A stretch of 64,000 bases of DNA from Aureimonas sp. AU4 (GTDB taxonomy: Bacteria > Pseudomonadota > Alphaproteobacteria > Rhizobiales > Rhizobiaceae). The position numbers and the translations under genes were made by a program. The number at the start of each line of letters is the position of its first letter. The first letter of the stretch is position 1. Where the stretch lies: positions 1 through 64,000 of the forward strand of contig NZ_BBWK01000030.1 of NCBI RefSeq assembly GCF_001463765.1, in the 5' to 3' direction. Shown here in pieces: positions 1-64,000 of this stretch. The notes beneath the pieces were generated by a model that did not search any database, was not told the origin of the DNA, and worked only from the letters and a program-made list of their open reading frames with translations.

Positions 1-2
1 GT

Positions 3-770
3 CTGCAGACCGCAGGCCCGCAGGCGCCCGCCGTGTCGCCGGGCCGCCCGGCCGCGGCGAGCGTCGCGCCGGCCGGGCAGACGCTCCAGGGCTTCCGCGC
101 GGAACCGGCGGCGGAGCGCGCGCGCGCCAGCGTCGAGGCGTCCACGCGGACCTTCGGTTTCGCGGCCGGAGCCGCCGCGCGCGCCGAGAGCCGGACCGAC
201 GCGCCGAGCGCGGGCGGCTTCGGTGGCTTCGGCGGCGGGCTCAGTTCCAATGGCGGCGATCGGGACGCGTCCGAGGCGGTCGGCGGGGCGGCGTCGAGAG
301 AAACGGCCGCCGCCGGGCGCGCGGGGTCGAACGAGGGCGGCACGAGCGCCGGGAGCGGCTCCAAGGGCAGCGACACCGGAACCAGCGGAGGTGGCAACAC
401 GTCGAGCGGCAGCGGGGGCAATCAGGGCGGTCCCAACGGTTCTGAAGGTGGCGGCAACGCCCAAGGCAACAACGGTAACGGCAACGGCGGCGGCAACGGC
501 TCCAACGACGGCGGCAACGGCCAGGGCAACAACGGAAACGGCAACGGAAACGGTGGCCCCAACGGCTCCAACGGCGGCGGCAACGGCCAGGGCAACAACG
601 GCAACGGCAACGGAAACGGTGGCCCCAACGGCTCCAACGGCGGCGGCAACGGCCAGGGCAACAACGGCAACGGCAACGGGAACGGCGGCCCGAACGGCTC
701 CCACGACGACGGCGGGAACGGCAAGGGCAACAACGGAAACGGCAACGGAAACGGCGGCGGCAAGAAGTAG
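3..770 (+). CDS. Gly/Asn-repeat protein, 5' end outside window (possible FecR-domain protein tail)
   Basis: The reading frame is open to the left edge, so this is probably the C-terminal part of a larger protein; a GTG at position 33 is the only internal start candidate. What is visible is an Ala/Arg-rich stretch followed by about 110 residues of Gly-Asn repeats with a 22-residue period (GNGQGNNGNGNG, then a GPNGSNGG-like spacer), ending in GGGKK. No catalytic domain or membrane segment is present. The CHASE2 signalling gene starts 27 nt downstream on the same strand. Secreted FecR-domain proteins with NG-rich tails are commonly found next to CHASE2 cyclases in Rhizobiales, so that identity is an inference from context; the FecR domain itself is not in the window. 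Low-complexity composition means homology cannot be judged from this part alone. Confidence 0.6.
   Translation: MQTAGPQAPAVSPGRPAAASVAPAGQTLQGFRAEPAAERARASVEASTRTFGFAAGAAARAESRTDAPSAGGFGGFGGGLSSNGGDRDASEAVGGAASRETAAAGRAGSNEGGTSAGSGSKGSDTGTSGGGNTSSGSGGNQGGPNGSEGGGNAQGNNGNGNGGGNGSNDGGNGQGNNGNGNGNGGPNGSNGGGNGQGNNGNGNGNGGPNGSNGGGNGQGNNGNGNGNGGPNGSHDDGGNGKGNNGNGNGNGGGKK
418..767 (+). repeat. 66-bp tandem coding repeats (Gly/Asn-rich)
   Basis: Three to four near-identical 66-bp units lie inside the preceding gene. Two consecutive units around 556-687 are almost base-identical, and the outer units are more diverged. They encode a glycine/asparagine-rich tail. Identical neighbouring units imply recent unequal recombination or slippage, so repeat number may vary between strains. 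Confidence 0.8.
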
Positions 771-797
771 GCGAACGGCTGAGGGCCGGTATCGGGC

Positions 798-3596
798 ATG
801 GGTGTTTCGCATCAAACTCCGCCGGCCCCGGCCTCAAAGCCGCTTGCCAGGCGTCTTGCCGGGGTCGCCGGCCTTATCGCCGTAGGTCTTCTGATGGCGG
901 CAGCGGGCCTGTCCGGCCTGACGCCGTCGCTCGACACCGCGCTCGGCGACCTGCGCTTCGCGGCTGGAACGCGTGCGGCCTCGGGCCAGGTCGTGCTCGT
1001 GGATATCGACGCGAAGAGCCTCGCCGAGGTCGGCGTCTGGCCGTGGCCGCGCCGCCTCCATGGCGAGCTCGTCCGGGCCGCGGCAAAGGCCGGCGCGGCC
1101 GGCATCGCCTTCGACGTCGACTTCTCCTCGGCCTCCGGGGCGAAGGACGACGCGCTTTTTGCCCAAGCGCTCGGCGAGAGCGGCGTCGATACGTTCCTGG
1201 CCGCCTTCCAGCGGCCCGACACCACCCTCTCGGGGCAGCTGCGCGCCTCGTTGCCGATCGCTCCGCTTCTGGACGCCTCCTGGCCGGTCTCGGTGAACGT
1301 GCCGCTCGACGGAGACGGCCGGGTTCGCCGGTTTCCGCGCGCCACGCCGATCGGTGAGGAAGTGGTCGCCGCCATGCCCTCGGTTCTGGCGAACCGCGAG
1401 GCGTCGGGCGGCGAGTTCGGGATCGACCACGGCATCGAGGCGGCGACGATCCCGCGCGTATCCTACACGGACCTTCTCGCGGGCCGCGTCGATCCCGCCG
1501 TCGTTCGCGGCAAGAGCCTGATCGTCGGCGCGAGCGCGATCGAGCTTCACGACCTCTTCCCGGTTCCGCGCGCGGGGATCGTGTCGGGATCGACCGTGAT
1601 CGCCCTGGCGACCGAGACGCTCCTCCAGGACCGGGCGCTGACCACCTGGACGCCCCCGCTTGCCCTCCTCCTTCTCGTGGCAGCGGCCGGGGCCGTCGTC
1701 GCGACGCGCTGTTCGATGCGGCGGAGCCTCCTCGTGCTGAGCTGTGGCATGATGCTCGTCGAAGCGCTGGCGGTCTGGCTCTACGTGCGGGACGCCGCGA
1801 TGCTTCAGACGGGCGGCCTGCACGTGGCCTTGGCCGGTCTCGTGGGCTGGAGCGCGGCGCGCGAGTTCGGCCTGCGCGGGCTGCTCTTGTGGAAGGCCCG
1901 CCGCGAGACGCAGAACACGCTGCGCCTTCTGGAGCGCGTCGTGGACGACGGGTTCGACGCGGTGATCCTCGCCGACGACGCCGGCCGCATCCTGCGCACC
2001 AACGAGGCCGCGCGCCGTCTCCTCGGCCTCGCCCGGGACGCCGGCATCGAGGATCTTCCCGCGGCCCTCGGCGCGACGCTGCGCCGGAGCATGGCCGACC
2101 TCGGAAGCGAGACCGCGCACGGCGCGAGGCTTCGCGGGATCGAAGCGGTCGGGGCGGCGCCCGACGAGCGCCTCCTCGAATATGCGGTCGCCTCCTTCTG
2201 GCTCGACGGAGAGGCGGCTCGGGGCCGGCCGGCCCGCCGGCTCCGCTTCGGCGCGCTGATGCTGCGCGACGTTACCGAGCGCGAGCGCATGCAGGAGACG
2301 CTGCGCTTTGCCGCCCTCCACGACAGCCTGACGGGCCTCGGCAACCGGCGCGCGCTGGAGGCCGCCCTCGACGCGCGGCTCGATGCCGGCGACCCCGTCA
2401 CGCTCCTCGCCTTCGATCTCGACCGCTTCAAGGGCGTCAACGACGCGCTCGGTCATGCCACGGGCGACGCGGTGCTGGCCGAGACCGCGCGACGGGCCGC
2501 GGCGATCCTGCCCGAGGACGCCGCCCTCTTCCGCATCGGCGGCGACGAGTTCGTGGTGCTCCTGTCCGCCGCCGACGCGGCCGTCGCGCTCCACGTCTCG
2601 GAGCGGCTGGAAGCGGCGATCGTGCAGCCGCTGACGGTTCGCGGCCACCGCGTCTCGGTCGGCACCAGCGTCGGCATCGCCGGGATCGGGGACGGGTGCC
2701 GCGACGCCGCGACCCTGCGGCGGCGGGCCGACGTCGCGCTTTATCGCGCCAAGCGGTCCGCCGAGAGGCGGATCGTCGCCTTCGACGCCGGCATGGAGAC
2801 CGCGCGCCTCGACCGGCTGGCCCTGGAAGCGGACCTCAAGCAGGCGATCGACAGCGGTGCCTTCGAGGTCGCCTACCAGCCGCAGCTGCGACTGTCCGAC
2901 CGCATGTGGACCGGTGCCGAGGCGCTCGTGCGCTGGCGCCATCCCGAGCGGGGCTTCGTGTCTCCCGCCGCCTTCATCCCGGTCGCCGAGGAGATGGGCC
3001 TCATCCACGAGCTCGGCGCGCGCGTCCTGGAGATCGCATGCCGCGACGCCGCGACATGGCCCGAAACCGTCCGGATCGCGGTCAACGTGTCGCCGCTCCA
3101 GCTGGCGGCCGGCGACGTGCGCGGCGCGGTGCGCCGCGCGCTGGCGGCCTCCGGTCTCGATCCCCGCCGGCTCGAGCTGGAGATCACCGAGTCGGCCTTC
3201 GTCGGCGAGAACGACCGTCTCGCCTCGATCTTCGCGGACCTCCTGTCGCTGGGCGTGACCTTCGCGCTCGACGACTTCGGCACGGGCTACTCCTCGCTCG
3301 GCTACCTCCATCGCTTCCCGATCTCGAAGATCAAGATCGACCGAAGCTTCGTGATCGACGGGCGCGGGAGCCGCCATTCCATGGCGGTGCTGCGCTCGGT
3401 CATGGCGCTGGCCGACGGTCTTGCGGTGCGCACGATCGCGGAAGGGATCGAGACCGAGGACCAGGCCGATCTCCTCCGGTCCCTCGGCTGCGGGGAAGGA
3501 CAAGGCTATCTCTTCTCGAGGCCGGTCGACGCGGCGTCGGTCGCCGAACTCCTGCATGGGCGCGCTGGCGCCCCGCGCCTGACGCAGGCTGCCTGA
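798..3596 (+). CDS. CHASE2-PAS-GGDEF-EAL cyclic-di-GMP signalling protein
   Basis: A 932-residue inner-membrane protein for cyclic-di-GMP turnover. The order is an N-terminal membrane segment (about 20-45), an extracytoplasmic CHASE2 sensor (about 50-270), two to three membrane helices (about 280-355), a PAS-like region, GGDEF (about 500-660) and EAL (about 680-915). The GGDEF signature is intact (RIGGDEFVVLL), as are the RFKGVNDALGH-type segment, the EAL signature (GAEALVRWRHPERG) and the DDFGTGYSS loop, so both cyclase and phosphodiesterase activity are possible; which dominates cannot be read from sequence. The ATG has only a weak Shine-Dalgarno but is the first start before the membrane helix. 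It follows the Gly/Asn-repeat gene and probably shares its transcript. Confidence 0.93.
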   Translation: MGVSHQTPPAPASKPLARRLAGVAGLIAVGLLMAAAGLSGLTPSLDTALGDLRFAAGTRAASGQVVLVDIDAKSLAEVGVWPWPRRLHGELVRAAAKAGAAGIAFDVDFSSASGAKDDALFAQALGESGVDTFLAAFQRPDTTLSGQLRASLPIAPLLDASWPVSVNVPLDGDGRVRRFPRATPIGEEVVAAMPSVLANREASGGEFGIDHGIEAATIPRVSYTDLLAGRVDPAVVRGKSLIVGASAIELHDLFPVPRAGIVSGSTVIALATETLLQDRALTTWTPPLALLLLVAAAGAVVATRCSMRRSLLVLSCGMMLVEALAVWLYVRDAAMLQTGGLHVALAGLVGWSAAREFGLRGLLLWKARRETQNTLRLLERVVDDGFDAVILADDAGRILRTNEAARRLLGLARDAGIEDLPAALGATLRRSMADLGSETAHGARLRGIEAVGAAPDERLLEYAVASFWLDGEAARGRPARRLRFGALMLRDVTERERMQETLRFAALHDSLTGLGNRRALEAALDARLDAGDPVTLLAFDLDRFKGVNDALGHATGDAVLAETARRAAAILPEDAALFRIGGDEFVVLLSAADAAVALHVSERLEAAIVQPLTVRGHRVSVGTSVGIAGIGDGCRDAATLRRRADVALYRAKRSAERRIVAFDAGMETARLDRLALEADLKQAIDSGAFEVAYQPQLRLSDRMWTGAEALVRWRHPERGFVSPAAFIPVAEEMGLIHELGARVLEIACRDAATWPETVRIAVNVSPLQLAAGDVRGAVRRALAASGLDPRRLELEITESAFVGENDRLASIFADLLSLGVTFALDDFGTGYSSLGYLHRFPISKIKIDRSFVIDGRGSRHSMAVLRSVMALADGLAVRTIAEGIETEDQADLLRSLGCGEGQGYLFSRPVDAASVAELLHGRAGAPRLTQAA

Positions 3597-3630
3597 ACCG
3601 CTTCCACGGCGAAGCGAGGCTTGCCTCCGC

Positions 3631-3658
3631 TACCCCCTATAGGGTAGGGGGCTACCCC
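3631..3658 (+). promoter_or_regulatory. DmeR operator overlapping the dmeR ribosome-binding site
   Basis: The segment reads TACCCCCTATAGGGTA followed by GGGGG and CTACCCC, directly abutting the dmeR ATG at 3659. It contains the perfect palindrome CCCTATAGGG (3635-3644) nested in TACCC...GGGTA. G/C tracts flanked by TA steps are the hallmark of CsoR/RcnR/FrmR-family operators. The dmeR Shine-Dalgarno (AGGGGG, 3646-3651) lies inside the same segment, so repressor binding would also cover the translation start region. Binding itself is inferred. Confidence 0.75.
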
Positions 3659-3937
3659 ATGGGACATCTCGCGAAAGACAAGACCCGGCTCGTCGCCCGC
3701 GTCCGCCGCCTGCAAGGGCAGCTCGAGGCCGTCGCTCGCAGCCTCGAGGACGAGGCGCCGTGCGGCGACACGCTCCAGCTCGTCGCCTCGATCCGTGGGG
3801 CGCTGAACGGGCTGACGGTAGAGCTGATCGAGGAGCATGTGCGCAACCACGTCGTGGACCCCGAACACGAGGCGGACCCGGAGCGCGCCAAGGGCGCCGC
3901 CGACCTTCTCGCGGTCGTGCGGACCTACCTGAAGTGA
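3659..3937 (+). CDS. dmeR: DmeR, Ni/Co-responsive repressor of the RcnR/CsoR family
   Basis: A 92-residue all-helical DUF156 repressor. The metal-ligand set His3, Cys35, His60 and His64 is present, matching the RcnR/FrmR signature and not the Cys-His-Cys copper set of CsoR. The ATG at 3659 keeps His3 as the third residue (MGHL), which supports this start. In rhizobia and Agrobacterium, DmeR represses the dmeRF operon until nickel or cobalt binds. Here dmeF begins 14 nt downstream, and a G-tract palindrome of the expected type covers the promoter/leader. A formaldehyde-sensing FrmR is the alternative for this residue set, but the CDF exporter partner argues for metal. Confidence 0.92.
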   Translation: MGHLAKDKTRLVARVRRLQGQLEAVARSLEDEAPCGDTLQLVASIRGALNGLTVELIEEHVRNHVVDPEHEADPERAKGAADLLAVVRTYLK

Positions 3938-3951
3938 CGGAGACGCGTACG

Positions 3952-4905
3952 ATGTCGACGACGAACCACACGGCCGGGCATTCCCACGTCTTCCTCGGAG
4001 ACGGGCACGCCCGCAACGAGCGGAAGGTCTGGGCCGTGATCGCGCTGACGGTCGCCATGATGGGGATCGAGATCGTGGCGGGCACGGTCTACGGCTCCAT
4101 GGCGCTCGTCGCCGACGGTCTGCACATGTCGACGCATGCAGCCGCCATGCTGATCGCGGGGCTCGCCTACGGCTTCGCGCGCCGCCATGCGCAGAACCCG
4201 CGCTTCACCTTCGGCACCGGCAAGCTCGGCGACCTCGCCGCCTTCGCGAGCGCGGTGATCCTGGCGCTGATCGCCCTCTTCATCGCCTACGAGAGCGCCC
4301 TGCGCCTCGCCTCGCCCGTGCCCATCTCGTTCGGGCAGGCGATCGGCGTCGCCGTGGGCGGGCTCGTCGTCAACCTCGCGAGCGCCTGGCTCCTGAAGGA
4401 CGACCATCACGGCCATGGGCACCACGGCCACGACGGCCATGACCACAACGGCGCGGCCGGTCACGCGGGCGGACGCGACAACAACCTTCGGGCCGCCTAT
4501 CTCCACGTTCTCGCCGACGCGATGACTTCGATGCTGGCGATCGCGGCCCTGGCATTGGGCAGCCTCTACGGCTGGATCTGGCTCGACCCCGCGATGGGCA
4601 TCGTCGGCGCTCTCGTGATCGCCCGCTGGTCGTGGGGGCTGGTGCGCGACGCGGGCGCCGTGCTCCTCGACTACGTGCCGGAAGGCGAGGACCTCCCGAA
4701 CGAGATCCGCGAGGCGATCGAGACCGGGGGCGACCGGATCACGGATCTCCACGTGTGGCAGGTCGGACCCGGCCACCACGCGGCGATCGTCTCGATCGCG
4801 ACGGAGCGTCCGCTGCCGCTATCGGCCTACCGGGCCAAGCTCGCCCACATCCACGACCTCTCCCACCTGACGGTCGAGGTCGACGCGGGGCGCGTGGCGG
4901 CCTGA
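3952..4905 (+). CDS. dmeF: DmeF, cation-diffusion-facilitator Co/Ni exporter
   Basis: A 317-residue CDF transporter with six predicted membrane helices that exports divalent metal from cytoplasm to periplasm in exchange for protons. Metal-site motifs are visible in TM2 (ADGLHMSTH, about 55-62) and TM5 (HVLAD, about 185-189). The TM4-TM5 loop (about 150-175) is a His/Asp/Gly-rich metal-binding stretch. The C-terminal cytoplasmic domain (about 230-310) contains His clusters (VGPGHH). The HMSTH form of the TM2 motif is typical of DmeF rather than zinc-specific ZitB/CzcD. It follows dmeR in an operon under the upstream operator. Confidence 0.92.
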   Translation: MSTTNHTAGHSHVFLGDGHARNERKVWAVIALTVAMMGIEIVAGTVYGSMALVADGLHMSTHAAAMLIAGLAYGFARRHAQNPRFTFGTGKLGDLAAFASAVILALIALFIAYESALRLASPVPISFGQAIGVAVGGLVVNLASAWLLKDDHHGHGHHGHDGHDHNGAAGHAGGRDNNLRAAYLHVLADAMTSMLAIAALALGSLYGWIWLDPAMGIVGALVIARWSWGLVRDAGAVLLDYVPEGEDLPNEIREAIETGGDRITDLHVWQVGPGHHAAIVSIATERPLPLSAYRAKLAHIHDLSHLTVEVDAGRVAA

Positions 4906-4927
4906 CGCGGCGGCAAGGAGGCGGCGG

Positions 4928-5350
4928 TCAGTGCGTCTCGCTGATGCACTCGCCGTGGTCGCCGAGCACCTCGATCACGCGGCACCCGGCGACCGAATGA
5001 TTGGTGCAGTCGGCCATGCGGGCGACCTCGGCCCGCAAGGCGCTCAGCCGGGCGATCTTGTGGTCGATGTCGGCCAGGTGCGCGGCGGCGATCCGGTCCG
5101 CGCTCTCGCAGGGGCGATCGGGTTCACCGGCGAGCGCCAAAAGCTCGCGGATCGGTTCGATCTCGAAGCCGAGCTCGCGGGCATGGCGGATGAAGCGCAG
5201 CCGCCGCAGGTCGGAGGCGTCGTAAAGCCGGCGGTTGCCCTCGGTGCGCGGCGGCGCGGCCAGAAGGCCGATCTGCTCGTAGTAGCGGATCGTCGGAACC
5301 TTGATGCCGCTGGCGCGCGAGGCTTCGCCGATCGGAACAGACTTGGTCAT
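4928..5350 (-). CDS. MerR-family regulator, probable divalent metal (Zn/Cd/Pb) sensor
   Basis: A 140-residue MerR protein. The winged helix (PIGEASRASGIKVPTIRYYE) occupies about 1-70, followed by a dimerisation coiled coil and a metal loop. Cys81, Cys115, His118 and Cys123 are positioned like the Cys79/Cys115/His119/Cys124 set of ZntR. The extra Cys81 distinguishes +2 sensors from Cu(I)-sensing CueR, which has Ser there. The ATG at 5350 gives the standard MerR N-terminus; an upstream start would add a non-homologous Arg/Pro stretch. It is convergent with dmeF with a 22-nt gap. No classical target (P-type ATPase) lies next to it, so its regulon is unknown. A palindrome immediately 5' suggests autoregulation. 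Confidence 0.88.
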   Translation of the reverse strand: MTKSVPIGEASRASGIKVPTIRYYEQIGLLAAPPRTEGNRRLYDASDLRRLRFIRHARELGFEIEPIRELLALAGEPDRPCESADRIAAAHLADIDHKIARLSALRAEVARMADCTNHSVAGCRVIEVLGDHGECISETH

Positions 5351-5361
5351 CGTCGTGCACG

Positions 5362-5382
5362 CTCCTCCAGTCGCTGGAGGAG
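5362..5382 (-). promoter_or_regulatory. MerR-type palindrome upstream of the MerR gene
   Basis: A perfect 9-3-9 inverted repeat: CTCCTCCAG, 3-nt centre TCG, CTGGAGGAG. Its CTCCAG-N3-CTGGAG core resembles MerR-family operators that lie between the -35 and -10 elements. It sits 11 nt before the regulator ATG and includes the Shine-Dalgarno (GGAGGAG). Clear -35/-10 boxes are not visible. Confidence 0.6.
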
Positions 5383-5446
5383 GTAGGCGCCACCAGAGCC
5401 TGGCGCAAGCTTGCCGTCCCGGTGGCTGCCGCGCCATGCGCCCGGT

Positions 5447-5605
5447 TCAGGCTTCGCGAACCTGTTCCAGGAGGCACATCAGTTCCAGCGCGGCCCATCC
5501 CATGAGCGTGGAAACGGCCACGAGCGCCCCGCCCGCCCCCACGACGATCGCGAGCGCCAGCGTTCCGAAGCCATGCGGGTCCGGTCCTGACATCAAGGGC
5601 AACAT
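5447..5605 (-). CDS. Small single-pass membrane protein, 52 aa, unknown
   Basis: A short frame upstream of and co-directional with the MerR gene. The ATG at 5605 is preceded by GGGAG at 7-nt spacing; a second in-frame ATG lies four codons later. The product has a hydrophobic segment rich in Ala/Val/Gly (about residues 16-42) and a short charged tail (LEQVREA). Third codon positions are GC-rich like neighbouring genes, which supports coding. No family is recognised. Co-transcription with the metal regulator 97 nt downstream is possible. Confidence is limited because length and composition alone can arise by chance in such GC-rich DNA. Confidence 0.4.
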   Translation of the reverse strand: MLPLMSGPDPHGFGTLALAIVVGAGGALVAVSTLMGWAALELMCLLEQVREA

Positions 5606-5823
5606 CCGACGACTCCCGAAGCGTTTGCCTCCGATATCGGGATCTCGCGCGCGGCGGCAACGTCAACCCTTCGTTAACCCTACCTCAAGGAGCTTGAAGG
5701 GCCGGGCCGGTCGTGGAACGGCACGCGGTCGGGAGAGCGGTCGGCGGCGTCCGCGTGTCGCCCCGATTGCCGTTCATAGCGGCGGCATCGATTCGTACCG
5801 AACGCAACGGCGAGGGTCCCTTC

Positions 5824-6441
5824 ATGAACGCCATCGACATTGGCCTCGTCCAGCAGCGCCGCAAACGGGTGCTGCGCCTGTCGGGACTGGCGCTCCTCGC
5901 CGTCTGCGTCGCGATCGGCCCCCTCTGGGCGGAGAACTCGCTCATCGAGGACACGATGGAAACGCTCGGCTTCTGCGCCATCGCCGTCGGCGTTCTGGGG
6001 CGGGCCTGGTGCTCGCTCTATATTGGCGGGCGCAAGACGCGCGAGATCGTGGACCTCGGACCCTATTCGATCAGCCGCAACCCGCTCTACGTCTTCACCT
6101 ACCTCGCCATGTTCGGCGTCGGCGCTCTGTCGGGGAGCCTGACGGTCGGGCTGGTCCTGGCGCTGGCGGTCGCCGCGATCTTCCGCTTCGTGATCGCGCG
6201 CGAGGAGCAGTTCCTCGCCGCCGAGTTCGGCGCGGACTACGAGAGCTACCGCCGGAGGGTGCCGCGTTTCGGCCCGCGCCTGTCGGCCTGGCGCGACGTC
6301 CCGGTGATCGAGGTCCGGCCACGACGCGTCGTTCGCACCCTGGCCGACGGCCTCCCCTTCCTGCTGGCCTGGCCCGCCTTCGAGCTTCTGGAAGAGGCCC
6401 GGCAGTTCGGATGGATCGGAACCGCGCTTCTGGTTCCCTGA
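5824..6441 (+). CDS. Isoprenylcysteine methyltransferase (ICMT/PEMT)-family membrane protein
   Basis: A 205-residue membrane protein with four or five hydrophobic helices. The C-terminal half carries the PEMT/ICMT signature: GPYSISRNPLYV (about 80-91) followed by EEQFLAAEFGADYESYRRRVPRF (a SAM-dependent methyltransferase fold at the membrane interface; the motif is given here only as its start EEQFL and end RVPRF). Bacterial members methylate lipids or small molecules; the substrate is unknown. The ATG at 5824 is chosen over an upstream GTG because GAGGG lies 7 nt before it and the upstream extension is not hydrophobic. It stands alone, convergent with the M20 hydrolase at 6447. Confidence 0.8.
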   Translation: MNAIDIGLVQQRRKRVLRLSGLALLAVCVAIGPLWAENSLIEDTMETLGFCAIAVGVLGRAWCSLYIGGRKTREIVDLGPYSISRNPLYVFTYLAMFGVGALSGSLTVGLVLALAVAAIFRFVIAREEQFLAAEFGADYESYRRRVPRFGPRLSAWRDVPVIEVRPRRVVRTLADGLPFLLAWPAFELLEEARQFGWIGTALLVP

Positions 6442-6446
6442 CGGCC

Positions 6447-7709
6447 TCAGGCGGCGGCGGGAGCGGAGCTGCGCAGGAACCCGGTCGCCGCTTCCAGAAG
6501 GGCCGTCGCGCCCGCAGCCACGAAGCGCGGCTCCACGTCCTCGGCCTCGTTGTGGCTGACGCCGTCGCGGCAGGGGCAGAAGATCATGGCCGCCGGCGCG
6601 CGCGAGGCGAGGTAGAGGGCGTCATGGAAGGCGCCCGACACGAGGCGCCGGCTGGCCAGTCCCGCGCGCCGCGCTCCCGCCTCGACGAGCTCGACCATCG
6701 CGGCGGGAAAGGCGACCGGCGGCATATGGACGAGCGGGCGCAGCGTCAGCGCGCAGCCCGCGCGCTCCGCTTCGCGCCGGCAGACCGCCCGCACCCTTCG
6801 CTCCAGCTCACCGAGCGTCTCGGCATCGGGGTGGCGCAGGTCCACCGAGAAGGTCACCCGCTCGGGAATCGCGTTGACCGAGCCGGGATAGGCGTCGATC
6901 CGGCCGACCGTGAAGCGGGCGTCGTCATCGCCCGGCATGATGCCCTCGTGAAGCGTGTGGAGGATCGCGCCGGCCGCCACCATGGGATCGCGCCGGAAGG
7001 CGAGCGGCGTCGTGCCCGCATGGGCGGCGCGCCCCTCGATGACGACCTCCAGCCAGACCGTGCCCTGGATGCCCGTGACGACGCCGACCGGAATGTTCTC
7101 GCGCTCCAGCACCGGGCCCTGCTCGATATGCAGCTCGAGATAGGCGGCGAGCGGCGTGCCCAGGCGAGCGATCGGCACGCCGGGCAGCGCCCGGAGCGTC
7201 CCGTCCAGCTCGTCGGCGAGCCGTGCGCCGTCCGGGCTTCGAGCCTCCAGCCACTCGGGCGCGAGCGCGCCGGCCGCAAAGGCCTGCGAGCCCATCGCGC
7301 CCGGCGCGAAGCGGCTGCCCTCCTCGTTGGTCCAGCAGGCGAGCTCGACGGCACGCGGCGTTTCCACGCCGGCATCCTCCAGCGCTTCCAGTACCTCCAG
7401 CGCGGCAAGAACGCCGAGCGCGCCGTCGAAGCGACCGCCGGTCGGCTGCGTGTCGAGATGGCTGCCGAGCATGAGCGGAGGCAGCGATGGATCGCGCCCT
7501 TCCCGGCGCAGGAAGAGGTTGGCCGCCGCGTCCTGCCGCGGGGCAAAGCCGCGCGTCCTGCCCAGCTCGGCAAGAAGCGCGCGCGCCTCGCGGTCGCCCT
7601 CGGTCAGCGCCTGCCGGTTCACCCCGCCGCGCGCCGTCGCGCCGATCCGGGCGAAGCGGGCGAGGCGATCGTGAAGCCGCTCCTCCCGGATCGCCGGACC
7701 GGCCTTCAC
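6447..7709 (-). CDS. M20-family amidohydrolase (N-carbamoyl-L-amino-acid hydrolase / allantoate amidohydrolase type)
   Basis: A 420-residue metal-dependent hydrolase that cleaves N-carbamoyl or ureido C-N bonds in the HyuC/AllC group. Metal and catalytic motifs are visible: GSHLDTQPTGGRFDG (His and bridging Asp, about 85-99), NEEGSRF (catalytic Glu pair, about 127-133) and LHIEQGPVLE (about 190-199). A C-terminal His falls in the HNEAED segment. The dimerisation domain contains AHAGTTP. The start is a GTG at 7709 that overlaps the btpA-like stop as GTGA, implying translational coupling. It is the last gene of the operon running leftward from about 14.3 kb, so its substrate is probably released by the upstream enzymes. 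Confidence 0.85.
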   Translation of the reverse strand: MKAGPAIREERLHDRLARFARIGATARGGVNRQALTEGDREARALLAELGRTRGFAPRQDAAANLFLRREGRDPSLPPLMLGSHLDTQPTGGRFDGALGVLAALEVLEALEDAGVETPRAVELACWTNEEGSRFAPGAMGSQAFAAGALAPEWLEARSPDGARLADELDGTLRALPGVPIARLGTPLAAYLELHIEQGPVLERENIPVGVVTGIQGTVWLEVVIEGRAAHAGTTPLAFRRDPMVAAGAILHTLHEGIMPGDDDARFTVGRIDAYPGSVNAIPERVTFSVDLRHPDAETLGELERRVRAVCRREAERAGCALTLRPLVHMPPVAFPAAMVELVEAGARRAGLASRRLVSGAFHDALYLASRAPAAMIFCPCRDGVSHNEAEDVEPRFVAAGATALLEAATGFLRSSAPAAA

Positions 7710-8548
7710 CGCGCGAGCCCGGCGGTAAAGGCCTTCACGCGATCCGGGTCGACCTGGTTCCACCAGACGCCGTCGTATTTCAGCGAGCTCGCGACGATCA
7801 CGCCGTCGGCGACGGACAGGATGTCGCCGAGGTTCTCCTTCGTGACGCCGCTGCCCACCAGCGTCGGCAGGTTGGCGGCTTCCTTGATCATGCGGATGTA
7901 GGACAGCTCGGCCACGTGGCCGGTACGCTGGCCGGTCGCGATCACGACGTCGGCGTCGAAGAAGACGAGGTCCTTGACCTGCTCCTCGACCGGCCGGTCG
8001 GCGACGATCGCGTGGGCGCCGTGCTTGACGTGGGCGTCGGTGAAGATGCGAACGCCCTTGGCGCGCAGCGCCGCGCGGTAGCGCATGGCGCGGGCCGCCT
8101 CGCCCTCCACGAAGCCCTCGTTGGCGACATAGGCGTTGGCCCACTGGTTGACGCGCACGAAGCTGGCGTTCGAGGCGCTGGCGATGGCGAGCGCGGGGAT
8201 CGCGGCGTTGGCGAGGACGTTGATGCCGAGCGGGCGGCCGAGCTCGCGGCGGATGCGGTCTGAGACCACCGACATGTGCGCCGCCGTCTCCGGGCCGATC
8301 GCGTCGGGCTTCGAGAAGGGTACGTCGCCGTGGTTCTCGACGATCACCCCGTCGCAGCCGCCGTGGAGATAGGCCCGCGCGTCGTCCAGCCCGCGCTGGT
8401 AGATCGTCTCCACGGCCTCGCCGTCGAAGCGCGGGCTGCCCGGCAGCGGGGCCAGATGCACCACGCCGACCAGGACGCGCGAGCGCCCGAAGATCTCCTG
8501 GAGCGCGTTGCCAGAGGTCTGTCCGATGGGCTTGGAAGGGGCGGTCAT
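7706..8548 (-). CDS. BtpA/SgcQ-family protein
   Basis: A 280-residue TIM-barrel-like protein of the BtpA family (VGVVHLAPLPGSPRF at about 28-42, DGVIVENHGDVPF at about 66-78, VGSGVTKENL near 232). The family is named for cyanobacterial BtpA, linked to photosystem I biogenesis, but most bacterial members, such as SgcQ, lie in sugar or nucleoside operons and are poorly characterised. Here it sits between a ribokinase-family gene (ATGA overlap at 8545-8548) and the M20 hydrolase (GTGA overlap), so a role in carbohydrate or nucleoside breakdown is inferred. Nothing in the sequence suggests photosynthesis. Confidence 0.88.
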   Translation of the reverse strand: MTAPSKPIGQTSGNALQEIFGRSRVLVGVVHLAPLPGSPRFDGEAVETIYQRGLDDARAYLHGGCDGVIVENHGDVPFSKPDAIGPETAAHMSVVSDRIRRELGRPLGINVLANAAIPALAIASASNASFVRVNQWANAYVANEGFVEGEAARAMRYRAALRAKGVRIFTDAHVKHGAHAIVADRPVEEQVKDLVFFDADVVIATGQRTGHVAELSYIRMIKEAANLPTLVGSGVTKENLGDILSVADGVIVASSLKYDGVWWNQVDPDRVKAFTAGLAR

Positions 8549-9453
8549 GCGTTTTCTCTCGTCTCGATGATCTGGAACTCGGCGCGGGTGGGCCCGCAGC
8601 CGAAGGTGCCGTGGCGGGTGACGGCGACGGCCGCCGCCGCGATGGCGAGGCGGACGGCCCGGTCGAGCGGTTCGCCAAGCGACAGGCGGGCAGCGAGCGT
8701 TCCGCAGAAGACGTCGCCCGCCCCGCTCGTGTCGATCGCGCGCGCCGGCTCGGCGGGGTGGCGGCGCGCCTCGCCCTCGCCGGCCGCCTGGACCACGGCG
8801 CCCTCGCTCCCGAGCGTGACGACGGCAGCCCTCGCGCCTCGACCGAGAAGCCCCGTCGCGATGCGGCCCGGCTCGCGCTCGCCGGTCAGCGCCTCGCCCT
8901 CGACGCGGTTGACGACCACGACGTCGGCGAGATCGACCGGCACGGCCTCGTTCTGGCCGAGCGGGCTGGCGTTGAGGACGGTGTTCAGGCCGAGGGGGCG
9001 GCCGCGCGAGAGCGCGGCACGGGTGGCCTGCGGCGCGAGGTTGTTCTGGAGGACGAGGACATCGCCCGCCTCCGCCTGCCCCAGCCAGCCGCTCGCCAGC
9101 GGGTCGAAGCGCCGGGCGCAGTCGACCGCGCTCGCGATGAGGTTCTCGCCGCCCTCGTCCACGAGGATGGTCGAGCGGTCGGTCGGCGTGTCCGGCAGGA
9201 CGGTGAGCCCGCGCGTCGGCATGGCCTCGCGCTCCACCCCCCGACGCACGGCCTCGGCTTCCGCGTCCGCGCCTAGCGGCGCCCAGAGGGTCGTGACCGC
9301 GCCCGCCCGCTGGGCGGAGAGCGCCTGGTTGGCCCCCTTGCCGCCCAGCGCCACGGTGACCGCGCTCGCGTTCAGCGTCTCGCCCGGCTCGGGAAAGCGC
9401 GCGAGCCGGAAGGTCGTGTCGAGCCCGACATTGCCGACCACATGGACCGCCAT
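8545..9453 (-). CDS. PfkB/ribokinase-family carbohydrate kinase
   Basis: A 302-residue sugar kinase. The N-terminal PfkB signature (GGKGANQALSAQRAG, about 37-51) and the C-terminal signature with catalytic Asp and anion hole (AIDTSGAGDVFCGTLA, about 244-259) are both present. Ribokinase, 2-deoxyribokinase and related nucleoside-sugar kinases share this layout, so ribose or a similar pentose is the likely substrate. Its place behind a ribose-type ABC importer supports intracellular phosphorylation of the imported or released sugar. It overlaps the next gene by ATGA and starts 15 nt after the amidotransferase-like gene stop. Confidence 0.9.
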   Translation of the reverse strand: MAVHVVGNVGLDTTFRLARFPEPGETLNASAVTVALGGKGANQALSAQRAGAVTTLWAPLGADAEAEAVRRGVEREAMPTRGLTVLPDTPTDRSTILVDEGGENLIASAVDCARRFDPLASGWLGQAEAGDVLVLQNNLAPQATRAALSRGRPLGLNTVLNASPLGQNEAVPVDLADVVVVNRVEGEALTGEREPGRIATGLLGRGARAAVVTLGSEGAVVQAAGEGEARRHPAEPARAIDTSGAGDVFCGTLAARLSLGEPLDRAVRLAIAAAAVAVTRHGTFGCGPTRAEFQIIETRENA

Positions 9454-9468
9454 CGCGCGCCTCGCCCC

Positions 9469-10236
9469 TTACTTCGCGGTCGCCCAGTCGAGCATGGCCG
9501 CAAAGAGCCTGGCGTAGCCGTCCCAGCGGATGAAGTCGCCCGGCAGCCAGTGCGGGCCGACATCCGAGGTCCAGACCACCGAGCGGCCCCGGCCGAAGGT
9601 GCCCGTGACGAGAAGCGGCTGCGAGCCGTACTCGGCCGAGACCGTCGCCAGCACCTCGGCGCCGGGTTTCAGCTCCACCTCGTTGTAGCCGAGCAGCGTC
9701 GGCCACTCGCGGCCGAGACCCTGGAGGATCGGGTGGGACGCATCGCCGGTGACGACCGGGGCGAAGCCTTCCGGCACCTCGACGCGGTCGTCGAAGCGCA
9801 GGCACGTGACCGGCAGCACGTCCTCGACCGGTGTCCGGGCGTAGCGCGCGCCGCCGTTGATGCCCTGGAACGAGTAGTAGCCGCCGAACATCAGGAGAGC
9901 GCCGCCTTCCTCGACATACTGGCGCAGGAGCTTCAGGCGGTTGGGCGTCGGCTTGGAGTGGATCCAGGTATCGGGATGAAGGAGCAGCGTGTTGGCGCCG
10001 ATATCCGACAGGATGATCGCCTCGTAGGCGCGCAGGGCCTCGATCGACTGCGGGAAGTCGCGCTGCGCCTGGTGGGCGGGCATGAAGGAGATGTCGTAGG
10101 CGCTGTCCTTCAGCGCCGCCAGGAGCTCGTCTGCGCCCTGGTGGTAGGTGACGGTCGGGAACTGGTCGAAGCCCTTGATGTGGGTCGCGGTGGACACCCA
10201 GCTCTCGCCGGCGAGGAGGACCTTCTTGCGCGTCAT
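9469..10236 (-). CDS. ThuA-like / class I glutamine-amidotransferase-fold protein
   Basis: A 255-residue cytoplasmic Rossmann-like protein resembling ThuA and the beta-galactosidase middle-domain (GATase1-like) group: a beta-strand start KKVLLAGESWVS, the central LLRQYVEEGGALLMFGGYYSFQG (about 104-126, listed here only to mark the core) and a C-terminal GRGRSVVWTSDVGPHW segment. No obvious Cys-His catalytic dyad is seen, as is common in this group. The function is undefined; ThuA-like proteins often accompany sugar ABC transporters. It is co-transcribed with the phosphotriesterase-like gene, 23 nt upstream. Confidence 0.7.
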   Translation of the reverse strand: MTRKKVLLAGESWVSTATHIKGFDQFPTVTYHQGADELLAALKDSAYDISFMPAHQAQRDFPQSIEALRAYEAIILSDIGANTLLLHPDTWIHSKPTPNRLKLLRQYVEEGGALLMFGGYYSFQGINGGARYARTPVEDVLPVTCLRFDDRVEVPEGFAPVVTGDASHPILQGLGREWPTLLGYNEVELKPGAEVLATVSAEYGSQPLLVTGTFGRGRSVVWTSDVGPHWLPGDFIRWDGYARLFAAMLDWATAK

Positions 10237-10259
10237 GCGGTTTTCCTGGTGTTCGGGGG

Positions 10260-11357
10260 TCAGGCGGCGGCCGAGAAGACGGCGCGCGGGTTTTCGGTCA
10301 GGATCGCGTCGATCGCGTCCCGGGGGATGCCGTGGCGCATCAGGCGCGGCACGAAGTGGCGGAGCACGTAGGCGTAGCCGAAGCCGCCGTAGCGGGTCAG
10401 CATCATCTTGAGGAAGACGTCCTGGCTGAGGAGCAGCCGGTCGGCGAGCCCGGCGTCCACAAGCGCCCGGATGGCGCGCGCGTTCTCCTCGTCGGACGGG
10501 CACTGCGCGTCCTGGTCGGCATAGTAGTAGTCCATGCCGATCATGTCGTATTCCAGGAAGGCGCCGCGCCGGGCCAGGCTCGTCTGGTAGCCGAGGTCGT
10601 CGTGGCTCGGGTTCATGTGGCACAGGACCGTGTGACGAAGGTCCGCCCCCTCGCCTTCCACGACGTCGAGCACCTCGTGGGCGAGCCGCTCCCAGCCCGG
10701 CAGGTGAATGGACAGGGGAACCCCGGTGCGGGCCGAGGCCCGCGCCGAGGCGCGCAGCGACTTGCGCTCCTCGGGCGTGAAGTCCTTGGACACGCCGACC
10801 TCGCCGATGATGCCGGCCATGATGTCCGGCTTCTCGCCGGCGCCCCCGACATCGCGCACGATGAGTTCGGCCACCTCGTCGACGTCCATGCGCTTCAGCC
10901 ATTCGGGATGGCTGAACTCGAGGTAGAAGCCCGAGCCCATGACGATCTTCAGACCGCTCATGCGCGAGATGCGGCGCAGCTTCTCGGGCTCGCGCCCGAT
11001 GCCGAAGTTGGTGGGGTCCACCACCGTGTGGCCGCCCAGCGCCTGGAACTGCCCGAGTTCGGCGAGCGCGAGGTCGCCATCGTCGAGCGAGACGTTGTCG
11101 CGGTTCATGTAGGGGTTCATGCGCAGCTCGCCGATGATCTCGAGGCGCACGGGCCCCTCGTTCAGCACCGGGTCGGGCGGGTGGCAGGGGCAGCGCCAGC
11201 TCTTCGCGCCGTCGATCAGGATGTGCTCGTGCATGAGCGTCACGCCCATCTCGCCGACCGGAACGGGGCCGTCCACGGTCATCACGAAGCCGGAGCGCAC
11301 GCCGATGCCGGTCTCCTCCACGCGGCGGCGCGGTCGCTCCTGGAAATCGAGCGCCAT
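10260..11357 (-). CDS. Phosphotriesterase-family metallohydrolase
   Basis: A 365-residue amidohydrolase-superfamily TIM barrel. The N-terminal metal motif HEHILIDG (about 43-50) is present, as are GEVGVSKDF (bridging Glu), SIHLPGW (His), CHMNP (His) and LLSQDVF (catalytic Asp). The bridging ligand is Glu rather than carboxylated Lys, as in E. coli Php. Family members hydrolyse lactones, phosphoesters or related bonds; the natural substrate here is unknown. Its position immediately after the ABC permease (4-nt gap) implies action on the imported compound, perhaps opening a lactone or ester before the kinase and hydrolase steps. Confidence 0.87.
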   Translation of the reverse strand: MALDFQERPRRRVEETGIGVRSGFVMTVDGPVPVGEMGVTLMHEHILIDGAKSWRCPCHPPDPVLNEGPVRLEIIGELRMNPYMNRDNVSLDDGDLALAELGQFQALGGHTVVDPTNFGIGREPEKLRRISRMSGLKIVMGSGFYLEFSHPEWLKRMDVDEVAELIVRDVGGAGEKPDIMAGIIGEVGVSKDFTPEERKSLRASARASARTGVPLSIHLPGWERLAHEVLDVVEGEGADLRHTVLCHMNPSHDDLGYQTSLARRGAFLEYDMIGMDYYYADQDAQCPSDEENARAIRALVDAGLADRLLLSQDVFLKMMLTRYGGFGYAYVLRHFVPRLMRHGIPRDAIDAILTENPRAVFSAAA

Positions 11358-11361
11358 CGGA

Positions 11362-12389
11362 TCAGCGTCCCCGGCCGGCGCCGCGGAACAGGCGGAAGTT
11401 CAGCCAGATCGCGACGAGGATGATCGTGCCGGTGATGATCGGCGTCAGGAAGGGCGACATGTGCGACAGGATCAGCCCGTTGGCGATCACCGCGACGGTG
11501 AGCGCGCCGAGGACCGTCCCCACCATCGTGCCGCGCCCGCCGAAGAGCGAGGTGCCGCCGAGCACGACCGCCGCGATGACGTCGAGCTCGAAGCCCTGCC
11601 CCGAATTCGACGAGCCCGAGCCGAGGCGGCCGGCGAGCACGATGCCGGCAAGCGCGGCCGCGGTTGAGGACAGCATGTAGACCGCGAGCAGGGTTCGCCG
11701 CGTGTCGACGCCCGCGCGCCGCACCGCCTCCTTGTTGGCGCCGATGCCCGTGACGTAGCGGCCGAAGCGCGTGCCGTTGAAGACGAGATAGGCGACGAGA
11801 AGCGCCGCCAGCGCGATCCAGGCGGGAATGGGCACGCCCAGGAACCAGCCGCGGCCGAGCGTCACGAACATGCTGTCGGGCTCGATCGGGATGGAGTAGC
11901 CGCCCGTGATCAGGAGCGCGACGCCTCGGATCACCGAGAGCCCCGCCAGCGTCACGATAAAGGCGGGAATGCCCTCGTAGGCGATGAAGAAGCCCTGCAG
12001 GGCGCCGATCAGGGCGCCGAGCAGCAGCATGGCGAGGATCGTCACCGGCCAGGGAACGCCCAGTTGCAGGAGCGCGGCCGACAGGGCGCAGACCAGCGCG
12101 AGCACCGAGCCGACCGACAGGTCGATGCCGCCTGTCGTGATGACGAAGGTCATGGAGGCCGCCACGATCAGGAGCGGTGCGGACTGGCGGATGACGTTGA
12201 GAAGGTTCGGCGTCGACAGGAAGGCGTCGGTCGCGAAGGCGAAGAAGACGCAGACCACCACGAAGAAGATGGCGATGGAGCCGACCGCGCCGTTGGCAAG
12301 GAAGCGATCGCGGACGGTCGCCTTGCGCACGCGCGCGGCCGCCGCCGGCGCATGGAGGGGGGCCTCGCCGCCCACGATACCGTTTGGGG

Positions 12390-12393
<4 letters not shown>
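11362..12393 (-). CDS. Ribose/sugar-type ABC transporter permease
   Basis: A 343-residue permease of the BPD_transp_2 (RbsC-like) family with about 9-10 hydrophobic helices. Characteristic segments are [14 protein letters not shown] (about 105-118), the GANKEAVRRAGVD cytoplasmic loop and GGTSLFGGRGTMVGT near the C-terminus. It forms the membrane channel for the binding protein at 13288-14229 and the ATPase encoded immediately upstream, whose stop overlaps its start as ATGA (12390-12393). Substrate class is probably a pentose, nucleoside or polyol, inferred from family and neighbouring ribokinase. Confidence 0.92.
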
Positions 12394-13184
<791 letters not shown>

Positions 13185-13210
13185 GGCGTGGCTCGCGCGG
13201 GAGATGTGGG

Positions 13211-13231
13211 GGCGGGGCGAGACGCCCCGCC
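13211..13231 (-). other. Intercistronic hairpin downstream of the binding-protein gene
   Basis: A perfect 9-bp stem (GGCGGGGCG / CGCCCCGCC) with a 3-nt loop, in the gap between the binding-protein stop and the ATPase start. It is flanked at about 13238-13290 by two copies of GCTTCGGGCGCCT. It has no T-run, so it is more likely an mRNA-stabilising or partial-termination element than a full terminator. Confidence 0.55.
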
Positions 13232-13287
13232 TTCGGGCTTCGGGCGCCTGGCCGAAGCTTCAGGCGCCGACGGCAAGCTTCGGGCGC

Positions 13288-14229
13288 CTACTTGAACATG
13301 CCCCGGAACTGGTCGACGTTCGCCTTGGTGACGATCGTCACGGGGATGTTGATGACGGGCTCGACCGTCCCGCCCTTCTTGATCTTGGCGAGCGCCTCGA
13401 CGGCGGCCTTGCCCTCGCCGGCCGGGTCCTGCTGCACGACCGCCGCGACCCAGCCCTCGTCGATGCCCTTCACCGCCTGCGCGGTGAGGTCCCAGCCGAA
13501 GACCTTCACGTCGCTCTGCCGGCCCTGGCTCTCGACCGCCGAGACCGAGCCGATCAGCGCCGGCTCGCCGGTGGCGTAGAGCGTCGTCATGGTGGGGTTC
13601 GCGGTCATCAGGTTCTCGGCCGCCCCCAGCGCCACGTCCTGGACGTTCTGCCCGTCCACCGTATCGAGGAAGGTGACCTTCGCACCGCTCGTCTCAACCG
13701 CCTTCTTGAAGCCGTCGAGGCGCTGGTTCTGGATGAAGGAGTTGAGCGCGCCCACGACGCCGACGCTCGCCTCGCCCTTCATCTCCTTCTTGACGTAGTC
13801 GGCGTAGAACTTGCCGATCTCCTCGCCCGCCTTGGTGTTGTCGACGCCCACGAACGAGACGTTGTCGCCGTTCGGGATCTGCGCGTCGATCGCGATCACC
13901 GGGATTCCGGCCTTCTTGGCCTCGGTGATGGCGGGCTTCACGCCGTTCACGTCGATCGCGATCAGGATGATGCCGTCGACCTTCTGGGTGACGTAGTTCT
14001 CGATCGCCGTGTTCTGGGCGGCGGGCACGTTGTTGGCGTCGAAGATCACCAGCTCGGCGCCGGCAGCCTTGGCGGCGGCCTTCGCCCCGTCGTTGATCTG
14101 GTTGAAGAACAGGGCCTGCTGATTGATCGTGACCAGCGCGAACGTGTCGGCCATCGCCGACGTGGCCCCGAGGCCCGCGGCAAAGGCGAGAGCGGCGACG
14201 CCGCCGGTGAGAAGGGCAGAGAGGCGCAT
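13288..14229 (-). CDS. Ribose-type ABC transporter substrate-binding protein
   Basis: A 313-residue periplasmic binding protein (Peripla_BP_4, RbsB-like). It has a signal peptide ending ATSAMA-DTF (about 28), then the two-lobed fold with AENYV/TQKVDGIILIAID (about 80-95), VSFVGVDNTKAGEEIG and GWDLTAQAVKGIDEG. The ATG at 14229 follows GGAGA at good spacing and begins a typical signal sequence; further upstream codons are not signal-like. It is the first gene after the regulator, downstream of a predicted sigma-70 promoter overlapped by a palindrome. The ligand is probably a sugar or nucleoside, not determinable from sequence. Confidence 0.93.
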   Translation of the reverse strand: MRLSALLTGGVAALAFAAGLGATSAMADTFALVTINQQALFFNQINDGAKAAAKAAGAELVIFDANNVPAAQNTAIENYVTQKVDGIILIAIDVNGVKPAITEAKKAGIPVIAIDAQIPNGDNVSFVGVDNTKAGEEIGKFYADYVKKEMKGEASVGVVGALNSFIQNQRLDGFKKAVETSGAKVTFLDTVDGQNVQDVALGAAENLMTANPTMTTLYATGEPALIGSVSAVESQGRQSDVKVFGWDLTAQAVKGIDEGWVAAVVQQDPAGEGKAAVEALAKIKKGGTVEPVINIPVTIVTKANVDQFRGMFK

Positions 14230-14295
14230 GTCGAGTCTCCTGGATCGGTGGATCGGGCGGCTCCGTCCGCGGGCCGTGCCGTCGGCGGCATCCGG

Positions 14296-14324
14296 AGAAT
14301 TCAAGAGACTTGAAGCGCTGTCAA
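14296..14324 (-). promoter_or_regulatory. Predicted sigma-70 promoter for the 14.2-6.4 kb operon
   Basis: On the minus strand, TTGACA (14324-14319) is separated by exactly 17 nt from AATTCT (14301-14296), 67 nt upstream of the binding-protein ATG. It is the only good match in this gap. Promoter activity is inferred from consensus only. Confidence 0.55.
14300..14314. promoter_or_regulatory. Palindrome TTCAAG-AGA-CTTGAA within the promoter (candidate operator)
   Basis: The perfect inverted repeat TTCAAGAGACTTGAA lies between the predicted -35 and -10 of the operon. A related half-conserved site (TTCAA-N5-TTTAA) occurs in front of the XRE-cupin regulator gene at 15151-15165, so that regulator is the likely ligand. 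Binding is inferred. Confidence 0.6.
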
Positions 14325-14460
14325 CACGATTGAACAGTGAACGAGCGATTTTGCAGTGCGCCCTCTTTTTGTGCAGCGCATGATGAAACACGTGGCATCC
14401 TGCGGGTCGCGACAACGCCGTCTCGGCGGGGTGTTCGACCAGATCCGCCCGCTGCGGCGC

Positions 14461-15081
14461 TCAGAATGTCGGCGGCGTGTTCACCCAGAAGATGCTCGCG
14501 CGCTCCGCGCCCGTGTTGCGGTAATGGTGGGGACGTTCGGACTGGAACACGAAGGAATCTCCGGCCGAGAGCTGGAACGCGCGCTCGCCCACCGTCAGCT
14601 CGATCTCGCCCGCGATGACGTAACCCACCTCCTCGCCGGCATGGCGGATGGGTCCGGCGCTGGCGCCGCCCGCGTCGATATGGTGGATGTTGCACTGCAG
14701 GAGATGGCCGGCCGAATAGGGGATGACCCGCTCCAGCGAAATCCCTTCGCCCTGGCGGAGCGGATCGAGCGCGATCAGCGGGCGATGGCCGGCGCGAAAG
14801 ACGATGCCCTCCTCGCCGTCCACCTCCTCGAACATGCGGCCGATATTGGTGTCGAGCACCTCGACCAGCCGGTGCAGCATGGGCAGCGAGGGCGAGGCCT
14901 TTCCGTTCTCGATCTTGGACAGGAGGCTTTCCGAGCAGCCGGCCCGCAGGGCCAGCTCCTTCAGGGTCAGGCCCTTGGTCTGACGCGAGAGCCGCAGCTT
15001 CAGCCCAAGCTTGGCTGAGGCGCGGTCGGTCTCGCCCGTCAGGGTTGCGGCGGTCCGGGGGGTGTTGCGCGAGGCATCCAT
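14461..15081 (-). CDS. XRE-family transcriptional regulator with C-terminal cupin sensor
   Basis: A 206-residue regulator: an HTH_3 domain (LGLKLRLSRQTKGLTLKELA to SKIENGKASPSLPMLHRL, about 25-80) and a cupin ligand-binding domain (about 125-200, with GEEVGYVIAGEIEL and GDSFVFQSERPHHYRN). PuuR/SutR-type proteins of this layout control small-molecule catabolic operons and bind the inducer in the cupin barrel. It lies upstream of and co-directional with the ABC importer and enzymes, 231 nt before the binding-protein gene. Matching TTCAA-type inverted repeats lie before its own start and in the operon promoter, suggesting autoregulation plus operon control. Confidence 0.9.
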   Translation of the reverse strand: MDASRNTPRTAATLTGETDRASAKLGLKLRLSRQTKGLTLKELALRAGCSESLLSKIENGKASPSLPMLHRLVEVLDTNIGRMFEEVDGEEGIVFRAGHRPLIALDPLRQGEGISLERVIPYSAGHLLQCNIHHIDAGGASAGPIRHAGEEVGYVIAGEIELTVGERAFQLSAGDSFVFQSERPHHYRNTGAERASIFWVNTPPTF

Positions 15082-15150
15082 GGGCGTTTCCCGTGCGTTG
15101 GTGCCGATAGGCGGGCGTTCGGGACGCGCCGGGCGCGGCGCCGAACACCT

Positions 15151-15165
15151 TTCAACTCACTTTAA
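15151..15165. promoter_or_regulatory. Candidate autoregulatory operator upstream of the XRE-cupin gene
   Basis: TTCAACTCACTTTAA shares the TTCAA-N5-TT(G/T)AA pattern with the palindrome at 14300-14314. It is 70 nt before the regulator start codon. A one-base departure from symmetry makes it a weaker site. Confidence 0.45.
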
Positions 15166-15235
15166 CCACAGGAAACCGGGTTTCAGAAGCACCCGCGACG
15201 GGCGAAGACGCGTGAGCGTCGCGGCAGGGGAGCCC

Positions 15236-16282
15236 TCAGGCCGCACCGTTCAGAAGCCGGTCCAGAAGCGCGAACTCGGGCCCGGTCAGCTCGATGCCGT
15301 CGCGCTCGGACACGGCGCGGGCGGCGAAGCGGCGCTGCGAGGGCAGGCGCGCGCCCTGGCCGAGGATCGCCTCGAACAGCGCCTCGGCCCGCTGGAGCGG
15401 ATCGCCCGGCCGCCCCCTGGCGAAGTGCTCGGGCGAGAAGGCGAGAATCAGCTCGCCATGCATCGGGGCGAGCGTCGTCGTGCCGAGCTTGTCGAGGACC
15501 TCGGGGCTGGTCAGGTCCCCGATCATGACCCCGGCGAGAAGCTCGATCATCGTGCCGATCGCCGATCCCTTGTGGCCGCCGAAGGGAAGCATCGCGCCCG
15601 CGAGCCCGGCTTCCGGGTCGCGCGTCGGTTGTCCGTCCCGGTCGATCGCCCAGCCCTCGGGCAGTTCCTCCCCGGCGCGTCGCTTCAGCTCCAGCTCGCC
15701 ACGCGCGGCGACCGAGGTGGCGAAATCGAAGACATAGGGGTGCCCTTCCCGGCGCGGCCAGCCGAAGGCGAGCGGATTGGTGCCCAGTAGCGGCCGGATG
15801 CCCCCGGCCGGCGCGACGCTCGCATAGCTCGGGCACAGCGCGAGCGCCGCCAGCCCCTCGGCCGCCAGCGCTTCCACCTCGGGCCAGAGCGCGGCGAAAT
15901 GGGTGCAGTCGTTGATCACGAGCGCGGCCAGCCCGTGGCGCCTGGCGGCCCGCGCCAGAGCCGGCGCGCCGAGCTCGAAGGCAGGGTTGGCAAATCCGTG
16001 CTGCGCATCGACCCGCACGATCGGCCCCTCGCCCTCTTCCGCCAGCCTCGGCACGGCGTCCGGGCGCACCTTGCCGGCGGCCACGGTGCGCAGCGCGCCC
16101 TCGATCCGGTAGATGCCGTGCGACTTGCACGCGTCGCGCTCGCCCGCCACCATGGTTCGCGCGAGCGCGCCGGCCTGCACCTCGTTCAGGCCGTGCCGGC
16201 GCAGGATCGCCTCGATCTGCTCGGCGAGATCCGCGACCGCGATCCGGCGCCCTTGTCTCATGGCTGGCTCGACCTGCGTCAT
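15236..16282 (-). CDS. Ldh-family NAD(P)H oxidoreductase, probable delta1-pyrroline-2-carboxylate reductase
   Basis: A 348-residue member of the malate/L-lactate dehydrogenase type-2 family (not the Rossmann LDH). Family landmarks are ACKSHGIYRIEG (about 51-62), NDCTHFAALWPEVE (about 124-137, catalytic His), GTNPLAFGWPR and GGHKGSAIGTMIELLAG. In proline and hydroxyproline clusters such enzymes reduce delta1-pyrroline-2-carboxylate (P2C) to L-proline. It is divergent from the hydroxyproline importer, sharing a 165-nt control region, and P2C would be produced by the oxidase and AcnX dehydratase encoded nearby. Other 2-ketoacid or imine substrates cannot be excluded from sequence. Confidence 0.87.
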   Translation of the reverse strand: MTQVEPAMRQGRRIAVADLAEQIEAILRRHGLNEVQAGALARTMVAGERDACKSHGIYRIEGALRTVAAGKVRPDAVPRLAEEGEGPIVRVDAQHGFANPAFELGAPALARAARRHGLAALVINDCTHFAALWPEVEALAAEGLAALALCPSYASVAPAGGIRPLLGTNPLAFGWPRREGHPYVFDFATSVAARGELELKRRAGEELPEGWAIDRDGQPTRDPEAGLAGAMLPFGGHKGSAIGTMIELLAGVMIGDLTSPEVLDKLGTTTLAPMHGELILAFSPEHFARGRPGDPLQRAEALFEAILGQGARLPSQRRFAARAVSERDGIELTGPEFALLDRLLNGAA

Positions 16283-16340
16283 CGCGTTTCCCCTCGTCTT
16301 GCGCTGCGTGATGCGTCCACCATGATGCGCATCCGCGTCC

Positions 16341-16359
16341 AGAGCACCCTAAATGCTCT
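16341..16359. promoter_or_regulatory. Inverted repeat in the divergent hyp control region
   Basis: AGAGCACCCTAAATGCTCT is a perfect 6-7-6 inverted repeat in the AT-rich island (about 16345-16395) between the P2C reductase and the importer genes. It is followed by TTGCAC and TATATT, which could be parts of divergent promoters, although no pair with canonical spacing is seen. It is a candidate operator for whichever regulator senses hydroxyproline. Confidence 0.45.
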
Positions 16360-16447
16360 TGCACACTTTTTGTATATTTGTTTGGTTGGCGTCGCCGACG
16401 GAGCGTCCGGTCCTTCGACCCGACCATCGAGCAGGGGATAACTGGCC

Positions 16448-17254
16448 ATGAAGATCAAGTTCCTCGCATGCACCGCCCTGGCGGTGGCCGCGCTCTCAAT
16501 GCCCGCCAAGGCCGACAAGCTCGACGACATCATCGGCTCGGGCACGCTGCGCTGCGCCGTGGTGCTGGACTTCCCGCCCATGGGCTCGCGCGACGCGCAG
16601 AACAATCCGGTCGGCTTCGATGTCGACTACTGCAACGACCTCGCCAAGGCGCTCGGCGTCACGGCCGAGATCGTCGAGACGCCGTTTCCCGAGCGCATTC
16701 CGGCGCTGATGTCGGGCCGCGTCGACGTCGGCGTCGCCTCGACCTCCGACACGCTGGAGCGCGCCAAGACGGTCGGCTTCTCGGTGCCCTACTTCGCCTT
16801 CGAGATGGCGGTCACGGCCAACACCAAGTCGGGCGTGACCTCGTTCGAGACCATGAAGGGCAAGACGGTCGGCGCGACCGCCGGCACCTACGAGGCGATC
16901 GCGCTCGAGAATCAGGTCAAGCAGTGGGGCACGGGCGAGTTCCGCCCCTACCAGACGCAGGCCGACGTCTTTCTGGCGCTCAGCCAGGGCCAGCTCGACG
17001 CGACCGTCTCCACCTCGACCGTCGCCCAGGCCAACCTGAAGTCGGGCAGCTTCCAGAACATCGCCGTCGTCGGCAAGGCGCCCTTCGACATCGACTACGT
17101 CTCGCTGTTCACGAACCGCGACGAGTACGGCCTCATCAACTACCTCAACCTCTTCGTGAACCACCAGGTGCGCAGCGGCCGCTACAAGGAGCTCTACGAA
17201 AAGTGGGTGGGCGGCGAGGCGCCGAACCTGACGGCGCCGGGCGTCTACCGCTAA
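16448..17254 (+). CDS. hypM: Amino-acid ABC transporter substrate-binding protein (HypM-like)
   Basis: A 268-residue periplasmic binding protein of the SBP_bac_3 family with a signal peptide (MKIKFLACTALAVAALSMPAKA). Landmarks are the ligand-pocket region (GTLRCAVVLDFPPMGS, about 32-47), NPVGFDVDYCNDLAKALG and GKTVGATAGTYE. These transporters bind amino acids. The downstream epimerase, oxidase and dehydratase make hydroxyproline or D-proline the likely ligand, matching the HypMNPQ transporter of Sinorhizobium meliloti; the symbol rests on that synteny. A hairpin-rich 112-nt gap separates it from the permease, as often seen where binding protein is needed in excess. Confidence 0.85.
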   Translation: MKIKFLACTALAVAALSMPAKADKLDDIIGSGTLRCAVVLDFPPMGSRDAQNNPVGFDVDYCNDLAKALGVTAEIVETPFPERIPALMSGRVDVGVASTSDTLERAKTVGFSVPYFAFEMAVTANTKSGVTSFETMKGKTVGATAGTYEAIALENQVKQWGTGEFRPYQTQADVFLALSQGQLDATVSTSTVAQANLKSGSFQNIAVVGKAPFDIDYVSLFTNRDEYGLINYLNLFVNHQVRSGRYKELYEKWVGGEAPNLTAPGVYR

Positions 17255-17265
17255 GAAGAACGCTT

Positions 17266-17297
17266 CGCTTCACGAAGCGCCACGCTTCACGAAGCGC
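17266..17297 (+). repeat. Two direct copies of a small hairpin sequence
   Basis: CGCTTCACGAAGCGC occurs at 17266-17280 and again at 17283-17297. Each copy can fold into a CGCTTC/GAAGCG stem with a 2-nt gap, or the copies can pair with each other. They lie just after the binding-protein stop codon. Confidence 0.7.
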
Positions 17298-17306
17298 TAA
17301 GCTTCG

Positions 17307-17339
17307 GGCGGCGCCGGGTCGGGAGGACCGGGCGCCGCC
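17307..17339 (+). other. Strong intercistronic hairpin between hypM and hypN
   Basis: GGCGGCGCC (17307-17315) pairs with GGCGCCGCC (17331-17339), extended internally by GGTC/GACC. There is no T-run, so it is best read as a 3'-end stabiliser or attenuator reducing permease expression relative to the binding protein. Confidence 0.6.
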
Positions 17340-17366
17340 ATTACCTCACCATCGGCGTCCGAGGCC

Positions 17367-18032
17367 ATGTTCAGCTACACTTTCCGTTGGAACCAGGCGT
17401 TCCAGGCCCTGCCCCGCATGCTCGACGGCGCGCTGGTGACCCTCGAGATCGCGCTCCTGTCGATGGCGATCGGCCTCGTGGTCGCGGTGGCGCTGACGCT
17501 CTTCCGCCGCTCCGAAAGCCGCATCCTGCGAGGCTTCGCGGCGGCCTGGGTCGAGACGGCGCGCAACACGCCCGCCCTGTTCCAGATCTACATGGCCCAT
17601 TTCGGCCTCGGCGCCTTCGGCATCCACCTCAGCCCCTTCACCTCGCTCCTGATGGGCATCGCCTTCAACAATGCCGGCTATCTCGCCGAGAACTTCCGCG
17701 GCGCGCTGAAGGCCATTCCCGAGACGCAGGCCCGCGCCGGCCGCTCGCTCGGCATGGGCTCGCTCCAGGCCTTCCGTCTGATCGTCCTGCCGCAGATGCT
17801 GCGCATCGCCTTCCTGCCGGCCACCAACCAGATGGTCTGGGCGATCCTCATGACCTCGCTCGGCGTCACGGTCGGCATGAACACGGATCTGGCGGGCGTC
17901 ACGCAGGAGCTGAACGCGCGCTCCTTCCGCACCTTCGAGTTCTTCGCCATCGCCGCCGTGATCTACTACCTGATCGCCAAGGCGGTCACGCTCGCCGCCC
18001 GGCTCTTCGCCGCGCGCCTGTTCCGCTACTGA
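17367..18032 (+). CDS. hypN: Amino-acid ABC transporter permease (HypN-like)
   Basis: A 221-residue HisM/GlnP-type permease with about five helices. The EAA-type cytoplasmic loop is visible (GALKAIPETQARAGRSLGMG, about 112-131). The N-terminus FRWNQAFQALPRMLDGALVT is typical of the polar amino-acid uptake family. It pairs with the second permease immediately downstream as a heterodimer. GAGG lies 2 nt upstream of the ATG region, a slightly tight spacing. Confidence 0.88.
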   Translation: MFSYTFRWNQAFQALPRMLDGALVTLEIALLSMAIGLVVAVALTLFRRSESRILRGFAAAWVETARNTPALFQIYMAHFGLGAFGIHLSPFTSLLMGIAFNNAGYLAENFRGALKAIPETQARAGRSLGMGSLQAFRLIVLPQMLRIAFLPATNQMVWAILMTSLGVTVGMNTDLAGVTQELNARSFRTFEFFAIAAVIYYLIAKAVTLAARLFAARLFRY

Positions 18033-18043
18033 GGTCGGGGCCT

Positions 18044-18697
18044 GTGTTCGAAACCGCCATGACCTGGAACGACCTTCTCTTCCTGCTGCGGGGCGCGGGC
18101 ATGACGCTCGCCGTCACCGCGATCGCGGTGACGGGGGGAACCGTGCTCGGCATCCTCTTCGGCATCCTGCGCTTCCAGGCCGGTCCCTACTGGTCGGCGC
18201 CGCTTACCTTCGTGCTCGACGTCTTCCGCTCCGTGCCGCTCCTGATCCAGCTCGTGCTCGGCAACGCCTTCCAGGCGATCGCCAAGCTCGGCTGGGGCCC
18301 CTTCACCACCTCCTGCGTCGTGCTCTCGCTCTATACGGCGGCCTACTGCACCGAGATCGTGCGCGGCTCGATCGAGGCCGTGCCGCCGACCACGCGCCGC
18401 GCCGCCCGCTCGCTCGGTCTCACCTGGCGGCAGGACATGACGTCGATCGTCGCCCCGCTCGCCACCCGCATCGCCCTGCCCTCCTGGATCGGCCTGACGC
18501 TCGGCGTCATGAAGGATTCGGCGCTGGTGCTCTGGCTCGGGCTGATCGAGCTCCTGCGCGCCTCGCAGATCCTCGTCACGCGCCTGCAGGAGCCGCTCTT
18601 CATCCTCCTGGTCTGCGGCGCCATCTACTTCCTCATCAGCTTCCCCATCGCCAGGCTCGGCGGACATCTCGAGAAACGCTGGTCGCCCCATGATTGA
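18044..18697 (+). CDS. hypP: Amino-acid ABC transporter permease (HypP-like)
   Basis: A 217-residue permease, second half of the heterodimeric channel. The EAA loop is GSIEAVPPTTRRAARSLGLT (about 104-123). The start is assigned to GTG at 18044, because GAGG lies 9 nt before it, while the ATG five codons later lacks a usable ribosome-binding site. Its 3' end overlaps the ATPase start by 8 nt. It is part of the hydroxyproline/D-proline importer. Confidence 0.87.
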   Translation: MFETAMTWNDLLFLLRGAGMTLAVTAIAVTGGTVLGILFGILRFQAGPYWSAPLTFVLDVFRSVPLLIQLVLGNAFQAIAKLGWGPFTTSCVVLSLYTAAYCTEIVRGSIEAVPPTTRRAARSLGLTWRQDMTSIVAPLATRIALPSWIGLTLGVMKDSALVLWLGLIELLRASQILVTRLQEPLFILLVCGAIYFLISFPIARLGGHLEKRWSPHD

Positions 18698-19412
18698 GAT
18701 CCGGAACGTACGCAAATCCTTCGGGCCGCTCGAGGTCCTCAAGGGAATCGACCTGACCGTCGCGACCGGCGAGGTCCTGAGCGTCATCGGCGGCTCGGGC
18801 TCGGGCAAGTCGACCCTCCTCACATGCATCAACGGCCTGGAGCGGATCGATTCCGGCTCGATCCTGATCGACGGAACGGAGGTGCATGCCCGCTCCACCG
18901 ACCTCGACAAGCTGCGCCGCAAGGTCGGCATCGTGTTCCAGCAGTGGAACGCCTTTCCGCACCTGACCGTCATCGAGAACGTCATGCTGGCGCCCCGCAA
19001 GGTGCTGGGCATGGGGAAGCGCGAGGCCGAGGAGATCGCGGTCAGGCAGCTCACGCATGTGGGCCTCGCCGACAAGCTCGGCGTCTATCCGAGCCGCCTG
19101 TCGGGCGGCCAGCAGCAGCGCATGGCGATCGCCCGCGCGCTCGCCATGTCGCCGAAATACATGCTCTTCGACGAGGTGACCTCGGCGCTGGACCCGATGC
19201 TGGTCGGCGAGGTGCTCGACACGCTGCGCATGCTGGCGCGCGAGGGCATGACCATGATCTGCGTGACGCACGAGATGAAGTTCGCGCGCGAGGTGTCGGA
19301 CCGCGTCGCCTTCTTCCATCAGGGCGTCATGGCCGAGATCGCACCGCCCGACGAGCTCTTCGAGGCGCCCAAGCGACCCGAGACGCGGCAGTTCCTGGCG
19401 GCCACCCATTGA
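18690..19412 (+). CDS. hypQ: Amino-acid ABC transporter ATP-binding protein (HypQ-like)
   Basis: A 240-residue ATPase of the GlnQ/HisP class. Walker A GGSGSGKST (about 34-42), FQQWNAFPHLTV (Q-loop), signature LSGGQQQR, Walker B MLFDEVTSALD and switch His in VTHEMKF are all intact. The Walker B carries DEVTSALD with Val where most members have Pro, a common variant in this class. It drives uptake through the two permeases upstream and shares a TTGA overlap with the oxidase gene downstream. Confidence 0.92.
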   Translation: MIEIRNVRKSFGPLEVLKGIDLTVATGEVLSVIGGSGSGKSTLLTCINGLERIDSGSILIDGTEVHARSTDLDKLRRKVGIVFQQWNAFPHLTVIENVMLAPRKVLGMGKREAEEIAVRQLTHVGLADKLGVYPSRLSGGQQQRMAIARALAMSPKYMLFDEVTSALDPMLVGEVLDTLRMLAREGMTMICVTHEMKFAREVSDRVAFFHQGVMAEIAPPDELFEAPKRPETRQFLAATH

Positions 19413-20683
19413 GCGCGCAGCCCGAGCCATCCCGGTCCGAGCACGACGCGGTCGTGGTCGGCGCGGGCATCGTCGGCCTGATGACGGCGCTGGCGCTCGC
19501 CGACGAGGGACGCCAAGTCCTCGTCCTCGACCGCGAGGGACCGGCCTCCGGCACGAGCGCCGGCAACGCCGGCATCCTCGCCTATCCCGAGATCCTGCCG
19601 CTCGCCTCGCCGGGACTGCTCGGCCAGGTGCCGCGCTGGCTGGTCGACCCGCTCGGTCCCTTGAGCGTGCGCCCGTCCTATGCGCTGCGCGCCGCGCCCT
19701 GGCTCCTGCGCTTCATCCGCGCGAGCGGGCCCGAGAGCTACGCTCGCATCCTCGCCGCGCAGGGCGCCCTCAACCGCCTCGCCGAGCCCGCGATGAGCGC
19801 GGCCGTCGAGAAGGCAGGCCTCGGCAACCACGTGAGCGAGGCCGGAACGCTCGACCTCTACGACGGCGAGGACGCCTTCCGCCGAACGGAGGGCGACTGG
19901 GCGCTGAAGCGGAGCGCGGGCATCCGCTTCGAGGTGCTGCGCGGGCGCGACGCGATCGAGGCGGTCCAGCCGGGCATCGCCGGCCGCTTCCACGCGGCGG
20001 CGGTGTACTCGGCCGAGGGGCGCCAGGTGCGCGAACCGCGCGAGTTCACCCAAGCGCTCGGACGTTATCTGGAGGGGCGCGGCGTCGCGATCCGCCGGGC
20101 GCGCGTCGAGGCGATCCGCCCCGTGGCGCGAGGCGCCGAGATCGTGCTCGGCGACGGCGAGCCGGCGATCCTCGCCAGATTCGCGGTTCTGGCGGCGGGC
20201 GCCTGGTCGAAGCGTCTGGCGGCCAGCCTCGGCGACTGCGTGCCGCTGGAGTCGGAGCGCGGCTACAACGTGACGCTTCCCGCCGGCGCCTTTCCGCTGC
20301 GCCGCCAGCTCTACTTCAACGGCCACGGCTTCGTCGCGACCCCGGTCGCCGAAGGGGTGCGCATCGGCGGGGCGGTGGAGATCGGCGGCCTCGACCTCGC
20401 CCCGAACTTCAAGCGCTCCGACGCCATGCTCCGCAAGGCGCAGGGCTTCCTGCCGGGCCTCGATCTCGAGGGCGCCCGGCCCTGGATGGGGCACCGCCCC
20501 TCCATGCCCGACACGCTCGCCGTGATCGGGCGCTCGCGCGCCAGCCGCCAGATCGTCTACGCCTTCGGCCACGGCCATCTCGGCCTCACGCAGTCGGCCG
20601 CGACGGGCCGGCTCGTCGCCGATCTCGCGGCCGAGCGCCCGCCCGCGATCGACCTCGCCCCCTTCTCGCCCCAACGCTTCTGA
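19409..20683 (+). CDS. hypO: FAD-dependent D-amino-acid dehydrogenase, probable D-hydroxyproline/D-proline oxidase (HypO-like)
   Basis: A 424-residue DadA/DAO-family flavoprotein. The dinucleotide motif VVVGAGIVGLMTALALADEG is near the N-terminus (about 15-34), followed by SAGNAGILAY (FAD/substrate loop) and a C-terminal FGHGHLGLTQSAATGRLVADL that closes the FAD site. The start is TTG at 19409, overlapping the ATPase stop as TTGA; there is no ATG or GTG before the FAD motif. Next to 4-hydroxyproline epimerase it would oxidise cis-4-hydroxy-D-proline to pyrroline-4-hydroxy-2-carboxylate, and D-proline to P2C. Electrons would pass to the respiratory chain. Confidence 0.85.
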   Translation: MSAQPEPSRSEHDAVVVGAGIVGLMTALALADEGRQVLVLDREGPASGTSAGNAGILAYPEILPLASPGLLGQVPRWLVDPLGPLSVRPSYALRAAPWLLRFIRASGPESYARILAAQGALNRLAEPAMSAAVEKAGLGNHVSEAGTLDLYDGEDAFRRTEGDWALKRSAGIRFEVLRGRDAIEAVQPGIAGRFHAAAVYSAEGRQVREPREFTQALGRYLEGRGVAIRRARVEAIRPVARGAEIVLGDGEPAILARFAVLAAGAWSKRLAASLGDCVPLESERGYNVTLPAGAFPLRRQLYFNGHGFVATPVAEGVRIGGAVEIGGLDLAPNFKRSDAMLRKAQGFLPGLDLEGARPWMGHRPSMPDTLAVIGRSRASRQIVYAFGHGHLGLTQSAATGRLVADLAAERPPAIDLAPFSPQRF

Positions 20684-20690
20684 GACACCG

Positions 20691-21692
20691 ATGGCCAACC
20701 ATACCTTCTCCTGCCTCGACGGCCACACCTGCGGAAATCCCGTGCGCCTCGTGTCGGGCGGCGGCCCGCTGCTGCAGGGCTCCACCATGCTGGAGCGGCG
20801 CGCCCACTTCCTTGCCGAGTTCGACTGGATCCGCACCGGCCTGATGTTCGAGCCGCGCGGCCACGACATGATGTCGGGCTCGATCCTCTACCCCCCGACG
20901 CGCCCCGACTGCGACGTCGGCGTCCTGTTCATTGAGACGAGCGGCTGCCTGCCCATGTGCGGCCACGGCACGATCGGCACCGTCACCATGGCGGTGGAGA
21001 ACGGCCTCGTGCGCCCGCGCGAACCGGGCCGCCTCGCGCTCGACACGCCGGCCGGCCGGGTCGACGTCTCCTTCCGCCAGGAGGGCCGCTTCGTGGAGGA
21101 GGTGCGCCTCACCAACGTGCCGGGCTTCCTCCACTCCGAAGGTTTGACGGCCGAGGTCGAGGGCCTCGGCGAGATCGTGGTGGACGTCGCCTATGGCGGC
21201 AACTTCTACGCCATCGTCGAACCGCAGCGGAACTTCCGCGACATCGCCGACCACACGGCGGGCGAGCTCGTCGGCTGGTCGCCGAAGCTGCGCGCGGCGC
21301 TGAACGAAAAGTACGAGTTCGTCCATCCCGAGCACCCCGAGATCCGGGGCCTCAGCCACATCCTCTGGACGGGCGCTCCGCGCGACGCGCAGGCCCACGC
21401 CCGCAACGCCGTGTTCTACGGCGAGAAGGCGATCGACCGCTCGCCTTGCGGTACCGGCACCTCGGCGCGCATGGCGCAGCTGGCCGCCAAGGGCAAGCTC
21501 GCCGTCGGCGACGACTTCGTTCACGAGAGCATCATCGGCTCGCTCTTCCGCGGGCGCGTCGAGCGCGAGGCACGCGTCGGCAACAAATCCGCCATCGTGC
21601 CCTCGATCGCGGGATGGGCGCGCCAGACCGGCATCAACACCCTCTTCATCGACGACCGCGATCCCTTCGCCCACGGCTTCGTGGTGCGCTGA
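20691..21692 (+). CDS. hypRE: 4-hydroxyproline 2-epimerase
   Basis: A 333-residue proline-racemase-superfamily enzyme that interconverts trans-4-hydroxy-L-proline and cis-4-hydroxy-D-proline. The catalytic thiol pair is Cys90 (PMCGHGT) and Cys253 ([14 protein letters not shown]). The N-terminal [12 protein letters not shown] distinguishes hydroxyproline epimerases from proline racemases, and length and both Cys positions agree with the Brucella enzyme as I recall it. It lies 7 nt after the D-amino-acid oxidase that would use its product. The family can also act on proline or 3-hydroxyproline, but sequence and context favour 4-hydroxyproline. Confidence 0.96.
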
Positions 21693-21696
21693 CGCC

Positions 21697-23379
21697 GTGC
21701 CGGGCGCGGCCCTCTCCGTCCTGCCCGGCCGAGCGGCGGGACGGGTGCTCCACCTCACCGAACCCTTGAGCTTCTGGGGCGGCGTCGATCCGGCGAGCGG
21801 CCGGATCATCGACGTCCACCATCCCCAGCACGGCGCCTCGCTGGCGGGGGCGGTGGTCGCGGTCTCCTCGACGCGCGGCTCCTGCACGGGCTCGGGCGTC
21901 GTGCTGGAACTCGCGCTCGCGGGCTTCGCGCCGGCCGCCCTCGCCTTCGCGGAACCCGAAGACGTCGCGACGCTCGGCGCGCTGGTGGCCGCCGAGATGT
22001 TCGAGCGGTCGATCCCGGTAGTGCGCCTCGACGCCGACGCCTTCCGGGCGCTGGCAGAGGCGCGCGAGGCGCGGATCGGGTCGGAGGCGATCGAGACGGA
22101 TGCGGGGTCCATCCCCGTCCGTCCGCTGCCCGAAGGCGCGCTCGCGCTCTCGAACAGCGACCGCCTGCTTCTCGACGGCGCGCAAGGCCCGGCGGCGGCG
22201 CTTGCCATGCGCATCCTCTGTGCGATCGCCCGCCAACAGGGCGCGGCCTCGCTCACCGACGTGACGCGCGTCCATATCGACGGCTGCATCTATGCCAGCC
22301 CCGCCAACCTCGTCTTCGCCGAGGCGATGGAGGGGCTCGGCGCGCGGGTGCGCGTTCCCGCCACCATGAACGCGATCTCGGTGGACCACGCGAACTGGCG
22401 CGCGCAGGGCGTGCCCGAAAGCTTCGGCGCACCGGCCGCGCGCCTCGCCGACAGCTATGTCGCGATGGGCTGCCGGCCGACCTTCACCTGCGCGCCCTAT
22501 CTCCTCGACGGCGCGCCGGCGCGCGACGAGGCGATCGGCTGGTCGGAATCCAACGCCGTGATCTTCGCCAACAGCGTGCTCGGGGCGCGCACCGCCAAGC
22601 ATCCCGACTTCCTCGACCTGTGCATCGCGATCACCGGACGCGCGCCCCTGTCGGGCCCCTATCTCGATGCCGAGCGCATGGCCCGCCGGATCGTCGAGTT
22701 CAGCTGTCCACCGGGGGCCGGCGACAGCTTCTGGCCGCTCGCGGGCTATCTGGCGGGCCTCGCCTCGCCGGACTGCATCCCGCTCCTGCGCGGCCTCGCG
22801 GCGGCCGAGCCCGGCCGCGACGACCTCAAGGCGCTGTGCGCGGCCTTCGGCACGACCTCGGCCGCCCCGATGCTGCATGTCGAGGGCGTGACGCCGGAAG
22901 CGGACCGGCTCGACCCGCAGGCCGATACCGTCCGGATCGGGCATGACGAGCTGCGAACCGGGTGGCAAAGGCTCAACAACGGCCCGGAGGCGGTGGACCT
23001 CGTCGCCATCGGCAGCCCGCACGCCTCGCTGGAGGAATGCCGCGCTCTGGCCGAGAGGCTGGCGGGGCGACCGCTTCACCCCGGCGTCCACGCGATCGTC
23101 ACCGCCGGGCGCCAGGTTCTGGCGGAAGCGACGCGCGAGGGGCTGATCGCCCGGCTGTCGCGATCCGGCGTCCAGGTGATCGGCGACCTGTGCTGGTGCT
23201 CGATCTCGCGCCCCGTGTTTCCACCCGACGCGCGCGTCGTCCTGACGAACTCGGGCAAGTACGCCCATTACGGTCCGGGCCTGTCGGGCTGCGCCGTTCG
23301 CCTCGGCACGCTCGACGACTGCGTCGAGGCGATCGTGAGCGGGCGTGCGCCCGCCCGCCTGCCGTCCTGGCTCGGCTGA
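21697..23379 (+). CDS. Fused aconitase-X protein, probable cis-3-hydroxy-L-proline dehydratase
   Basis: A 560-residue AcnX with the small swivel domain first (about 1-130; [20 protein letters not shown]) fused to the large domain (about 140-560; [18 protein letters not shown]-type segment [39 protein letters not shown]). In archaea and fungi the two parts may be separate or differ in function; bacterial fused AcnX proteins in hydroxyproline clusters dehydrate cis-3-hydroxy-L-proline to P2C, which the Ldh-family enzyme at 15236 would reduce to L-proline. Several Cys (including GSC near 63 and LCWC near 508-511) are available for the iron-sulphur cluster. The GTG start follows the epimerase by 4 nt. 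Confidence 0.86.
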
Positions 23380-23393
23380 AAGGGTCTTCGACC

Positions 23394-24422
23394 ATGCGCT
23401 CCACCAAGACCATTCACGTGATCTCCGCCCATGCGGAAGGCGAGGTCGGCGACGTGATCGTGGGGGGCGTCGCGCCCCCGCCGGGCGACACGCTCTGGGC
23501 CCAGAGCCGTTGGATCGCCAAGGACGACACGCTGCGCCGCTTCGTGCTGAACGAGCCGCGCGGCGGCATCTTCCGGCACGTGAACCTCCTCGTCCCGCCC
23601 AAGCACCCGGAGGCCGACGCCGCCTTCATCATCATGGAGCCCGAGGACACCCCGCCCATGTCGGGGTCGAACTCGATCTGCGTGGCGACGGTGCTGCTCG
23701 ACGGTGGCATCGTGCCGATGCGCGAGCCCGTCACGGAGATGCTGCTGGAGGCGCCGGGCGGGCTCGTGCGCGTGCGCGCCGAGTGCCGGCACGGCAAGGC
23801 CGAGCGCATCTTCGTCGAAAACCTGCCGAGCTTCGCCGACAAGCTGGGCGCCACGCTGGACGTCGAGGGGCTCGGCACGCTCACGGTCGACACGGCCTAT
23901 GGCGGCGACAGCTTCGTGATCGTGGATGCGCAGGCGCTCGGCTTCCGGCTGGTGCCGGATGAGGCGCACGACATCGCGCGGCTCGGCGTGCGCATCACGC
24001 GCGCGGCCGACGAGGCGCTGGGCTTCCGTCATCCCGAGAACCCGGACTGGCGGCATTTCTCGTTCTGCCTCTTCGCAGGGCCGGTGGAGCGGACCGAGGA
24101 GGGCCTGCGCGCGGGCGCCGCGGTCGCGATCCGGCCCGGCAAGGTGGATCGCTCCCCGACCGGCACCGCGCTTTCGGCCCGCATGGCGGTGCTCCACGCG
24201 CGCGGCCAGATGGGTCTGGACGATCGCCTCACCGCCGTCTCGCTGATCGGCTCGACCTTCACCGGCCGCATCCTCGGCACCACCAGCGTCGGCGACCGGC
24301 CGGCGGTGCGCCCCGAGATCTCCGGCCGCGCCTGGGTGACCGGCATCCACCAGCACATGCTGGACCCCTCCGATCCCTGGCCGGAAGGCTACCGCCTGTC
24401 CGACACCTGGGGCGCGCGCTGA
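23394..24422 (+). CDS. Proline-racemase-superfamily protein with Ser/Thr in place of both catalytic cysteines
   Basis: A 342-residue paralogue of the epimerase. The first active-site segment reads [12 protein letters not shown], with Ser90 where epimerases have Cys, and the second reads [13 protein letters not shown], with Thr256. Racemase/epimerase activity needs two acid/base thiols, so this enzyme should not epimerise. Cys/Thr members of the superfamily are trans-3-hydroxy-L-proline dehydratases; a Ser/Thr pair is less familiar, and a dehydratase or other one-base role is only inferred. It closes the hydroxyproline operon, 14 nt after AcnX. N-terminal [16 protein letters not shown] replaces the [10 protein letters not shown] motif of the epimerase. 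Confidence 0.85.
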
Positions 24423-24438
24423 GACGAGCGCGGCCGCT

Positions 24439-24870
24439 CTAGCGCCGGAGCCGGGTCGAGAGGATGATCGAGGACTGGGTGCGCTCGACGCCCCCGATCC
24501 GCCCGATCTCGTCGATATGCGCGTCGAGCTCCGCGATCGAGGGGGCCGCGACGATGGCGATGAGATCGAAGGCACCGCTCACTGAGTGAAGCTCGGTGAC
24601 GGCACCGACCTGCGCGATCGACGCCACGACCTCGCTGAGCGACTTGGGCGCGATGGTGACGAGGACATGCGCGCGCACGAGCCCCGACGCGTAGGCGTCG
24701 GACAGCCGAACGCCGTAGCCCGCGATGACGCCGAGGCGCTCCAGCCGCTCCAGCCGGGCCTGCGCGGTGGTGCGCGAGATCGACAGGCGCCTGGCGAGCG
24801 TGGCGACGGGCATGCGCGCGTTCTCGGCCAGAAGCGCCAAGAGTTCCCTGTCCTTGGCCGTCAGCTCCAC
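24439..24870 (-). CDS. Lrp/AsnC-family transcriptional regulator
   Basis: A 143-residue regulator: an N-terminal HTH (LTAKDRELLALLAENARMPV to SRTTAQARLERLE, about 3-50) and a C-terminal RAM ligand-binding domain (about 65-140, AVTELHSVSGAFDLIAIV). The start is GTG at 24870, with AAGGAGG 8 nt upstream; an ATG farther upstream would add a tail outside the family pattern. It is divergent from the saccharopine-dehydrogenase-family gene (131 nt apart) and convergent with the hydroxyproline operon. Control of the divergent amino-acid gene is the likeliest role, although it could also act on the hyp genes. Confidence 0.9.
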   Translation of the reverse strand: MELTAKDRELLALLAENARMPVATLARRLSISRTTAQARLERLERLGVIAGYGVRLSDAYASGLVRAHVLVTIAPKSLSEVVASIAQVGAVTELHSVSGAFDLIAIVAAPSIAELDAHIDEIGRIGGVERTQSSIILSTRLRR

Positions 24871-25001
24871 GCTTCTCGCCTCCTTGCCCAGATGTGTCGT
24901 CGTTTCGCATGAAAGCGGGCGCGGAACAGGTCGCAACGACGCTGGGATCCGCCCTCTCCGCCTTTATGCTGCCTTTATACGACGCAGCGCGGGAGGTGGA
25001 T

Positions 25002-26105
25002 ATGAAGGACGTCATGGTGATCGGGGCCGGCAAGATCGGCGGCGCCATCGCGCTCATGCTGGCCGACAGCGGCGACTACCGCGTCTGCGTCGCCGACCGC
25101 AGCGCGGAGCAGCTCGCCAAGCTCGACGCCCATCCCGCCGTCCATTCCCTCGCGCTCGACATCGCGGATCATGCCGCGCTGGTGGCGGCGCTTCGGGGAC
25201 GCTTCGCGGTTCTGTCCGCCGCGCCCTTCCACCTGACCGGCCGCATCGCGCAGGCCGCGCGCGAGGCGGGCGTCCACTACCTCGACCTGACGGAGGACGT
25301 CGCGACCACGCGCAAGGTCGAGGCGCTCGCCGAGGGCGCGGGGAGCGCCTTCATCCCGCAATGCGGCCTCGCGCCCGGCTTCATCTCGATCGTCGCCAAC
25401 GATCTCGCCAAGCGCTTCGAGAAACTGGACTCGGTGCGCATGCGCGTCGGCGCCCTGCCGCAATATCCCTCGAACGCGCTGAACTACAACCTGACCTGGA
25501 GCACGGACGGGCTGATCAACGAGTATATCGAGCCCTGCGAGGCGGTGGTCGAGGGACGGCTCGTCACGGTTCCCGCGCTCGAGGAGCGCGAGGAGTTCTC
25601 GCTCGACGGCGTCACCTACGAGGCCTTCAACACCTCGGGCGGGCTCGGCACCCTGGCCAAGTCGCTCGAGGGGCGGGTGCGCACCATGAACTACCGGACG
25701 ATCCGCTACCCCGGCCACCAGCGGATCATCAAGGCCCTCCTGGAGGACCTCAACCTGCGCAACCGGCGCGACGTGCTGAAGGACCTGTTCGAGCATGCCC
25801 TGCCGGCCACGATGCAGGACGTGGTGGTGATCTTCGTCACCGTCTGCGGCTGGCGCGAGGGGCGATACGAGCAGGAGACCTATGCCAACAAGGTCTATGC
25901 GGGCATGGTCGGGGGGCGGCGCATGAGCGCCATCCAGATCACCACGGCGAGCGGCATCGCGACCGTGCTCGACCTTCTCGCCGAAGGGAGGCTCCCGGCG
26001 CGCGGCTTCGTGCGGCAGGAGGAGATCGCGCTCGCCGACGTCCTCGCCAACCGCTTCGGCCGCGCCTACGACCCGGATGCGGCGCGGATGCGCAAGGCCG
26101 GCTGA
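25002..26105 (+). CDS. Saccharopine-dehydrogenase-family oxidoreductase, possibly L-lysine 6-dehydrogenase
   Basis: A 367-residue NAD(P)-dependent enzyme. The Rossmann motif VIGAGKIGGAIALMLADSG is at about 6-24, followed by the saccharopine-dehydrogenase fold (QCGLAPGFISIVANDLA, about 122-138; NYNLTWSTDGLINEYIEPCEAV). Length and layout fit the short, unfused enzymes that include L-lysine 6-dehydrogenase of Agrobacterium, which yields delta1-piperideine-6-carboxylate; carboxynorspermidine-type enzymes are the alternative. The ATG at 25002 is set by GGGAGG 5 nt upstream; an in-frame ATG farther left would add a non-homologous tail. It is divergent from the Lrp regulator. The leader has two CCTTTAT copies 11 nt apart (24961 and 24972). 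Confidence 0.8.
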   Translation: MKDVMVIGAGKIGGAIALMLADSGDYRVCVADRSAEQLAKLDAHPAVHSLALDIADHAALVAALRGRFAVLSAAPFHLTGRIAQAAREAGVHYLDLTEDVATTRKVEALAEGAGSAFIPQCGLAPGFISIVANDLAKRFEKLDSVRMRVGALPQYPSNALNYNLTWSTDGLINEYIEPCEAVVEGRLVTVPALEEREEFSLDGVTYEAFNTSGGLGTLAKSLEGRVRTMNYRTIRYPGHQRIIKALLEDLNLRNRRDVLKDLFEHALPATMQDVVVIFVTVCGWREGRYEQETYANKVYAGMVGGRRMSAIQITTASGIATVLDLLAEGRLPARGFVRQEEIALADVLANRFGRAYDPDAARMRKAG

Positions 26106-26227
26106 GGGCGGCCGGCGCCCTGTTCCGGGTGTTCACGAGGGCTCGAAGGTCCTTGCCACCCCGCCCCCGCGAAGGCTAGCTCGGGCCCGGTGAGCCCGCC
26201 ACGGCGGTGCCGAGCGAGGCTGGCAGC

Positions 26228-27634
26228 ATGTTTCTCAGCGTCTTCGATCTCTACAAGATCGGCATCGGTCCCTCGTCCTCGCACACGATGGGACCGATGA
26301 CGGCGGCCGCGCGCTTCCTCGCCGAGATCCGGGACGGCGACTGGCCGAGGCCGCGCGGCGCCGTTGTCGATGCGCTGCGCGTCACGCTGCACGGCTCGCT
26401 CGCCTTCACCGGCGTCGGCCATGCCAGCGACCGGGCCGTGATCCTCGGCCTGTCGGGCTTCACGCCGGACGAGGTCGATCCCGACCGGGTGGACGAGTTG
26501 GTGGCCGGCGTCGAGGCCTGCGGCGAGGTGCGCCCCGCCAGCCATCCGGCCTACCGCTTCCGGCCAGACCGCGACCTCGTTCTCGATCGAGGCCGCCCGC
26601 TGCCGGGCCACAGCAACGGGCTGACCTTCGAGGCGCTGGACCGCGAGGGCGCGATGCTCCTGCGCCGCGTCTACTATTCGATCGGCGGCGGCTTCGTGGT
26701 GAGCGAGGAGGAACTGCAGCGCGGCAACAACGGCCCCGCCGCCTCGGGTCCCGCCGAAGCGGTCGTCCCCCACCCCTTCCGCACCGCCGCCGAGGCGCTC
26801 GCCATGGCCAGGGCGACCGGCCTGTCGATCGCGGGACTTCAGCGCGAGAACGAGCTTGCCCGCCTGCCGGCGCGCGAGCTCGACCGGCGGCTCGACGCCA
26901 TCACCGAGGCGATGGAGGCGTGCGTCGGGCGAGGCATCCGGCAGGAGGGCATGCTTCCCGGCGGGCTCGGCGTCAGGCGCCGCGCCAAGAGCATCCACGA
27001 CCGGCTCCAGGCGGACGCGGCGCGCAACGTGTTCCAGCCGCTCCTGGCGAACGACTGGCTGAGCGTCTTCGCGATGGCGGTGAACGAGGAGAACGCCTGC
27101 GGCGGCCGCGTCGTGACCGCGCCCACCAACGGCGCGGCGGGGGTGGTTCCGGCGGTCCTGGCCTACCTCAGGCGCTTCCACCCGGAGGCCGGCCGGCCGG
27201 AGACGCGCCTCTTCCTTCTGACCTCGGCCGCGATCGGCGGCATCATCAAGCGCAACGCCTCGATCTCGGGTGCCGAGGTCGGCTGCCAAGGCAAGGTCGG
27301 CTCGGCCTCGGCCATGGCGGCAGCGGGCCTTGCGGCGGTCATGGGCGGCACGCCCGAACAGGTGGAGAACGCCGCCGAGATCGCGCTGGAGCATCACCTC
27401 GGCATGACCTGCGATCCCGTCGGCGGCCTCGTGCAGATCCCCTGCATCGAGCGCAACGCCTTTGGCGCGGTGAAGGCGGTGACGGCGGCCTCGCTTGCGA
27501 TGAAGGGCGAGGGCCTCCACGTCGTGCCGCTCGACGCCTGCATCGAGACCATGCGCCAGACGGGGCGCGACATGGACCACCGCTACAAGGAAACGAGCCT
27601 CGGCGGCCTCGCGGTCAACCTTCCGGAGTGCTGA
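26228..27634 (+). CDS. sdaA: L-serine ammonia-lyase (L-serine dehydratase)
   Basis: A 468-residue single-chain iron-sulphur serine dehydratase converting L-serine to pyruvate and ammonia. The N-terminal beta domain starts [20 protein letters not shown], with [10 protein letters not shown] conserved. The catalytic alpha domain has cluster Cys candidates in [39 protein letters not shown] and [18 protein letters not shown]. The ATG at 26228 gives the canonical N-terminus, preceded by GAGG. It overlaps the Nudix gene tail-to-tail by 20 nt. It probably forms its own transcription unit after a 122-nt gap with no clear terminator. Confidence 0.96.
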
Positions 27635-28088
27635 CGGGCGCCCAGAGGTTCGCCGCCGCCTCGCCCGCATCCAGCCGCCGGAAGAGGTCCGCCAGCTCCG
27701 GCTCCGAGACCGTCTCGGCGGCCGAGGCGACGTCGAACCAGCGGCGGGAGCGTTGCTTCATCTCCTTCCAGCGCGTCTGCTCGCGCTCGACGAGAAGAAG
27801 GTAGACCTCGACCTCGGTCAGGTGCGAGGCTTTCGCGGTGCGTCGCCAGTAGCTGTAGGTGTCGATCGGGCGCGGCAGCGTGCGCCCGCGAACGCCCGCC
27901 TCCTCGCGCGCCTCGATCGCCGCGGCGCGGTGGTTCTTGCGCCCCTTCATCGGCCACCCCTTCGGCACGATCCAGCGCCGCGTCTCGCGCGAGGTGACGA
28001 GAAGGATCTCCACGGCGCCCGACGCTCCAACGCGCACCGGCACGGCCGCGACCTGGCCTGCTGTCCGGATGCTGGGACGCTTGGGCAT
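27615..28088 (-). CDS. Nudix hydrolase
   Basis: A 157-residue Nudix protein of the DIPP-like group. The Nudix box is recognisable as PKGWPMKGRKNHRAAAIEA followed by REEAGV, with the catalytic EExG part intact; the usual Glu six residues after the first Gly is Ala, and Arg of the REU triplet is Ile. Such proteins hydrolyse nucleoside-diphosphate-X or diphosphoinositol-like substrates; the actual substrate is unknown. The ATG at 28088 is preferred because an upstream extension is Arg/Ser-rich and non-homologous. It begins 1 nt before the end of the LacI gene and so may be translated from the same transcript. Confidence 0.82.
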   Translation of the reverse strand: MPKRPSIRTAGQVAAVPVRVGASGAVEILLVTSRETRRWIVPKGWPMKGRKNHRAAAIEAREEAGVRGRTLPRPIDTYSYWRRTAKASHLTEVEVYLLLVEREQTRWKEMKQRSRRWFDVASAAETVSEPELADLFRRLDAGEAAANLWAPVSTPEG

Positions 28089-28089
28089 G

Positions 28090-29127
28090 TCAGGCCGCCC
28101 GTTCCGTCGCGCGCGCGACGGTGGAGCGCCAGACGAGCGACGCCTCGAAGACGCGGTCGCGCGTGCCCTCCTCCACGCCGTCGGCGACGAGGCGAACCGT
28201 CCAGTCCGTGATCGCGGCGACGGGCTGGGCAAAGGTCGTCAGATCGTAGGACGCCCAGCCCGCCTGCTCGATGTCGTCGAAGCCGATCACGCCGACCTCT
28301 TCGGGCACCCGGCGGCCGAAGCGGTGGCGCGCCGCGTCGAGGACGCCGCAGGCCAGGAGGTCGGTCACGGCGAAGACGGCGTCGGGCGGCGCGTCCGAGG
28401 CCAGAAGCTCGGTTCCGCCCTGCAGGCCGCTCTCGTAGGCGGTCGCCCCGCCCTCCCAGACCCGGACCTCGACGCCCTGTTCCCGCGCGGCCTCGAGGAA
28501 ATGCCGGCGGCGCGCCGAAAGGCTCGGCGTTCCGATGGCGGAGGTCACGAGGGCGAGCCGCCGGTAGCCGGCGCGCAGGAGGAGCGTCGCCGCCATGCGG
28601 GCGGCGCGCGCGTTGTCGACCGAGAGGTTCACCGTGCCCAGCAGATGATCGTCGCGGTTCAGGAGCACGAGGCGCTGACCGCTGTCGAGGCAGCTCTGCG
28701 CGATCCGGCGGTAGGGCGTGCCCGACAGGACCACGGTCGCGTCGGCCCGGTAGTTCAGCGTCTGGCGCAGCGCCCCGTCCACGTTGCGCGACGAGCGGCC
28801 GGCATTCAACACCATGACGACCTTGCCCGCCTCCTGCAGCGCGCGCGACAGGCTGTCGAGAAGGCGCGACAGGTAGGGCGTGTGGATGTCGGCCACGATC
28901 AGGCAGACGATCCCGGACTGGTGTCGCATGAGCCCACGCGCCAGATGGTTGACGTGGTAGCCGAGTTCGGCGGCTGCGGCCTCCACCTTGGCCCGCGTGT
29001 CCTCGGAGATGCTGGCGCCCGGCGTGAAGGCGCGCGACACGGCCGACCGCGACACGCCGGCCAGCCGCGCCACCTCCTGCGCGCTCGCGAAGGCGGTGGG
29101 CCGGCTCGGTTTGGGCTTCGTCGTCAA
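28090..29127 (-). CDS. LacI-family transcriptional regulator
   Basis: About 345 residues: an N-terminal HTH (SAQEVARLAGVSRSAVSRAFTP, then GASISEDTRAKVEAAAAELGY) with the hinge helix HLARGLM, and a periplasmic-binding-protein-like sensor domain (GIVCLIVADIHTPYLSRLLD onward, VGVIGFDDIEQAGW). No ATG or GTG lies in frame near the HTH. TTG at 29127 gives a normal eight- to fifteen-residue lead, but its Shine-Dalgarno is poor; two other in-frame TTG codons lie upstream. It is divergent from the importer genes, with a perfect LacI-type operator in the shared region, so it probably represses the importer until a sugar or sugar-phosphate ligand binds. Confidence 0.88.
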   Translation of the reverse strand: MTTKPKPSRPTAFASAQEVARLAGVSRSAVSRAFTPGASISEDTRAKVEAAAAELGYHVNHLARGLMRHQSGIVCLIVADIHTPYLSRLLDSLSRALQEAGKVVMVLNAGRSSRNVDGALRQTLNYRADATVVLSGTPYRRIAQSCLDSGQRLVLLNRDDHLLGTVNLSVDNARAARMAATLLLRAGYRRLALVTSAIGTPSLSARRRHFLEAAREQGVEVRVWEGGATAYESGLQGGTELLASDAPPDAVFAVTDLLACGVLDAARHRFGRRVPEEVGVIGFDDIEQAGWASYDLTTFAQPVAAITDWTVRLVADGVEEGTRDRVFEASLVWRSTVARATERAA

Positions 29128-29222
29128 GATCGTTCTGTCGCGCTGCAAGGCCGTGCAAATTCCTGTCCCCGACAAGATGGCAGCGAGCGCGGCGGTTGAC
29201 AATCGGTAGCGGACACGCGAGC

Positions 29223-29238
29223 TTGCACACGAGTGCAA
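29223..29238. promoter_or_regulatory. LacI-type operator TTGCAC-N4-GTGCAA
   Basis: TTGCACACGAGTGCAA is a perfect 6-4-6 palindrome between the divergent LacI gene and the importer, 28 nt before the binding-protein ATG. The even-spaced TTGCAC/GTGCAA form is typical of LacI-family operators. A TTGACA at 29196-29201 could be the -35 of the importer promoter, but a convincing -10 at standard spacing is not seen. Confidence 0.7.
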
Positions 29239-29266
29239 ACTAATAACGATGCTGGGAGGCTCGACG

Positions 29267-30292
29267 ATGCGCACCACTATCCTCGCCACGATGCTCGCGA
29301 TCGGCGCGGCCACCGCCGCCCTGCCCGCCCAGGCGGCCGGATCGCTGAACCTCGTCTGCGCCGCCGACGTGAAGTGGTGCGAGCTGATGGAGCGGCTCTT
29401 CGAGAAGGACCACGACATCGACGTCAACATGGTGCGCATGAGCTCGGGCGAGGCCTATGCCCGCCTTCGGGCCGAGGCGCGCAACCCCAAGACCGATCTC
29501 TGGTGGGCGGGCACGGGCGACCCGCACCTGCAGGCGGCCGACGACAAGCTGACGCTGGAATACAAGTCGCCGATCTTCGACCAGCTTCAACCCTGGGCCC
29601 AGAAGCAGGCCGAGGTCTCGGGCTACCGGACGGTGGGCGTTTATTCCGGCGCGCTCGGCTGGGGCTACAACACCGACATCCTCGCCAAGAAGAACATCGA
29701 GGCGCCGGCCTGCTGGCGCGACCTGACCGACGCCAAGTACAAGGGCGAGATCCAGATCGCCAACCCAAACTCCTCGGGCACCGCCTACACGGCGCTGGCG
29801 ACGCTCGTGCAGCTGATGGGCGAGGACGAGGCCTTCAGCTACCAGAAGGCGCTGAACGCCAACGTCACGCAATACACCAAGTCGGGCTCGGCGCCGGTGA
29901 AGGCCGCGGCGCGCGGCGAGACCGGCATCGGCATCGTCTTCATGCACGACGCGGTCGCCATGACCAAGCAGGGCTTCCCCGTGAAGACCGTCGCCCCTTG
30001 CGAGGGCACGGGATTCGAGGTCGGCTCCATGTCGATCGTCAAGGGCGCCAAGAACCTCGAGAACGCCAAGATCTTCTACGACTGGGCGCTGACCGCCGAG
30101 GTGCAGTCGCACGCGGCCGAGGCGGACTCCTTCCAGCTGCCCTCCAACAAGGGCGCCACCGTGCCGCCCGAGGCCCCCAAGCTCGGCGACATCAAGCTGA
30201 TCGACTACGACTTCGCGAAATACGGCAATGCCGATACCCGCAAGGCGCTCCTGGAGCGCTGGGATCGCGAGATCGGCGCCTCCGCCAACTGA
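29267..30292 (+). CDS. ABC transporter substrate-binding protein, AfuA/FbpA-like
   Basis: A 341-residue extracellular-binding protein (family 1/type 2, AfuA/FutA-like) with a signal peptide ending PAQA-AGS (about 23). Visible elements are LVCAADVKWCELMERLFEK (about 29-47), DLWWAGTGDPH and GALGWGYNTDIL. Ferric-binding relatives use tyrosine ligands, but AfuA members bind hexose/heptose phosphates instead. The ATG at 29267 is favoured over one six codons earlier because GGGAGG lies 7 nt before it. The downstream phosphatase argues for a phosphorylated sugar ligand; iron or phosphonate remain alternatives. Confidence 0.85.
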   Translation: MRTTILATMLAIGAATAALPAQAAGSLNLVCAADVKWCELMERLFEKDHDIDVNMVRMSSGEAYARLRAEARNPKTDLWWAGTGDPHLQAADDKLTLEYKSPIFDQLQPWAQKQAEVSGYRTVGVYSGALGWGYNTDILAKKNIEAPACWRDLTDAKYKGEIQIANPNSSGTAYTALATLVQLMGEDEAFSYQKALNANVTQYTKSGSAPVKAAARGETGIGIVFMHDAVAMTKQGFPVKTVAPCEGTGFEVGSMSIVKGAKNLENAKIFYDWALTAEVQSHAAEADSFQLPSNKGATVPPEAPKLGDIKLIDYDFAKYGNADTRKALLERWDREIGASAN

Positions 30293-30353
30293 TCCGACGA
30301 CCGGGGCGCCCGAGCCGGGCGCCCTTCTCCGCCGCATCGACGAGGCCCAGCCG

Positions 30354-32588
30354 ATGGATTCGCGTGTTCGCCGGCTCGACGGCGCCCTTCTTCTCGCCCT
30401 TGCCGCCTTCCTCGTCCTGCCCTGGTACGGGCTGGAGGGCGGGGTGTGGAGCCTCGGCTGGCTTTCGGACTGGCCGTTCGGTTCCGAGGCGGCGCCCGGC
30501 CTTGCCCAGATCGGTTTGCGGCGGGCCTTCTGGCTCGTGCCGCTCGCGCTTGCGCTCGCCGCCGTCGTCGCGCTGCGCTTCGCCCGGCCGGGCGAGCGGC
30601 GCGGCGCGTGGCTCGCCCTTGCCGGAGCCGCCGGCCTCCTGTTCCTCGTCGTGGAAGGTCTGGCGGTCGGCTACGGCGGCTGGAACTGGAGCGGATGGGA
30701 GACGCTGTTCGGGCCGCTCGACGACGGCCAGCCGCCCTTCGGCGCGGGTGCCTTCGCGCTCGCCCTCGCCTTTCTCCTGATCCTGTCCTTCGGCCTTGCC
30801 GAGCGCGGACGCCTGCGCGGCGACGCCTTCGTCCTGTCGGCCATCGCGCTGGTCGTGGCCCTCGTCGCCGCCTTCGTGCTCTACCCGCTCGCCAGCCTGT
30901 TCGCGGGCGCCTTCCAGGCGCTCGACGGCTCGTTCGACGCGTCGAGCTTCGTGTCCAACATCCGCGACCCCTCGATCTGGTCGCTCGCCTGCCTCGCGGG
31001 CTCGGGCGCCTGCGGCCTTGCCTGGCGCACGGTGACGCTGGCCCTGGCCACCGGCCTCGGCACGACCGTTCTCGGCCTCGCCTTCGCGCTGGTCGCCACG
31101 CGCACGCGCTTTCCGTTCAAGAAGCTGCTGCGCCTTCTCACCATTTTGCCGATCATCACGCCGCCCTTCGTGATCGGCCTCGCCCTGATCCTCCTGTTCG
31201 GACGCTCGGGCGTCGTCACGCAAGGGGTCCTCACGCTGACGGGCCTCGACGGCGGGCGCTGGCTCTACGGCCTGCCCGGCATCTGGATCGCCCAGATGCT
31301 GAGCTTCACCCCGATCGCCTTCATGGTGCTGATCGGGGTGATGGAGGGCATCAGCCCCTCCATGGAGGAGGCGGCGCAGACCATGCGCGCCGACCGCTGG
31401 CGCACCTTCTGGACCGTGACCTTTCCCCTGATGCGCCCGGGCCTCGCGAACGCCTTCCTGGTCGGCTTCATCGAGAGCATGGCCGACTTCGGCAACCCGC
31501 TCGTGCTCGGCGGCAGCCACGGCGTTCTTTCCACCGAAATCTACTTCGCCGTGGTGGGCGCGCAGAACGATCCGGCCCGGGCGGCGGTGCTGGCGCTCGT
31601 GCTTCTCGCCTTCACGCTCTCCGCCTTCCTCCTGCAGCGGCTCTGGCTGCGCGGGCGCAGCTACACCACCGTGACGGGCAAGGGCGATTCCGGCCGTCAC
31701 GCTTCGCTGGACCCGCGGCTGCGCGCCGCGGTCGTCGCGGTGGTGTCGCTCTGGGTGTTCTTCACGCTCGTCGTCTACGCGATGATCGTCGTGGGAAGCT
31801 TCGTCCGGACGCTCGGGCTCGACAACACGCTGACGCTCGACCACTACGCCAAGGCCTTCTCGGTCTCGGCGGGGGAGACGGGCCTGCGCTGGACGGGCGT
31901 TGCCTGGAACTCCTTCTGGACCACGCTGGAGATCGCGCTTCTCGCCGCGCCCCTCACCGCGATCGTCGGCCTCCTGTCGGCCTACCTTCTCGTGCGCCAG
32001 CGCTTCGCGGGGCGGGAGCTCCTGGAATTCATGCTGATGCTGTCCTTCGCCATTCCCGGCACGGTGATCGGCGTGTCCTACGTCCTCGCGTTCAACCTGC
32101 CGCCGATCGAGATGACGGGCACCGCGCTGATCCTCGTGGTCTGCTTCGTGTTCCGCAACATGCCGGTGGGCGTGCGCGGGGGCATCGCGGCCATGACGCA
32201 GCTCGACCGCAGCCTCGACGAGGCCTCGCTGACGCTCGGCGCCAACTCCTTCACGACGCTGCGCCGCGTGGTGCTCCCGCTCCTCAAGCCCGCCATCACG
32301 GCGGCGCTGGTCTATTCCTTCGTGCGCTCGATCACCTCGATCAGCGCCGTGATCTTCCTGGTCAGCGCCCAGTACAACATGGCGACCGCCTATATCGTCG
32401 GCCTCACCGAGAACGGCGAGTACGGCGTGGCGATCGCCTATTCCACCATGCTGATCGTCGTGATGATCGCGGTGATCGCCGTGTTCCAGCTTCTGGTCGG
32501 GCAAAGGACGCTCCGGCGCGAGGCGCGCGCCGCCGCCCCGGCCGCCGCCGCACCGCTCGCCACGCTTTCCAGGGAGACCCCGGCATGA
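30354..32588 (+). CDS. Fused double-permease ABC transporter subunit, AfuB/FbpB-like
   Basis: A 744-residue permease with about 14-16 hydrophobic helices and two BPD_transp_1 domains in tandem. The first EAA-type loop is EGISPSMEEAAQTMRADRWR (about 335-354) and the second is AAMTQLDRSLDEASLTLGAN (about 616-635). Both halves of the channel are therefore on one chain, as usual for FbpB/AfuB. An extended N-terminal region adds several helices before the first transport domain. The ATG at 30354 is set by GAGG 8 nt upstream. Its stop overlaps the ATPase start as ATGA. Confidence 0.9.
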   Translation: MDSRVRRLDGALLLALAAFLVLPWYGLEGGVWSLGWLSDWPFGSEAAPGLAQIGLRRAFWLVPLALALAAVVALRFARPGERRGAWLALAGAAGLLFLVVEGLAVGYGGWNWSGWETLFGPLDDGQPPFGAGAFALALAFLLILSFGLAERGRLRGDAFVLSAIALVVALVAAFVLYPLASLFAGAFQALDGSFDASSFVSNIRDPSIWSLACLAGSGACGLAWRTVTLALATGLGTTVLGLAFALVATRTRFPFKKLLRLLTILPIITPPFVIGLALILLFGRSGVVTQGVLTLTGLDGGRWLYGLPGIWIAQMLSFTPIAFMVLIGVMEGISPSMEEAAQTMRADRWRTFWTVTFPLMRPGLANAFLVGFIESMADFGNPLVLGGSHGVLSTEIYFAVVGAQNDPARAAVLALVLLAFTLSAFLLQRLWLRGRSYTTVTGKGDSGRHASLDPRLRAAVVAVVSLWVFFTLVVYAMIVVGSFVRTLGLDNTLTLDHYAKAFSVSAGETGLRWTGVAWNSFWTTLEIALLAAPLTAIVGLLSAYLLVRQRFAGRELLEFMLMLSFAIPGTVIGVSYVLAFNLPPIEMTGTALILVVCFVFRNMPVGVRGGIAAMTQLDRSLDEASLTLGANSFTTLRRVVLPLLKPAITAALVYSFVRSITSISAVIFLVSAQYNMATAYIVGLTENGEYGVAIAYSTMLIVVMIAVIAVFQLLVGQRTLRREARAAAPAAAAPLATLSRETPA

Positions 32589-33655
32589 CCGGCCCATCCG
32601 CCCCCCTCAAAGGATCCGTTCGCTTCGAGGCGGTCGAGAAGCGCTTCGGATCCGTGGTCGCCATCCGCTCGCTCTCCTTCGGGATCGAGCCGGGAACGCT
32701 GGTGACGCTGCTCGGGCCGTCCGGCTGCGGCAAGACCACGACGCTGCGCATGCTGGCGGGCCTCGAACAGCCGACGGCGGGCCGCATCCTGATCGGGGGG
32801 CGCGACGTGACGAGCCTTCCGGCCAACGAGCGGGACGTCTCGATGGTGTTCCAGAGCTACGCGCTGTTTCCCCACATGACGATCGGCGAGAACGTCGCCT
32901 ACGGCCTGCGCTCGGGCGGCATGGCCAAGCGCGAGGCATGGGAGCGCGCCCGCGAGGCGCTGATGCTGGTGGGTCTCGACGGCTTCGCGGAGCGCCTGCC
33001 GAGCGAGCTGTCGGGCGGGCAGCAGCAGCGCGTCGCCGTCGCGCGCGCGCTCGTCCTGGAGCCGCAGGTGCTGCTTCTCGACGAGCCGCTTTCCAACCTC
33101 GACGCGCGCCTGCGCCGCCACGTGCGCACCGAGATCCGCGAGCTGCAGCAGCGGCTCGGCTTCACGGCGGTCTACGTCACGCACGACCAGGAGGAGGCGC
33201 TGGCCGTGTCCGATCGCATCGTCGTCATGCGCGACGGCGAGATCGCCCAGTCCGGCTCGCCGCGCGAGCTCTACGAGGCGCCCGCCTCCGCCTTCATCGC
33301 CGACTTCATCGGCGAGGCGAACGTCGTGCCCTGCGAGGTGCTGCGCTCCGCCGACGGCGCCCTGCAGGCAAGGCTCGGCGATCTGCGGCACCCCTTGCAT
33401 GCGCCGGCCGCGCGCGAGGGCGCGGCCCAGCTCGCCATCCGCCCCAACGCCATGACGCTCGGCGACCCGCTGCCGGGAACCTTGAGCGGGCGCGTGGCGA
33501 GCGCCGCCTATCTCGGCGACCATATCGAATACGAGGTCGAGACCGCGGTCGGCCGCCTCTTCATCGTCGACGCCGCGATCGAGCGCGTCCGCCCTGTCGC
33601 GAGCGACGTCGGCATCGGGCTCATCGAGCGCGGCGTCGCCCTGATCCCCGCCTGA
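32585..33655 (+). CDS. ABC transporter ATP-binding protein, FbpC/PotA/AfuC class
   Basis: A 356-residue ATPase: Walker A GPSGCGKTT (about 43-51), Q-loop MVFQSYALFPHMT, signature LSGGQQQR, Walker B VLLLDEPLSNLD and switch His VTHDQEE, followed by a C-terminal TOBE/OB regulatory domain (about 250-356). This CUT1/ferric class pairs with the fused permease whose stop overlaps its start. It is the energy unit of the importer controlled from the LacI operator. Confidence 0.92.
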   Translation: MTGPSAPLKGSVRFEAVEKRFGSVVAIRSLSFGIEPGTLVTLLGPSGCGKTTTLRMLAGLEQPTAGRILIGGRDVTSLPANERDVSMVFQSYALFPHMTIGENVAYGLRSGGMAKREAWERAREALMLVGLDGFAERLPSELSGGQQQRVAVARALVLEPQVLLLDEPLSNLDARLRRHVRTEIRELQQRLGFTAVYVTHDQEEALAVSDRIVVMRDGEIAQSGSPRELYEAPASAFIADFIGEANVVPCEVLRSADGALQARLGDLRHPLHAPAAREGAAQLAIRPNAMTLGDPLPGTLSGRVASAAYLGDHIEYEVETAVGRLFIVDAAIERVRPVASDVGIGLIERGVALIPA

Positions 33656-33664
33656 AAGCACCCC

Positions 33665-34471
33665 ATGCCCGATACGATCGATCTCGCCGCCGCCGTCGCC
33701 GACCGCCAGGCGCTGGCCGAAGCCATCGCCCGCGAGGGCGGCCGCATCGCCCTCGGCTACTTCCGCGACCGCTCGCGCCTCACGATCGACGAGAAGATGA
33801 ACGGACAGGACGTCGTCTCGGTCGCCGACAAGGAGGTCGAGCGGCTGCTGCGCGAGCGCATCGCGGCTCGCTTCCCCCAGGACGGCATCCTCGGCGAGGA
33901 ATACGGCCTCCAGGACGGCACGTCCGGCTTTCGCTGGGTGATGGACCCGATCGACGGAACGAGCCCCTTCGTCTTCGGCATTCCCGCCTGGTGCGTGTCG
34001 ATCGCGGTGATGGAGGGCGAGCGGATCGTGGCGGGCGTCGTCTACGCGCCGACCACGGACGAGCTCTACTCGGCGCGGCGCGGCGCAGGGGCGACGCTGA
34101 ACGGCCAGCCCATCCATGTGGCAGCGGACCGCACGCTCCAGAACGGCGTCCTCGGCCTCGGCGCCAACCACCGCGTGCCCAGCCATGTCGTGGCCGGCTT
34201 CGTGGGGCGGCTGCTGGACGAGGGCGGCATGTTCATCCGCAACGGATCGGGCGCCCTGATGCTGGCCTATGTCGCGGCGGGGCGGCTCGCCGCCTACTGG
34301 GAGCCGCACATGAACGCCTGGGACTGCTTCGCGGGCTTCCTGCTCGTCGAGGAAGCGGGCGGCTGGATCGTCGACCCCGCCACCTGGGCAGACCTGCCAG
34401 GCGGTGGTCTCGTTCTCGCCGGCTCGCCGGGCACCCGAGCCGACCTCCTGCGCCTCGTCGGCGTGGGCTGA
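33665..34471 (+). CDS. Inositol-monophosphatase-family sugar phosphatase
   Basis: A 268-residue Mg-dependent phosphatase. Metal motifs are ILGEEYG (Glu, about 76-82), MDPIDGTSPF (about 96-105) and WDCFAGFLLVEEAGG (about 220-234, second-site Asp). Family members dephosphorylate inositol-1-phosphate, histidinol-phosphate, fructose-1,6-bisphosphate or other sugar phosphates. It lies 9 nt after the ATPase, in one operon with the AfuABC-like importer, which fits intracellular dephosphorylation of an imported sugar phosphate. The exact substrate is not readable from sequence. Confidence 0.88.
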   Translation: MPDTIDLAAAVADRQALAEAIAREGGRIALGYFRDRSRLTIDEKMNGQDVVSVADKEVERLLRERIAARFPQDGILGEEYGLQDGTSGFRWVMDPIDGTSPFVFGIPAWCVSIAVMEGERIVAGVVYAPTTDELYSARRGAGATLNGQPIHVAADRTLQNGVLGLGANHRVPSHVVAGFVGRLLDEGGMFIRNGSGALMLAYVAAGRLAAYWEPHMNAWDCFAGFLLVEEAGGWIVDPATWADLPGGGLVLAGSPGTRADLLRLVGVG

Positions 34472-34479
34472 CGAGACCG

Positions 34480-34504
34480 GTCGCGGCGGTCCGGCCGCCG
34501 CGAC
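34480..34504. terminator. Hairpin between convergent phosphatase and PfpI genes
   Basis: A perfect 10-bp stem (GTCGCGGCGG / CCGCCGCGAC) with a 5-nt loop lies in the 45-nt gap between convergent stops. No T-run follows, so termination on either strand is only likely. Confidence 0.5.
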
Positions 34505-34516
34505 GGCGCTCTCCCC

Positions 34517-35104
34517 TTAGCTGTGACGGATCTCGGTTCCCAGAACCTTCAGGCATTCGCGCATGAAGGCGGCGAGCGCCGTCCAGCCGCTGGCCGAGAC
34601 CATGTTGCCGTCGACGATCGCCTCGGTCGGCCCGAGGTCCACGAACTCGCCGCCCGCCAGCGTCACCTCGGGCTCGCAATACTTCAGCGCCGAGACGCGC
34701 TTGCCGCGCACGACGCCGTCCACCGCGATCAGGACCTGAACGCCGTGGCAGATCGTGAAGATCGGCTTTCCCGCCTCATGGAAGTGCCGCACGATCGCCT
34801 GCACGCGCTTGTCGATCCGGATGTATTCCGGACCGCGCCCGCCCGCCGAATACACGGCGTCGTAGTTTTCCGGGCGCACCTCCGAAAAGGTCTTGTTCAG
34901 GACGTAGTCGTGTCCCGGCTTCTCGGTATAGGTCTGCAGGCGTTCGAAGTCGTGGAGCGAGGTCTTGATGATATCGCCCGCGTTCTTGTCGGGGCAGACC
35001 ACGTGAACGGTGTGGCCCACCGCGTGCATAGCCTGCTCGAACACGAAGATCTCGTATTCCTCGCTGAACTCGCCGACGAGCATCAGGATTTTCTTGCCTG
35101 GCAT
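34517..35104 (-). CDS. DJ-1/PfpI-family protein
   Basis: A 195-residue DJ-1/PfpI fold. The nucleophile elbow is TICHGVQ (Cys about 119), with the upstream YDAVYSAGGRGPEYIR loop and an early Glu (SEEYE, about 15-19) that usually activates the Cys. Family members include glyoxalase III-like enzymes, amidases and proteases such as PfpI/YhbO; the role here is open. It is the last gene of the minus-strand sugar ABC operon, 72 nt after the binding-protein gene, so a carbohydrate or aldehyde-related function is plausible. Confidence 0.85.
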   Translation of the reverse strand: MPGKKILMLVGEFSEEYEIFVFEQAMHAVGHTVHVVCPDKNAGDIIKTSLHDFERLQTYTEKPGHDYVLNKTFSEVRPENYDAVYSAGGRGPEYIRIDKRVQAIVRHFHEAGKPIFTICHGVQVLIAVDGVVRGKRVSALKYCEPEVTLAGGEFVDLGPTEAIVDGNMVSASGWTALAAFMRECLKVLGTEIRHS

Positions 35105-35176
35105 GTCATGTCCTTCGGTTTGGAAAATAGGGGCGCGCGGACCCCTTGCCCTCGCGCCGATCGGCGTGGGCCGGGA

Positions 35177-36124
35177 TCAGAAGGGCGAGTCGGGGAAGTA
35201 GTATTCCTTTGCGTTGTCCTTGGTGATCAGCGGCGCGTCGAGCTTGACGCTGCCGCGGATCGGGACCTGCCCGGTCAGGTTGGCGGCGGTCATGTAGATC
35301 GCCGTCTTGATCATGGAGGGGGGATACGGCGTCTCGATCGGCGTCATGGCGTCGCCCGCCATGACCTTCTCGATGACTTCCTTCATTCCGTTGCCGCCGA
35401 GCGCATACTTGATCTCCTTGCGCCCGGACTGCTGAAGCGCCTCGAGGACGCCGAGGAGCATGTCGTCGTCGTTCGCCCAGACCGCGTCGATCTTGGGATA
35501 CTTGGCGAGATAGTCCTGCATGAGCTTGAAGGCGTCGTCGCTGTTCCAGTTGGCGTACTGGATGTCGAGGATCTTGATGTCGGATCCCTTCAGCCCGTCC
35601 TGGAAGCCCTTGATGCGCTCGTCGTCGATCACGGTCGGAATGCCGCGCAGGACCACGACGTCCCCCTTGCCGCCCAGCTTGTCCACCAGGAACTTCGCCG
35701 TGGTGCCGCCCACCGCGATGTTGTCGCCGGCGACATAGAGATCCTGGATCGTGGGATCGTTCAGGCCCCGGTCCACCACGGTGACGAAGACGCCGCTCTT
35801 CTTCACCGCCTGGACGGGCGTTGTCAGCTCCTCGGAACTATGGGGCAGGATCACGAGGGCGTCGGGCTTCGAGCCGGCGGTGAGGTCCTCGACCGCGCTG
35901 ACCTGCGCGGTCGCCGAGGGCGAGGTCTTCACCACGACGTCGACGTTCGGATAGGCCGACCTGATCTCCTCGGCTGCCTTCTGCGCGTGGTAGACGACGC
36001 CCGCCGTCCAGCCGTGGTCGGCTGCGGGGATCGAGACCGCGATGGTCCTGCGCTCCTGGGCCAGCGACGATCCGGCTGCCAGCATCGTCCCGATGGCGAT
36101 GGTCGCCATGAGTTTCGTCTTCAT
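35177..36124 (-). CDS. Ribose-type ABC transporter substrate-binding protein
   Basis: A 315-residue periplasmic binding protein (Peripla_BP_4). The signal peptide ends GSSLA-QER (about 23). Sugar-pocket features include IPAADHGWTAGVVYHAQKAAEE (about 33-54), ILPHSSEELT and WANDDDMLLGVLEAL (about 198-212), which resembles RbsB. GGGAGG precedes the ATG by about 6 nt. It belongs to the operon GntR regulator - ATPase - permease - this gene - PfpI. A gap of 56 nt with a GC-rich stem-loop (about 36130-36180) separates it from the permease. The substrate sugar is unknown. Confidence 0.93.
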   Translation of the reverse strand: MKTKLMATIAIGTMLAAGSSLAQERRTIAVSIPAADHGWTAGVVYHAQKAAEEIRSAYPNVDVVVKTSPSATAQVSAVEDLTAGSKPDALVILPHSSEELTTPVQAVKKSGVFVTVVDRGLNDPTIQDLYVAGDNIAVGGTTAKFLVDKLGGKGDVVVLRGIPTVIDDERIKGFQDGLKGSDIKILDIQYANWNSDDAFKLMQDYLAKYPKIDAVWANDDDMLLGVLEALQQSGRKEIKYALGGNGMKEVIEKVMAGDAMTPIETPYPPSMIKTAIYMTAANLTGQVPIRGSVKLDAPLITKDNAKEYYFPDSPF

Positions 36125-36180
36125 TGTTTCCTCCCTTGGACAAGCTTCGCCGGCGCCCCTCTCCCAAAGGGCGCGGGCGG

Positions 36181-37170
36181 CTATTTGGACATTCGCTGGA
36201 CCAGCATCGCGATGATGATGATCGTGCCCTGCACCGCCGCCACGAGGTACTCGGACACGAAGTCGGAGAGCACCATGAGGTTGGCGATGAACTCGAGGAT
36301 CAGCGCCCCCGCGATCGTGCCCCAGATGTGACCGCGACCGCCCCGGAGCGCCGTGCCGCCGATCACGACGGCGGTGATGACCTGCAGCTCCCACAGGACG
36401 CCGGTGGTCGGCGTCGCGGCGCCCAGACGCGGCACGTAGCAGATGGCGGCGATGCCGACGCACACGCCCTGGATCATGAACGCCAGCGTGCGGATGCGAC
36501 CGATCGGGATGCCGGAATAGCGGGCGACCTCGGCGTTCGCCCCCACCGCGACGCAACGCCGGCCGAACTTGGTGCGGTACAGAAGGAAGGCGCCCGCCCC
36601 GGCGACGGCCAGCGATACGAGGATGGGCACGGGCACGCCCGCGACGGAGCCGAAATAGACGGGCCGGAAGGCCTCCCGCAGCCCTCGGTCGATCGGAATG
36701 GTTCCGCCGTCGGCCAGGTAGGTGATGAGCGCGCGGAAGATGCCCATCGTGCCGAGCGTCACGATGAAGGGCTCGATGCGGCCGAGCGTGACCACCGCCC
36801 CGTTGAGAAGGCCGCACAAGGCGCCGGCCGCGACCACGGCCATCATGCCGACGGGAATGGCGTAGGAGCCGAGCGTGGGCGCGAGCGCGTTCATCAGAAG
36901 GATCATGATGCCGGCCACGAAGGCGGCCATGGAGCCGACCGACAGGTCGAGACCGCCCGAGGCGATCACGAAGGTCGCGCCCACGGCGATGATCGCGACG
37001 AAGGCGCTGCGGGTCACGACGTTGGCGAGGTTGGTGATCGACAGGAAGTCGGGATTGACCAGGAAGCCGACCAGGAGAAGTACCGCGAGCGCAAGGAAGG
37101 GCCCGAGATCCACCCAGTTCACGCGCAGGCGGCGCCCGCCCCGCTCCATCGCCATGGTTGCGTCGGTCAT
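36181..37170 (-). CDS. Ribose-type ABC transporter permease
   Basis: A 329-residue RbsC-like permease with about 8-10 helices. Landmarks are SGGLDLSVGSMAAF (about 79-92), GANAEVARYSGIPIGRIR (cytoplasmic loop) and GGTALRGGRGHIWGT. The ATG at 37170 overlaps the ATPase stop as ATGA. An upstream in-frame ATG would add an Arg/Asp-rich leader not seen in the family. It forms the channel with the double-domain ATPase. Confidence 0.92.
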   Translation of the reverse strand: MTDATMAMERGGRRLRVNWVDLGPFLALAVLLLVGFLVNPDFLSITNLANVVTRSAFVAIIAVGATFVIASGGLDLSVGSMAAFVAGIMILLMNALAPTLGSYAIPVGMMAVVAAGALCGLLNGAVVTLGRIEPFIVTLGTMGIFRALITYLADGGTIPIDRGLREAFRPVYFGSVAGVPVPILVSLAVAGAGAFLLYRTKFGRRCVAVGANAEVARYSGIPIGRIRTLAFMIQGVCVGIAAICYVPRLGAATPTTGVLWELQVITAVVIGGTALRGGRGHIWGTIAGALILEFIANLMVLSDFVSEYLVAAVQGTIIIIAMLVQRMSK

Positions 37171-38729
37171 GCCGTCCTCCCGGCGGTTCGCTCGCTCGCT
37201 CCCGTCGCCAGCATGACGACGTTGGCCTCCGTCATCGCCTCGCCGGACAGCTCGCCCGCGATGCATCCGTCCCGGATCACCAGGATCCGGTCGCACAGGC
37301 CGATGAGTTCCTGCATCTCGGACGAGATGACGATGCAGGCCTTGCCTGCGCGTGCGAGCGACTGGATGAAGGCGTAGATCTGGGCCTTGTTGCCGATGTC
37401 GATGCCGCGCGTCGGCTCGTCGATCACGACCACCGAGGGATCCGTCAGCATGATCTTGGCGAGAAGCAGCTTCTGCTGGTTGCCGCCACTGAGCTGGCCG
37501 GCCCGAACGCCCCGCCCCCGCACGCGGATATCGTAGCGCCGGATGGTCTCGTCCATCGCGGCGTTCTCGCGACGCCGGTCGAGCCCGATGCCGGGATGAA
37601 ATCGCCGCAACGCGCTCAAGGTGAGGTTCGGGGCCATGGTCGCGTCGAGAAGGAGGCCCTTGCCCTTGCGGTCCTCGGTCAGGTAGCCGATGCCCGCCGC
37701 GATCGCATCCGCCGCCTGGCGGATACGGAGTTCGCGGCCGTCCAGCCTGAGGGCGGCGACCCGCCCGGCGCGAAGGCCGAGGATGCCCTCGAAGAGTTCG
37801 GTGCGACCCGCGCCGATCATGCCGCCGAATCCGAGAACCTCGCCTCGGGCGACCGAGAAGGAGACGTCGCGGATGAAGCCCGGCACCTCGGCATGCTCGA
37901 CCTCGAGCAGCGGCACCGCGGACGCGGGCGAAGCCTTGGGCGGAAAGAGCGTCGAGAGTTCGCGCCCCACCATCAGCCGCGCCATGTCGGGCTGGCCGAG
38001 CGATGTCGCCTCGAAGGTTCCCACGAGCTGCCCGTCGCGCAGGACGCTCACCCGGTCCGCGATCGCCTCCACCTCGTCGAGACGATGCGAGATGTAGAGA
38101 ATGGCCGCGCCTGCCTCGCGCAGGCGGCGGATCAGGGCCAGTAGCGTGCCGACTTCCTCTGAGGTGAGGACGGCGGTCGGCTCGTCGAAGATGACCAGCT
38201 TGTGGTGTTCCAGAAGGGCGCGGGCGATCTGGACGAGCTGGCGGTCGGCGAGGCTGAGCGTGCCGACGATGGCGTCGGGCTCGATCGCGCCGCCGATGGC
38301 CGCGAGCCTGTCGCGCGCGATCGCCCGCATCCGGCGGTCGTCGATCAGGCCGCCGCGTGTCAGCTCCCGCCCGAGAAAGAGGTTTTCGGCGACCGTCAGG
38401 TCGTCGGCGAGCAGGATTTCCTGATGCACGAGGACGATGCCCGCGCGCTCGGCTTCGGCCGGACTGCGAAACGCGACGGGCTCGCCTTCCAAAGCCAGCG
38501 TGCCGCGCGTCGGCGCGACATGTCCCGACAGGATTTTCATGAAGGTCGACTTGCCGGCGCCGTTCTCGCCGATCACCGCCAGGATCTCGCCCGAGCGGAT
38601 GTCGAGATCGACACCGGACAGGACCGTGTTCGGCCCGTAGGTCTTGGAGAGGCCGCGCACCGCGAGAACCGGCGCCCCGGGCGCGGGCTCTCCCGGGGCG
38701 TTCGTGGCCGGGACGGCGATGGCGCTCAC
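37167..38729 (-). CDS. Sugar ABC transporter ATPase, double domain (RbsA/MglA class)
   Basis: A 520-residue ATPase with two nucleotide-binding domains. The first has Walker A GENGAGKST (about 54-62), the family signature LSLADRQ and Walker B LVIFDEPTAVL. The second has the degenerate P-loop GGMIGAGRTE (about 303-312), signature LSGGNQQK and Walker [13 protein letters not shown]. One canonical and one degenerate site is normal for RbsA/MglA proteins. It overlaps the GntR gene stop (38726-38729) and the permease start by ATGA, so the operon is translationally coupled. Confidence 0.94.
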   Translation of the reverse strand: MSAIAVPATNAPGEPAPGAPVLAVRGLSKTYGPNTVLSGVDLDIRSGEILAVIGENGAGKSTFMKILSGHVAPTRGTLALEGEPVAFRSPAEAERAGIVLVHQEILLADDLTVAENLFLGRELTRGGLIDDRRMRAIARDRLAAIGGAIEPDAIVGTLSLADRQLVQIARALLEHHKLVIFDEPTAVLTSEEVGTLLALIRRLREAGAAILYISHRLDEVEAIADRVSVLRDGQLVGTFEATSLGQPDMARLMVGRELSTLFPPKASPASAVPLLEVEHAEVPGFIRDVSFSVARGEVLGFGGMIGAGRTELFEGILGLRAGRVAALRLDGRELRIRQAADAIAAGIGYLTEDRKGKGLLLDATMAPNLTLSALRRFHPGIGLDRRRENAAMDETIRRYDIRVRGRGVRAGQLSGGNQQKLLLAKIMLTDPSVVVIDEPTRGIDIGNKAQIYAFIQSLARAGKACIVISSEMQELIGLCDRILVIRDGCIAGELSGEAMTEANVVMLATGASERTAGRTA

Positions 38730-39433
38730 GGCAGCGCCTCGAAGGCCGGCCGGAGGCGGTCGCGCGAGCGTTCGATATGCTCGCGCATGGCGGCCTCGGC
38801 GGCAGCGACGTCCGCAGCGGCGAAGGCGGCCAGGATCCGCTCGTGCTCCTCGAGCGCCTCCTGCGTGACGCGCGCGTGGAACATCAGCCGGAAGATGTGG
38901 AAGTGGGTGTGGAGGTGCGCCAGCGACTCGCGGATCAGCGCATTGCCCGCCAAACCGACGATCAGGTCGTGGAATTCGGCGTCCTGCCGGGCGAACTGCG
39001 AGTAGCGGACACGCTCGTCGGCGCCGCCGTTGCGCCGGGCCATGACACCCGCCGCCTCGGTCAGGGCATCGAGCGCCTCCGGCGTCATCTTGGCGGCGGC
39101 GCGACCGGCGGCATAGGGCTCAAGGCGCAGGCGCAGCTCGTAGAGATCCTCGAAGCGATCCCGCGTGATCTGCGGGGCGGCACTGTAGCCGACGAGGTGG
39201 GTCTTGATGACCAGACCCTCGCCTTCCAGCCGGCCAAGGGCCTCGCGAATGGGGGTTTGAGAAACCGCGAGCTCGCGCGCCAGACTGTCGACCGTGATCC
39301 GCGCACCGGGCGCGATCTTCAACGCCATGAGCTGGGCGTAGATCGCGCCATACACGTCGTCCACGAGGCTCGAAGGCCGCTGGACCGGCGTGGAGGCCGA
39401 GGGACCAGGCTGGAAGGCGGTCGCGTTTCGCAT
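38726..39433 (-). CDS. GntR-family (FCD/FadR-type) transcriptional regulator
   Basis: A 235-residue regulator with an N-terminal winged helix (YGAIYAQLMALKIAPGARIT, then SLARELAVSQTPIREALGRLEGEGLV, about 27-75) and an FCD effector domain (about 90-225) with metal-ligand-type residues in DAEFHDLI and HLHTHFHIF. The ATG at 39433 is preceded by GGGG at 6 nt. It is the first gene of the sugar ABC operon and divergent from the Fe-alcohol dehydrogenase. A perfect 8-3-8 palindrome 52 nt upstream is its likely operator. Confidence 0.92.
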   Translation of the reverse strand: MRNATAFQPGPSASTPVQRPSSLVDDVYGAIYAQLMALKIAPGARITVDSLARELAVSQTPIREALGRLEGEGLVIKTHLVGYSAAPQITRDRFEDLYELRLRLEPYAAGRAAAKMTPEALDALTEAAGVMARRNGGADERVRYSQFARQDAEFHDLIVGLAGNALIRESLAHLHTHFHIFRLMFHARVTQEALEEHERILAAFAAADVAAAEAAMREHIERSRDRLRPAFEALP

Positions 39434-39484
39434 GTTCACCCCTTGACAACGCACAACCGGTAACACACGAATTTCCGACATTCA

Positions 39485-39503
39485 ATCGTATATCCTATAC
39501 GAT
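39485..39503. promoter_or_regulatory. Perfect 8-3-8 palindrome, candidate GntR operator
   Basis: ATCGTATATCCTATACGAT consists of ATCGTATA and TATACGAT around TCC. FCD-type GntR regulators bind short odd-spaced palindromes with AT-rich GTATAC-like cores. Located between the regulator and the divergent dehydrogenase operon, it could control both. The rest of the 305-nt gap (39504-39738) shows no convincing gene. Confidence 0.7.
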
Positions 39504-39738
39504 CGTGTGATACTGCTCCGTAGAACGCAGTGGAACCGGTAGCGTCCTTGGCTTCGACCACCTCTTTCAGCCCACGGCCGGCGTCAAACGATCGGATCGT
39601 CGGCATGTCTCGCCGGCGGGCGACAGGGTTCCCGCGACGCGGACCCCGGCAGTGCCGCGGAGACGTGTCCCGGCTCGCATCCCCGACCACCGGCCGTGCC
39701 GGCTCTTTCGGCGGAACGCCGCCGACGAAGGACAGACC

Positions 39739-40989
39739 ATGACGCTTTTCGCAGCCCTGCGGCTTCCGCGGGAAATCCTCTTCGGCAAGGGCCAGCGTGC
39801 GGCCCTTGGAACGGTCGCCGCCCGTCTCGGGCGACGCGCCCTTGTCTGCACGGACGCGCGGCTGAGCGGGGACCCGCAGTTTCAGGCCATGATGGCGGAC
39901 CTCCGCCACCATGGCCTGGCGGTGCGGGTCGACGACGGCGTGCTTCCCGATGTTCCGCGCGACTCGGCCCATGCCTGCGCCGCGGCCGCCCGGGACTTCG
40001 CGCCCGACCTCGTGATCGGGATCGGCGGCGGGAGCTGTCTCGACATGGCGAAGTGCGCGTCGCTGCTTCTGGCCCACGGCGGCTCGCCGGCCGATTACTA
40101 CGGCGAGCGGCGCGTGCCGGGGCCGATCCTGCCCGTGATCGCCGTGCCGACCACGGCCGGCACCGGCTCGGAGGTGACCCCCGTCGCCGTCCTGTCGGAC
40201 CCCGATCGGCTCCTCAAGGTAGGTATCTCCAGCCCTCATCTCGTCCCGCAGGCGGCGATCTGCGATCCCGACCTGACGCTGACCTGCCCGCCGCAGCTGA
40301 CGGCGATCGCCGGGGCGGACGCCCTGACCCATGCGATCGAGGCCTTCATGGCCAAGCGGCGCGAACCCGACGCCGACCTCGCCCAGGCGCACGTCTTCGT
40401 CGGCAAGAGCGCCCTCACCGACCATTTCGCGCTGCTGGCGATCGAGCTTCTGTCCCGAAGCCTGGAGCGGGCCTTCCGCGACGGCGGGGACGAGGCGGCG
40501 CGCGCCGACGTCATGATGGGGGCGCTGGCGGCCGGCTGCGCGTTCGGAACCGCGGGCACGGCGGCCGCCCACGCGATCCAGTATCCGATCGGCGCGCTGA
40601 CCCATTCCGCCCATGGCCTCGGCGTTGCCGCGCTGTTGCCCTATGTGATGACCTTCAACCGCTCGGCCTGCCTGCCGGAACTGGCGCAGATCGGCGCGGC
40701 GATGGGGCTGGATGCACAGGGCGAGCCCCTGGATGTCTTCGCCGACCGCGTGGTCGAGCGGATCGCCTCGTTGCTGGGCGCGATCGGCATTCCGCGCTCT
40801 CTCGACGCACTCGGCCTGCCGCGCGACAAACGGGACTGGACGGCCGAGCAGGCGCTCGGCATCGAGCGCCTCATCAAGAACAACCCGCGCCTCGTCGATC
40901 TCGATGCGATGAAGCGCCTCGTCGCGGCCGCGTTCGACGGCGACCGCCAGGCTCTGACCGAGCCGCAGCCTGCAAGGAGTGCGTCATGA
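39739..40989 (+). CDS. Iron-containing alcohol dehydrogenase
   Basis: A 416-residue group III (Fe-ADH) enzyme, NAD(P)-dependent. The nucleotide-binding segment GIGGGSCLDMAK (about 93-104) and VPTTAGTGSEVTPVAV (about 136-151) are followed by metal ligands in GADALTHAIEAF and HSAHGLGVA. It is also similar to 4-hydroxybutyrate and maleylacetate-type reductases. It is the first gene of a three-gene unit with an aldehyde dehydrogenase (ATGA overlap) and an alpha/beta hydrolase, suggesting sequential oxidation of an alcohol to a carboxylate. AAGGA lies 7 nt before the ATG. Confidence 0.9.
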   Translation: MTLFAALRLPREILFGKGQRAALGTVAARLGRRALVCTDARLSGDPQFQAMMADLRHHGLAVRVDDGVLPDVPRDSAHACAAAARDFAPDLVIGIGGGSCLDMAKCASLLLAHGGSPADYYGERRVPGPILPVIAVPTTAGTGSEVTPVAVLSDPDRLLKVGISSPHLVPQAAICDPDLTLTCPPQLTAIAGADALTHAIEAFMAKRREPDADLAQAHVFVGKSALTDHFALLAIELLSRSLERAFRDGGDEAARADVMMGALAAGCAFGTAGTAAAHAIQYPIGALTHSAHGLGVAALLPYVMTFNRSACLPELAQIGAAMGLDAQGEPLDVFADRVVERIASLLGAIGIPRSLDALGLPRDKRDWTAEQALGIERLIKNNPRLVDLDAMKRLVAAAFDGDRQALTEPQPARSAS

Positions 40990-42467
40990 ACCACATCTCC
41001 GCCCCGCCCGCCGCCGATACGCCGGCGCCCATCGACTGCGCGCCCTTCGCCAAGGGTCTCTTCATCGACGGCGAATGGCGGCAGACCGAGGCGCAGATCG
41101 CCGTCGTCGATCCGTCCACGGAACGCGAGATCGCTCATGTCGCCGACGCCGGCGTCGAGGAGGCGATGGCGGCGGTGGACGCCGCCGACCGGGCCGCGCC
41201 CCTGTGGCGCGCCAAGTCGCCGCGCGAGCGCTCCGAGATACTGCGCCGCTGCTTCGAGCTGATGACCCAACGCGCCGACGAGCTCGCCGCGCTGATCTCG
41301 CTCGAGAACGGCAAGGCCCTGGTGGATGCCAGGGGCGAGGTCGCCTATGCCGCCGAGTTCTTCCGGTGGAATGCGGAGGAAGCCGTGCGCCTGTCGGGCG
41401 AGCTCGGTCTGGCGCCCTCGGGCTCGAACCGCATTCTGGTAGACTACGTACCGGTCGGCATCGCCCTTCTGGTGACGCCCTGGAACTTTCCGGCCGCCAT
41501 GGCGACGCGCAAGATCGCCCCGGCGCTGGCGGCGGGCTGCACGGTGGTCCTCAAGCCGGCCAGCGAGACGCCGCTGACCGCCTACGCGCTCGCCGGACTC
41601 TACCGCGAGGCGGGCGTGCCGGACGGCGTCGTCAACGTCGTCACAACGTCGCGTCCGGGGCCGGTCACCGCCGCCATTCTGGACGACCCGCGCGTGCGCA
41701 AGCTTTCCTTCACGGGCTCGACCGGCGTCGGCCGCACGCTGCTCGCCGAGGCCGCCCGAACCGTCGTCGGCTGCGCGATGGAACTCGGCGGCAACGCTCC
41801 CTTCCTCGTGTTCGACGATGCCGACCTCGACGCGGCCCTGGACGGCGCGATGATTGCCAAGATGCGCAACGCCGGCGAGGCCTGCACCGCTGCCAACCGC
41901 TTCTACGTCCAGAACGGCATCTACGACCGCTTCGTCGAGGGACTGGTCGGGCGCATGGCCGCGCTGACCGTCGGCGCGGGCACCGATCCCGCGACCCGCT
42001 GCGGTCCGATGATCACACGCAAGGCCGTGGAAAAGATCGAGTATCTGGTGGCGGACGCCGTCGCTCGCGGGGCGAAGGTCCTGCAGGGCGGCAAGGCGCT
42101 GAGCGGCTCGGGCTACTTCTACCCGCCGACGGTGCTCGGCGACGTGCCGCCCGATGCGCTCCTGATGCGCGAGGAGATCTTCGGTCCCGTCGCAGCGCTC
42201 TGCCGGTTCGACAACGAGGACGAGGCGGTCGCAGCCGCCAACGATACGGAGTTCGGCTTGGCGAGCTACGTCTACTCGCGCGACCTCAAGCGCGCGCTCG
42301 GCGTCGCCGGCCGCATCGAGGCGGGCATGGTGGCCGTCAACCGGGGCCTCGTCTCCGACCCGGCGGCCCCTTTCGGCGGCGTCAAGCAGAGCGGGCTCGG
42401 GCGCGAGGGCGGGCATCACGGCGTGCTCGACTATCTCGAGCCCAAATACATCGCCGTCTCCTTCTGA
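40986..42467 (+). CDS. NAD(P)-dependent aldehyde dehydrogenase, succinate-semialdehyde dehydrogenase-like
   Basis: A 493-residue ALDH. Motifs are TPWNFPAAMATRKIAPALAAG (about 160-180, coenzyme site), FTGSTGVGR, MELGGNAPFLVF (general-base Glu, about 262) and NAGEACTAANRF (catalytic Cys, about 297). The overall pattern is closest to GabD-type succinate-semialdehyde dehydrogenases, but aldehyde specificity in this family is not readable from motifs. It is translationally coupled to the Fe-ADH upstream and followed 11 nt later by the hydrolase. Confidence 0.9.
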   Translation: MNHISAPPAADTPAPIDCAPFAKGLFIDGEWRQTEAQIAVVDPSTEREIAHVADAGVEEAMAAVDAADRAAPLWRAKSPRERSEILRRCFELMTQRADELAALISLENGKALVDARGEVAYAAEFFRWNAEEAVRLSGELGLAPSGSNRILVDYVPVGIALLVTPWNFPAAMATRKIAPALAAGCTVVLKPASETPLTAYALAGLYREAGVPDGVVNVVTTSRPGPVTAAILDDPRVRKLSFTGSTGVGRTLLAEAARTVVGCAMELGGNAPFLVFDDADLDAALDGAMIAKMRNAGEACTAANRFYVQNGIYDRFVEGLVGRMAALTVGAGTDPATRCGPMITRKAVEKIEYLVADAVARGAKVLQGGKALSGSGYFYPPTVLGDVPPDALLMREEIFGPVAALCRFDNEDEAVAAANDTEFGLASYVYSRDLKRALGVAGRIEAGMVAVNRGLVSDPAAPFGGVKQSGLGREGGHHGVLDYLEPKYIAVSF

Positions 42468-42478
42468 GAACGCCGAAC

Positions 42479-43309
42479 ATGGACCCGTTCCGCACGCGGG
42501 ACCATGTTCCCCGCTTCGACGAGATTGTCCGTGACTACGCGGTCCGGAGCGCGACCACGCGCGCGCGGCAACGCTCGGTTCTGGACATCCCATACGGCAA
42601 GGCGCCGCGAGAGCGGCTGGACCTCTTCCTGCCGAGGGAGCCGGGTCCCGACGCCCCCGTCCACGTCTTCGTGCACGGGGGCTACTGGCGCATGTTCGCC
42701 AAGGAGGACTTCTCGTTCGTGGCGGAGACGGTGGTCGAGGCGGGCGCGATCGCCGTGGTGATCGGCTACGATCTCATGCCGCACGCGCGCATGGATCGGA
42801 TCGTCGACGAGGTGCGTCGCGCGGCCCGCTGGGTCGCAACCGAGATCTGGCGCTTCGGCGGCGACGCAACGGCTCTTTCCGTCAGTGGCCATTCGGCGGG
42901 CGCGCACCTGTGCTGCTGGCTGCTCGATCCAGACGCGGCCGGGATGCGCGTCGCGTCGGCGCTGCTGCTCAGCGGCGTCTACGACCTCGCCCCTCTGCGC
43001 ACCTCGTTCCTGCACGACCTGATCGGGCTGACGGATGAGGAGGTGGAACGATGGTCGCCGCTGCGCAGGCGGCTGCGCGCCGACGCATCCGTGTCGTTGC
43101 TCGTGGGCGAACACGAAACCGCGCCGTTCCACGAGCAGGCGGCGCAGCTCGCCAAGCATCTCGGAACCGGAGGAGCGGCGACGCGCCGGTTGGTCCTGCC
43201 AGGTGAGGACCACATGACGGCGGTGCGTGCGCTGGGTGACGCTCGCAGTATCGCCGGCCGGGAACTGCGGCGGGTGATCGACGCCTCGCGCGTTCTGCGC
43301 ACGGTCTAG
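42479..43309 (+). CDS. Alpha/beta hydrolase, kynurenine-formamidase-like
   Basis: A 276-residue alpha/beta hydrolase. The oxyanion motif HGGYWRMF (about 61-68) and the nucleophile elbow SGHSAGAHL (Ser about 143) are visible; a late GEDHM supplies a likely catalytic His, and GEHETAP a likely acid. HGGYW is typical of the eukaryotic-type formamidase/carboxylesterase branch. It ends the Fe-ADH/ALDH operon, where it could release the alcohol substrate from an ester, amide or lactone. No tryptophan-pathway gene is nearby. Confidence 0.82.
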   Translation: MDPFRTRDHVPRFDEIVRDYAVRSATTRARQRSVLDIPYGKAPRERLDLFLPREPGPDAPVHVFVHGGYWRMFAKEDFSFVAETVVEAGAIAVVIGYDLMPHARMDRIVDEVRRAARWVATEIWRFGGDATALSVSGHSAGAHLCCWLLDPDAAGMRVASALLLSGVYDLAPLRTSFLHDLIGLTDEEVERWSPLRRRLRADASVSLLVGEHETAPFHEQAAQLAKHLGTGGAATRRLVLPGEDHMTAVRALGDARSIAGRELRRVIDASRVLRTV

Positions 43310-43333
43310 CCGAGCCGCGCCGCCCTCGCGGGG

Positions 43334-43645
43334 TCAGTTCGGCTTGGCTGGGGGGTTGCCGGTCGAGGCCTCCGCCGGGCGGTTGCCGGACGAGTCCGAA
43401 CCCTGGCCGGTCGCCCGCCCACCCTGCCCCGCCTGTTCGGCGGCCGGGCGGCTCTCGGTGACCGTGCCGCCGCCGGGTAGTTCCACGGTTCCCGACGTTC
43501 CGCCGGAGGGCGCGGGCAATACCTCTTCGGCTCCGTCGGCAGGTGTCGAGGAAGCGGATCCGCTGGAGGTCACGGGCGTGGTCTGGGCCAGTGCCGGCGC
43601 CGCGAGGGCGACCGCGAGCGCGGCCAATCCGACAACGTATCTCAT
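43334..43645 (-). CDS. Small secreted Gly/Ser/Pro/Thr-rich protein, unknown
   Basis: A 103-residue product with a clear signal peptide (MRYVVGLAALAVALAAPALAQ) followed by a low-complexity Gly/Ser/Thr/Pro/Ala chain without cysteines, so a soluble disordered periplasmic or extracellular protein is predicted. AAGGAA lies 7 nt upstream of the ATG. No family recognised. It is divergent from the gluconate-dehydrogenase-type operon and ends convergently 24 nt from the hydrolase. Confidence 0.65.
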   Translation of the reverse strand: MRYVVGLAALAVALAAPALAQTTPVTSSGSASSTPADGAEEVLPAPSGGTSGTVELPGGGTVTESRPAAEQAGQGGRATGQGSDSSGNRPAEASTGNPPAKPN

Positions 43646-43766
43646 GATGCATTCCTTCAGTCTGCCGCGCGAACGCCGGAAGGGCGATCGCGGCGGTCTG
43701 GGTCGCGTTCCCGACCACGCGCGTCGCGCGATCGGGGAATATTCATCTTCTGGAAGGCCGCCACGG

Positions 43767-43786
43767 AAATATGGTTGCCCATATTT
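43767..43786. promoter_or_regulatory. 8-4-8 palindrome in the divergent 43.6-43.9 kb control region
   Basis: AAATATGG and CCATATTT flank TTGC in an AT-rich patch unlike the surrounding GC-rich DNA, 87 nt before the Tat-signal subunit gene. It is a candidate operator or promoter-proximal element for either divergent gene. Confidence 0.5.
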
Positions 43787-43872
43787 TCACTCCACCTTAG
43801 AATTTTCCCAGCCAAGGATCGCGTCGGCCGAGAGCCGTCGGCGACGGCGAAGATGACAAGAGCTGATACACA

Positions 43873-44574
43873 ATGACCGACCTTCCCGGGCGCCCATCCC
43901 GCCGAACCTTCCTCAAGGCTTCGGCCGCGACGGCGACGCTGGCAGGGCTCGCCATGCCGACGCAGGCCCAGCCGCTTCCCGAGCCGCCGCCCCTCGACGC
44001 CTACAAGGCCGAGTTCTTCCAGCCCGAGGAGTGGCGCTTCGTGATGGCGGCCTGCGCCCGGCTGATCCCCTCCGACGGCGAGGGGCCCGGCGCGATCGAG
44101 ACGCGCGTTCCCGTGTTCATCGACCGGCAGCTTGCGGGCGACTTCGGCCGCGCGGCGGACTGGTACATGGCCGGGCCGCACGATCCCGCCGCCGACCCGC
44201 GCCTCGGCTACCAGACGCCGCTGACGCCAGCCGAGATCTACCGCCAGGCGATCCCCGTCTTCGACGGCTGGTGCCGCGACAACCAGGGCGGCGCCTTCGC
44301 CGAGCTCGACGCGGCCAAGCAGGACGCCGCGCTCGCGGCCCTCGAGAAGAACGAGCCCAAGCTCGAACCGAAGATCCGCGACTTCTTCGCGATCCTCTGG
44401 CAGAACACGCGCGAGGGCTACTTCGCCGACCCGATCTACGGCGGCAACCACCGCATGCAGGCCTGGACCTATATCGGCTTCCCGGGCGCGCGCGGCAGCT
44501 ACCTCGAATGGGTCAACAAGCACAACGTCGCCTACCCGCTGGGCCCCGTCTCCATCTCCGGCGAGAGGGCCTGA
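43873..44574 (+). CDS. Gluconate 2-dehydrogenase subunit-3-type protein, Tat-exported
   Basis: A 233-residue small subunit of membrane-bound flavin-cytochrome c dehydrogenases (gluconate, sorbitol or related sugar oxidases). The N-terminus SRRTFLKASAATATLAGLAM is a textbook twin-arginine signal peptide, cleaved near TQA-QP. The mature part holds FFQPEEWRFVMAACARLIPSDGEGPGA and a C-terminal AWTYIGFPGARGSYLEW, as in the family. The flavoprotein partner, 3 nt downstream, lacks a signal and is presumably exported by piggy-backing on this subunit. Confidence 0.88.
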   Translation: MTDLPGRPSRRTFLKASAATATLAGLAMPTQAQPLPEPPPLDAYKAEFFQPEEWRFVMAACARLIPSDGEGPGAIETRVPVFIDRQLAGDFGRAADWYMAGPHDPAADPRLGYQTPLTPAEIYRQAIPVFDGWCRDNQGGAFAELDAAKQDAALAALEKNEPKLEPKIRDFFAILWQNTREGYFADPIYGGNHRMQAWTYIGFPGARGSYLEWVNKHNVAYPLGPVSISGERA

Positions 44575-44577
44575 ACC

Positions 44578-46347
44578 ATGGCGCGCACCGATCCCAAGAA
44601 GGACGTCGTCATCATCGGTCTCGGCTGGACCGGCTCCATCCTCGGCATGGAGCTGGCCAACGAGGGTCTTGAGATCCTGGCGCTGGAGCGCGGCGAGGAC
44701 CGCGACACGGTTCCCGACTTCCAGTACCCCAACGTCATCGATGAGCTGAAATACGGCATCCGCATGGGCTTCATGCAGAAGCCCCGCGATTCCACCGTCA
44801 CGATCCGCCGCACGCTCGACGAGACGGCCCTGCCCTATCGCCAGCTCGGCTCCTTCCTGCCGGGCAACGGAGTGGGCGGCGCGGGCATCCACTGGAACGG
44901 CCTGAACTGGCGTCCCATGGAGTGCGAGTTCGTCCTGCGTTCGCATGTCGAGGAGAACTTCGGCGCCGACATGATCCCGGAAGGCATGACGATCCAGGAC
45001 TGGGGCGTCACCTATGCCGAGCTCGAGCCCTACATGGACCGGTTCGAGTACATGGCCGGCATCTCCGGCCAGGCCGGCAACCTGAACGGCCGGATCATCG
45101 AGGGCGGCAATCCGTTCGAGGGGCCGCGCTCGCGCGACTATCCGATGCCGCCGCTGCCCAACACCTACGACGCCTCGCTCTTCCGCGAGGCCACGAAGGC
45201 CATGGGCTACCACCCCTTCACACGACCGGCCGCCAACGCCTCGCAGGCCTACACCAACGAATACGGGATGAGCCTCGGCCCCTGTAACTTCTGCGGCTTC
45301 TGCGAGCGCTTCGGCTGCCTGAACTACTCGAAGTCCTCGCCGCAGGTCTGTGTCCTCGACGCCCTCAAGCGCAAGCCGAACTTCCGGTACCGCACTCAAT
45401 GCGAGGTGCTGCGCATCGAGAAGGCCCCCGACGGCAAGACGTCCACCGGCGTCACCTACTTCGACGAGAAGGCGCAGGAGGAGGTCTTCCAGCCGGCCGA
45501 CCTCGTGATCGTGGCGGCCTACTCGCTGCACAACGTCCACCTTCTCCTTCTGTCTGAGATCGGCACGCCCTACGACCCGGTCGCGGGCACGGGCGTGGTG
45601 GGGCGCAACTACGCCTACCAGATGAACGGCGGCACGACGCTGTTCTTCAAGGACAAGGAGTTCAACCCCTTCATCGGAACGGGCTCGAACGGCGTCACGA
45701 TCGACGACTTCGGCATCGGCCAGATCGACTTCCGCAAGGAGGGCTTCATCGGCGGCAGCTACATCTCGTCGGGCACCTCGAACGGCCGCCCCATCGCCAG
45801 CATCGCCATGCCCGCCGAGACCCCCAAGTGGGGCGCGGGCTGGAAGAAGGGCGTGGCGGAGTGGTACGGCCACTCCATGTCGATCGGCTCGCACGGCTCG
45901 TGCATGTCGTATCGCAACGTCTATCTCGACCTCGACCCGACCTATACCGACAAGTACGGCCGGCCGATGATGCGCATGACGTTCAACTGGCAGCCCAACG
46001 ACATCCGCATGTCGCAGTTCATGAAGGGCAAGATCGAGGAGATCGGCCGCAGCCTGTCGCCCGAGATCATGCAGTCCGCCTACAAGCAGGAGGGCGCCAT
46101 GTACGACGTGCGCCCCTACCAGACGACGCACAATGTCGGCGGCGCCGTCATGGGAACCGACCCGAACACCTCGGTGCTCAACCGCTACCTCCAGAGCTGG
46201 GACGCGCACAACGTCTTCGTGATGGGCGCCTCCGCCTTCCCGCAGAACACGCAGTACAACCCGACCGGCGCCGTCGGCGGCCTCGCCTACTGGGCGGCCG
46301 AGGCGATCCGCAAGGATTACCTGCCGAACCCGCGGCCGCTGGCTTGA
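44578..46347 (+). CDS. GMC-family flavoprotein, large subunit of a gluconate-dehydrogenase-type complex
   Basis: A 589-residue FAD enzyme. The N-terminal dinucleotide fold is IIGLGWTGSILGMELANEGLEILALERG (positions about 12-39, quoted here by its start IIGLGWTGS), with NGVGGAGIHWNGLNWRP (about 98-114) and the C-terminal active-site region FPQNTQYNPTGAVGGLAYWAAEA. A Cys-rich CNFCGFCERFGCLNY segment (about 239-253) is typical of these subunits and may bind an iron-sulphur cluster. It oxidises a sugar or polyol in the periplasm and passes electrons to the cytochrome subunit. Substrate (gluconate, sorbitol, other) is uncertain. Confidence 0.9.
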   Translation: MARTDPKKDVVIIGLGWTGSILGMELANEGLEILALERGEDRDTVPDFQYPNVIDELKYGIRMGFMQKPRDSTVTIRRTLDETALPYRQLGSFLPGNGVGGAGIHWNGLNWRPMECEFVLRSHVEENFGADMIPEGMTIQDWGVTYAELEPYMDRFEYMAGISGQAGNLNGRIIEGGNPFEGPRSRDYPMPPLPNTYDASLFREATKAMGYHPFTRPAANASQAYTNEYGMSLGPCNFCGFCERFGCLNYSKSSPQVCVLDALKRKPNFRYRTQCEVLRIEKAPDGKTSTGVTYFDEKAQEEVFQPADLVIVAAYSLHNVHLLLLSEIGTPYDPVAGTGVVGRNYAYQMNGGTTLFFKDKEFNPFIGTGSNGVTIDDFGIGQIDFRKEGFIGGSYISSGTSNGRPIASIAMPAETPKWGAGWKKGVAEWYGHSMSIGSHGSCMSYRNVYLDLDPTYTDKYGRPMMRMTFNWQPNDIRMSQFMKGKIEEIGRSLSPEIMQSAYKQEGAMYDVRPYQTTHNVGGAVMGTDPNTSVLNRYLQSWDAHNVFVMGASAFPQNTQYNPTGAVGGLAYWAAEAIRKDYLPNPRPLA

Positions 46348-46358
46348 GGACCGGACTC

Positions 46359-47738
46359 ATGAAGACCTTCCTTAAGATCCTCGGCGTTCTCGTGGTCGCG
46401 GGCGTCGCGGCGCTCCTCGCCATCATCTTCGTGCCGCCGCAGCTGACCCCGGCCGACAAGCTCGGGCCCGTTCTGGCGGCCGACTGGACCGCGCCGAAGG
46501 GCGCGGGCGAATACGCCTCGCAGATGGCGGACTGCGCCGCCTGCCACACCGCCGACGGTGGCCAGCCCTTTGCCGGCGGCCGCGAGATCCGCAGCCCGAT
46601 GGGCACGATCTACTCGTCCAACATCACGCCCGACGCCAAGAGCGGCATCGGCGGCTGGACGCTCGACGAGTTCCGCGCGGCGCTGGTCGACGGCATCGGC
46701 AGGGGCGGCGTGCATCTCTATCCCGCCATGCCCTACGAGAACTACCGCAAGCTCTCGGAAGCCGACATCCGGGCGATGTACGGCTACTTCATGAACGAGG
46801 TGCCGGCGGTCGACAACGCGGTCGAGGTCACCTCGCTGAAGTTCCCCTTCAACCAGCGCTGGGGCATCCGCCTCTGGAACTGGATGGCGCTGGACGCGCC
46901 CGGTTTCCGCGCGGAATCGCAGGACGAGACGCTGAAGCGCGGCGAGTATCTGGTGGAGGGTCCCGGCCACTGCGCCGCCTGCCACAGCCCGCGCAACCTC
47001 TTCATGGCGCAGGACGGCACCGAGGGCAGCGACCCTGCCTTCCTCAGCGGCGGCGCGATCGACAACTGGACCGCGCATGACCTGCGCGGCCCCGAAAGCG
47101 GTCCCCAGCGCTGGTCGGCGGACGAGCTGAAGCGCTACCTCGTGTCGGGCCGAAACGCCCATGCGGGGGTTGCGGGCGAGATGAAGCTCGTCGTCGCCGA
47201 CTCGCTCCAGTACCTCACCAACGAGGATGCCGACGCGATGGTCAGCTACATCTGCTCCATCGGTACCGGTGGTGCGGGCGGCGCGAAGGCGGCCGCTGTG
47301 GACGACCAGAAGGGCGGCACGGTGGCGCGACTCGATGCGGCGGCCGCGAGCGGCAGCACGGACGCCACCGCCAGGCTTCTCACCGAGGCCAAGCCCGACC
47401 TGCCGCTCGGCGCGCGCCTCTACATGGACAACTGCAACGCCTGCCACTTCACCGACGGTCGCGGCGCGCCCAACGTCTTCCCGGCGCTGGCGGGCAACTC
47501 CACCGTCAACGCGCCGCTCGCCACGGGCCTCGTCCACGCCATCCTCTTCGGCGCCGAGATGCCCTCGACGATCACGGCCCCGCAGAAGCTGCGCATGCCG
47601 GGCTTCGCCGGACGCCTGTCGGACGAGGAGGTCGCCGCGCTCGCGACCTTCGTGCGCAGCGCCTGGGGAAACAAGGCTGCAGCCGTGACGGCGGCCGATG
47701 CCGCGGCCGAGCGCCGGACGCCCTCCGAGTCGGACTGA
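46359..47738 (+). CDS. Triheme cytochrome c subunit of the membrane-bound dehydrogenase
   Basis: A 459-residue periplasmic cytochrome with an uncleaved N-terminal membrane anchor (FLKILGVLVVAGVAALLAIIF, about 4-24). Three c-type heme sites are visible: CAACH (about 58), CAACH (about 206) and CNACH (about 362). It transfers electrons from the flavoprotein to ubiquinone or the terminal oxidase. It ends the three-gene operon, 11 nt after the flavoprotein stop, and a strong hairpin follows. Confidence 0.92.
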   Translation: MKTFLKILGVLVVAGVAALLAIIFVPPQLTPADKLGPVLAADWTAPKGAGEYASQMADCAACHTADGGQPFAGGREIRSPMGTIYSSNITPDAKSGIGGWTLDEFRAALVDGIGRGGVHLYPAMPYENYRKLSEADIRAMYGYFMNEVPAVDNAVEVTSLKFPFNQRWGIRLWNWMALDAPGFRAESQDETLKRGEYLVEGPGHCAACHSPRNLFMAQDGTEGSDPAFLSGGAIDNWTAHDLRGPESGPQRWSADELKRYLVSGRNAHAGVAGEMKLVVADSLQYLTNEDADAMVSYICSIGTGGAGGAKAAAVDDQKGGTVARLDAAAASGSTDATARLLTEAKPDLPLGARLYMDNCNACHFTDGRGAPNVFPALAGNSTVNAPLATGLVHAILFGAEMPSTITAPQKLRMPGFAGRLSDEEVAALATFVRSAWGNKAAAVTAADAAAERRTPSESD

Positions 47739-47745
47739 CGAACGA

Positions 47746-47780
47746 CGCCGCCGGCATCCGGACAGCGGATGGCGGCGGCG
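47746..47780 (+). terminator. Hairpin after the cytochrome subunit gene
   Basis: A 15-bp stem with one mismatch: CGCCGCCGGCATCCG (47746-47760), loop GACAG, CGGATGGCGGCGGCG (47766-47780), beginning 7 nt after the stop. No T-run follows, so it may be a weak terminator or mRNA end stabiliser. Confidence 0.55.
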
Positions 47781-48380
47781 CTCCAGACGTCACCCGTCCC
47801 GACCGAGAGGCGGTTCCCCCCTGCCCCCCGCCCTGCCGATGCGGCATGGCTTCGGCGCTCCCGCCCCTCCCCTGATGCGCAGTCCGTCGTGCTTCCTGAA
47901 CAGCATGGCGTGACACCGGGAACCGCGCACCGAAGGCATGGCGGCGAAGCCTCGGACTACAGCCGGGGAGAGAACCTTCGTCATATCGACCCCCTCGTCG
48001 TCGTCGACGCAAAGCCGCGCGCCTGAACGGTCGTTCCGCATCCTCATGCTGATGCCGCGCGGATCGCCGTCCTGATCGCCAGGCGTGCCGATACAGGTCG
48101 CATGGAGGCCGATGCCTCGGGGATCGCGAGCGATCGGGGACGGCCCGCCGCGCATGGGTTCGCGCGTGAATGCCGAGCGGAGCCGCGACAAACGAGGCGT
48201 GCCGACGCTTCGAACATGGCAGATCCGATTTCCCGCGTTCGCACTCGATTTTGACCAGGAAAGACGTTTGCGAGCCCTTTGCCGCGACCCGTGACCTATG
48301 AAACGGCAACGCTTCGGAAACCGGATGAGGTTGATCGTAGGGGCGGGGCATCCCCGATCCGTCAGTCAGCCTCACGAAAC
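47781..48380. other. 600-nt stretch without a supportable gene
   Basis: Several open frames of 66-133 codons exist on both strands. None has a good ribosome-binding site together with recognisable sequence or a hydrophobic or motif pattern. Base composition is less GC-biased than in flanking genes. I see no RNA gene or repeat. Confidence 0.6.
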
Positions 48381-48391
48381 AGGAGTGATGA

Positions 48392-48631
48392 GTGGATCAT
48401 CAAACCCGCATCGACCTGACCACGATGATTCTTGATTTGCGGCTTGCTTCGCTCACGCCCAGCGAAGATGTCGGAAAGCGACTGGACGCCGGGCGGCTGA
48501 GGGACATTGCCATGGTTCTGGAGGAGATGCTCGACCGCGACACGCCATTGGCGCCGACCTTGACGACGCGTCCCGCGAACGACACGGGCGTGCCGCCCCG
48601 CATCGTGGCAGGATTGAGCTGGCATCGTTGA
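48392..48631 (+). CDS. Possible small hypothetical protein, 79 aa
   Basis: A GTG start with AGGAG 6 nt upstream. The product begins with DHQTRIDLTTMILDLRLASL, predicted helical and amphipathic, then a short charged helix (RLRDIAMVLEEMLDRD) and a Pro/Thr-rich tail. No family is recognised. The good ribosome-binding site is the main support. It stands alone in a gene-poor stretch. Confidence 0.4.
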   Translation: MDHQTRIDLTTMILDLRLASLTPSEDVGKRLDAGRLRDIAMVLEEMLDRDTPLAPTLTTRPANDTGVPPRIVAGLSWHR

Positions 48632-48639
48632 ACGAGGCG

Positions 48640-49430
48640 GACAGCCTGAGACGAGCGCTGAGAGCTGCAGGCAGCCAGTGGTGCCGGCACGCCGATCGGC
48701 GGCTGCCGCCCAAGCGAGCGCGGCGCCTCGGCGCATGTGAGTTCCAGGGAACCGTGGGGCCATGACGGCTCCGGCGTTGGCGGGTTTTTCGTGATCAGGA
48801 CGGCCACGCATTCGCTCGGCCGGGGCACGCGTCACATTTCGCTCTCGTGCGAGTCGGGAGAAGACGCGGGCTGAGGGCTGCCGGGCCTCTACAGCTCACG
48901 TCGGTGGAACGCCGATTTTGCATCGGAACCAACCGTGAGGCCGCAACGCTGCCATTCCGTTTGTTTCGACCGACCTGATCACCTTGCGGGACGACCTGAA
49001 TCAACGGGTCGCTCACGGCAGGCTCAGATCCGCAATCAGGCCTTGCGCAGCCGCTGCGAACGCGGTTCGCGACCTCGGCGACGTGGCGGCATCGCTGGGA
49101 ACGCGAGCGCACATCGATTAGCAACTTGATGGGCAGGACGGGGCATCATCGCTCGGGCCTCGTGATGGACGCCGTTGTTGTCCATTCGCGCTCATATCAT
49201 CGATCTCGAGGCACTGCCTCGAGGCACTGCGCGCTGGCGCACCTACGATCGAAGAGCGTATGGAAAGCGTGGAGACGGACGTGCGGCGGCAGGGGTATCG
49301 GCCTGCCGGCGATCAGGCGTGGCTCACAAGCAAACCGGGAACCGTGCCCCTAGCGGAAGCGAACACGAAGCGGAGCCCGACCGAGGCCAACTACTTCGCC
49401 CGAAAGGGCAGACGTTTCGATGTGTTAGGA
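48640..49430. other. 790-nt gene-poor stretch next to tRNA-Arg
   Basis: No convincing gene. It contains a tandem 13-mer duplication at 49205-49230 and, at 49397-49407, CGCCCGAAAGG, an 11-nt copy of part of the 3' end of the adjacent tRNA-Arg. Frames reading through the tRNA on the opposite strand are artefacts. It may be a remnant left by an element at the tRNA, which is speculative. Confidence 0.5.
49205..49230. repeat. Tandem duplication of a 13-mer
   Basis: CTCGAGGCACTGC occurs twice back to back (49205-49217 and 49218-49230) in non-coding DNA. Confidence 0.8.
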
Positions 49431-49507
49431 TGGCGCGCCCGAAAGGATTCGAACCTCTGACCCCCAGATTCGTAGTCTGGTGCTCTATCCAGCTGAGCTA
49501 CGGGCGC
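49431..49507 (-). tRNA. tRNA-Arg (anticodon ACG)
   Basis: Read on the minus strand, a complete cloverleaf of 77 nt including an encoded CCA end. The acceptor stem is GCGCCCG/CGGGCGC, D-arm contains AGCTCAGCTGGATAGAGC, the anticodon stem-loop is CCAGA-CTACGAA-TCTGG (anticodon ACG, read as ICG), and the T-arm has GGTTCGAATCC. Such tRNA 3' ends are frequent integration sites; the downstream side faces the gene-poor stretch at 47.7-49.4 kb. Confidence 0.97.
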
Positions 49508-49694
49508 CGGTGAGGACCGAGGCGGTGTCGCCTTGTGTGTCCGTCACGAGGGGGTTCCTAAAGGCTTCGCCCGGTGAATGCAAGCCGCAAATGAACCGAT
49601 GATGACGCTTTCCGGCCGGTTCCCTCGAGGGGCCTGCCAAGCCCTTGCGTGGAAGGGGTTTTGGGCGGGCGAGCGCCTCGCCGCGCGGCTGCGA

Positions 49695-51149
49695 TCAGGC
49701 AAAGGACGGCTGCCGGGGGGCGAGCGCGATCTCGAATCGAGCTCCCGGTTCGCGACGCTCGACGAGGCGGATCACGCCGCCATGCGCCTCGACGATCTCG
49801 CGCGCGATGGCAAGACCCAGCCCCGTGCCGCCCGAGCGGGTGGAGCCACGAAAGGCGCGGAACAGATTCTCGCGCGCCACGGCCGAGACGCCCGGACCCG
49901 TATCCTCGACGCCGATCACCGCCTCCCCTCCCCCAAGCTCCTCCGCGTCGATCCGCACGCGCCGGATCACCGCCTCGTCGGTCTCCCCCTCCAGCGCCTG
50001 CATGGCGTTGCGCACGAGGTTGGCGAGCACGCGAAAGAACTGCTCGGGATCGACGTCGACCTCGATCCCGGCAGGCACGGCATTCACGAGATCGACCCGG
50101 CCAGGCGCGGCGGGCTGCGTCTCGAACACCTCGTCCACGAGGCGGCGAAGGGCGACGCGGCGCAGGCTCGGCCGCTTCTCGGTCGCCCTGCCGTAGTCGA
50201 GAACGGACTGCGTGTAGCCGAGCGCACGGTCGAGCGAGCGGATGAGGATCGGCGCGAAGCGCTGGACCTGCGCGTCCGGCAGGTCGGACAGGCGGTCCGA
50301 GATGAGCTGGGCCGAGGCGAGGATGTTGCGCAGGTCGTGGTTGATCTTGGAGACGGCGAGGCCGAGATCGGCCAGATGCCTTTGCTCCCGCAAGGTTCGC
50401 GAGAGCGTCTCCTGCATGCGGGCGAGCTCGCGCTGGGCAAGGCCCAGCTCGTCCTGCCGGCGCCCCGGCACGATGATGCGGCTCGTATCCTCCGGCCGCG
50501 CGCCGAAGCGCACCATGGCCCGCGTCATGGTGCCGACGGGGCGCAGGAGGAACCAGCTGATCGCCCCGAAGACCAGGAGCCCGGTGAAGCTGGCGATCGC
50601 CAGCGACAGGGCGAAGACGTTGCGGGAATAGAGGAGCGTCGCGCGGCGCAGCGCGTCGGTGTCGAGCACGATCTCCGCCCGGATCTGTCCGTCCCCGACC
50701 GGCCCGACGAGGCGGGTGAGGCCCGAGCCGTCCGACAGGAGCACGCCGAAGGCCTCGCCCACCGATTCGAGCGCGGTCTCGCGTTCAAGGTCCACCTTGC
50801 GATCCACGGACCCGAGGTCCGGTTGGCGGGCGAGAAGCCGCGTCGTGCCCGATTCGCGGATCGCGACGAGGCGCGCGCCGAGCGCGTGGAGGAGCTCGGC
50901 CTCCTGGGCGGGGGTCGGCAGCGACCCGCCCTCGCCAAAGCTTGCGGCCAGCGTCGCGACCGAGACCGCCTCGAGCTTGGCCTCGAGCCATTCGCGGCGG
51001 AAGGCGGCGACCGAGGGCACGAAGATCATGATCTCGGCGATCATCACCGCAAGCACCGTGACGGTGAAGAGGCGGACCGACAAGCGGTCGGCGAAGGCCG
51101 GACCGGCAACGGGCCGCTCCGTCGCTTCACCTTCGGTCTCAACGCTCAC
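49695..51149 (-). CDS. Membrane sensor histidine kinase
   Basis: A 484-residue kinase with two membrane helices (about 28-50 and about 180-205) around a roughly 130-residue periplasmic sensor, then HAMP (about 205-260) and a HisKA/HATPase core. The phospho-acceptor is in SKINHDLRNILASAQ (His about 288); the N box is LVRNAMQA, G1 is EDTGPGV and G2 is GGTGLGLAIARE. The start is GTG at 51149; the ATG codons farther upstream would add Arg/Gly-rich sequence. No response regulator is adjacent, so its partner lies elsewhere. It is divergent from rpmH with 342 nt between. Confidence 0.88.
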   Translation of the reverse strand: MSVETEGEATERPVAGPAFADRLSVRLFTVTVLAVMIAEIMIFVPSVAAFRREWLEAKLEAVSVATLAASFGEGGSLPTPAQEAELLHALGARLVAIRESGTTRLLARQPDLGSVDRKVDLERETALESVGEAFGVLLSDGSGLTRLVGPVGDGQIRAEIVLDTDALRRATLLYSRNVFALSLAIASFTGLLVFGAISWFLLRPVGTMTRAMVRFGARPEDTSRIIVPGRRQDELGLAQRELARMQETLSRTLREQRHLADLGLAVSKINHDLRNILASAQLISDRLSDLPDAQVQRFAPILIRSLDRALGYTQSVLDYGRATEKRPSLRRVALRRLVDEVFETQPAAPGRVDLVNAVPAGIEVDVDPEQFFRVLANLVRNAMQALEGETDEAVIRRVRIDAEELGGGEAVIGVEDTGPGVSAVARENLFRAFRGSTRSGGTGLGLAIAREIVEAHGGVIRLVERREPGARFEIALAPRQPSFA

Positions 51150-51339
51150 GTCGCCGCCCTTTCCCGCCCGTGCCCTCCGCACGGGCCCTGCATGGTTCCG
51201 CCCCGAGGGCAACATGGGCGAGCGCGGGCCGCCCGCCCAGCCCCCGGACGGCTCTTCCCACCGGGAAAGGGACATGCCGGGCGCCATGCCGCTCGTTACG
51301 GCTAACGGAAGGGCACCGCGCGAGCGCCCGGAGCGGGAA

Positions 51340-51369
51340 TTGACTTTGGCCCGCGCCTCTCCGTATAAG
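51340..51369 (+). promoter_or_regulatory. Predicted promoter of rpmH-rnpA-yidC
   Basis: TTGACT (51340-51345) and TATAAG (51364-51369) with an 18-nt spacer, about 120 nt before rpmH. The leader then contains a hairpin CGCTCGGG-N5-CCCGAGCG (51394-51414). The rest of the 342-nt gap shows no gene. Confidence 0.6.
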
Positions 51370-51491
51370 CCGGCCCATGAGCGGTGGCCGTGTCGCTCGG
51401 GGGTGACCCGAGCGGCTGTTTCGTGCGTCCGCGACGAACAGTTTCCCGACAGACCCCCAACCAAGGCCCGCACCCGGCGGGAAGACCCAAG

Positions 51492-51626
51492 ATGAAGCGC
51501 ACCTACCAGCCCTCCAAGCTCGTCCGCAAGCGCCGCCACGGCTTCCGTTCCCGCATGGCGACCGTCGGCGGCCGCAAGGTCCTCGCCGCCCGCCGCGCGC
51601 GCGGCCGCAAGCGCCTCTCGGCCTGA
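51492..51626 (+). CDS. rpmH: 50S ribosomal protein L34
   Basis: A 44-residue basic protein with the universal L34 pattern [22 protein letters not shown] and terminal [10 protein letters not shown]. It is a structural component of the large ribosomal subunit. It is followed directly by rnpA, as in most bacteria. The transcript has a hairpin-bearing leader. Confidence 0.98.
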
Positions 51627-51718
51627 TCACGATTTCTCACGAGGCCGGGACGGAACCGGACTCCGCCCAAGGGCGGGCCGGTCCGCCCGGAGCCTCGCGA
51701 GCGGGCCCGCCCGCGGTT

Positions 51719-52072
51719 CTGCGAAACCGTGCCGAGTTCCTCGCCGTGCGGCGTGGACGGCGCCTGAACGGCCCGCATTTCCTGATCGAAGCCCTGAAGC
51801 GGCCGGACGAGGCTCCGCCGCGCTTCGGGCTGACGATCACCCGCAAGGTCGGCAACGCGGTCGAGCGCAACCGCATCCGCCGCCGGCTGCGCGAGGCGAT
51901 CCGCCTCCATGCCGGGGCTGACATGGTGAGCGGCTTCGACTATGTGATCGTCGCCCGTCGCGAGATCCTCACCCTTCCCTTCGACGTGCTGTCGAGGGAA
52001 CTGGCGCGCCGCGTGCGCAAGACGCAGCTAGCGGAACCGTCCGCCCGAACCCCGCGCCCTGGAAGCGAATGA
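51719..52072 (+). CDS. rnpA: RNase P protein component (start codon uncertain)
   Basis: The protein cofactor of the RNase P ribozyme in tRNA 5' maturation. Conserved parts are RAEFLAVRRGRR (N-terminal beta-strand and RNA contacts), FGLTITRKVGNAVERNRIRRRLREA (the RNR signature, quoted here as its start FGLTITRKVG) and FDYVIVARR. No ATG, GTG or TTG lies in frame between an upstream stop at 51404-51406 and a GTG at 51746, and that GTG would delete the conserved RAEFLA segment. The 51719 boundary is a CTG immediately before the conserved part and gives 117 residues; a CTG at 51623 overlapping the rpmH stop as CTGA is another candidate. The 3' end overlaps yidC. Confidence 0.85.
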   Translation: MRNRAEFLAVRRGRRLNGPHFLIEALKRPDEAPPRFGLTITRKVGNAVERNRIRRRLREAIRLHAGADMVSGFDYVIVARREILTLPFDVLSRELARRVRKTQLAEPSARTPRPGSE

Positions 52073-53880
52073 TGGAAAACAGCCGGAATGTCGTGATCGC
52101 GATGGTCTTGTCCATCGCCGTTCTGGTGGGCTGGCAGTTCCTCGTGGTGAACCCGCGGGTGGCGAGCGAGCAGGCCGCGACCCAGACAACCCAAGGCTCG
52201 CTCCAGACCCCGCTGACGCCGGCCGGCACGCCGCAGGACCCGGCCACCTCTCCCGCGGGCCGCGAGAGCACGGTCCCGCTCTCCGACGCGGCGGCGATCA
52301 CCGGCCAGTCGCGCGAGGCGGCGCTCGCCTCGACCAGCCGCGTCGCGATCGACACGCCCGAGTTGTCGGGGTCGATCAACCTGACCGGCGCGCGCCTCGA
52401 CGACCTTCGCCTCAAGAGCTACCACGAGACCGTGGACGACACCTCGCCCACGATCGTCCTTCTATCGCCCGAGGCGCTGGGCACGGCCGCCTACTTCGTC
52501 GAGTTCGGCTACAGCGGCGCGGGCGCCGGCGACCTGCCGGGTCCCGCGACGGTCTGGCAGGCCGAGGCTGGCCAGACGCTGACCCCGCAGACGCCCGTCA
52601 CCCTCACCTTCACGAACGCGCAAGGCGTCACGTTCCGCCGGACGATCTCGGTCGACGAGAACTACATGTTCTCGGTCGCCGACAGCGTGCAGAACGGCGG
52701 TTCGGCGCCCGTGACGCTGTCGAACTACGGCCGCGTCGTGCGCTTCAACAAGCCCGAGGTCGCCGCCGCCTACGTCCTGTTCGAGGGCCTGCTCGGCGTG
52801 TTCGGCGAGAGCGGCCTCCAGGAGGTCAAGTACCACGCGATCGAGGAGGAGAAGCTCGTCAACCCGCCCAAGGTCTCCTCGGGCTGGCTCGGCATCACCG
52901 ACAAGTACTGGGCCACGGCGCTCGTGCCGAGCTCCGGCGACGGCGCCTTCCAGCCGAGCTTCCGCTACTCGGCCGACGGACGCGCCTTCTACCAGTCGGA
53001 CTACCTGGCGGACCCGGCCACCGTGCAGCCGGGCGCCACGCTCGACCTGCAGACGCGCGTTTTTGCGGGCGCCAAGGTCGTCGACCTCATCAACCACTAC
53101 GAGGAAGCGCAGAACATCCCGCGCTTCGGCCAGTTGATCGACTGGGGCTGGTTCTTCTTCATCACCAAGCCGATGTTCTGGTTCATCGACCACCTCTACG
53201 GTCTGACCGGCAACTTCGGCGTCGCCATCCTGCTCGTCACGGTCACGCTCAAGCTCATCTTCTTCCCGCTCGCCTCGAAGAGCTACAAGTCGATGGCGAA
53301 GATGAAGACGGCCCAGCCGCTGATCGCCGAGCTGCGCGAGAAATACGCCGACGACAAGATGAAGCAGCAGCAGGAGATGATGCGGATCTATAAGGAGCAG
53401 AAGATCAATCCGGCGGCCGGCTGCTGGCCGGTGCTCATCCAGATCCCGGTCTTCTTCGCGCTCTACAAGGTTCTCTACATCACGATCGAGATGCGGCACG
53501 CGCCGTTCTTCGGCTGGATCCAGGACCTCGCCGCGCCCGATCCGACCAGCGTCTTCAACCTGTTCGGCCTGATCCCGGTGACGTTGCCCCATCTCCTGAT
53601 GGTCGGCGTCTGGCCGATCCTGATGGGCATCACGATGTTCATCCAGATGCGGCTCAACCCGACGCCGCCCGATCCCGCCCAGCAGGTGATCTTCACCTGG
53701 ATGCCGGTGATCTTCACCTTCATGCTGGCCTCGTTCCCGGCGGGCCTCGTGATCTACTGGACTTGGAACAACACGCTCTCGATCACGCAGCAGGCGGTGA
53801 TCATGAAGCGCAACGGCGCCAAGATCGAACTCTGGGACAACCTGCGCGACACGTTCCGCAGGCGAAAGCGACAGGCCTGA
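52072..53880 (+). CDS. yidC: YidC membrane protein insertase
   Basis: A 602-residue inner-membrane insertase/foldase: an N-terminal anchor (about 8-24), a large periplasmic P1 beta-sandwich (about 60-350), then five conserved helices (about 365-580) with LIFFPLASKSYKSMAKMKT (the hydrophilic groove region) and WPVLIQIPVFFALYKVLY. It integrates and assembles membrane proteins alone or with Sec. The ATG at 52072 gives MENSRN, the usual start in alphaproteobacteria, with GGAAG 7 nt upstream; an ATG three bases earlier overlaps the rnpA stop. A strong hairpin terminator follows. Confidence 0.96.
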   Translation: MENSRNVVIAMVLSIAVLVGWQFLVVNPRVASEQAATQTTQGSLQTPLTPAGTPQDPATSPAGRESTVPLSDAAAITGQSREAALASTSRVAIDTPELSGSINLTGARLDDLRLKSYHETVDDTSPTIVLLSPEALGTAAYFVEFGYSGAGAGDLPGPATVWQAEAGQTLTPQTPVTLTFTNAQGVTFRRTISVDENYMFSVADSVQNGGSAPVTLSNYGRVVRFNKPEVAAAYVLFEGLLGVFGESGLQEVKYHAIEEEKLVNPPKVSSGWLGITDKYWATALVPSSGDGAFQPSFRYSADGRAFYQSDYLADPATVQPGATLDLQTRVFAGAKVVDLINHYEEAQNIPRFGQLIDWGWFFFITKPMFWFIDHLYGLTGNFGVAILLVTVTLKLIFFPLASKSYKSMAKMKTAQPLIAELREKYADDKMKQQQEMMRIYKEQKINPAAGCWPVLIQIPVFFALYKVLYITIEMRHAPFFGWIQDLAAPDPTSVFNLFGLIPVTLPHLLMVGVWPILMGITMFIQMRLNPTPPDPAQQVIFTWMPVIFTFMLASFPAGLVIYWTWNNTLSITQQAVIMKRNGAKIELWDNLRDTFRRRKRQA

Positions 53881-53896
53881 CGCCATCGCCCATTCT

Positions 53897-53932
53897 CGCA
53901 AGAACCCGGCCGGAGACGGCCGGGTTCTTGCG
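53897..53932. terminator. Bidirectional hairpin terminator between yidC and betA
   Basis: A perfect 16-bp stem (CGCAAGAACCCGGCCG / CGGCCGGGTTCTTGCG) with a GAGA loop, followed by TTTC on the plus strand, in the 54-nt gap between convergent stops. A strong rho-independent-type terminator. Confidence 0.85.
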
Positions 53933-53934
53933 TT

Positions 53935-55614
53935 TCAGGCTTCCGCAGGCAGGGGTTCGGCCGCCTGCGCGTCGAAGCTCACGCGCTGGTAGGGAACGCT
54001 CGCCCGCTCGAGCGGGGGGAGACCGCGGATCGCGTCGCTCAGCTTCTCGGCGAGCATGATGGTCGGCGCGTTGAGATTGCCCGAGGTGATGGACGGCATG
54101 ATCGAGGAGTCGACGACGCGCAGCGCATCGATGCCGACGACCCGGCCCTCTGGGTCCACCACCGTCGACGGGTCGCCGGGATCGCCCATGCGGCAGGTGC
54201 AGGAGGGATGCAGCGCGCTCTCGACGTGCCGCTCGACGAAGGCGTCGATCTCGGCGTCGCTCTGGACCGCCTCGCCCGGCGCGATCTCGCGGCCGCGATA
54301 CCGGTCGAAGGCCGGCTGGCGGAAGATCTCGCGCGTCAGGCGCACGCAGGCCCGCATCTCGCGCCAGTCGTCCGGATGGCTCATGTAGTTGAAGAGGATG
54401 CGCGGCGCCTCGGCCGGATCGGCGGAGGCGAGGCGCACATGGCCCTTCGACTTGGAGCGCAGCGGCCCGACATGGGCCTGGAAGGAATGCTCGCTCGCCA
54501 GTCCCTTGCCGTCGTAGGTCACGGCGAGCGGCAGGAAGTGGTACTGGATGTCGGGATAGGGCACGTCCGGCGAGGAGCGGATGAAGCCGCAGCTCTCGAA
54601 GTGGTTGGTGGCGCCAAGGCCCCGCTTGGTGAGGAGCCAGCGTGCCCCGATCTGACCCCTGGCGATCGTTCCGGTCGAGCGGAACAGCGTGATCGGCTCG
54701 CGGCAGGCGACCTGGAAGTAGAATTCCAGGTGGTCCTGCAGGTTCTCGCCGACGCCCTGCAGATCGTGCGCGACGGCAATGCCGTGCGAGCGCAGTTCCT
54801 CCGCCGGACCGATGCCCGACAGCTTCAGAAGCTTGGGCGAGTTGATCGATCCCGCCGACAGGACGACCTCGCGGCCCGCTCGCGCCAGGCGCGCCTGCGG
54901 ACCGACGCGGTAGGCGACGCCGACCGCGCGCCGCCCTTCCAGGACGACGCGCTCCACCAGCGCCCCGGTGCGCACCACGAGGTTCGGGCGGTTCAGCGCG
55001 GGCCTGAGGTAGGCGTTGGCGGTGGACCAGCGGCGGCCCTTGTGGACCGTCATGTCCATGCGCCCGAAGCCCTCTTGGGATCCGCCGTTGACGTCGAGGT
55101 TGGTCGGATGGCCGGCCTGCGCGGCCGCCTCGACGAAGGCTTGGTAGAGGGGGTTCTCCAGCGTGCCGTAGGAGGTGTGGAGCGCGCCCTCGCCGCCCCG
55201 GTAGTCGTCCGCGCCGCTCTGGCGGTTTTCAGCGCGGCGGAAATAGGGAAGCACGTCGGGATAGCTCCAGCCGCGCGCGCCCTCATGCTCCCAACGGTCG
55301 AAGTCGGCCGGCGCGCCGCGCACGTAGACCATGCCGTTGATCGAGGACGAGCCGCCGAGCACCTTGCCGCGCGGCACGTTCATGCGCCGGCCGCCGAGAT
55401 TGGGCTCCGGTTCGGAACTGTAGCCCCAGTTGTACTTTCGCATGTTCATGGGGATCGAGAGCGCGCTCGGCATCTGGATCAGGACCGAGCGGTCCGAGCC
55501 GCCGAACTCGAGAAGAAGCACGCTCGAACGTCCGTCCTCCGAAAGGCGGTTGGCGAGCACGCAGCCCGCCGAGCCCGCGCCCACCACGACATAGTCGAAG
55601 GTCTCGATCTCCAT
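53935..55614 (-). CDS. betA: Choline dehydrogenase (GMC flavoprotein)
   Basis: A 559-residue GMC oxidoreductase oxidising choline to betaine aldehyde at the membrane. FAD motif [20 protein letters not shown] (about 6-25); GMC signatures [18 protein letters not shown] (about 80-97) and [18 protein letters not shown] (about 260-277); active-site His in [10 protein letters not shown] (about 462) and the Asn in SGNLNAPT (about 506). The ATG at 55614 is set by GGGGGAG 6 nt before. It follows the BetI-BetB gene by 106 nt and is convergent with yidC. Other GMC alcohol oxidases are possible, but the choline importer next door supports BetA. Confidence 0.92.
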
Positions 55615-55720
55615 GCCGGCTCCCCCAAGGCGCCCGCAGGGCCGGGCGCGCCGCCCGGCCGCTCGCACGGCGCGTGGATAAAAGAACCGAACCCCGCCCG
55701 GCGCGCGCGCCGGGCCGGAC

Positions 55721-57823
55721 TCAGTAGGGCGCGTCGACGCGCCCGAGATTGACGAAGACGCTCTTCACCTGGGTATGGGCCTCCAGCGCCGCGCGGCCGT
55801 TCTCGCGCCCGAGACCGGATTCCTTGGCGCCGCCGAAGGGCAGCTCGATGGGCGTGATGTTGTAGGTGTTGATCCAGGTCGTGCCGGCCTCGAGGCGTGC
55901 CACGACGCGATGCGCGCGGGCGAGGTCGCGCGTGAAGACGCCGGCGGCCAAGCCGAAGCGCGTGTCGTTGGCGCGGGCAACCACCTCGTCCTCGTCCCGG
56001 AACGAGAGGACCGTCATCACGGGTCCGAAGATTTCCTCGCGCACGATGCGCATGGAATCGGCACACGCATCGAAGATCGCGGGCGCGACGAAGAAGCCGG
56101 CGCCAAGGCCCCTCTCCGTGACGCGCGAGCCGCCGCACAGGAGCTTGGCGCCCTCGCGCACGCCCTCGTCCACATAGGAAAGGACCTTGCGCATGTGCGC
56201 TTCCGAGATCAGCGCGCCGACCTGCGTCTCCGGGTCGAGCGGATCGCCGATGCGCAGCGCCTCGGTACGGGCGACGAGCTTTTGGAGAAAGGCCTCGCGT
56301 ACCGACTCATGCACGAAGACGCGCGTGCCGTTGGAGCAGACCTCGCCAGCGGAATAGAAGTTGGCGAGCATCGCCCCGCCCACCGCGTCGCCGAGGTCGG
56401 CGTCCGCGAAGACCACGAGCGGCGACTTGCCGCCGAGCTCCAGCGTCACCTGCTTGAGGGTCGAGCTCGCGTCCCGCATCACGGCCTTGCCGGTGCCGAC
56501 CTCGCCGGTCAGCGAGATCTTCGCGATGCCGGGGTGGCGCGACAGGAGCCGACCCGTCGAGCCGTCGCCCTGAACGACGTTGAAGACGCCCTTCGGCAGG
56601 CCGCACTCGTCCATGATCTCGGCAAGCTTCAGCGCGGTCAGCGGCGTCAGCTCGGCCGGCTTGAAGACGACGCTGTTTCCAGCCGCCAGCGCGGGTGCCG
56701 CCTTCCAGCAGGCGATCTGAAGGGGATAGTTCCAGGCGCCGATCCCTGCGACGACGCCCAGCGGTTCGCGCCGGGTGTAGCCGAAGGCCATGGGCCCGAG
56801 ATCGACGTGGTCGCCCGACAGCCCGGCCGCGAGCCCCGCGAAGAACTCGATGCAGTCCGCACCCGACAGGACGTCCACCGTGGACGTCTCGGAGATCGGC
56901 TTGCCGGTGTCGCGGGCTTCCAGGACCGCCAGCTCCTCGTTGCGCTCGCGCAGCCGCGCGGCGACGCGCATGAGGATGCGTCCGCGCTCCGTGCCGGTCA
57001 TCGCGCCCCAGCCGCGCTGGGCCTCGGCGGCCGCCGCCACCGCGCGGTCGACGATCTTCGCGTTTGCCACCGCGACCTCCGCCAGAACCTCGCCGGTCGC
57101 GGGGTTGAGGGTCTGAAAGACCTGCGGGTCGGACCCGGCCGCCACGTAGTCCCCGCCGACATGGCTTGTCAGGAGGCGCAGGCCCGGCGCCGCGCGACGC
57201 GGGCGGTCGGCGGGACGGGGGGCCGCGCCCGCGATCTGCGCGTCCGTGAAGGCGGACGCCGTGGCACGCGCGGCGAGGCTGTCGGTCTCGGCGACCTCGG
57301 CCAGCGAGGCGCGCAGCCAGAGGCCGTCGATGATCGCCGCGATCGCCTGCGCGATGCGCGGCGCCTCCTCCGGGGCGACGAGGCTTCGCAGGTCGAACAC
57401 AAGGTTGGAGAGCATGCGCCGCTGGTAGACGCGCTGCACCCGCTTCAGCCGCGCCGAATGCGGGACCTGCCCCCAGAAGGCGAGCCAGACGGCCGAGGTT
57501 CGCGCATCGAACTCCTCGGCCGCAAGGTTGGCGTCGATCACGGCCTGGATGCGCTCGCGCGGCCCCTCCGCCCGGCGCAGGCGCAGGCGTGCCGCGTCGG
57601 AGATGCGCCGCGCCAGATGGCGCAGCGTCGCCTCCAGAAGTCCGTCCTTGTCGCCGAAGTAGTGCGCGACCAGCGAGGGCGCGACGCCCGCCCGCCCCGC
57701 GATCTCGGCAAGGCTGGAGGCCGAGAAGCCGATCTCGGCGAGCGACTGGATCGTCGCGTCCACCAGCTGGCGGCGGCGCTGGTCCTCGGTCGTGCTCCGA
57801 ACGGCGGCGGCGCTGCGGCTCAT
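55721..57823 (-). CDS. betI-betB: BetI-BetB fusion: TetR-type repressor fused to betaine-aldehyde dehydrogenase
   Basis: A single uninterrupted 700-residue frame. Residues about 1-200 are a complete BetI: TetR HTH ([20 protein letters not shown], then [24 protein letters not shown], about 20-66) and the C-terminal sensor domain ending [10 protein letters not shown] (about 165-174) with its final helix. After a Pro/Ala/Arg linker (about 199-219) comes a full-length NAD-dependent betaine-aldehyde dehydrogenase: [40 protein letters not shown], general-base Glu462 (LELGG) and catalytic Cys496 (AGEVCSNG). No ATG, GTG or TTG gives BetB an independent start before its conserved N-terminus. AGGAGG precedes the ATG at 57823. 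A BetI-type operator lies 42 nt upstream. A frameshift or assembly error is possible but not indicated. Confidence 0.9.
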
Positions 57824-57864
57824 GCTTCAAACCTCCTGACGGACGGCGCGACCTTACCGCTCCT

Positions 57865-57882
57865 TGATTGTTCGTTCAATCA
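57865..57882. promoter_or_regulatory. BetI-type operator
   Basis: TGATTGTTCGTTCAATCA is a perfect inverted repeat (TGATTG / CAATCA) around TTCGTT; its core ATTG-N2-CGTTCAAT resembles known BetI sites. It lies 42 nt before the fused betI-betB start and on the same intergenic stretch as choX, so it can control both divergent units. The remainder of this 326-nt gap shows no gene; a TTGACA at 58033-58038 may belong to the choX promoter, without a clear -10. Confidence 0.75.
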
Positions 57883-58149
57883 GCTCGCCTTGCGTCGTCT
57901 TGGAACAGGCGGACGTGCTGCCGGCTGCCCCGATTTTCCTCACCGGACGCATCGGATACGGGCAGGTTGCCTGCGCGAAAGGCCGCCGTTCGACATGGCG
58001 GCGGGCTTCGAACGGTCGTTCAGCCCGTATGCTTGACAATCCGCCTTTCCGACCCCCGAATGATGGCAAGATCGTGCGATTGTGCGCCCGATCGACGGCC
58101 TGCTCCTGTATCTTCCGCGCTTCCGAAGCCCTGAAGGACCTCACGCAGC

Positions 58150-59103
58150 ATGCTCGCCAACCGCCTCGCTCGCGCCCTTCCCCTCGCCCTTGCCGCCGCG
58201 TTCCTGGGCGGACCCGCAGCATGGGCCGCCGAGCCGGCCAGCTGCCGGGCGGTGCGCTTCGCCGATGTCGGCTGGACCGACATCACGGCCACCACGGCCT
58301 CCGCCTCCACCATCCTGAAGGCGCTCGGCTATGAGCCGCGCACCGACGTCCTCGCCCTGCCCGTCACCTTCGCCTCGCTCAAGAACCGCGACATCGACGT
58401 CTTCCTCGGCAACTGGATGCCGACCATGGAGGCGGACCTGAAGCCCTATCGCGACGACGGCTCGATCGAGGTGATCCGCGCCAATCTCGAGGGCGCGAAA
58501 TACACGCTCGCCGTTCCCACCGCGCTCTACGACGCCGGGCTCACGAGCTTTGCCGACATCGCGCGCTTCAAGGACAAGCTGGACAACAAGATCTACGGCA
58601 TCGAGCCGGGCAACGACGGCAACCGCCTCATCCTCGGCATGATCGAGAAGAACCAGTTCGGCCTCGGCGGCTTCGAGCTGGTGGAATCCTCGGAGCAGGG
58701 CATGCTCGCCCAGGTCGCGCGCCAGACCCGGCAGGATAAGCCCATCGTCTTCCTCGGCTGGGAGCCCCATCCGATGAACGCGAACTTCAAGATCTCCTAC
58801 CTTTCCGGTGGCGACGAGGTGTTCGGCCCGAACTACGGCGGTGCGACGATCTACACGCTGACGCGCAAGGGCCTGTCCACGGACTGCCCGAACCTTGGCA
58901 AGCTCGTGTCGAACCTCGTCTTCTCGCTGCCCATGGAGAACGAGATCATGGGCGCCATCCTCAACGACGGCAAGGACGCGGGCGTGGCCGCCAAGACCTG
59001 GCTGGCGGCTCATCCCGACGCGTGGCGCCCCTGGCTCGAGGGCGTGACGACCTTCGACGGCAAGCCGGGCACCGAGGCGGTCGAGGCGGCGCTCGGGGGC
59101 TGA
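58150..59103 (+). CDS. choX: Choline ABC transporter substrate-binding protein ChoX
   Basis: A 317-residue periplasmic binding protein of the OpuAC/glycine-betaine family with a signal peptide ending AAWA-AEP (about 27). Aromatic-box candidates for the quaternary ammonium group are visible: GWTD (Trp about 42), GNWMPT (Trp about 89), KYTLAVP (Tyr about 118) and LGWEPHPM (Trp about 205). This spacing matches Sinorhizobium ChoX. It is divergent from the bet genes across the BetI operator and is the first gene of choXWV. Confidence 0.93.
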   Translation: MLANRLARALPLALAAAFLGGPAAWAAEPASCRAVRFADVGWTDITATTASASTILKALGYEPRTDVLALPVTFASLKNRDIDVFLGNWMPTMEADLKPYRDDGSIEVIRANLEGAKYTLAVPTALYDAGLTSFADIARFKDKLDNKIYGIEPGNDGNRLILGMIEKNQFGLGGFELVESSEQGMLAQVARQTRQDKPIVFLGWEPHPMNANFKISYLSGGDEVFGPNYGGATIYTLTRKGLSTDCPNLGKLVSNLVFSLPMENEIMGAILNDGKDAGVAAKTWLAAHPDAWRPWLEGVTTFDGKPGTEAVEAALGG

Positions 59104-59147
59104 CGAGCCGCGATCCGCCGCCCTCCCCTCACGATCCAAGGCGCCTC

Positions 59148-60014
59148 ATGTACGACTGGCTGACGGAGCACAAGATACCCCTCGGCCTCTGGCTGCGCGG
59201 GCTGGTTGACGGCCTGACGACCCACGGCCAGGGCTTCTTCGACGCCGTCTCGCTGGCGCTCGGCGGCCTGATCGACGGGCTGACGGCGGGACTGGAACTC
59301 GTGCCCCCGCTCGTCTTCGTGGCGCTGGTGGGTGCGGGCGCCTATCTCCTGCACCGCTCCGTGGCGCTCGCCGCCTTCGCGATTCTGTCGCTCCTCCTGA
59401 TCATCAATCTCGGCTACTGGACCGAGACGGTGCAGACCCTGTCGCTGGTATTCTGCGCCACGCTGGTCTGCGTTGTGGTGGGCGTGCCGCTCGGCATCGC
59501 GGCGGCGCACCGCCCCTGGGTCTACACGGTGCTGCGGCCCTTTCTCGACCTGATGCAGACGATCCCGACCTTCGTCTACCTCATCCCGACCCTCGTTCTG
59601 TTCGGCCTCGGCGCGGTGCCCGGCCTGATCTCGACCGTGATCTTCGCGATCCCCGCTCCGATCCGCCTCACCTATCTCGGCCTGTCCTCGGTGCCGACGG
59701 CGCTGCGCGAGGCGGCCGCCGCCTTCGGCGCGACGCGCCGGCAACTCCTCTTCAAGGTCGAGCTGCCCCATGCGCTTCCCACCATCATGGCCGGCGTCAC
59801 GCAATGCATCATGCTCTCGCTCTCCATGGTCGTGATCGCGGCGCTGGTGGGCGCCGACGGGCTCGGCAAGCCGGTGGTGCGCGCGCTCAACACGGTGAAC
59901 ATCGGCATGGGCTTCGAGGCGGGGCTCGCGATCGTGATCCTCGCCATCCTCCTCGACCGCATCTGCAAGCGGCCGGAAGCGCGGCGCGCGGTGCGCCGGG
60001 AGCGCGGCGCGTGA
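59148..60014 (+). CDS. choW: Choline ABC transporter permease ChoW
   Basis: A 288-residue ProW-type permease with about six helices. The cytoplasmic coupling loop is YLGLSSVPTALREAAAAFGAT (about 184-204, marked by its start YLGLSSVP), followed by FKVELPHALPTIMAGV. The ATG at 59148 has AAGG 8 nt upstream; an earlier in-frame start would run back into choX. It forms the channel for ChoX-bound choline and overlaps choV by GTGA. Confidence 0.92.
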   Translation: MYDWLTEHKIPLGLWLRGLVDGLTTHGQGFFDAVSLALGGLIDGLTAGLELVPPLVFVALVGAGAYLLHRSVALAAFAILSLLLIINLGYWTETVQTLSLVFCATLVCVVVGVPLGIAAAHRPWVYTVLRPFLDLMQTIPTFVYLIPTLVLFGLGAVPGLISTVIFAIPAPIRLTYLGLSSVPTALREAAAAFGATRRQLLFKVELPHALPTIMAGVTQCIMLSLSMVVIAALVGADGLGKPVVRALNTVNIGMGFEAGLAIVILAILLDRICKRPEARRAVRRERGA

Positions 60015-61213
60015 GCGGGGCGACCGGGTTGCCGGCGATCGAGTTTCGCGGCGTCGACATCCTCTTCGGGCGCGACCAGGCGGGCGCGTTGCGGCTTCTG
60101 GACGGCGGCGCCGACCGCGCGCGCATCCTCGACCGGACCGACGTCGTGCTGGGCGCGGCCGGCGTCTCGTTCCGCGTCGAGCCCGGCGAGATCTGCGTCC
60201 TCATGGGGCTGTCGGGGTCGGGCAAGTCCACGATCCTGCGCGCCGTGAACGGGCTGAACGAGGTGGCGCGCGGCGAGGTGCTGGTCAGCCACGAGGGACG
60301 GCCGGTGGATGTCGCGCGCTGCGACCCGCGCACGTTGCGGGCGCTGCGCACCCACACCGTCTCCATGGTGTTCCAGCAGTTTGGCCTGCTGCCTTGGCGC
60401 ACGGTGCGCGAGAATGCCGGCCTCGGGCTCGAGCTCCAGGGCGTCGGCACGGCGGAGCGGCGGCGCGTGGTGGACGAGAAGCTCGCCATGGTCGGGCTCG
60501 CGGCCTGGGGCGACAAGTACGCCCACGAGCTGTCCGGCGGCATGCAGCAACGCGTCGGCCTCGCTCGTGCGTTTGCGACCGACGCCCCGATCCTCCTGAT
60601 GGACGAGCCCTTCTCGGCGCTCGACCCTTTGATCCGCACCAAGCTGCAGGACGAGCTCCTCGATCTGCAGAAGACGCTGCGCAAGACCATCCTCTTCGTC
60701 AGCCACGACCTCGACGAGGCGATGAAGCTCGGCAACCGCATCGCCATCATGCAAGACGGACGCATCGTGCAGGCCGGCAGCGCGGAGGACATCCTTCTCT
60801 CGCCCGCGACACCCTATGTCGCCGAGTTCGTGCGCCACGTGAACCCGCTCAACGTACTGCGCGGGGCCGCCCTGATGCGGCCCGCCCACGCACTGCGGCG
60901 CGAGGGCGGCGAGCTTCTCTTGGACGAGGCGGGGCGCGTGCGTCTGGCGGTGGACGAAAGCGACCGGCCGACCGCCGTGCGCATCGACGGGGACACGGCG
61001 CGGCTCGGGCGGGCGCGCGCGGAAGACGGGGCGGTGGAGGGAGCCTGCGACGTGGTGGTCGCGCCCGTCGATCTGCGCCTGCGTGCGGCGATCGCGCTGA
61101 AGCGGCGGACCCACCACCCGATCCTTCTCGTCGACGATCTCGGCCGCCTGGCCGGCCTGTGCGACGACGACGAAATCTATCGCGGCCTTCTGCAGCGATC
61201 CGGCGGCTCCTGA
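60011..61213 (+). CDS. choV: Choline ABC transporter ATP-binding protein ChoV
   Basis: A 400-residue ProV-type ATPase. Walker A GLSGSGKST (about 68-76), Q-loop MVFQQFGLLPWRTV, signature LSGGMQQR, Walker B ILLMDEPFSALD and switch His VSHDLDE are intact. The C-terminus carries a CBS-like region (about 290-395). The start is GTG at 60011, overlapping the choW stop; N-terminal residues extend well before the P-loop as usual for ProV proteins. It completes the choline importer feeding the betaine pathway encoded on the other strand. Confidence 0.93.
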   Translation: MSGATGLPAIEFRGVDILFGRDQAGALRLLDGGADRARILDRTDVVLGAAGVSFRVEPGEICVLMGLSGSGKSTILRAVNGLNEVARGEVLVSHEGRPVDVARCDPRTLRALRTHTVSMVFQQFGLLPWRTVRENAGLGLELQGVGTAERRRVVDEKLAMVGLAAWGDKYAHELSGGMQQRVGLARAFATDAPILLMDEPFSALDPLIRTKLQDELLDLQKTLRKTILFVSHDLDEAMKLGNRIAIMQDGRIVQAGSAEDILLSPATPYVAEFVRHVNPLNVLRGAALMRPAHALRREGGELLLDEAGRVRLAVDESDRPTAVRIDGDTARLGRARAEDGAVEGACDVVVAPVDLRLRAAIALKRRTHHPILLVDDLGRLAGLCDDDEIYRGLLQRSGGS

Positions 61214-61217
61214 CGGG

Positions 61218-61505
61218 TCAGGCCTCGCGGCGCCAGTCGAAGCGGAGCTCCTCGCGGAAGGCGAAGCGCTGGATGTGATCGGCGACCACCGTTTCCAGCC
61301 GGTCGAGATCGCCGCCCTCCCCGGCCGTGATCGCGATGCTCAGCGCCGCGGCGTCGGCTCGCAATGCGGTGCGGCCGGCCGGCAGGTCGATCGTGCCCGC
61401 CTCAGGCGTGAACTCCACGGGAAACTTGTGTGCCCAGTGCTTGCAGAGCTGCTGGAGGTAGCGGCTGGCGTGCTCGGTCGGGACGGTGGCGAGGCTGCGG
61501 GGCAC
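61218..61505 (-). CDS. DUF2218-domain protein
   Basis: A 95-residue small soluble protein of the DUF2218 family: VPTEHASRYLQQLCKHWAHKF at the N-terminus, the central PAGRTALRADAAALSIAI and C-terminal RLETVVADHIQRFAFREEL. Members frequently lie beside iron-siderophore or metal transport genes, but no function is established. It is convergent with choV (4-nt gap) and follows no obvious operon. Confidence 0.8.
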   Translation of the reverse strand: MPRSLATVPTEHASRYLQQLCKHWAHKFPVEFTPEAGTIDLPAGRTALRADAAALSIAITAGEGGDLDRLETVVADHIQRFAFREELRFDWRREA

Positions 61506-61557
61506 GAGGAAGCTCCAAGCAAAAATCCTGACTTCGTTTATCAGGTATTCCCCGACG

Positions 61558-61587
61558 AAAAAGGGGCGCCGGCCGCGCCGACGCCCC
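61558..61587 (-). terminator. Rho-independent terminator of the mmsA-mmsB operon
   Basis: On the minus strand GGGGCG-t-CGGC pairs with GCCG-g-CGCCCC, followed immediately by TTTTT (61562-61558), starting 27 nt after the permease stop. A canonical terminator shape. Confidence 0.8.
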
Positions 61588-61613
61588 TCCCGTTCGCGCT
61601 GGCGCTAGACGCG

Positions 61614-62840
61614 TCAGGCCTTGTTGCGGTTGTAGACGTCGAAGCAGACGGCGGCGAGCAGCACGAGGCCTTTCACCAGCTGCTGGTAGTCGATCGACAG
61701 CTGCATGGCGCTCTGCATGCCCATGTTCAGCACTCCCATGATGAAGGCGCCGATCACCGCGCCCATCACCTTGCCGACGCCGCCATAGGCCGAGGCGCCG
61801 CCGATGAAGCAGGCCGCGATGACGTCGAGCTCGAGGCCCGTGCCGTTCTTGGCGGTGGCCGAGCCGACGCGGGCGAAGAAGACGAGGCCCGCGATCGCGG
61901 CGAGGACGCCCATGTTGACGAAGGCGAGGAAGACGATCCGCTCGGTCTTCACGCCCGAGAGCTTGGCCGCCTTCTCGTTGCCGCCGACCGCGTAGACGCG
62001 GCGACCGATCGTAGTGCGCGCGGTCACGAAGGCGTAGATCGCGATCAGGAGCGCCATCAGGATCAGGACGTTCGGCAGGCCGCGATTGGTCGAAAGGAGA
62101 TAGCCGATATAAAGGAGCGCGACCGAGACCAGCGCGACGCGGCCGACGAAGAAGGCGAAGGGCTCGTCCACCGGGCGCACCTTGGCCTTGCGGGCGCGTC
62201 CCACGAAGGCGAACACCGCGAAGGCGGCGGCCAGCACCACCGCGATCATCAGCGTCGTCGCGTTCTGGAGGCCGAAGGCCGGAACGAGGTCGGGGATCGT
62301 GCCGGTCGAGAGCGCGCGCAGCGAGGCCGGGATCGGCGAGATCGACGACGAGCTGCCGAGCAGCATGAAGGTCAGGCCGCGGAAGACCAGCATGCCAGCC
62401 AGCGTCACGATAAAGGACGGGATGCGCAGGAAGGCGACGAAGTAGCCCTGCACCGCGCCGATCAGCGCGCCGAGCGCGAGGCAGATCAGGCAGGCGATCG
62501 GCACCGGCACCCCGTAGAGCACCATCAGCACCGCGCCCGCCGCACCGACGAAGCCGACCACCGAGCCGACCGACAGGTCGATATGGCCGGTGATGATGAT
62601 CAGCAGCATGCCGATCGCCATGACGATGACGTAGCTGTTCTGGAGGAACAGGTTGGTCAGGTTCGACGCCGACACGAAGGTCGGGCGCCCCGTCGCGGCC
62701 GAATAGGCGGCGAAGAAGATGATGATGGCGACCAGCGCCACCAGCATTCCGTATTCGCGCAGGTGGCTCTTGAAGTAGTCGAGGCTCGCGCCCGCTCCTT
62801 CACCGGCCTTCTGCGGCGCATCGAAGGTCTTGATGCTCAT
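61614..62840 (-). CDS. mmsB: Multiple-monosaccharide ABC transporter permease (MmsB/GguB)
   Basis: A 408-residue XylH/GguB-type permease with about 12 helices, longer than RbsC. Visible are [14 protein letters not shown] (about 103-116), [18 protein letters not shown] (cytoplasmic loop, about 291-308) and [15 protein letters not shown] near the C-terminus. In rhizobia and Agrobacterium this partners MmsA/GguA and the sugar-binding protein ChvE. Its start overlaps the mmsA stop as ATGA. Confidence 0.92.
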
Positions 62841-64000
62841 GCGGCGTTCCTTCCTGCGGAGCGGATGATGGCGCGCATGATGCTCTCCTGCGTCGCCTCG
62901 CCCCTCGCCATTTCGGCCACGAATCGGCCTTCGTTCATCACGTAGATTCGGTCGCACATGCCGAGCAGTTCCGGCATCTCCGACGAGATCATGAGAATGC
63001 CCTTCCCCTCGGAGGCCAGGCGCTCGATGATGGTGTAGATCTCGAACTTGGCGCCGATGTCGATGCCGCGCGTCGGCTCATCGAGGATCAGGAGCTCGGG
63101 GTTCGAGAAGAGCCACTTGGACAGGACAACCTTCTGCTGGTTTCCGCCCGACAGGTTCAGCGTCTTGTGGAAGATGCCGGAGGAGCGGATGCGCAGGTTG
63201 CGCCGGTAGTCCTCGGCGATGCCCCGCTCGCGGTCGGCGTCGATCACGCCGCCCTTGGCGACGCCCGGCAGGTTCGCCAGCGTGATGTTCTGCCGGATGT
63301 CCTCTTCCAGGATCAGGCCGAGCTGCTTGCGGTCCTCGGTGACGTAGGCGAGCCCCGCGTCGATCGCCTTCGGGATCGAGGAGACGTCGACCGGCTTGCC
63401 CTTCATCAGGGCCTCGCCCGAGATGTTGCGCCCGTAGGAGCGGCCGAAGACGCTCATGGCGAGCTCGGTGCGCCCCGCGCCCATCAGGCCGGCGATGCCC
63501 ACGATCTCGCCCCGGCGCACGTTGAAGGACACGTCCTTCACGATCTGCCGCTGCGTGTTGAGATGGTGGTAGGCGTTCCAGTTGCGGACCTCGAACAGGA
63601 CTTCGCCGATCTTGGGGTCGCGCGGGGGATAGCGGTCGTCGAGCTGGCGGCCCACCATGTCGCGGATGATCTGGTCCTCGCTGACGCCCTTCGAGCAGTC
63701 CAGCGTCGAGACCGTGGAGCCGTCGCGGATCACGGTGATCGAGTCGGCGACGCGGCTGATCTCGTTCAGCTTGTGGCTGATCATGATCGAGGTCAGGCCC
63801 TTCTTCTTGAACTCCAGAAGGAGGTCGAGAAGCGCCTGGCTGTCACGCTCGTTGAGCGAGGCGGTCGGCTCGTCGAGGATCAGGAGCCGCACCTTCTTCG
63901 AGAGCGCCTTGGCGATCTCGACGAGCTGCTGCTTGCCGACGCTGATGTCCTTGATGAGCGTGGTCGGCAACTCGTTCAGGCCGACCTGCTTCAGAAGCTC
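62837..64000 (-). CDS. mmsA: Multiple-monosaccharide ABC transporter ATPase (MmsA/GguA), truncated by window edge
   Basis: The C-terminal 387 codons of a double-domain sugar ABC ATPase; the frame is open to the right edge, and the first Walker A lies beyond it. Present are the first-domain signature [15 protein letters not shown], Walker [13 protein letters not shown], the second-domain P-loop GLMGAGRTE, signature LSGGNQQK and Walker [13 protein letters not shown]. The TTG at 63970 is internal, not the start. It belongs with mmsB as a ChvE-type sugar uptake system; the binding-protein gene presumably lies to the right. Confidence 0.92.

Follow-up and report, generated by a model that had tools for sequence, protein, structure and literature searches.

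A natural BetI-BetB fusion in a choline divergon of Aureimonas: a probable single-chain repressor-enzyme

Why should a repressor of a catabolic pathway be built on the same polypeptide chain as an enzyme of that pathway? The question is raised by a locus of Aureimonas sp. AU4, located in the window, by which we mean the whole stretch of 64,000 nucleotides that was analysed (contig NZ_BBWK01000030.1, positions 1 to 64,000), where one gene encodes both a BetI-type repressor and the betaine-aldehyde dehydrogenase BetB. Few repressor-enzyme fusions are, to our knowledge, well known. Trigger enzymes of E. coli number five by one count, as given in the excerpted text of PMC8249747. A description of a BetI-BetB fusion was not found in the open-access literature, as far as its text was available, and most subscription journals lie outside this scope. 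From our analysis it is probable that the protein is a single-chain repressor-enzyme, derived from one ancient betI-betB fusion and belonging to a choline-induced divergon, with a dehydrogenase tetramer that is possibly bivalent towards DNA.

The fused gene and its choline divergon

The locus is arranged as a divergon, with choVWX pointing in one direction and betI-betB, followed by betA, in the other. Its features are the following:

53935..55668, minus strand: betA, choline dehydrogenase (TIGR01810, 802 bits, cut-off 732.1; start uncertain)
55721..57823, minus strand: betI-betB fusion gene, one open frame, 700 aa, 74.5 kDa
55757..57130, minus strand: aldehyde dehydrogenase (BetB) domain, Aldedh, residues 232-689 (PF00171)
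57143..57145, minus strand: in-frame GTG at the junction, residue 227, within the N-terminal stretch of BetB, unconserved
57167..57229, minus strand: linker of about 21 residues, rich in A/P/R/G, residues 199-219
57233..57562, minus strand: TetR_C_6, BetI-type ligand/dimer domain, residues 88-197 (PF13977)
57629..57766, minus strand: TetR_N helix-turn-helix, residues 20-65 (Pfam PF00440)
57832..57837, minus strand: AGGAGG, Shine-Dalgarno-like, directly 5' of the ATG of the fusion gene
57865..57882, no strand assigned: predicted BetI box 1, TGATTGAACGAACAATCA, 12/14 to ATTGAACGTTCAAT
58008..58023, no strand assigned: weak candidate BetI box 2, CTGAACGACCGTTCGA, 9/14
58150..59103, plus strand: choX, choline-binding protein of an ABC transporter, divergent (TIGR03414, 466.9 bits, cut-off 379.05)
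59148..60014, plus strand: choW, permease (TIGR03416, 407.9 bits, cut-off 363)
60011..61213, plus strand: choV, ATPase (TIGR03415, 526.8 bits, cut-off 483.75; start uncertain)

The fusion frame runs from the ATG at 57823 to the TGA at 55721, 700 codons without interruption. Its BetI half (residues 1-197) passes NCBIfam TIGR03384 narrowly, with 205.2 bits against a cut-off of 201.3, and its BetB half (residues 220-700) reaches two NCBIfam equivalogs, PRK13252 (768.2, cut-off 593) and TIGR01804 (680.1, cut-off 668.6). The single natural BetI-BetB chain, which an earlier note on this DNA had proposed from the letters alone, is thus borne out by the one frame and by both halves at or above their cut-offs, and the Pro/Ala/Arg linker of some 20 residues that it described corresponds to residues 199-219. 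The residue table shows N365, E462 and C496, which we take to be the catalytic Asn, Glu and Cys expected of the BetB half, all kept in the window protein; the Cys is present in 84/89 fused genes, the exceptions being three dead enzymes and two genes at contig ends. Across 62 aligned fused proteins, dead and broken fusions left out, H54, Y55, F56, D58 and K59 in TetR_N and W113, F116, W117, Y133 and D166 in TetR_C_6 are invariant. The AlphaFold model, like all our structure models made for a single chain, has a mean pLDDT of 84.2, confidence being lower at residues 201-220 and poor at the C-terminal end, and BetB structures are its best PDB matches (6wsa, TM 0.89 by target length). The window's genome holds no second BetI-like match, just two partial TetR matches of 34-38%, and no second BetB, the next aldehyde dehydrogenase (ALDH) standing at 45%. 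Elsewhere in the window, at 39652-42467 on the plus strand, adjoining frames, one resembling an alcohol dehydrogenase of the iron type and the other an aldehyde dehydrogenase, may form a small alcohol-oxidation unit; these names were assigned by eye, except the ALDH, which was named by sequence match.

The palindrome that the note had placed upstream of the gene is also found, as box 1, which lies 41 nt from the fusion ATG, is symmetric at 14/18 positions, and as an 18-mer has its sole exact copy in the genome here, with one other site at 3 mismatches. At about the place of box 2, a locus of the A. jatrophae type (L009) has a match of 10/14. The consensus ATTGAACGTTCAAT is similar to ATTGACG*CGTCAAT, the betI box found by footprinting in Ruegeria (PMC12442346, in the part of its text available). 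A box of at least 10/14 is found upstream of 83/90 fused genes, against 11% in a dinucleotide-shuffle null, and one of at least 11/14 upstream of 54/90 (null 1.6%), where the base is 90 because one of the 91 loci lacks 400 nt upstream, and where the fused scores are lowered by a consensus that was chosen by hand near the free-BetI type. The gene order is also widely shared: tblastn with choX/betT detects an opposite-strand cho or betT gene at 74/90 fused loci, and betA lies downstream at 81/91. Among the 84 loci with at least 580 nt downstream betA is missing in three, all of them Kaistia (L063, L073, L080).

Distribution and origin of the fusion

A BetB-like match at E<=1e-150 is present in 21/21 Aureimonas genomes, and the fusion occurs as one open frame in 20 of them. 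In the sole Aureimonas without it (L038, genome G019), BetB groups with the gammaproteobacterial-type BetB, as if replaced by transfer. The BetI half was also scanned against one genome per species, and among the best 80 loci of 173 relatives, titled as Alpha- and Gammaproteobacteria, 77 have BetI and a BetB-like sequence in one frame; the other three have a frameshift (L075) or lie at contig ends (L096, L118). The 77 include two dead enzymes (L073, L080), three genes that leave their contigs (L094, L103, L106) and one apparently broken late in the ALDH (L114). A frame common to so many congeners and relatives is neither an artefact nor chance, so that an assembly error or a stop codon lost in one genome is ruled out, and the note's proposal to search relatives for the same frame leads to a point which it lacked: the fusion, judged by its sequences, is an old shared family. 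In L225 (genome G816), L075 and L114 a frame break lies in the dehydrogenase half and the rest is similar, which may reflect either sequencing error or recent decay.

By record title the carriers are Aureimonas, Ancylobacter, Azorhizobium, Kaistia, Methylobrevis, Rhodomicrobium, Caulobacterales and sphingomonads, as well as gammaproteobacterial MAGs, some of them Steroidobacteraceae, and a plasmid of Komagataeibacter saccharivorans (NZ_CP023037.1, L134). In wider draws the BetI half was matched at E<=1e-25 in 39/385 genomes of the class and 102/398 of the phylum, and among the best 30 loci of each draw the fusion was found in 4/30 and 5/30, the window's own locus being counted in each draw; the enzyme is dead in one of the four. 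As the loci fetched were the best-scoring ones, the fusion is a minority form. Outside the fetched loci, one match (G489) has a frame of 674 aa.

A quick BetI tree of 142 rows needs one change between its 88 fused and 33 separate rows, which points to a single old fusion. Interspersed with the fused rows are three that lack an adjacent BetB (L153 and two contig ends), so that against all other rows four changes are needed. In the BetB tree (129 rows) the 86 fused halves need two changes, its deep forks are poorly supported, and it neither supports nor contradicts a single origin. Both trees come from quick searches, have SH-aLRT as their sole support measure and contain long branches; the frameshifted L075 was labelled fused in both, and L096 and L118 were labelled as having no BetB in the BetI tree. 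Duplicate genome copies had been removed before the counts (L009-L027 except L012, L023, L026 and L027; further L136, L138-L141, L144, L147, L148, L150, L155, L157 and L160). Independent fusions in several clades are not needed for the BetI half. L153 (genome G387) has a free BetI, running from 1501, a divergent choX and, over the next 1.4 kb, no betB/betA match; its long branch is placed within the fused clade, and it could be a fusion that has lost its whole enzyme half, or a misplaced branch.

Operator layout and dead-enzyme lineages

Operator layout tends to differ between the two groups, fused loci having two boxes and free ones a single box. Two non-overlapping boxes of at least 10/14 occur at 46/90 fused loci (null 0.6%), as compared to 1/33 separate betI-betB loci (null 2.2%). 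The spacing is 104-196 bp in 38 of the 46. Of two such boxes, one mostly lies close to the fusion gene and the other on the choX side. Since it may be objected that each divergent promoter needs a box of its own, we limited the comparison to loci with divergent choX, where two boxes are found at 41/72 fused and 0/23 free loci, the 23 including near relatives (for example L125, L169 and L170, or L143, L145, L149 and L151). With gaps of 250-450 nt the counts are 26/40 and 0/14 (Fisher p 1.5e-5), and with gaps of 150-250 nt 8/15 and 0/5 (p 0.055), p values that ignore shared descent. Free loci have instead one stronger box, the mean best box scoring 12.0 against 10.8 at fused loci; at a laxer second-box cut-off of at least 9/14 the counts become 20/52 free and 70/91 fused.

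With the clades assigned by hand, two boxes of at least 10/14 are present in 14/20 Aureimonas, 11/24 Xanthobacteraceae-type, 11/11 loci of Kaistia, Faunimonas, Bauldia and others, 4/7 sphingomonad or acetobacterial, 1/5 Caulobacterales and 5/24 gammaproteobacterial or unclassified loci. Given a single origin of the fusion, and close relatives within both groups, the two-box contrast is unreplicated. Two boxes are also possible without fusion, as BetI2 of Ruegeria pomeroyi, a free BetI, uses two overlapping palindromes in its divergon according to the portion of PMC12442346 at hand. No helical phasing of the box spacing was detected (Rayleigh R 0.01, p~0.995, n=46), unlike what is expected of a rigid loop; flexible linkers could erase such phasing. 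Taken at the level of sequence, the differing target sites suggest that the enzyme part may aid the grip of the repressor on DNA.

Three members of Kaistia, namely K. granuli (L073), K. adipata (L080) and one further genome (L222), and a genome of another family (L137, genome G326) have a degenerate dehydrogenase half. The positions of N365 and C496 are gone in all four and that of E462 in L080, L137 and L222, with a Glu still aligning in L073, and all of them show deletion or degradation of the cofactor-loop region. In the intact pair L078/L063 dN/dS is about 0.05 for BetI and about 0.07 for ALDH; the respective values are 0.12 and 0.39 for L222/L073, 0.16 and 0.54 for L073/L080, and 0.22 and 1.16 for L137/L225, a pair for which only 274 ALDH codons were aligned; the frame of L225 is broken, its active-site letters being intact. 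The dead-enzyme loci keep a box at 11-12/14. With the active site lost, the BetI half constrained and the boxes kept, repression at DNA probably proceeds without need of catalysis.

This BetI is present at E<=1e-40 in 6/14 Kaistia genomes, with the dehydrogenase intact in three and dead in three. None of the three dead ones has a BetA above 48%, and of the intact ones two reach 68%; the third intact genome (G804) has at best 50%, and in G326 BetA adjoins a dead dehydrogenase, exceptions by which BetA loss and enzyme decay are linked loosely only. No other ALDH of more than 45% identity to BetB was found in the genomes of L073, L080 and L137. An exchange of the partner enzyme in L073 and L080 is ruled out by the alignment, which shows decay of the same BetB. 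An open frame cannot be taken as proof that the dead ALDH is retained, as under simulated neutral substitution the frame is still open in 4-18 of 100 runs; dead halves need not be retained as scaffolds. The dead half of K. adipata was predicted with an ALDH fold, a result favoured by the alignment input of the structure model.

A possible mechanism, its rivals and related systems

By analogy with known BetI proteins, the N-terminal BetI half would occupy the boxes that lie in the spacer separating choXWV from the fusion gene, keeping both units off until choline is present. Choline entering via ChoXWV would release the BetI domains from both promoters, and the C-terminal half would convert the betaine aldehyde made by BetA to glycine betaine. 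With a repressor on each enzyme chain, induction would raise the repressor stock 1:1 and may thereby allow a quick shut-off once choline is gone. Known BetBs are tetramers, and a dehydrogenase tetramer carrying two BetI dimers may occupy two boxes as one particle, which would fit the two weaker boxes of many fused loci as against the one stronger box of free BetI. Tentatively, and with more doubt than confidence, we suggest that through the fusion a dimeric repressor of one box became a bivalent one, scaffolded by the enzyme, that bridges two weak operators, in which quaternary structure and not catalysis would regulate, and of which some lineages would keep a pseudoenzyme body.

The core of this explanation is shared by a simpler one, which differs at the bivalent step: a stop codon was lost, the halves work as in E. 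coli at a fixed 1:1 ratio, and the fusion has no regulatory meaning. We would give such plain tethering a substantial chance, though less than an even one, given that separate betI and betB adjoin in many relatives (e.g. L028, L029, L121-L125) and that the linker is variable, with a pooled dN/dS of 0.58 against 0.07 for BetI and 0.11 for BetB (13 pairs); it sits less easily with a fused clade of the BetI tree that holds no separate pair and with two boxes being commoner at fused loci. Equally worth considering, if short of being our expectation, is that the two boxes serve one divergent promoter each without any bridging. Their usual positions, one on the fusion-gene side and the other towards choX, and the missing helical phase agree with it, but free BetI in the same divergon, with similar gaps and at the same cut-off, has two boxes in none of the 23 loci. 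It would be highly improbable, in turn, that separate proteins do the work, released by cutting of the chain or with BetB made also from an internal start. The earlier note saw no ATG, GTG or TTG for BetB, which has to be corrected, as an in-frame GTG is found at 57145-57143. This codon is an Ile in A. jatrophae (L039), the junction lacks any in-frame ATG/GTG/TTG in 16/89 fused genes and combines one with an SD-like stretch in 7/89, so that a conserved internal BetB start is not seen, and several fusions have linker in place of the first BetB residues. Such short junctions of 23-33 aa, from SAFTDAQI to the NPATGE position, are observed in some sphingomonad and gammaproteobacterial fusions (L081, L095, L104, L117, L168), where the linker seems to stand in for those residues.

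A substrate- or redox-gated trigger enzyme, in which NAD(H) or aldehyde at the dehydrogenase would alter DNA binding as in PutA, was the main idea of the earlier note, and its anatomical part has stood: an enzyme and a DNA-binding domain are on one chain, a repressor is joined to a catabolic dehydrogenase, and a transporter is divergent. The gating itself we regard as unlikely, as in four genomes the BetI half is still constrained and a box still present despite the loss of N365 and C496 and of an orderly cofactor-loop region, with E462 gone in three of them and a Glu aligning in L073, so that control by aldehyde or NAD(H) is at any rate dispensable. PutA consists of a ribbon-helix-helix domain and proline dehydrogenase, with one more part that has an ALDH fold. 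In the E. coli protein, as the sections of PMC8249747 at hand describe it, a repressor is likewise fused to a catabolic enzyme that controls its own gene and a divergent transporter, and it binds in the putA-putP spacer only. In the fusion protein TetR/BetI takes the place of ribbon-helix-helix and a flavin domain is absent; Pfam gives TetR_N, TetR_C_6 and Aldedh only, with neither a ribbon-helix-helix nor a proline dehydrogenase domain. It has trigger-enzyme anatomy, and its logic comes closest to that of PutA, though it is no PutA itself.

The preferred reading, a single-chain repressor-enzyme of a choline divergon, can also be set beside other known systems. LacI-type bivalent repressors are tetramers of two DNA-binding dimers that engage two operators; in the fusion, by contrast, a metabolic enzyme would bring the proposed tetramer together. 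The betIBA/betT locus of E. coli shares the same two families, the pathway and a BetI box before betI, but it has a free betI directly before betB and betA where the fusion locus has one chain, it uses the transporter BetT where the window locus has the ABC transporter choXWV, and in K-12 it carries one strong box of 13/14 where fused loci often have two weaker ones. The two-BetI system of Ruegeria pomeroyi is alike in its choline-modulated BetI boxes within a choline divergon and differs in its two free BetI proteins and overlapping palindromes, with no fusion mentioned in the accessible part of the source (PMC12442346).

The significance of the locus is in a TetR-type repressor-enzyme fusion that spans two classes and comes with natural loss-of-enzyme variants and unfused divergons for comparison, a set of fused, unfused and dead-enzyme loci by which it can be asked directly what joining a repressor to an enzyme does for regulation. 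Such a fusion is easily overlooked, at least one database record being named by its enzyme half: the fused protein of Komagataeibacter saccharivorans (L134) is annotated as betB alone, and its repressor half is left unnamed.
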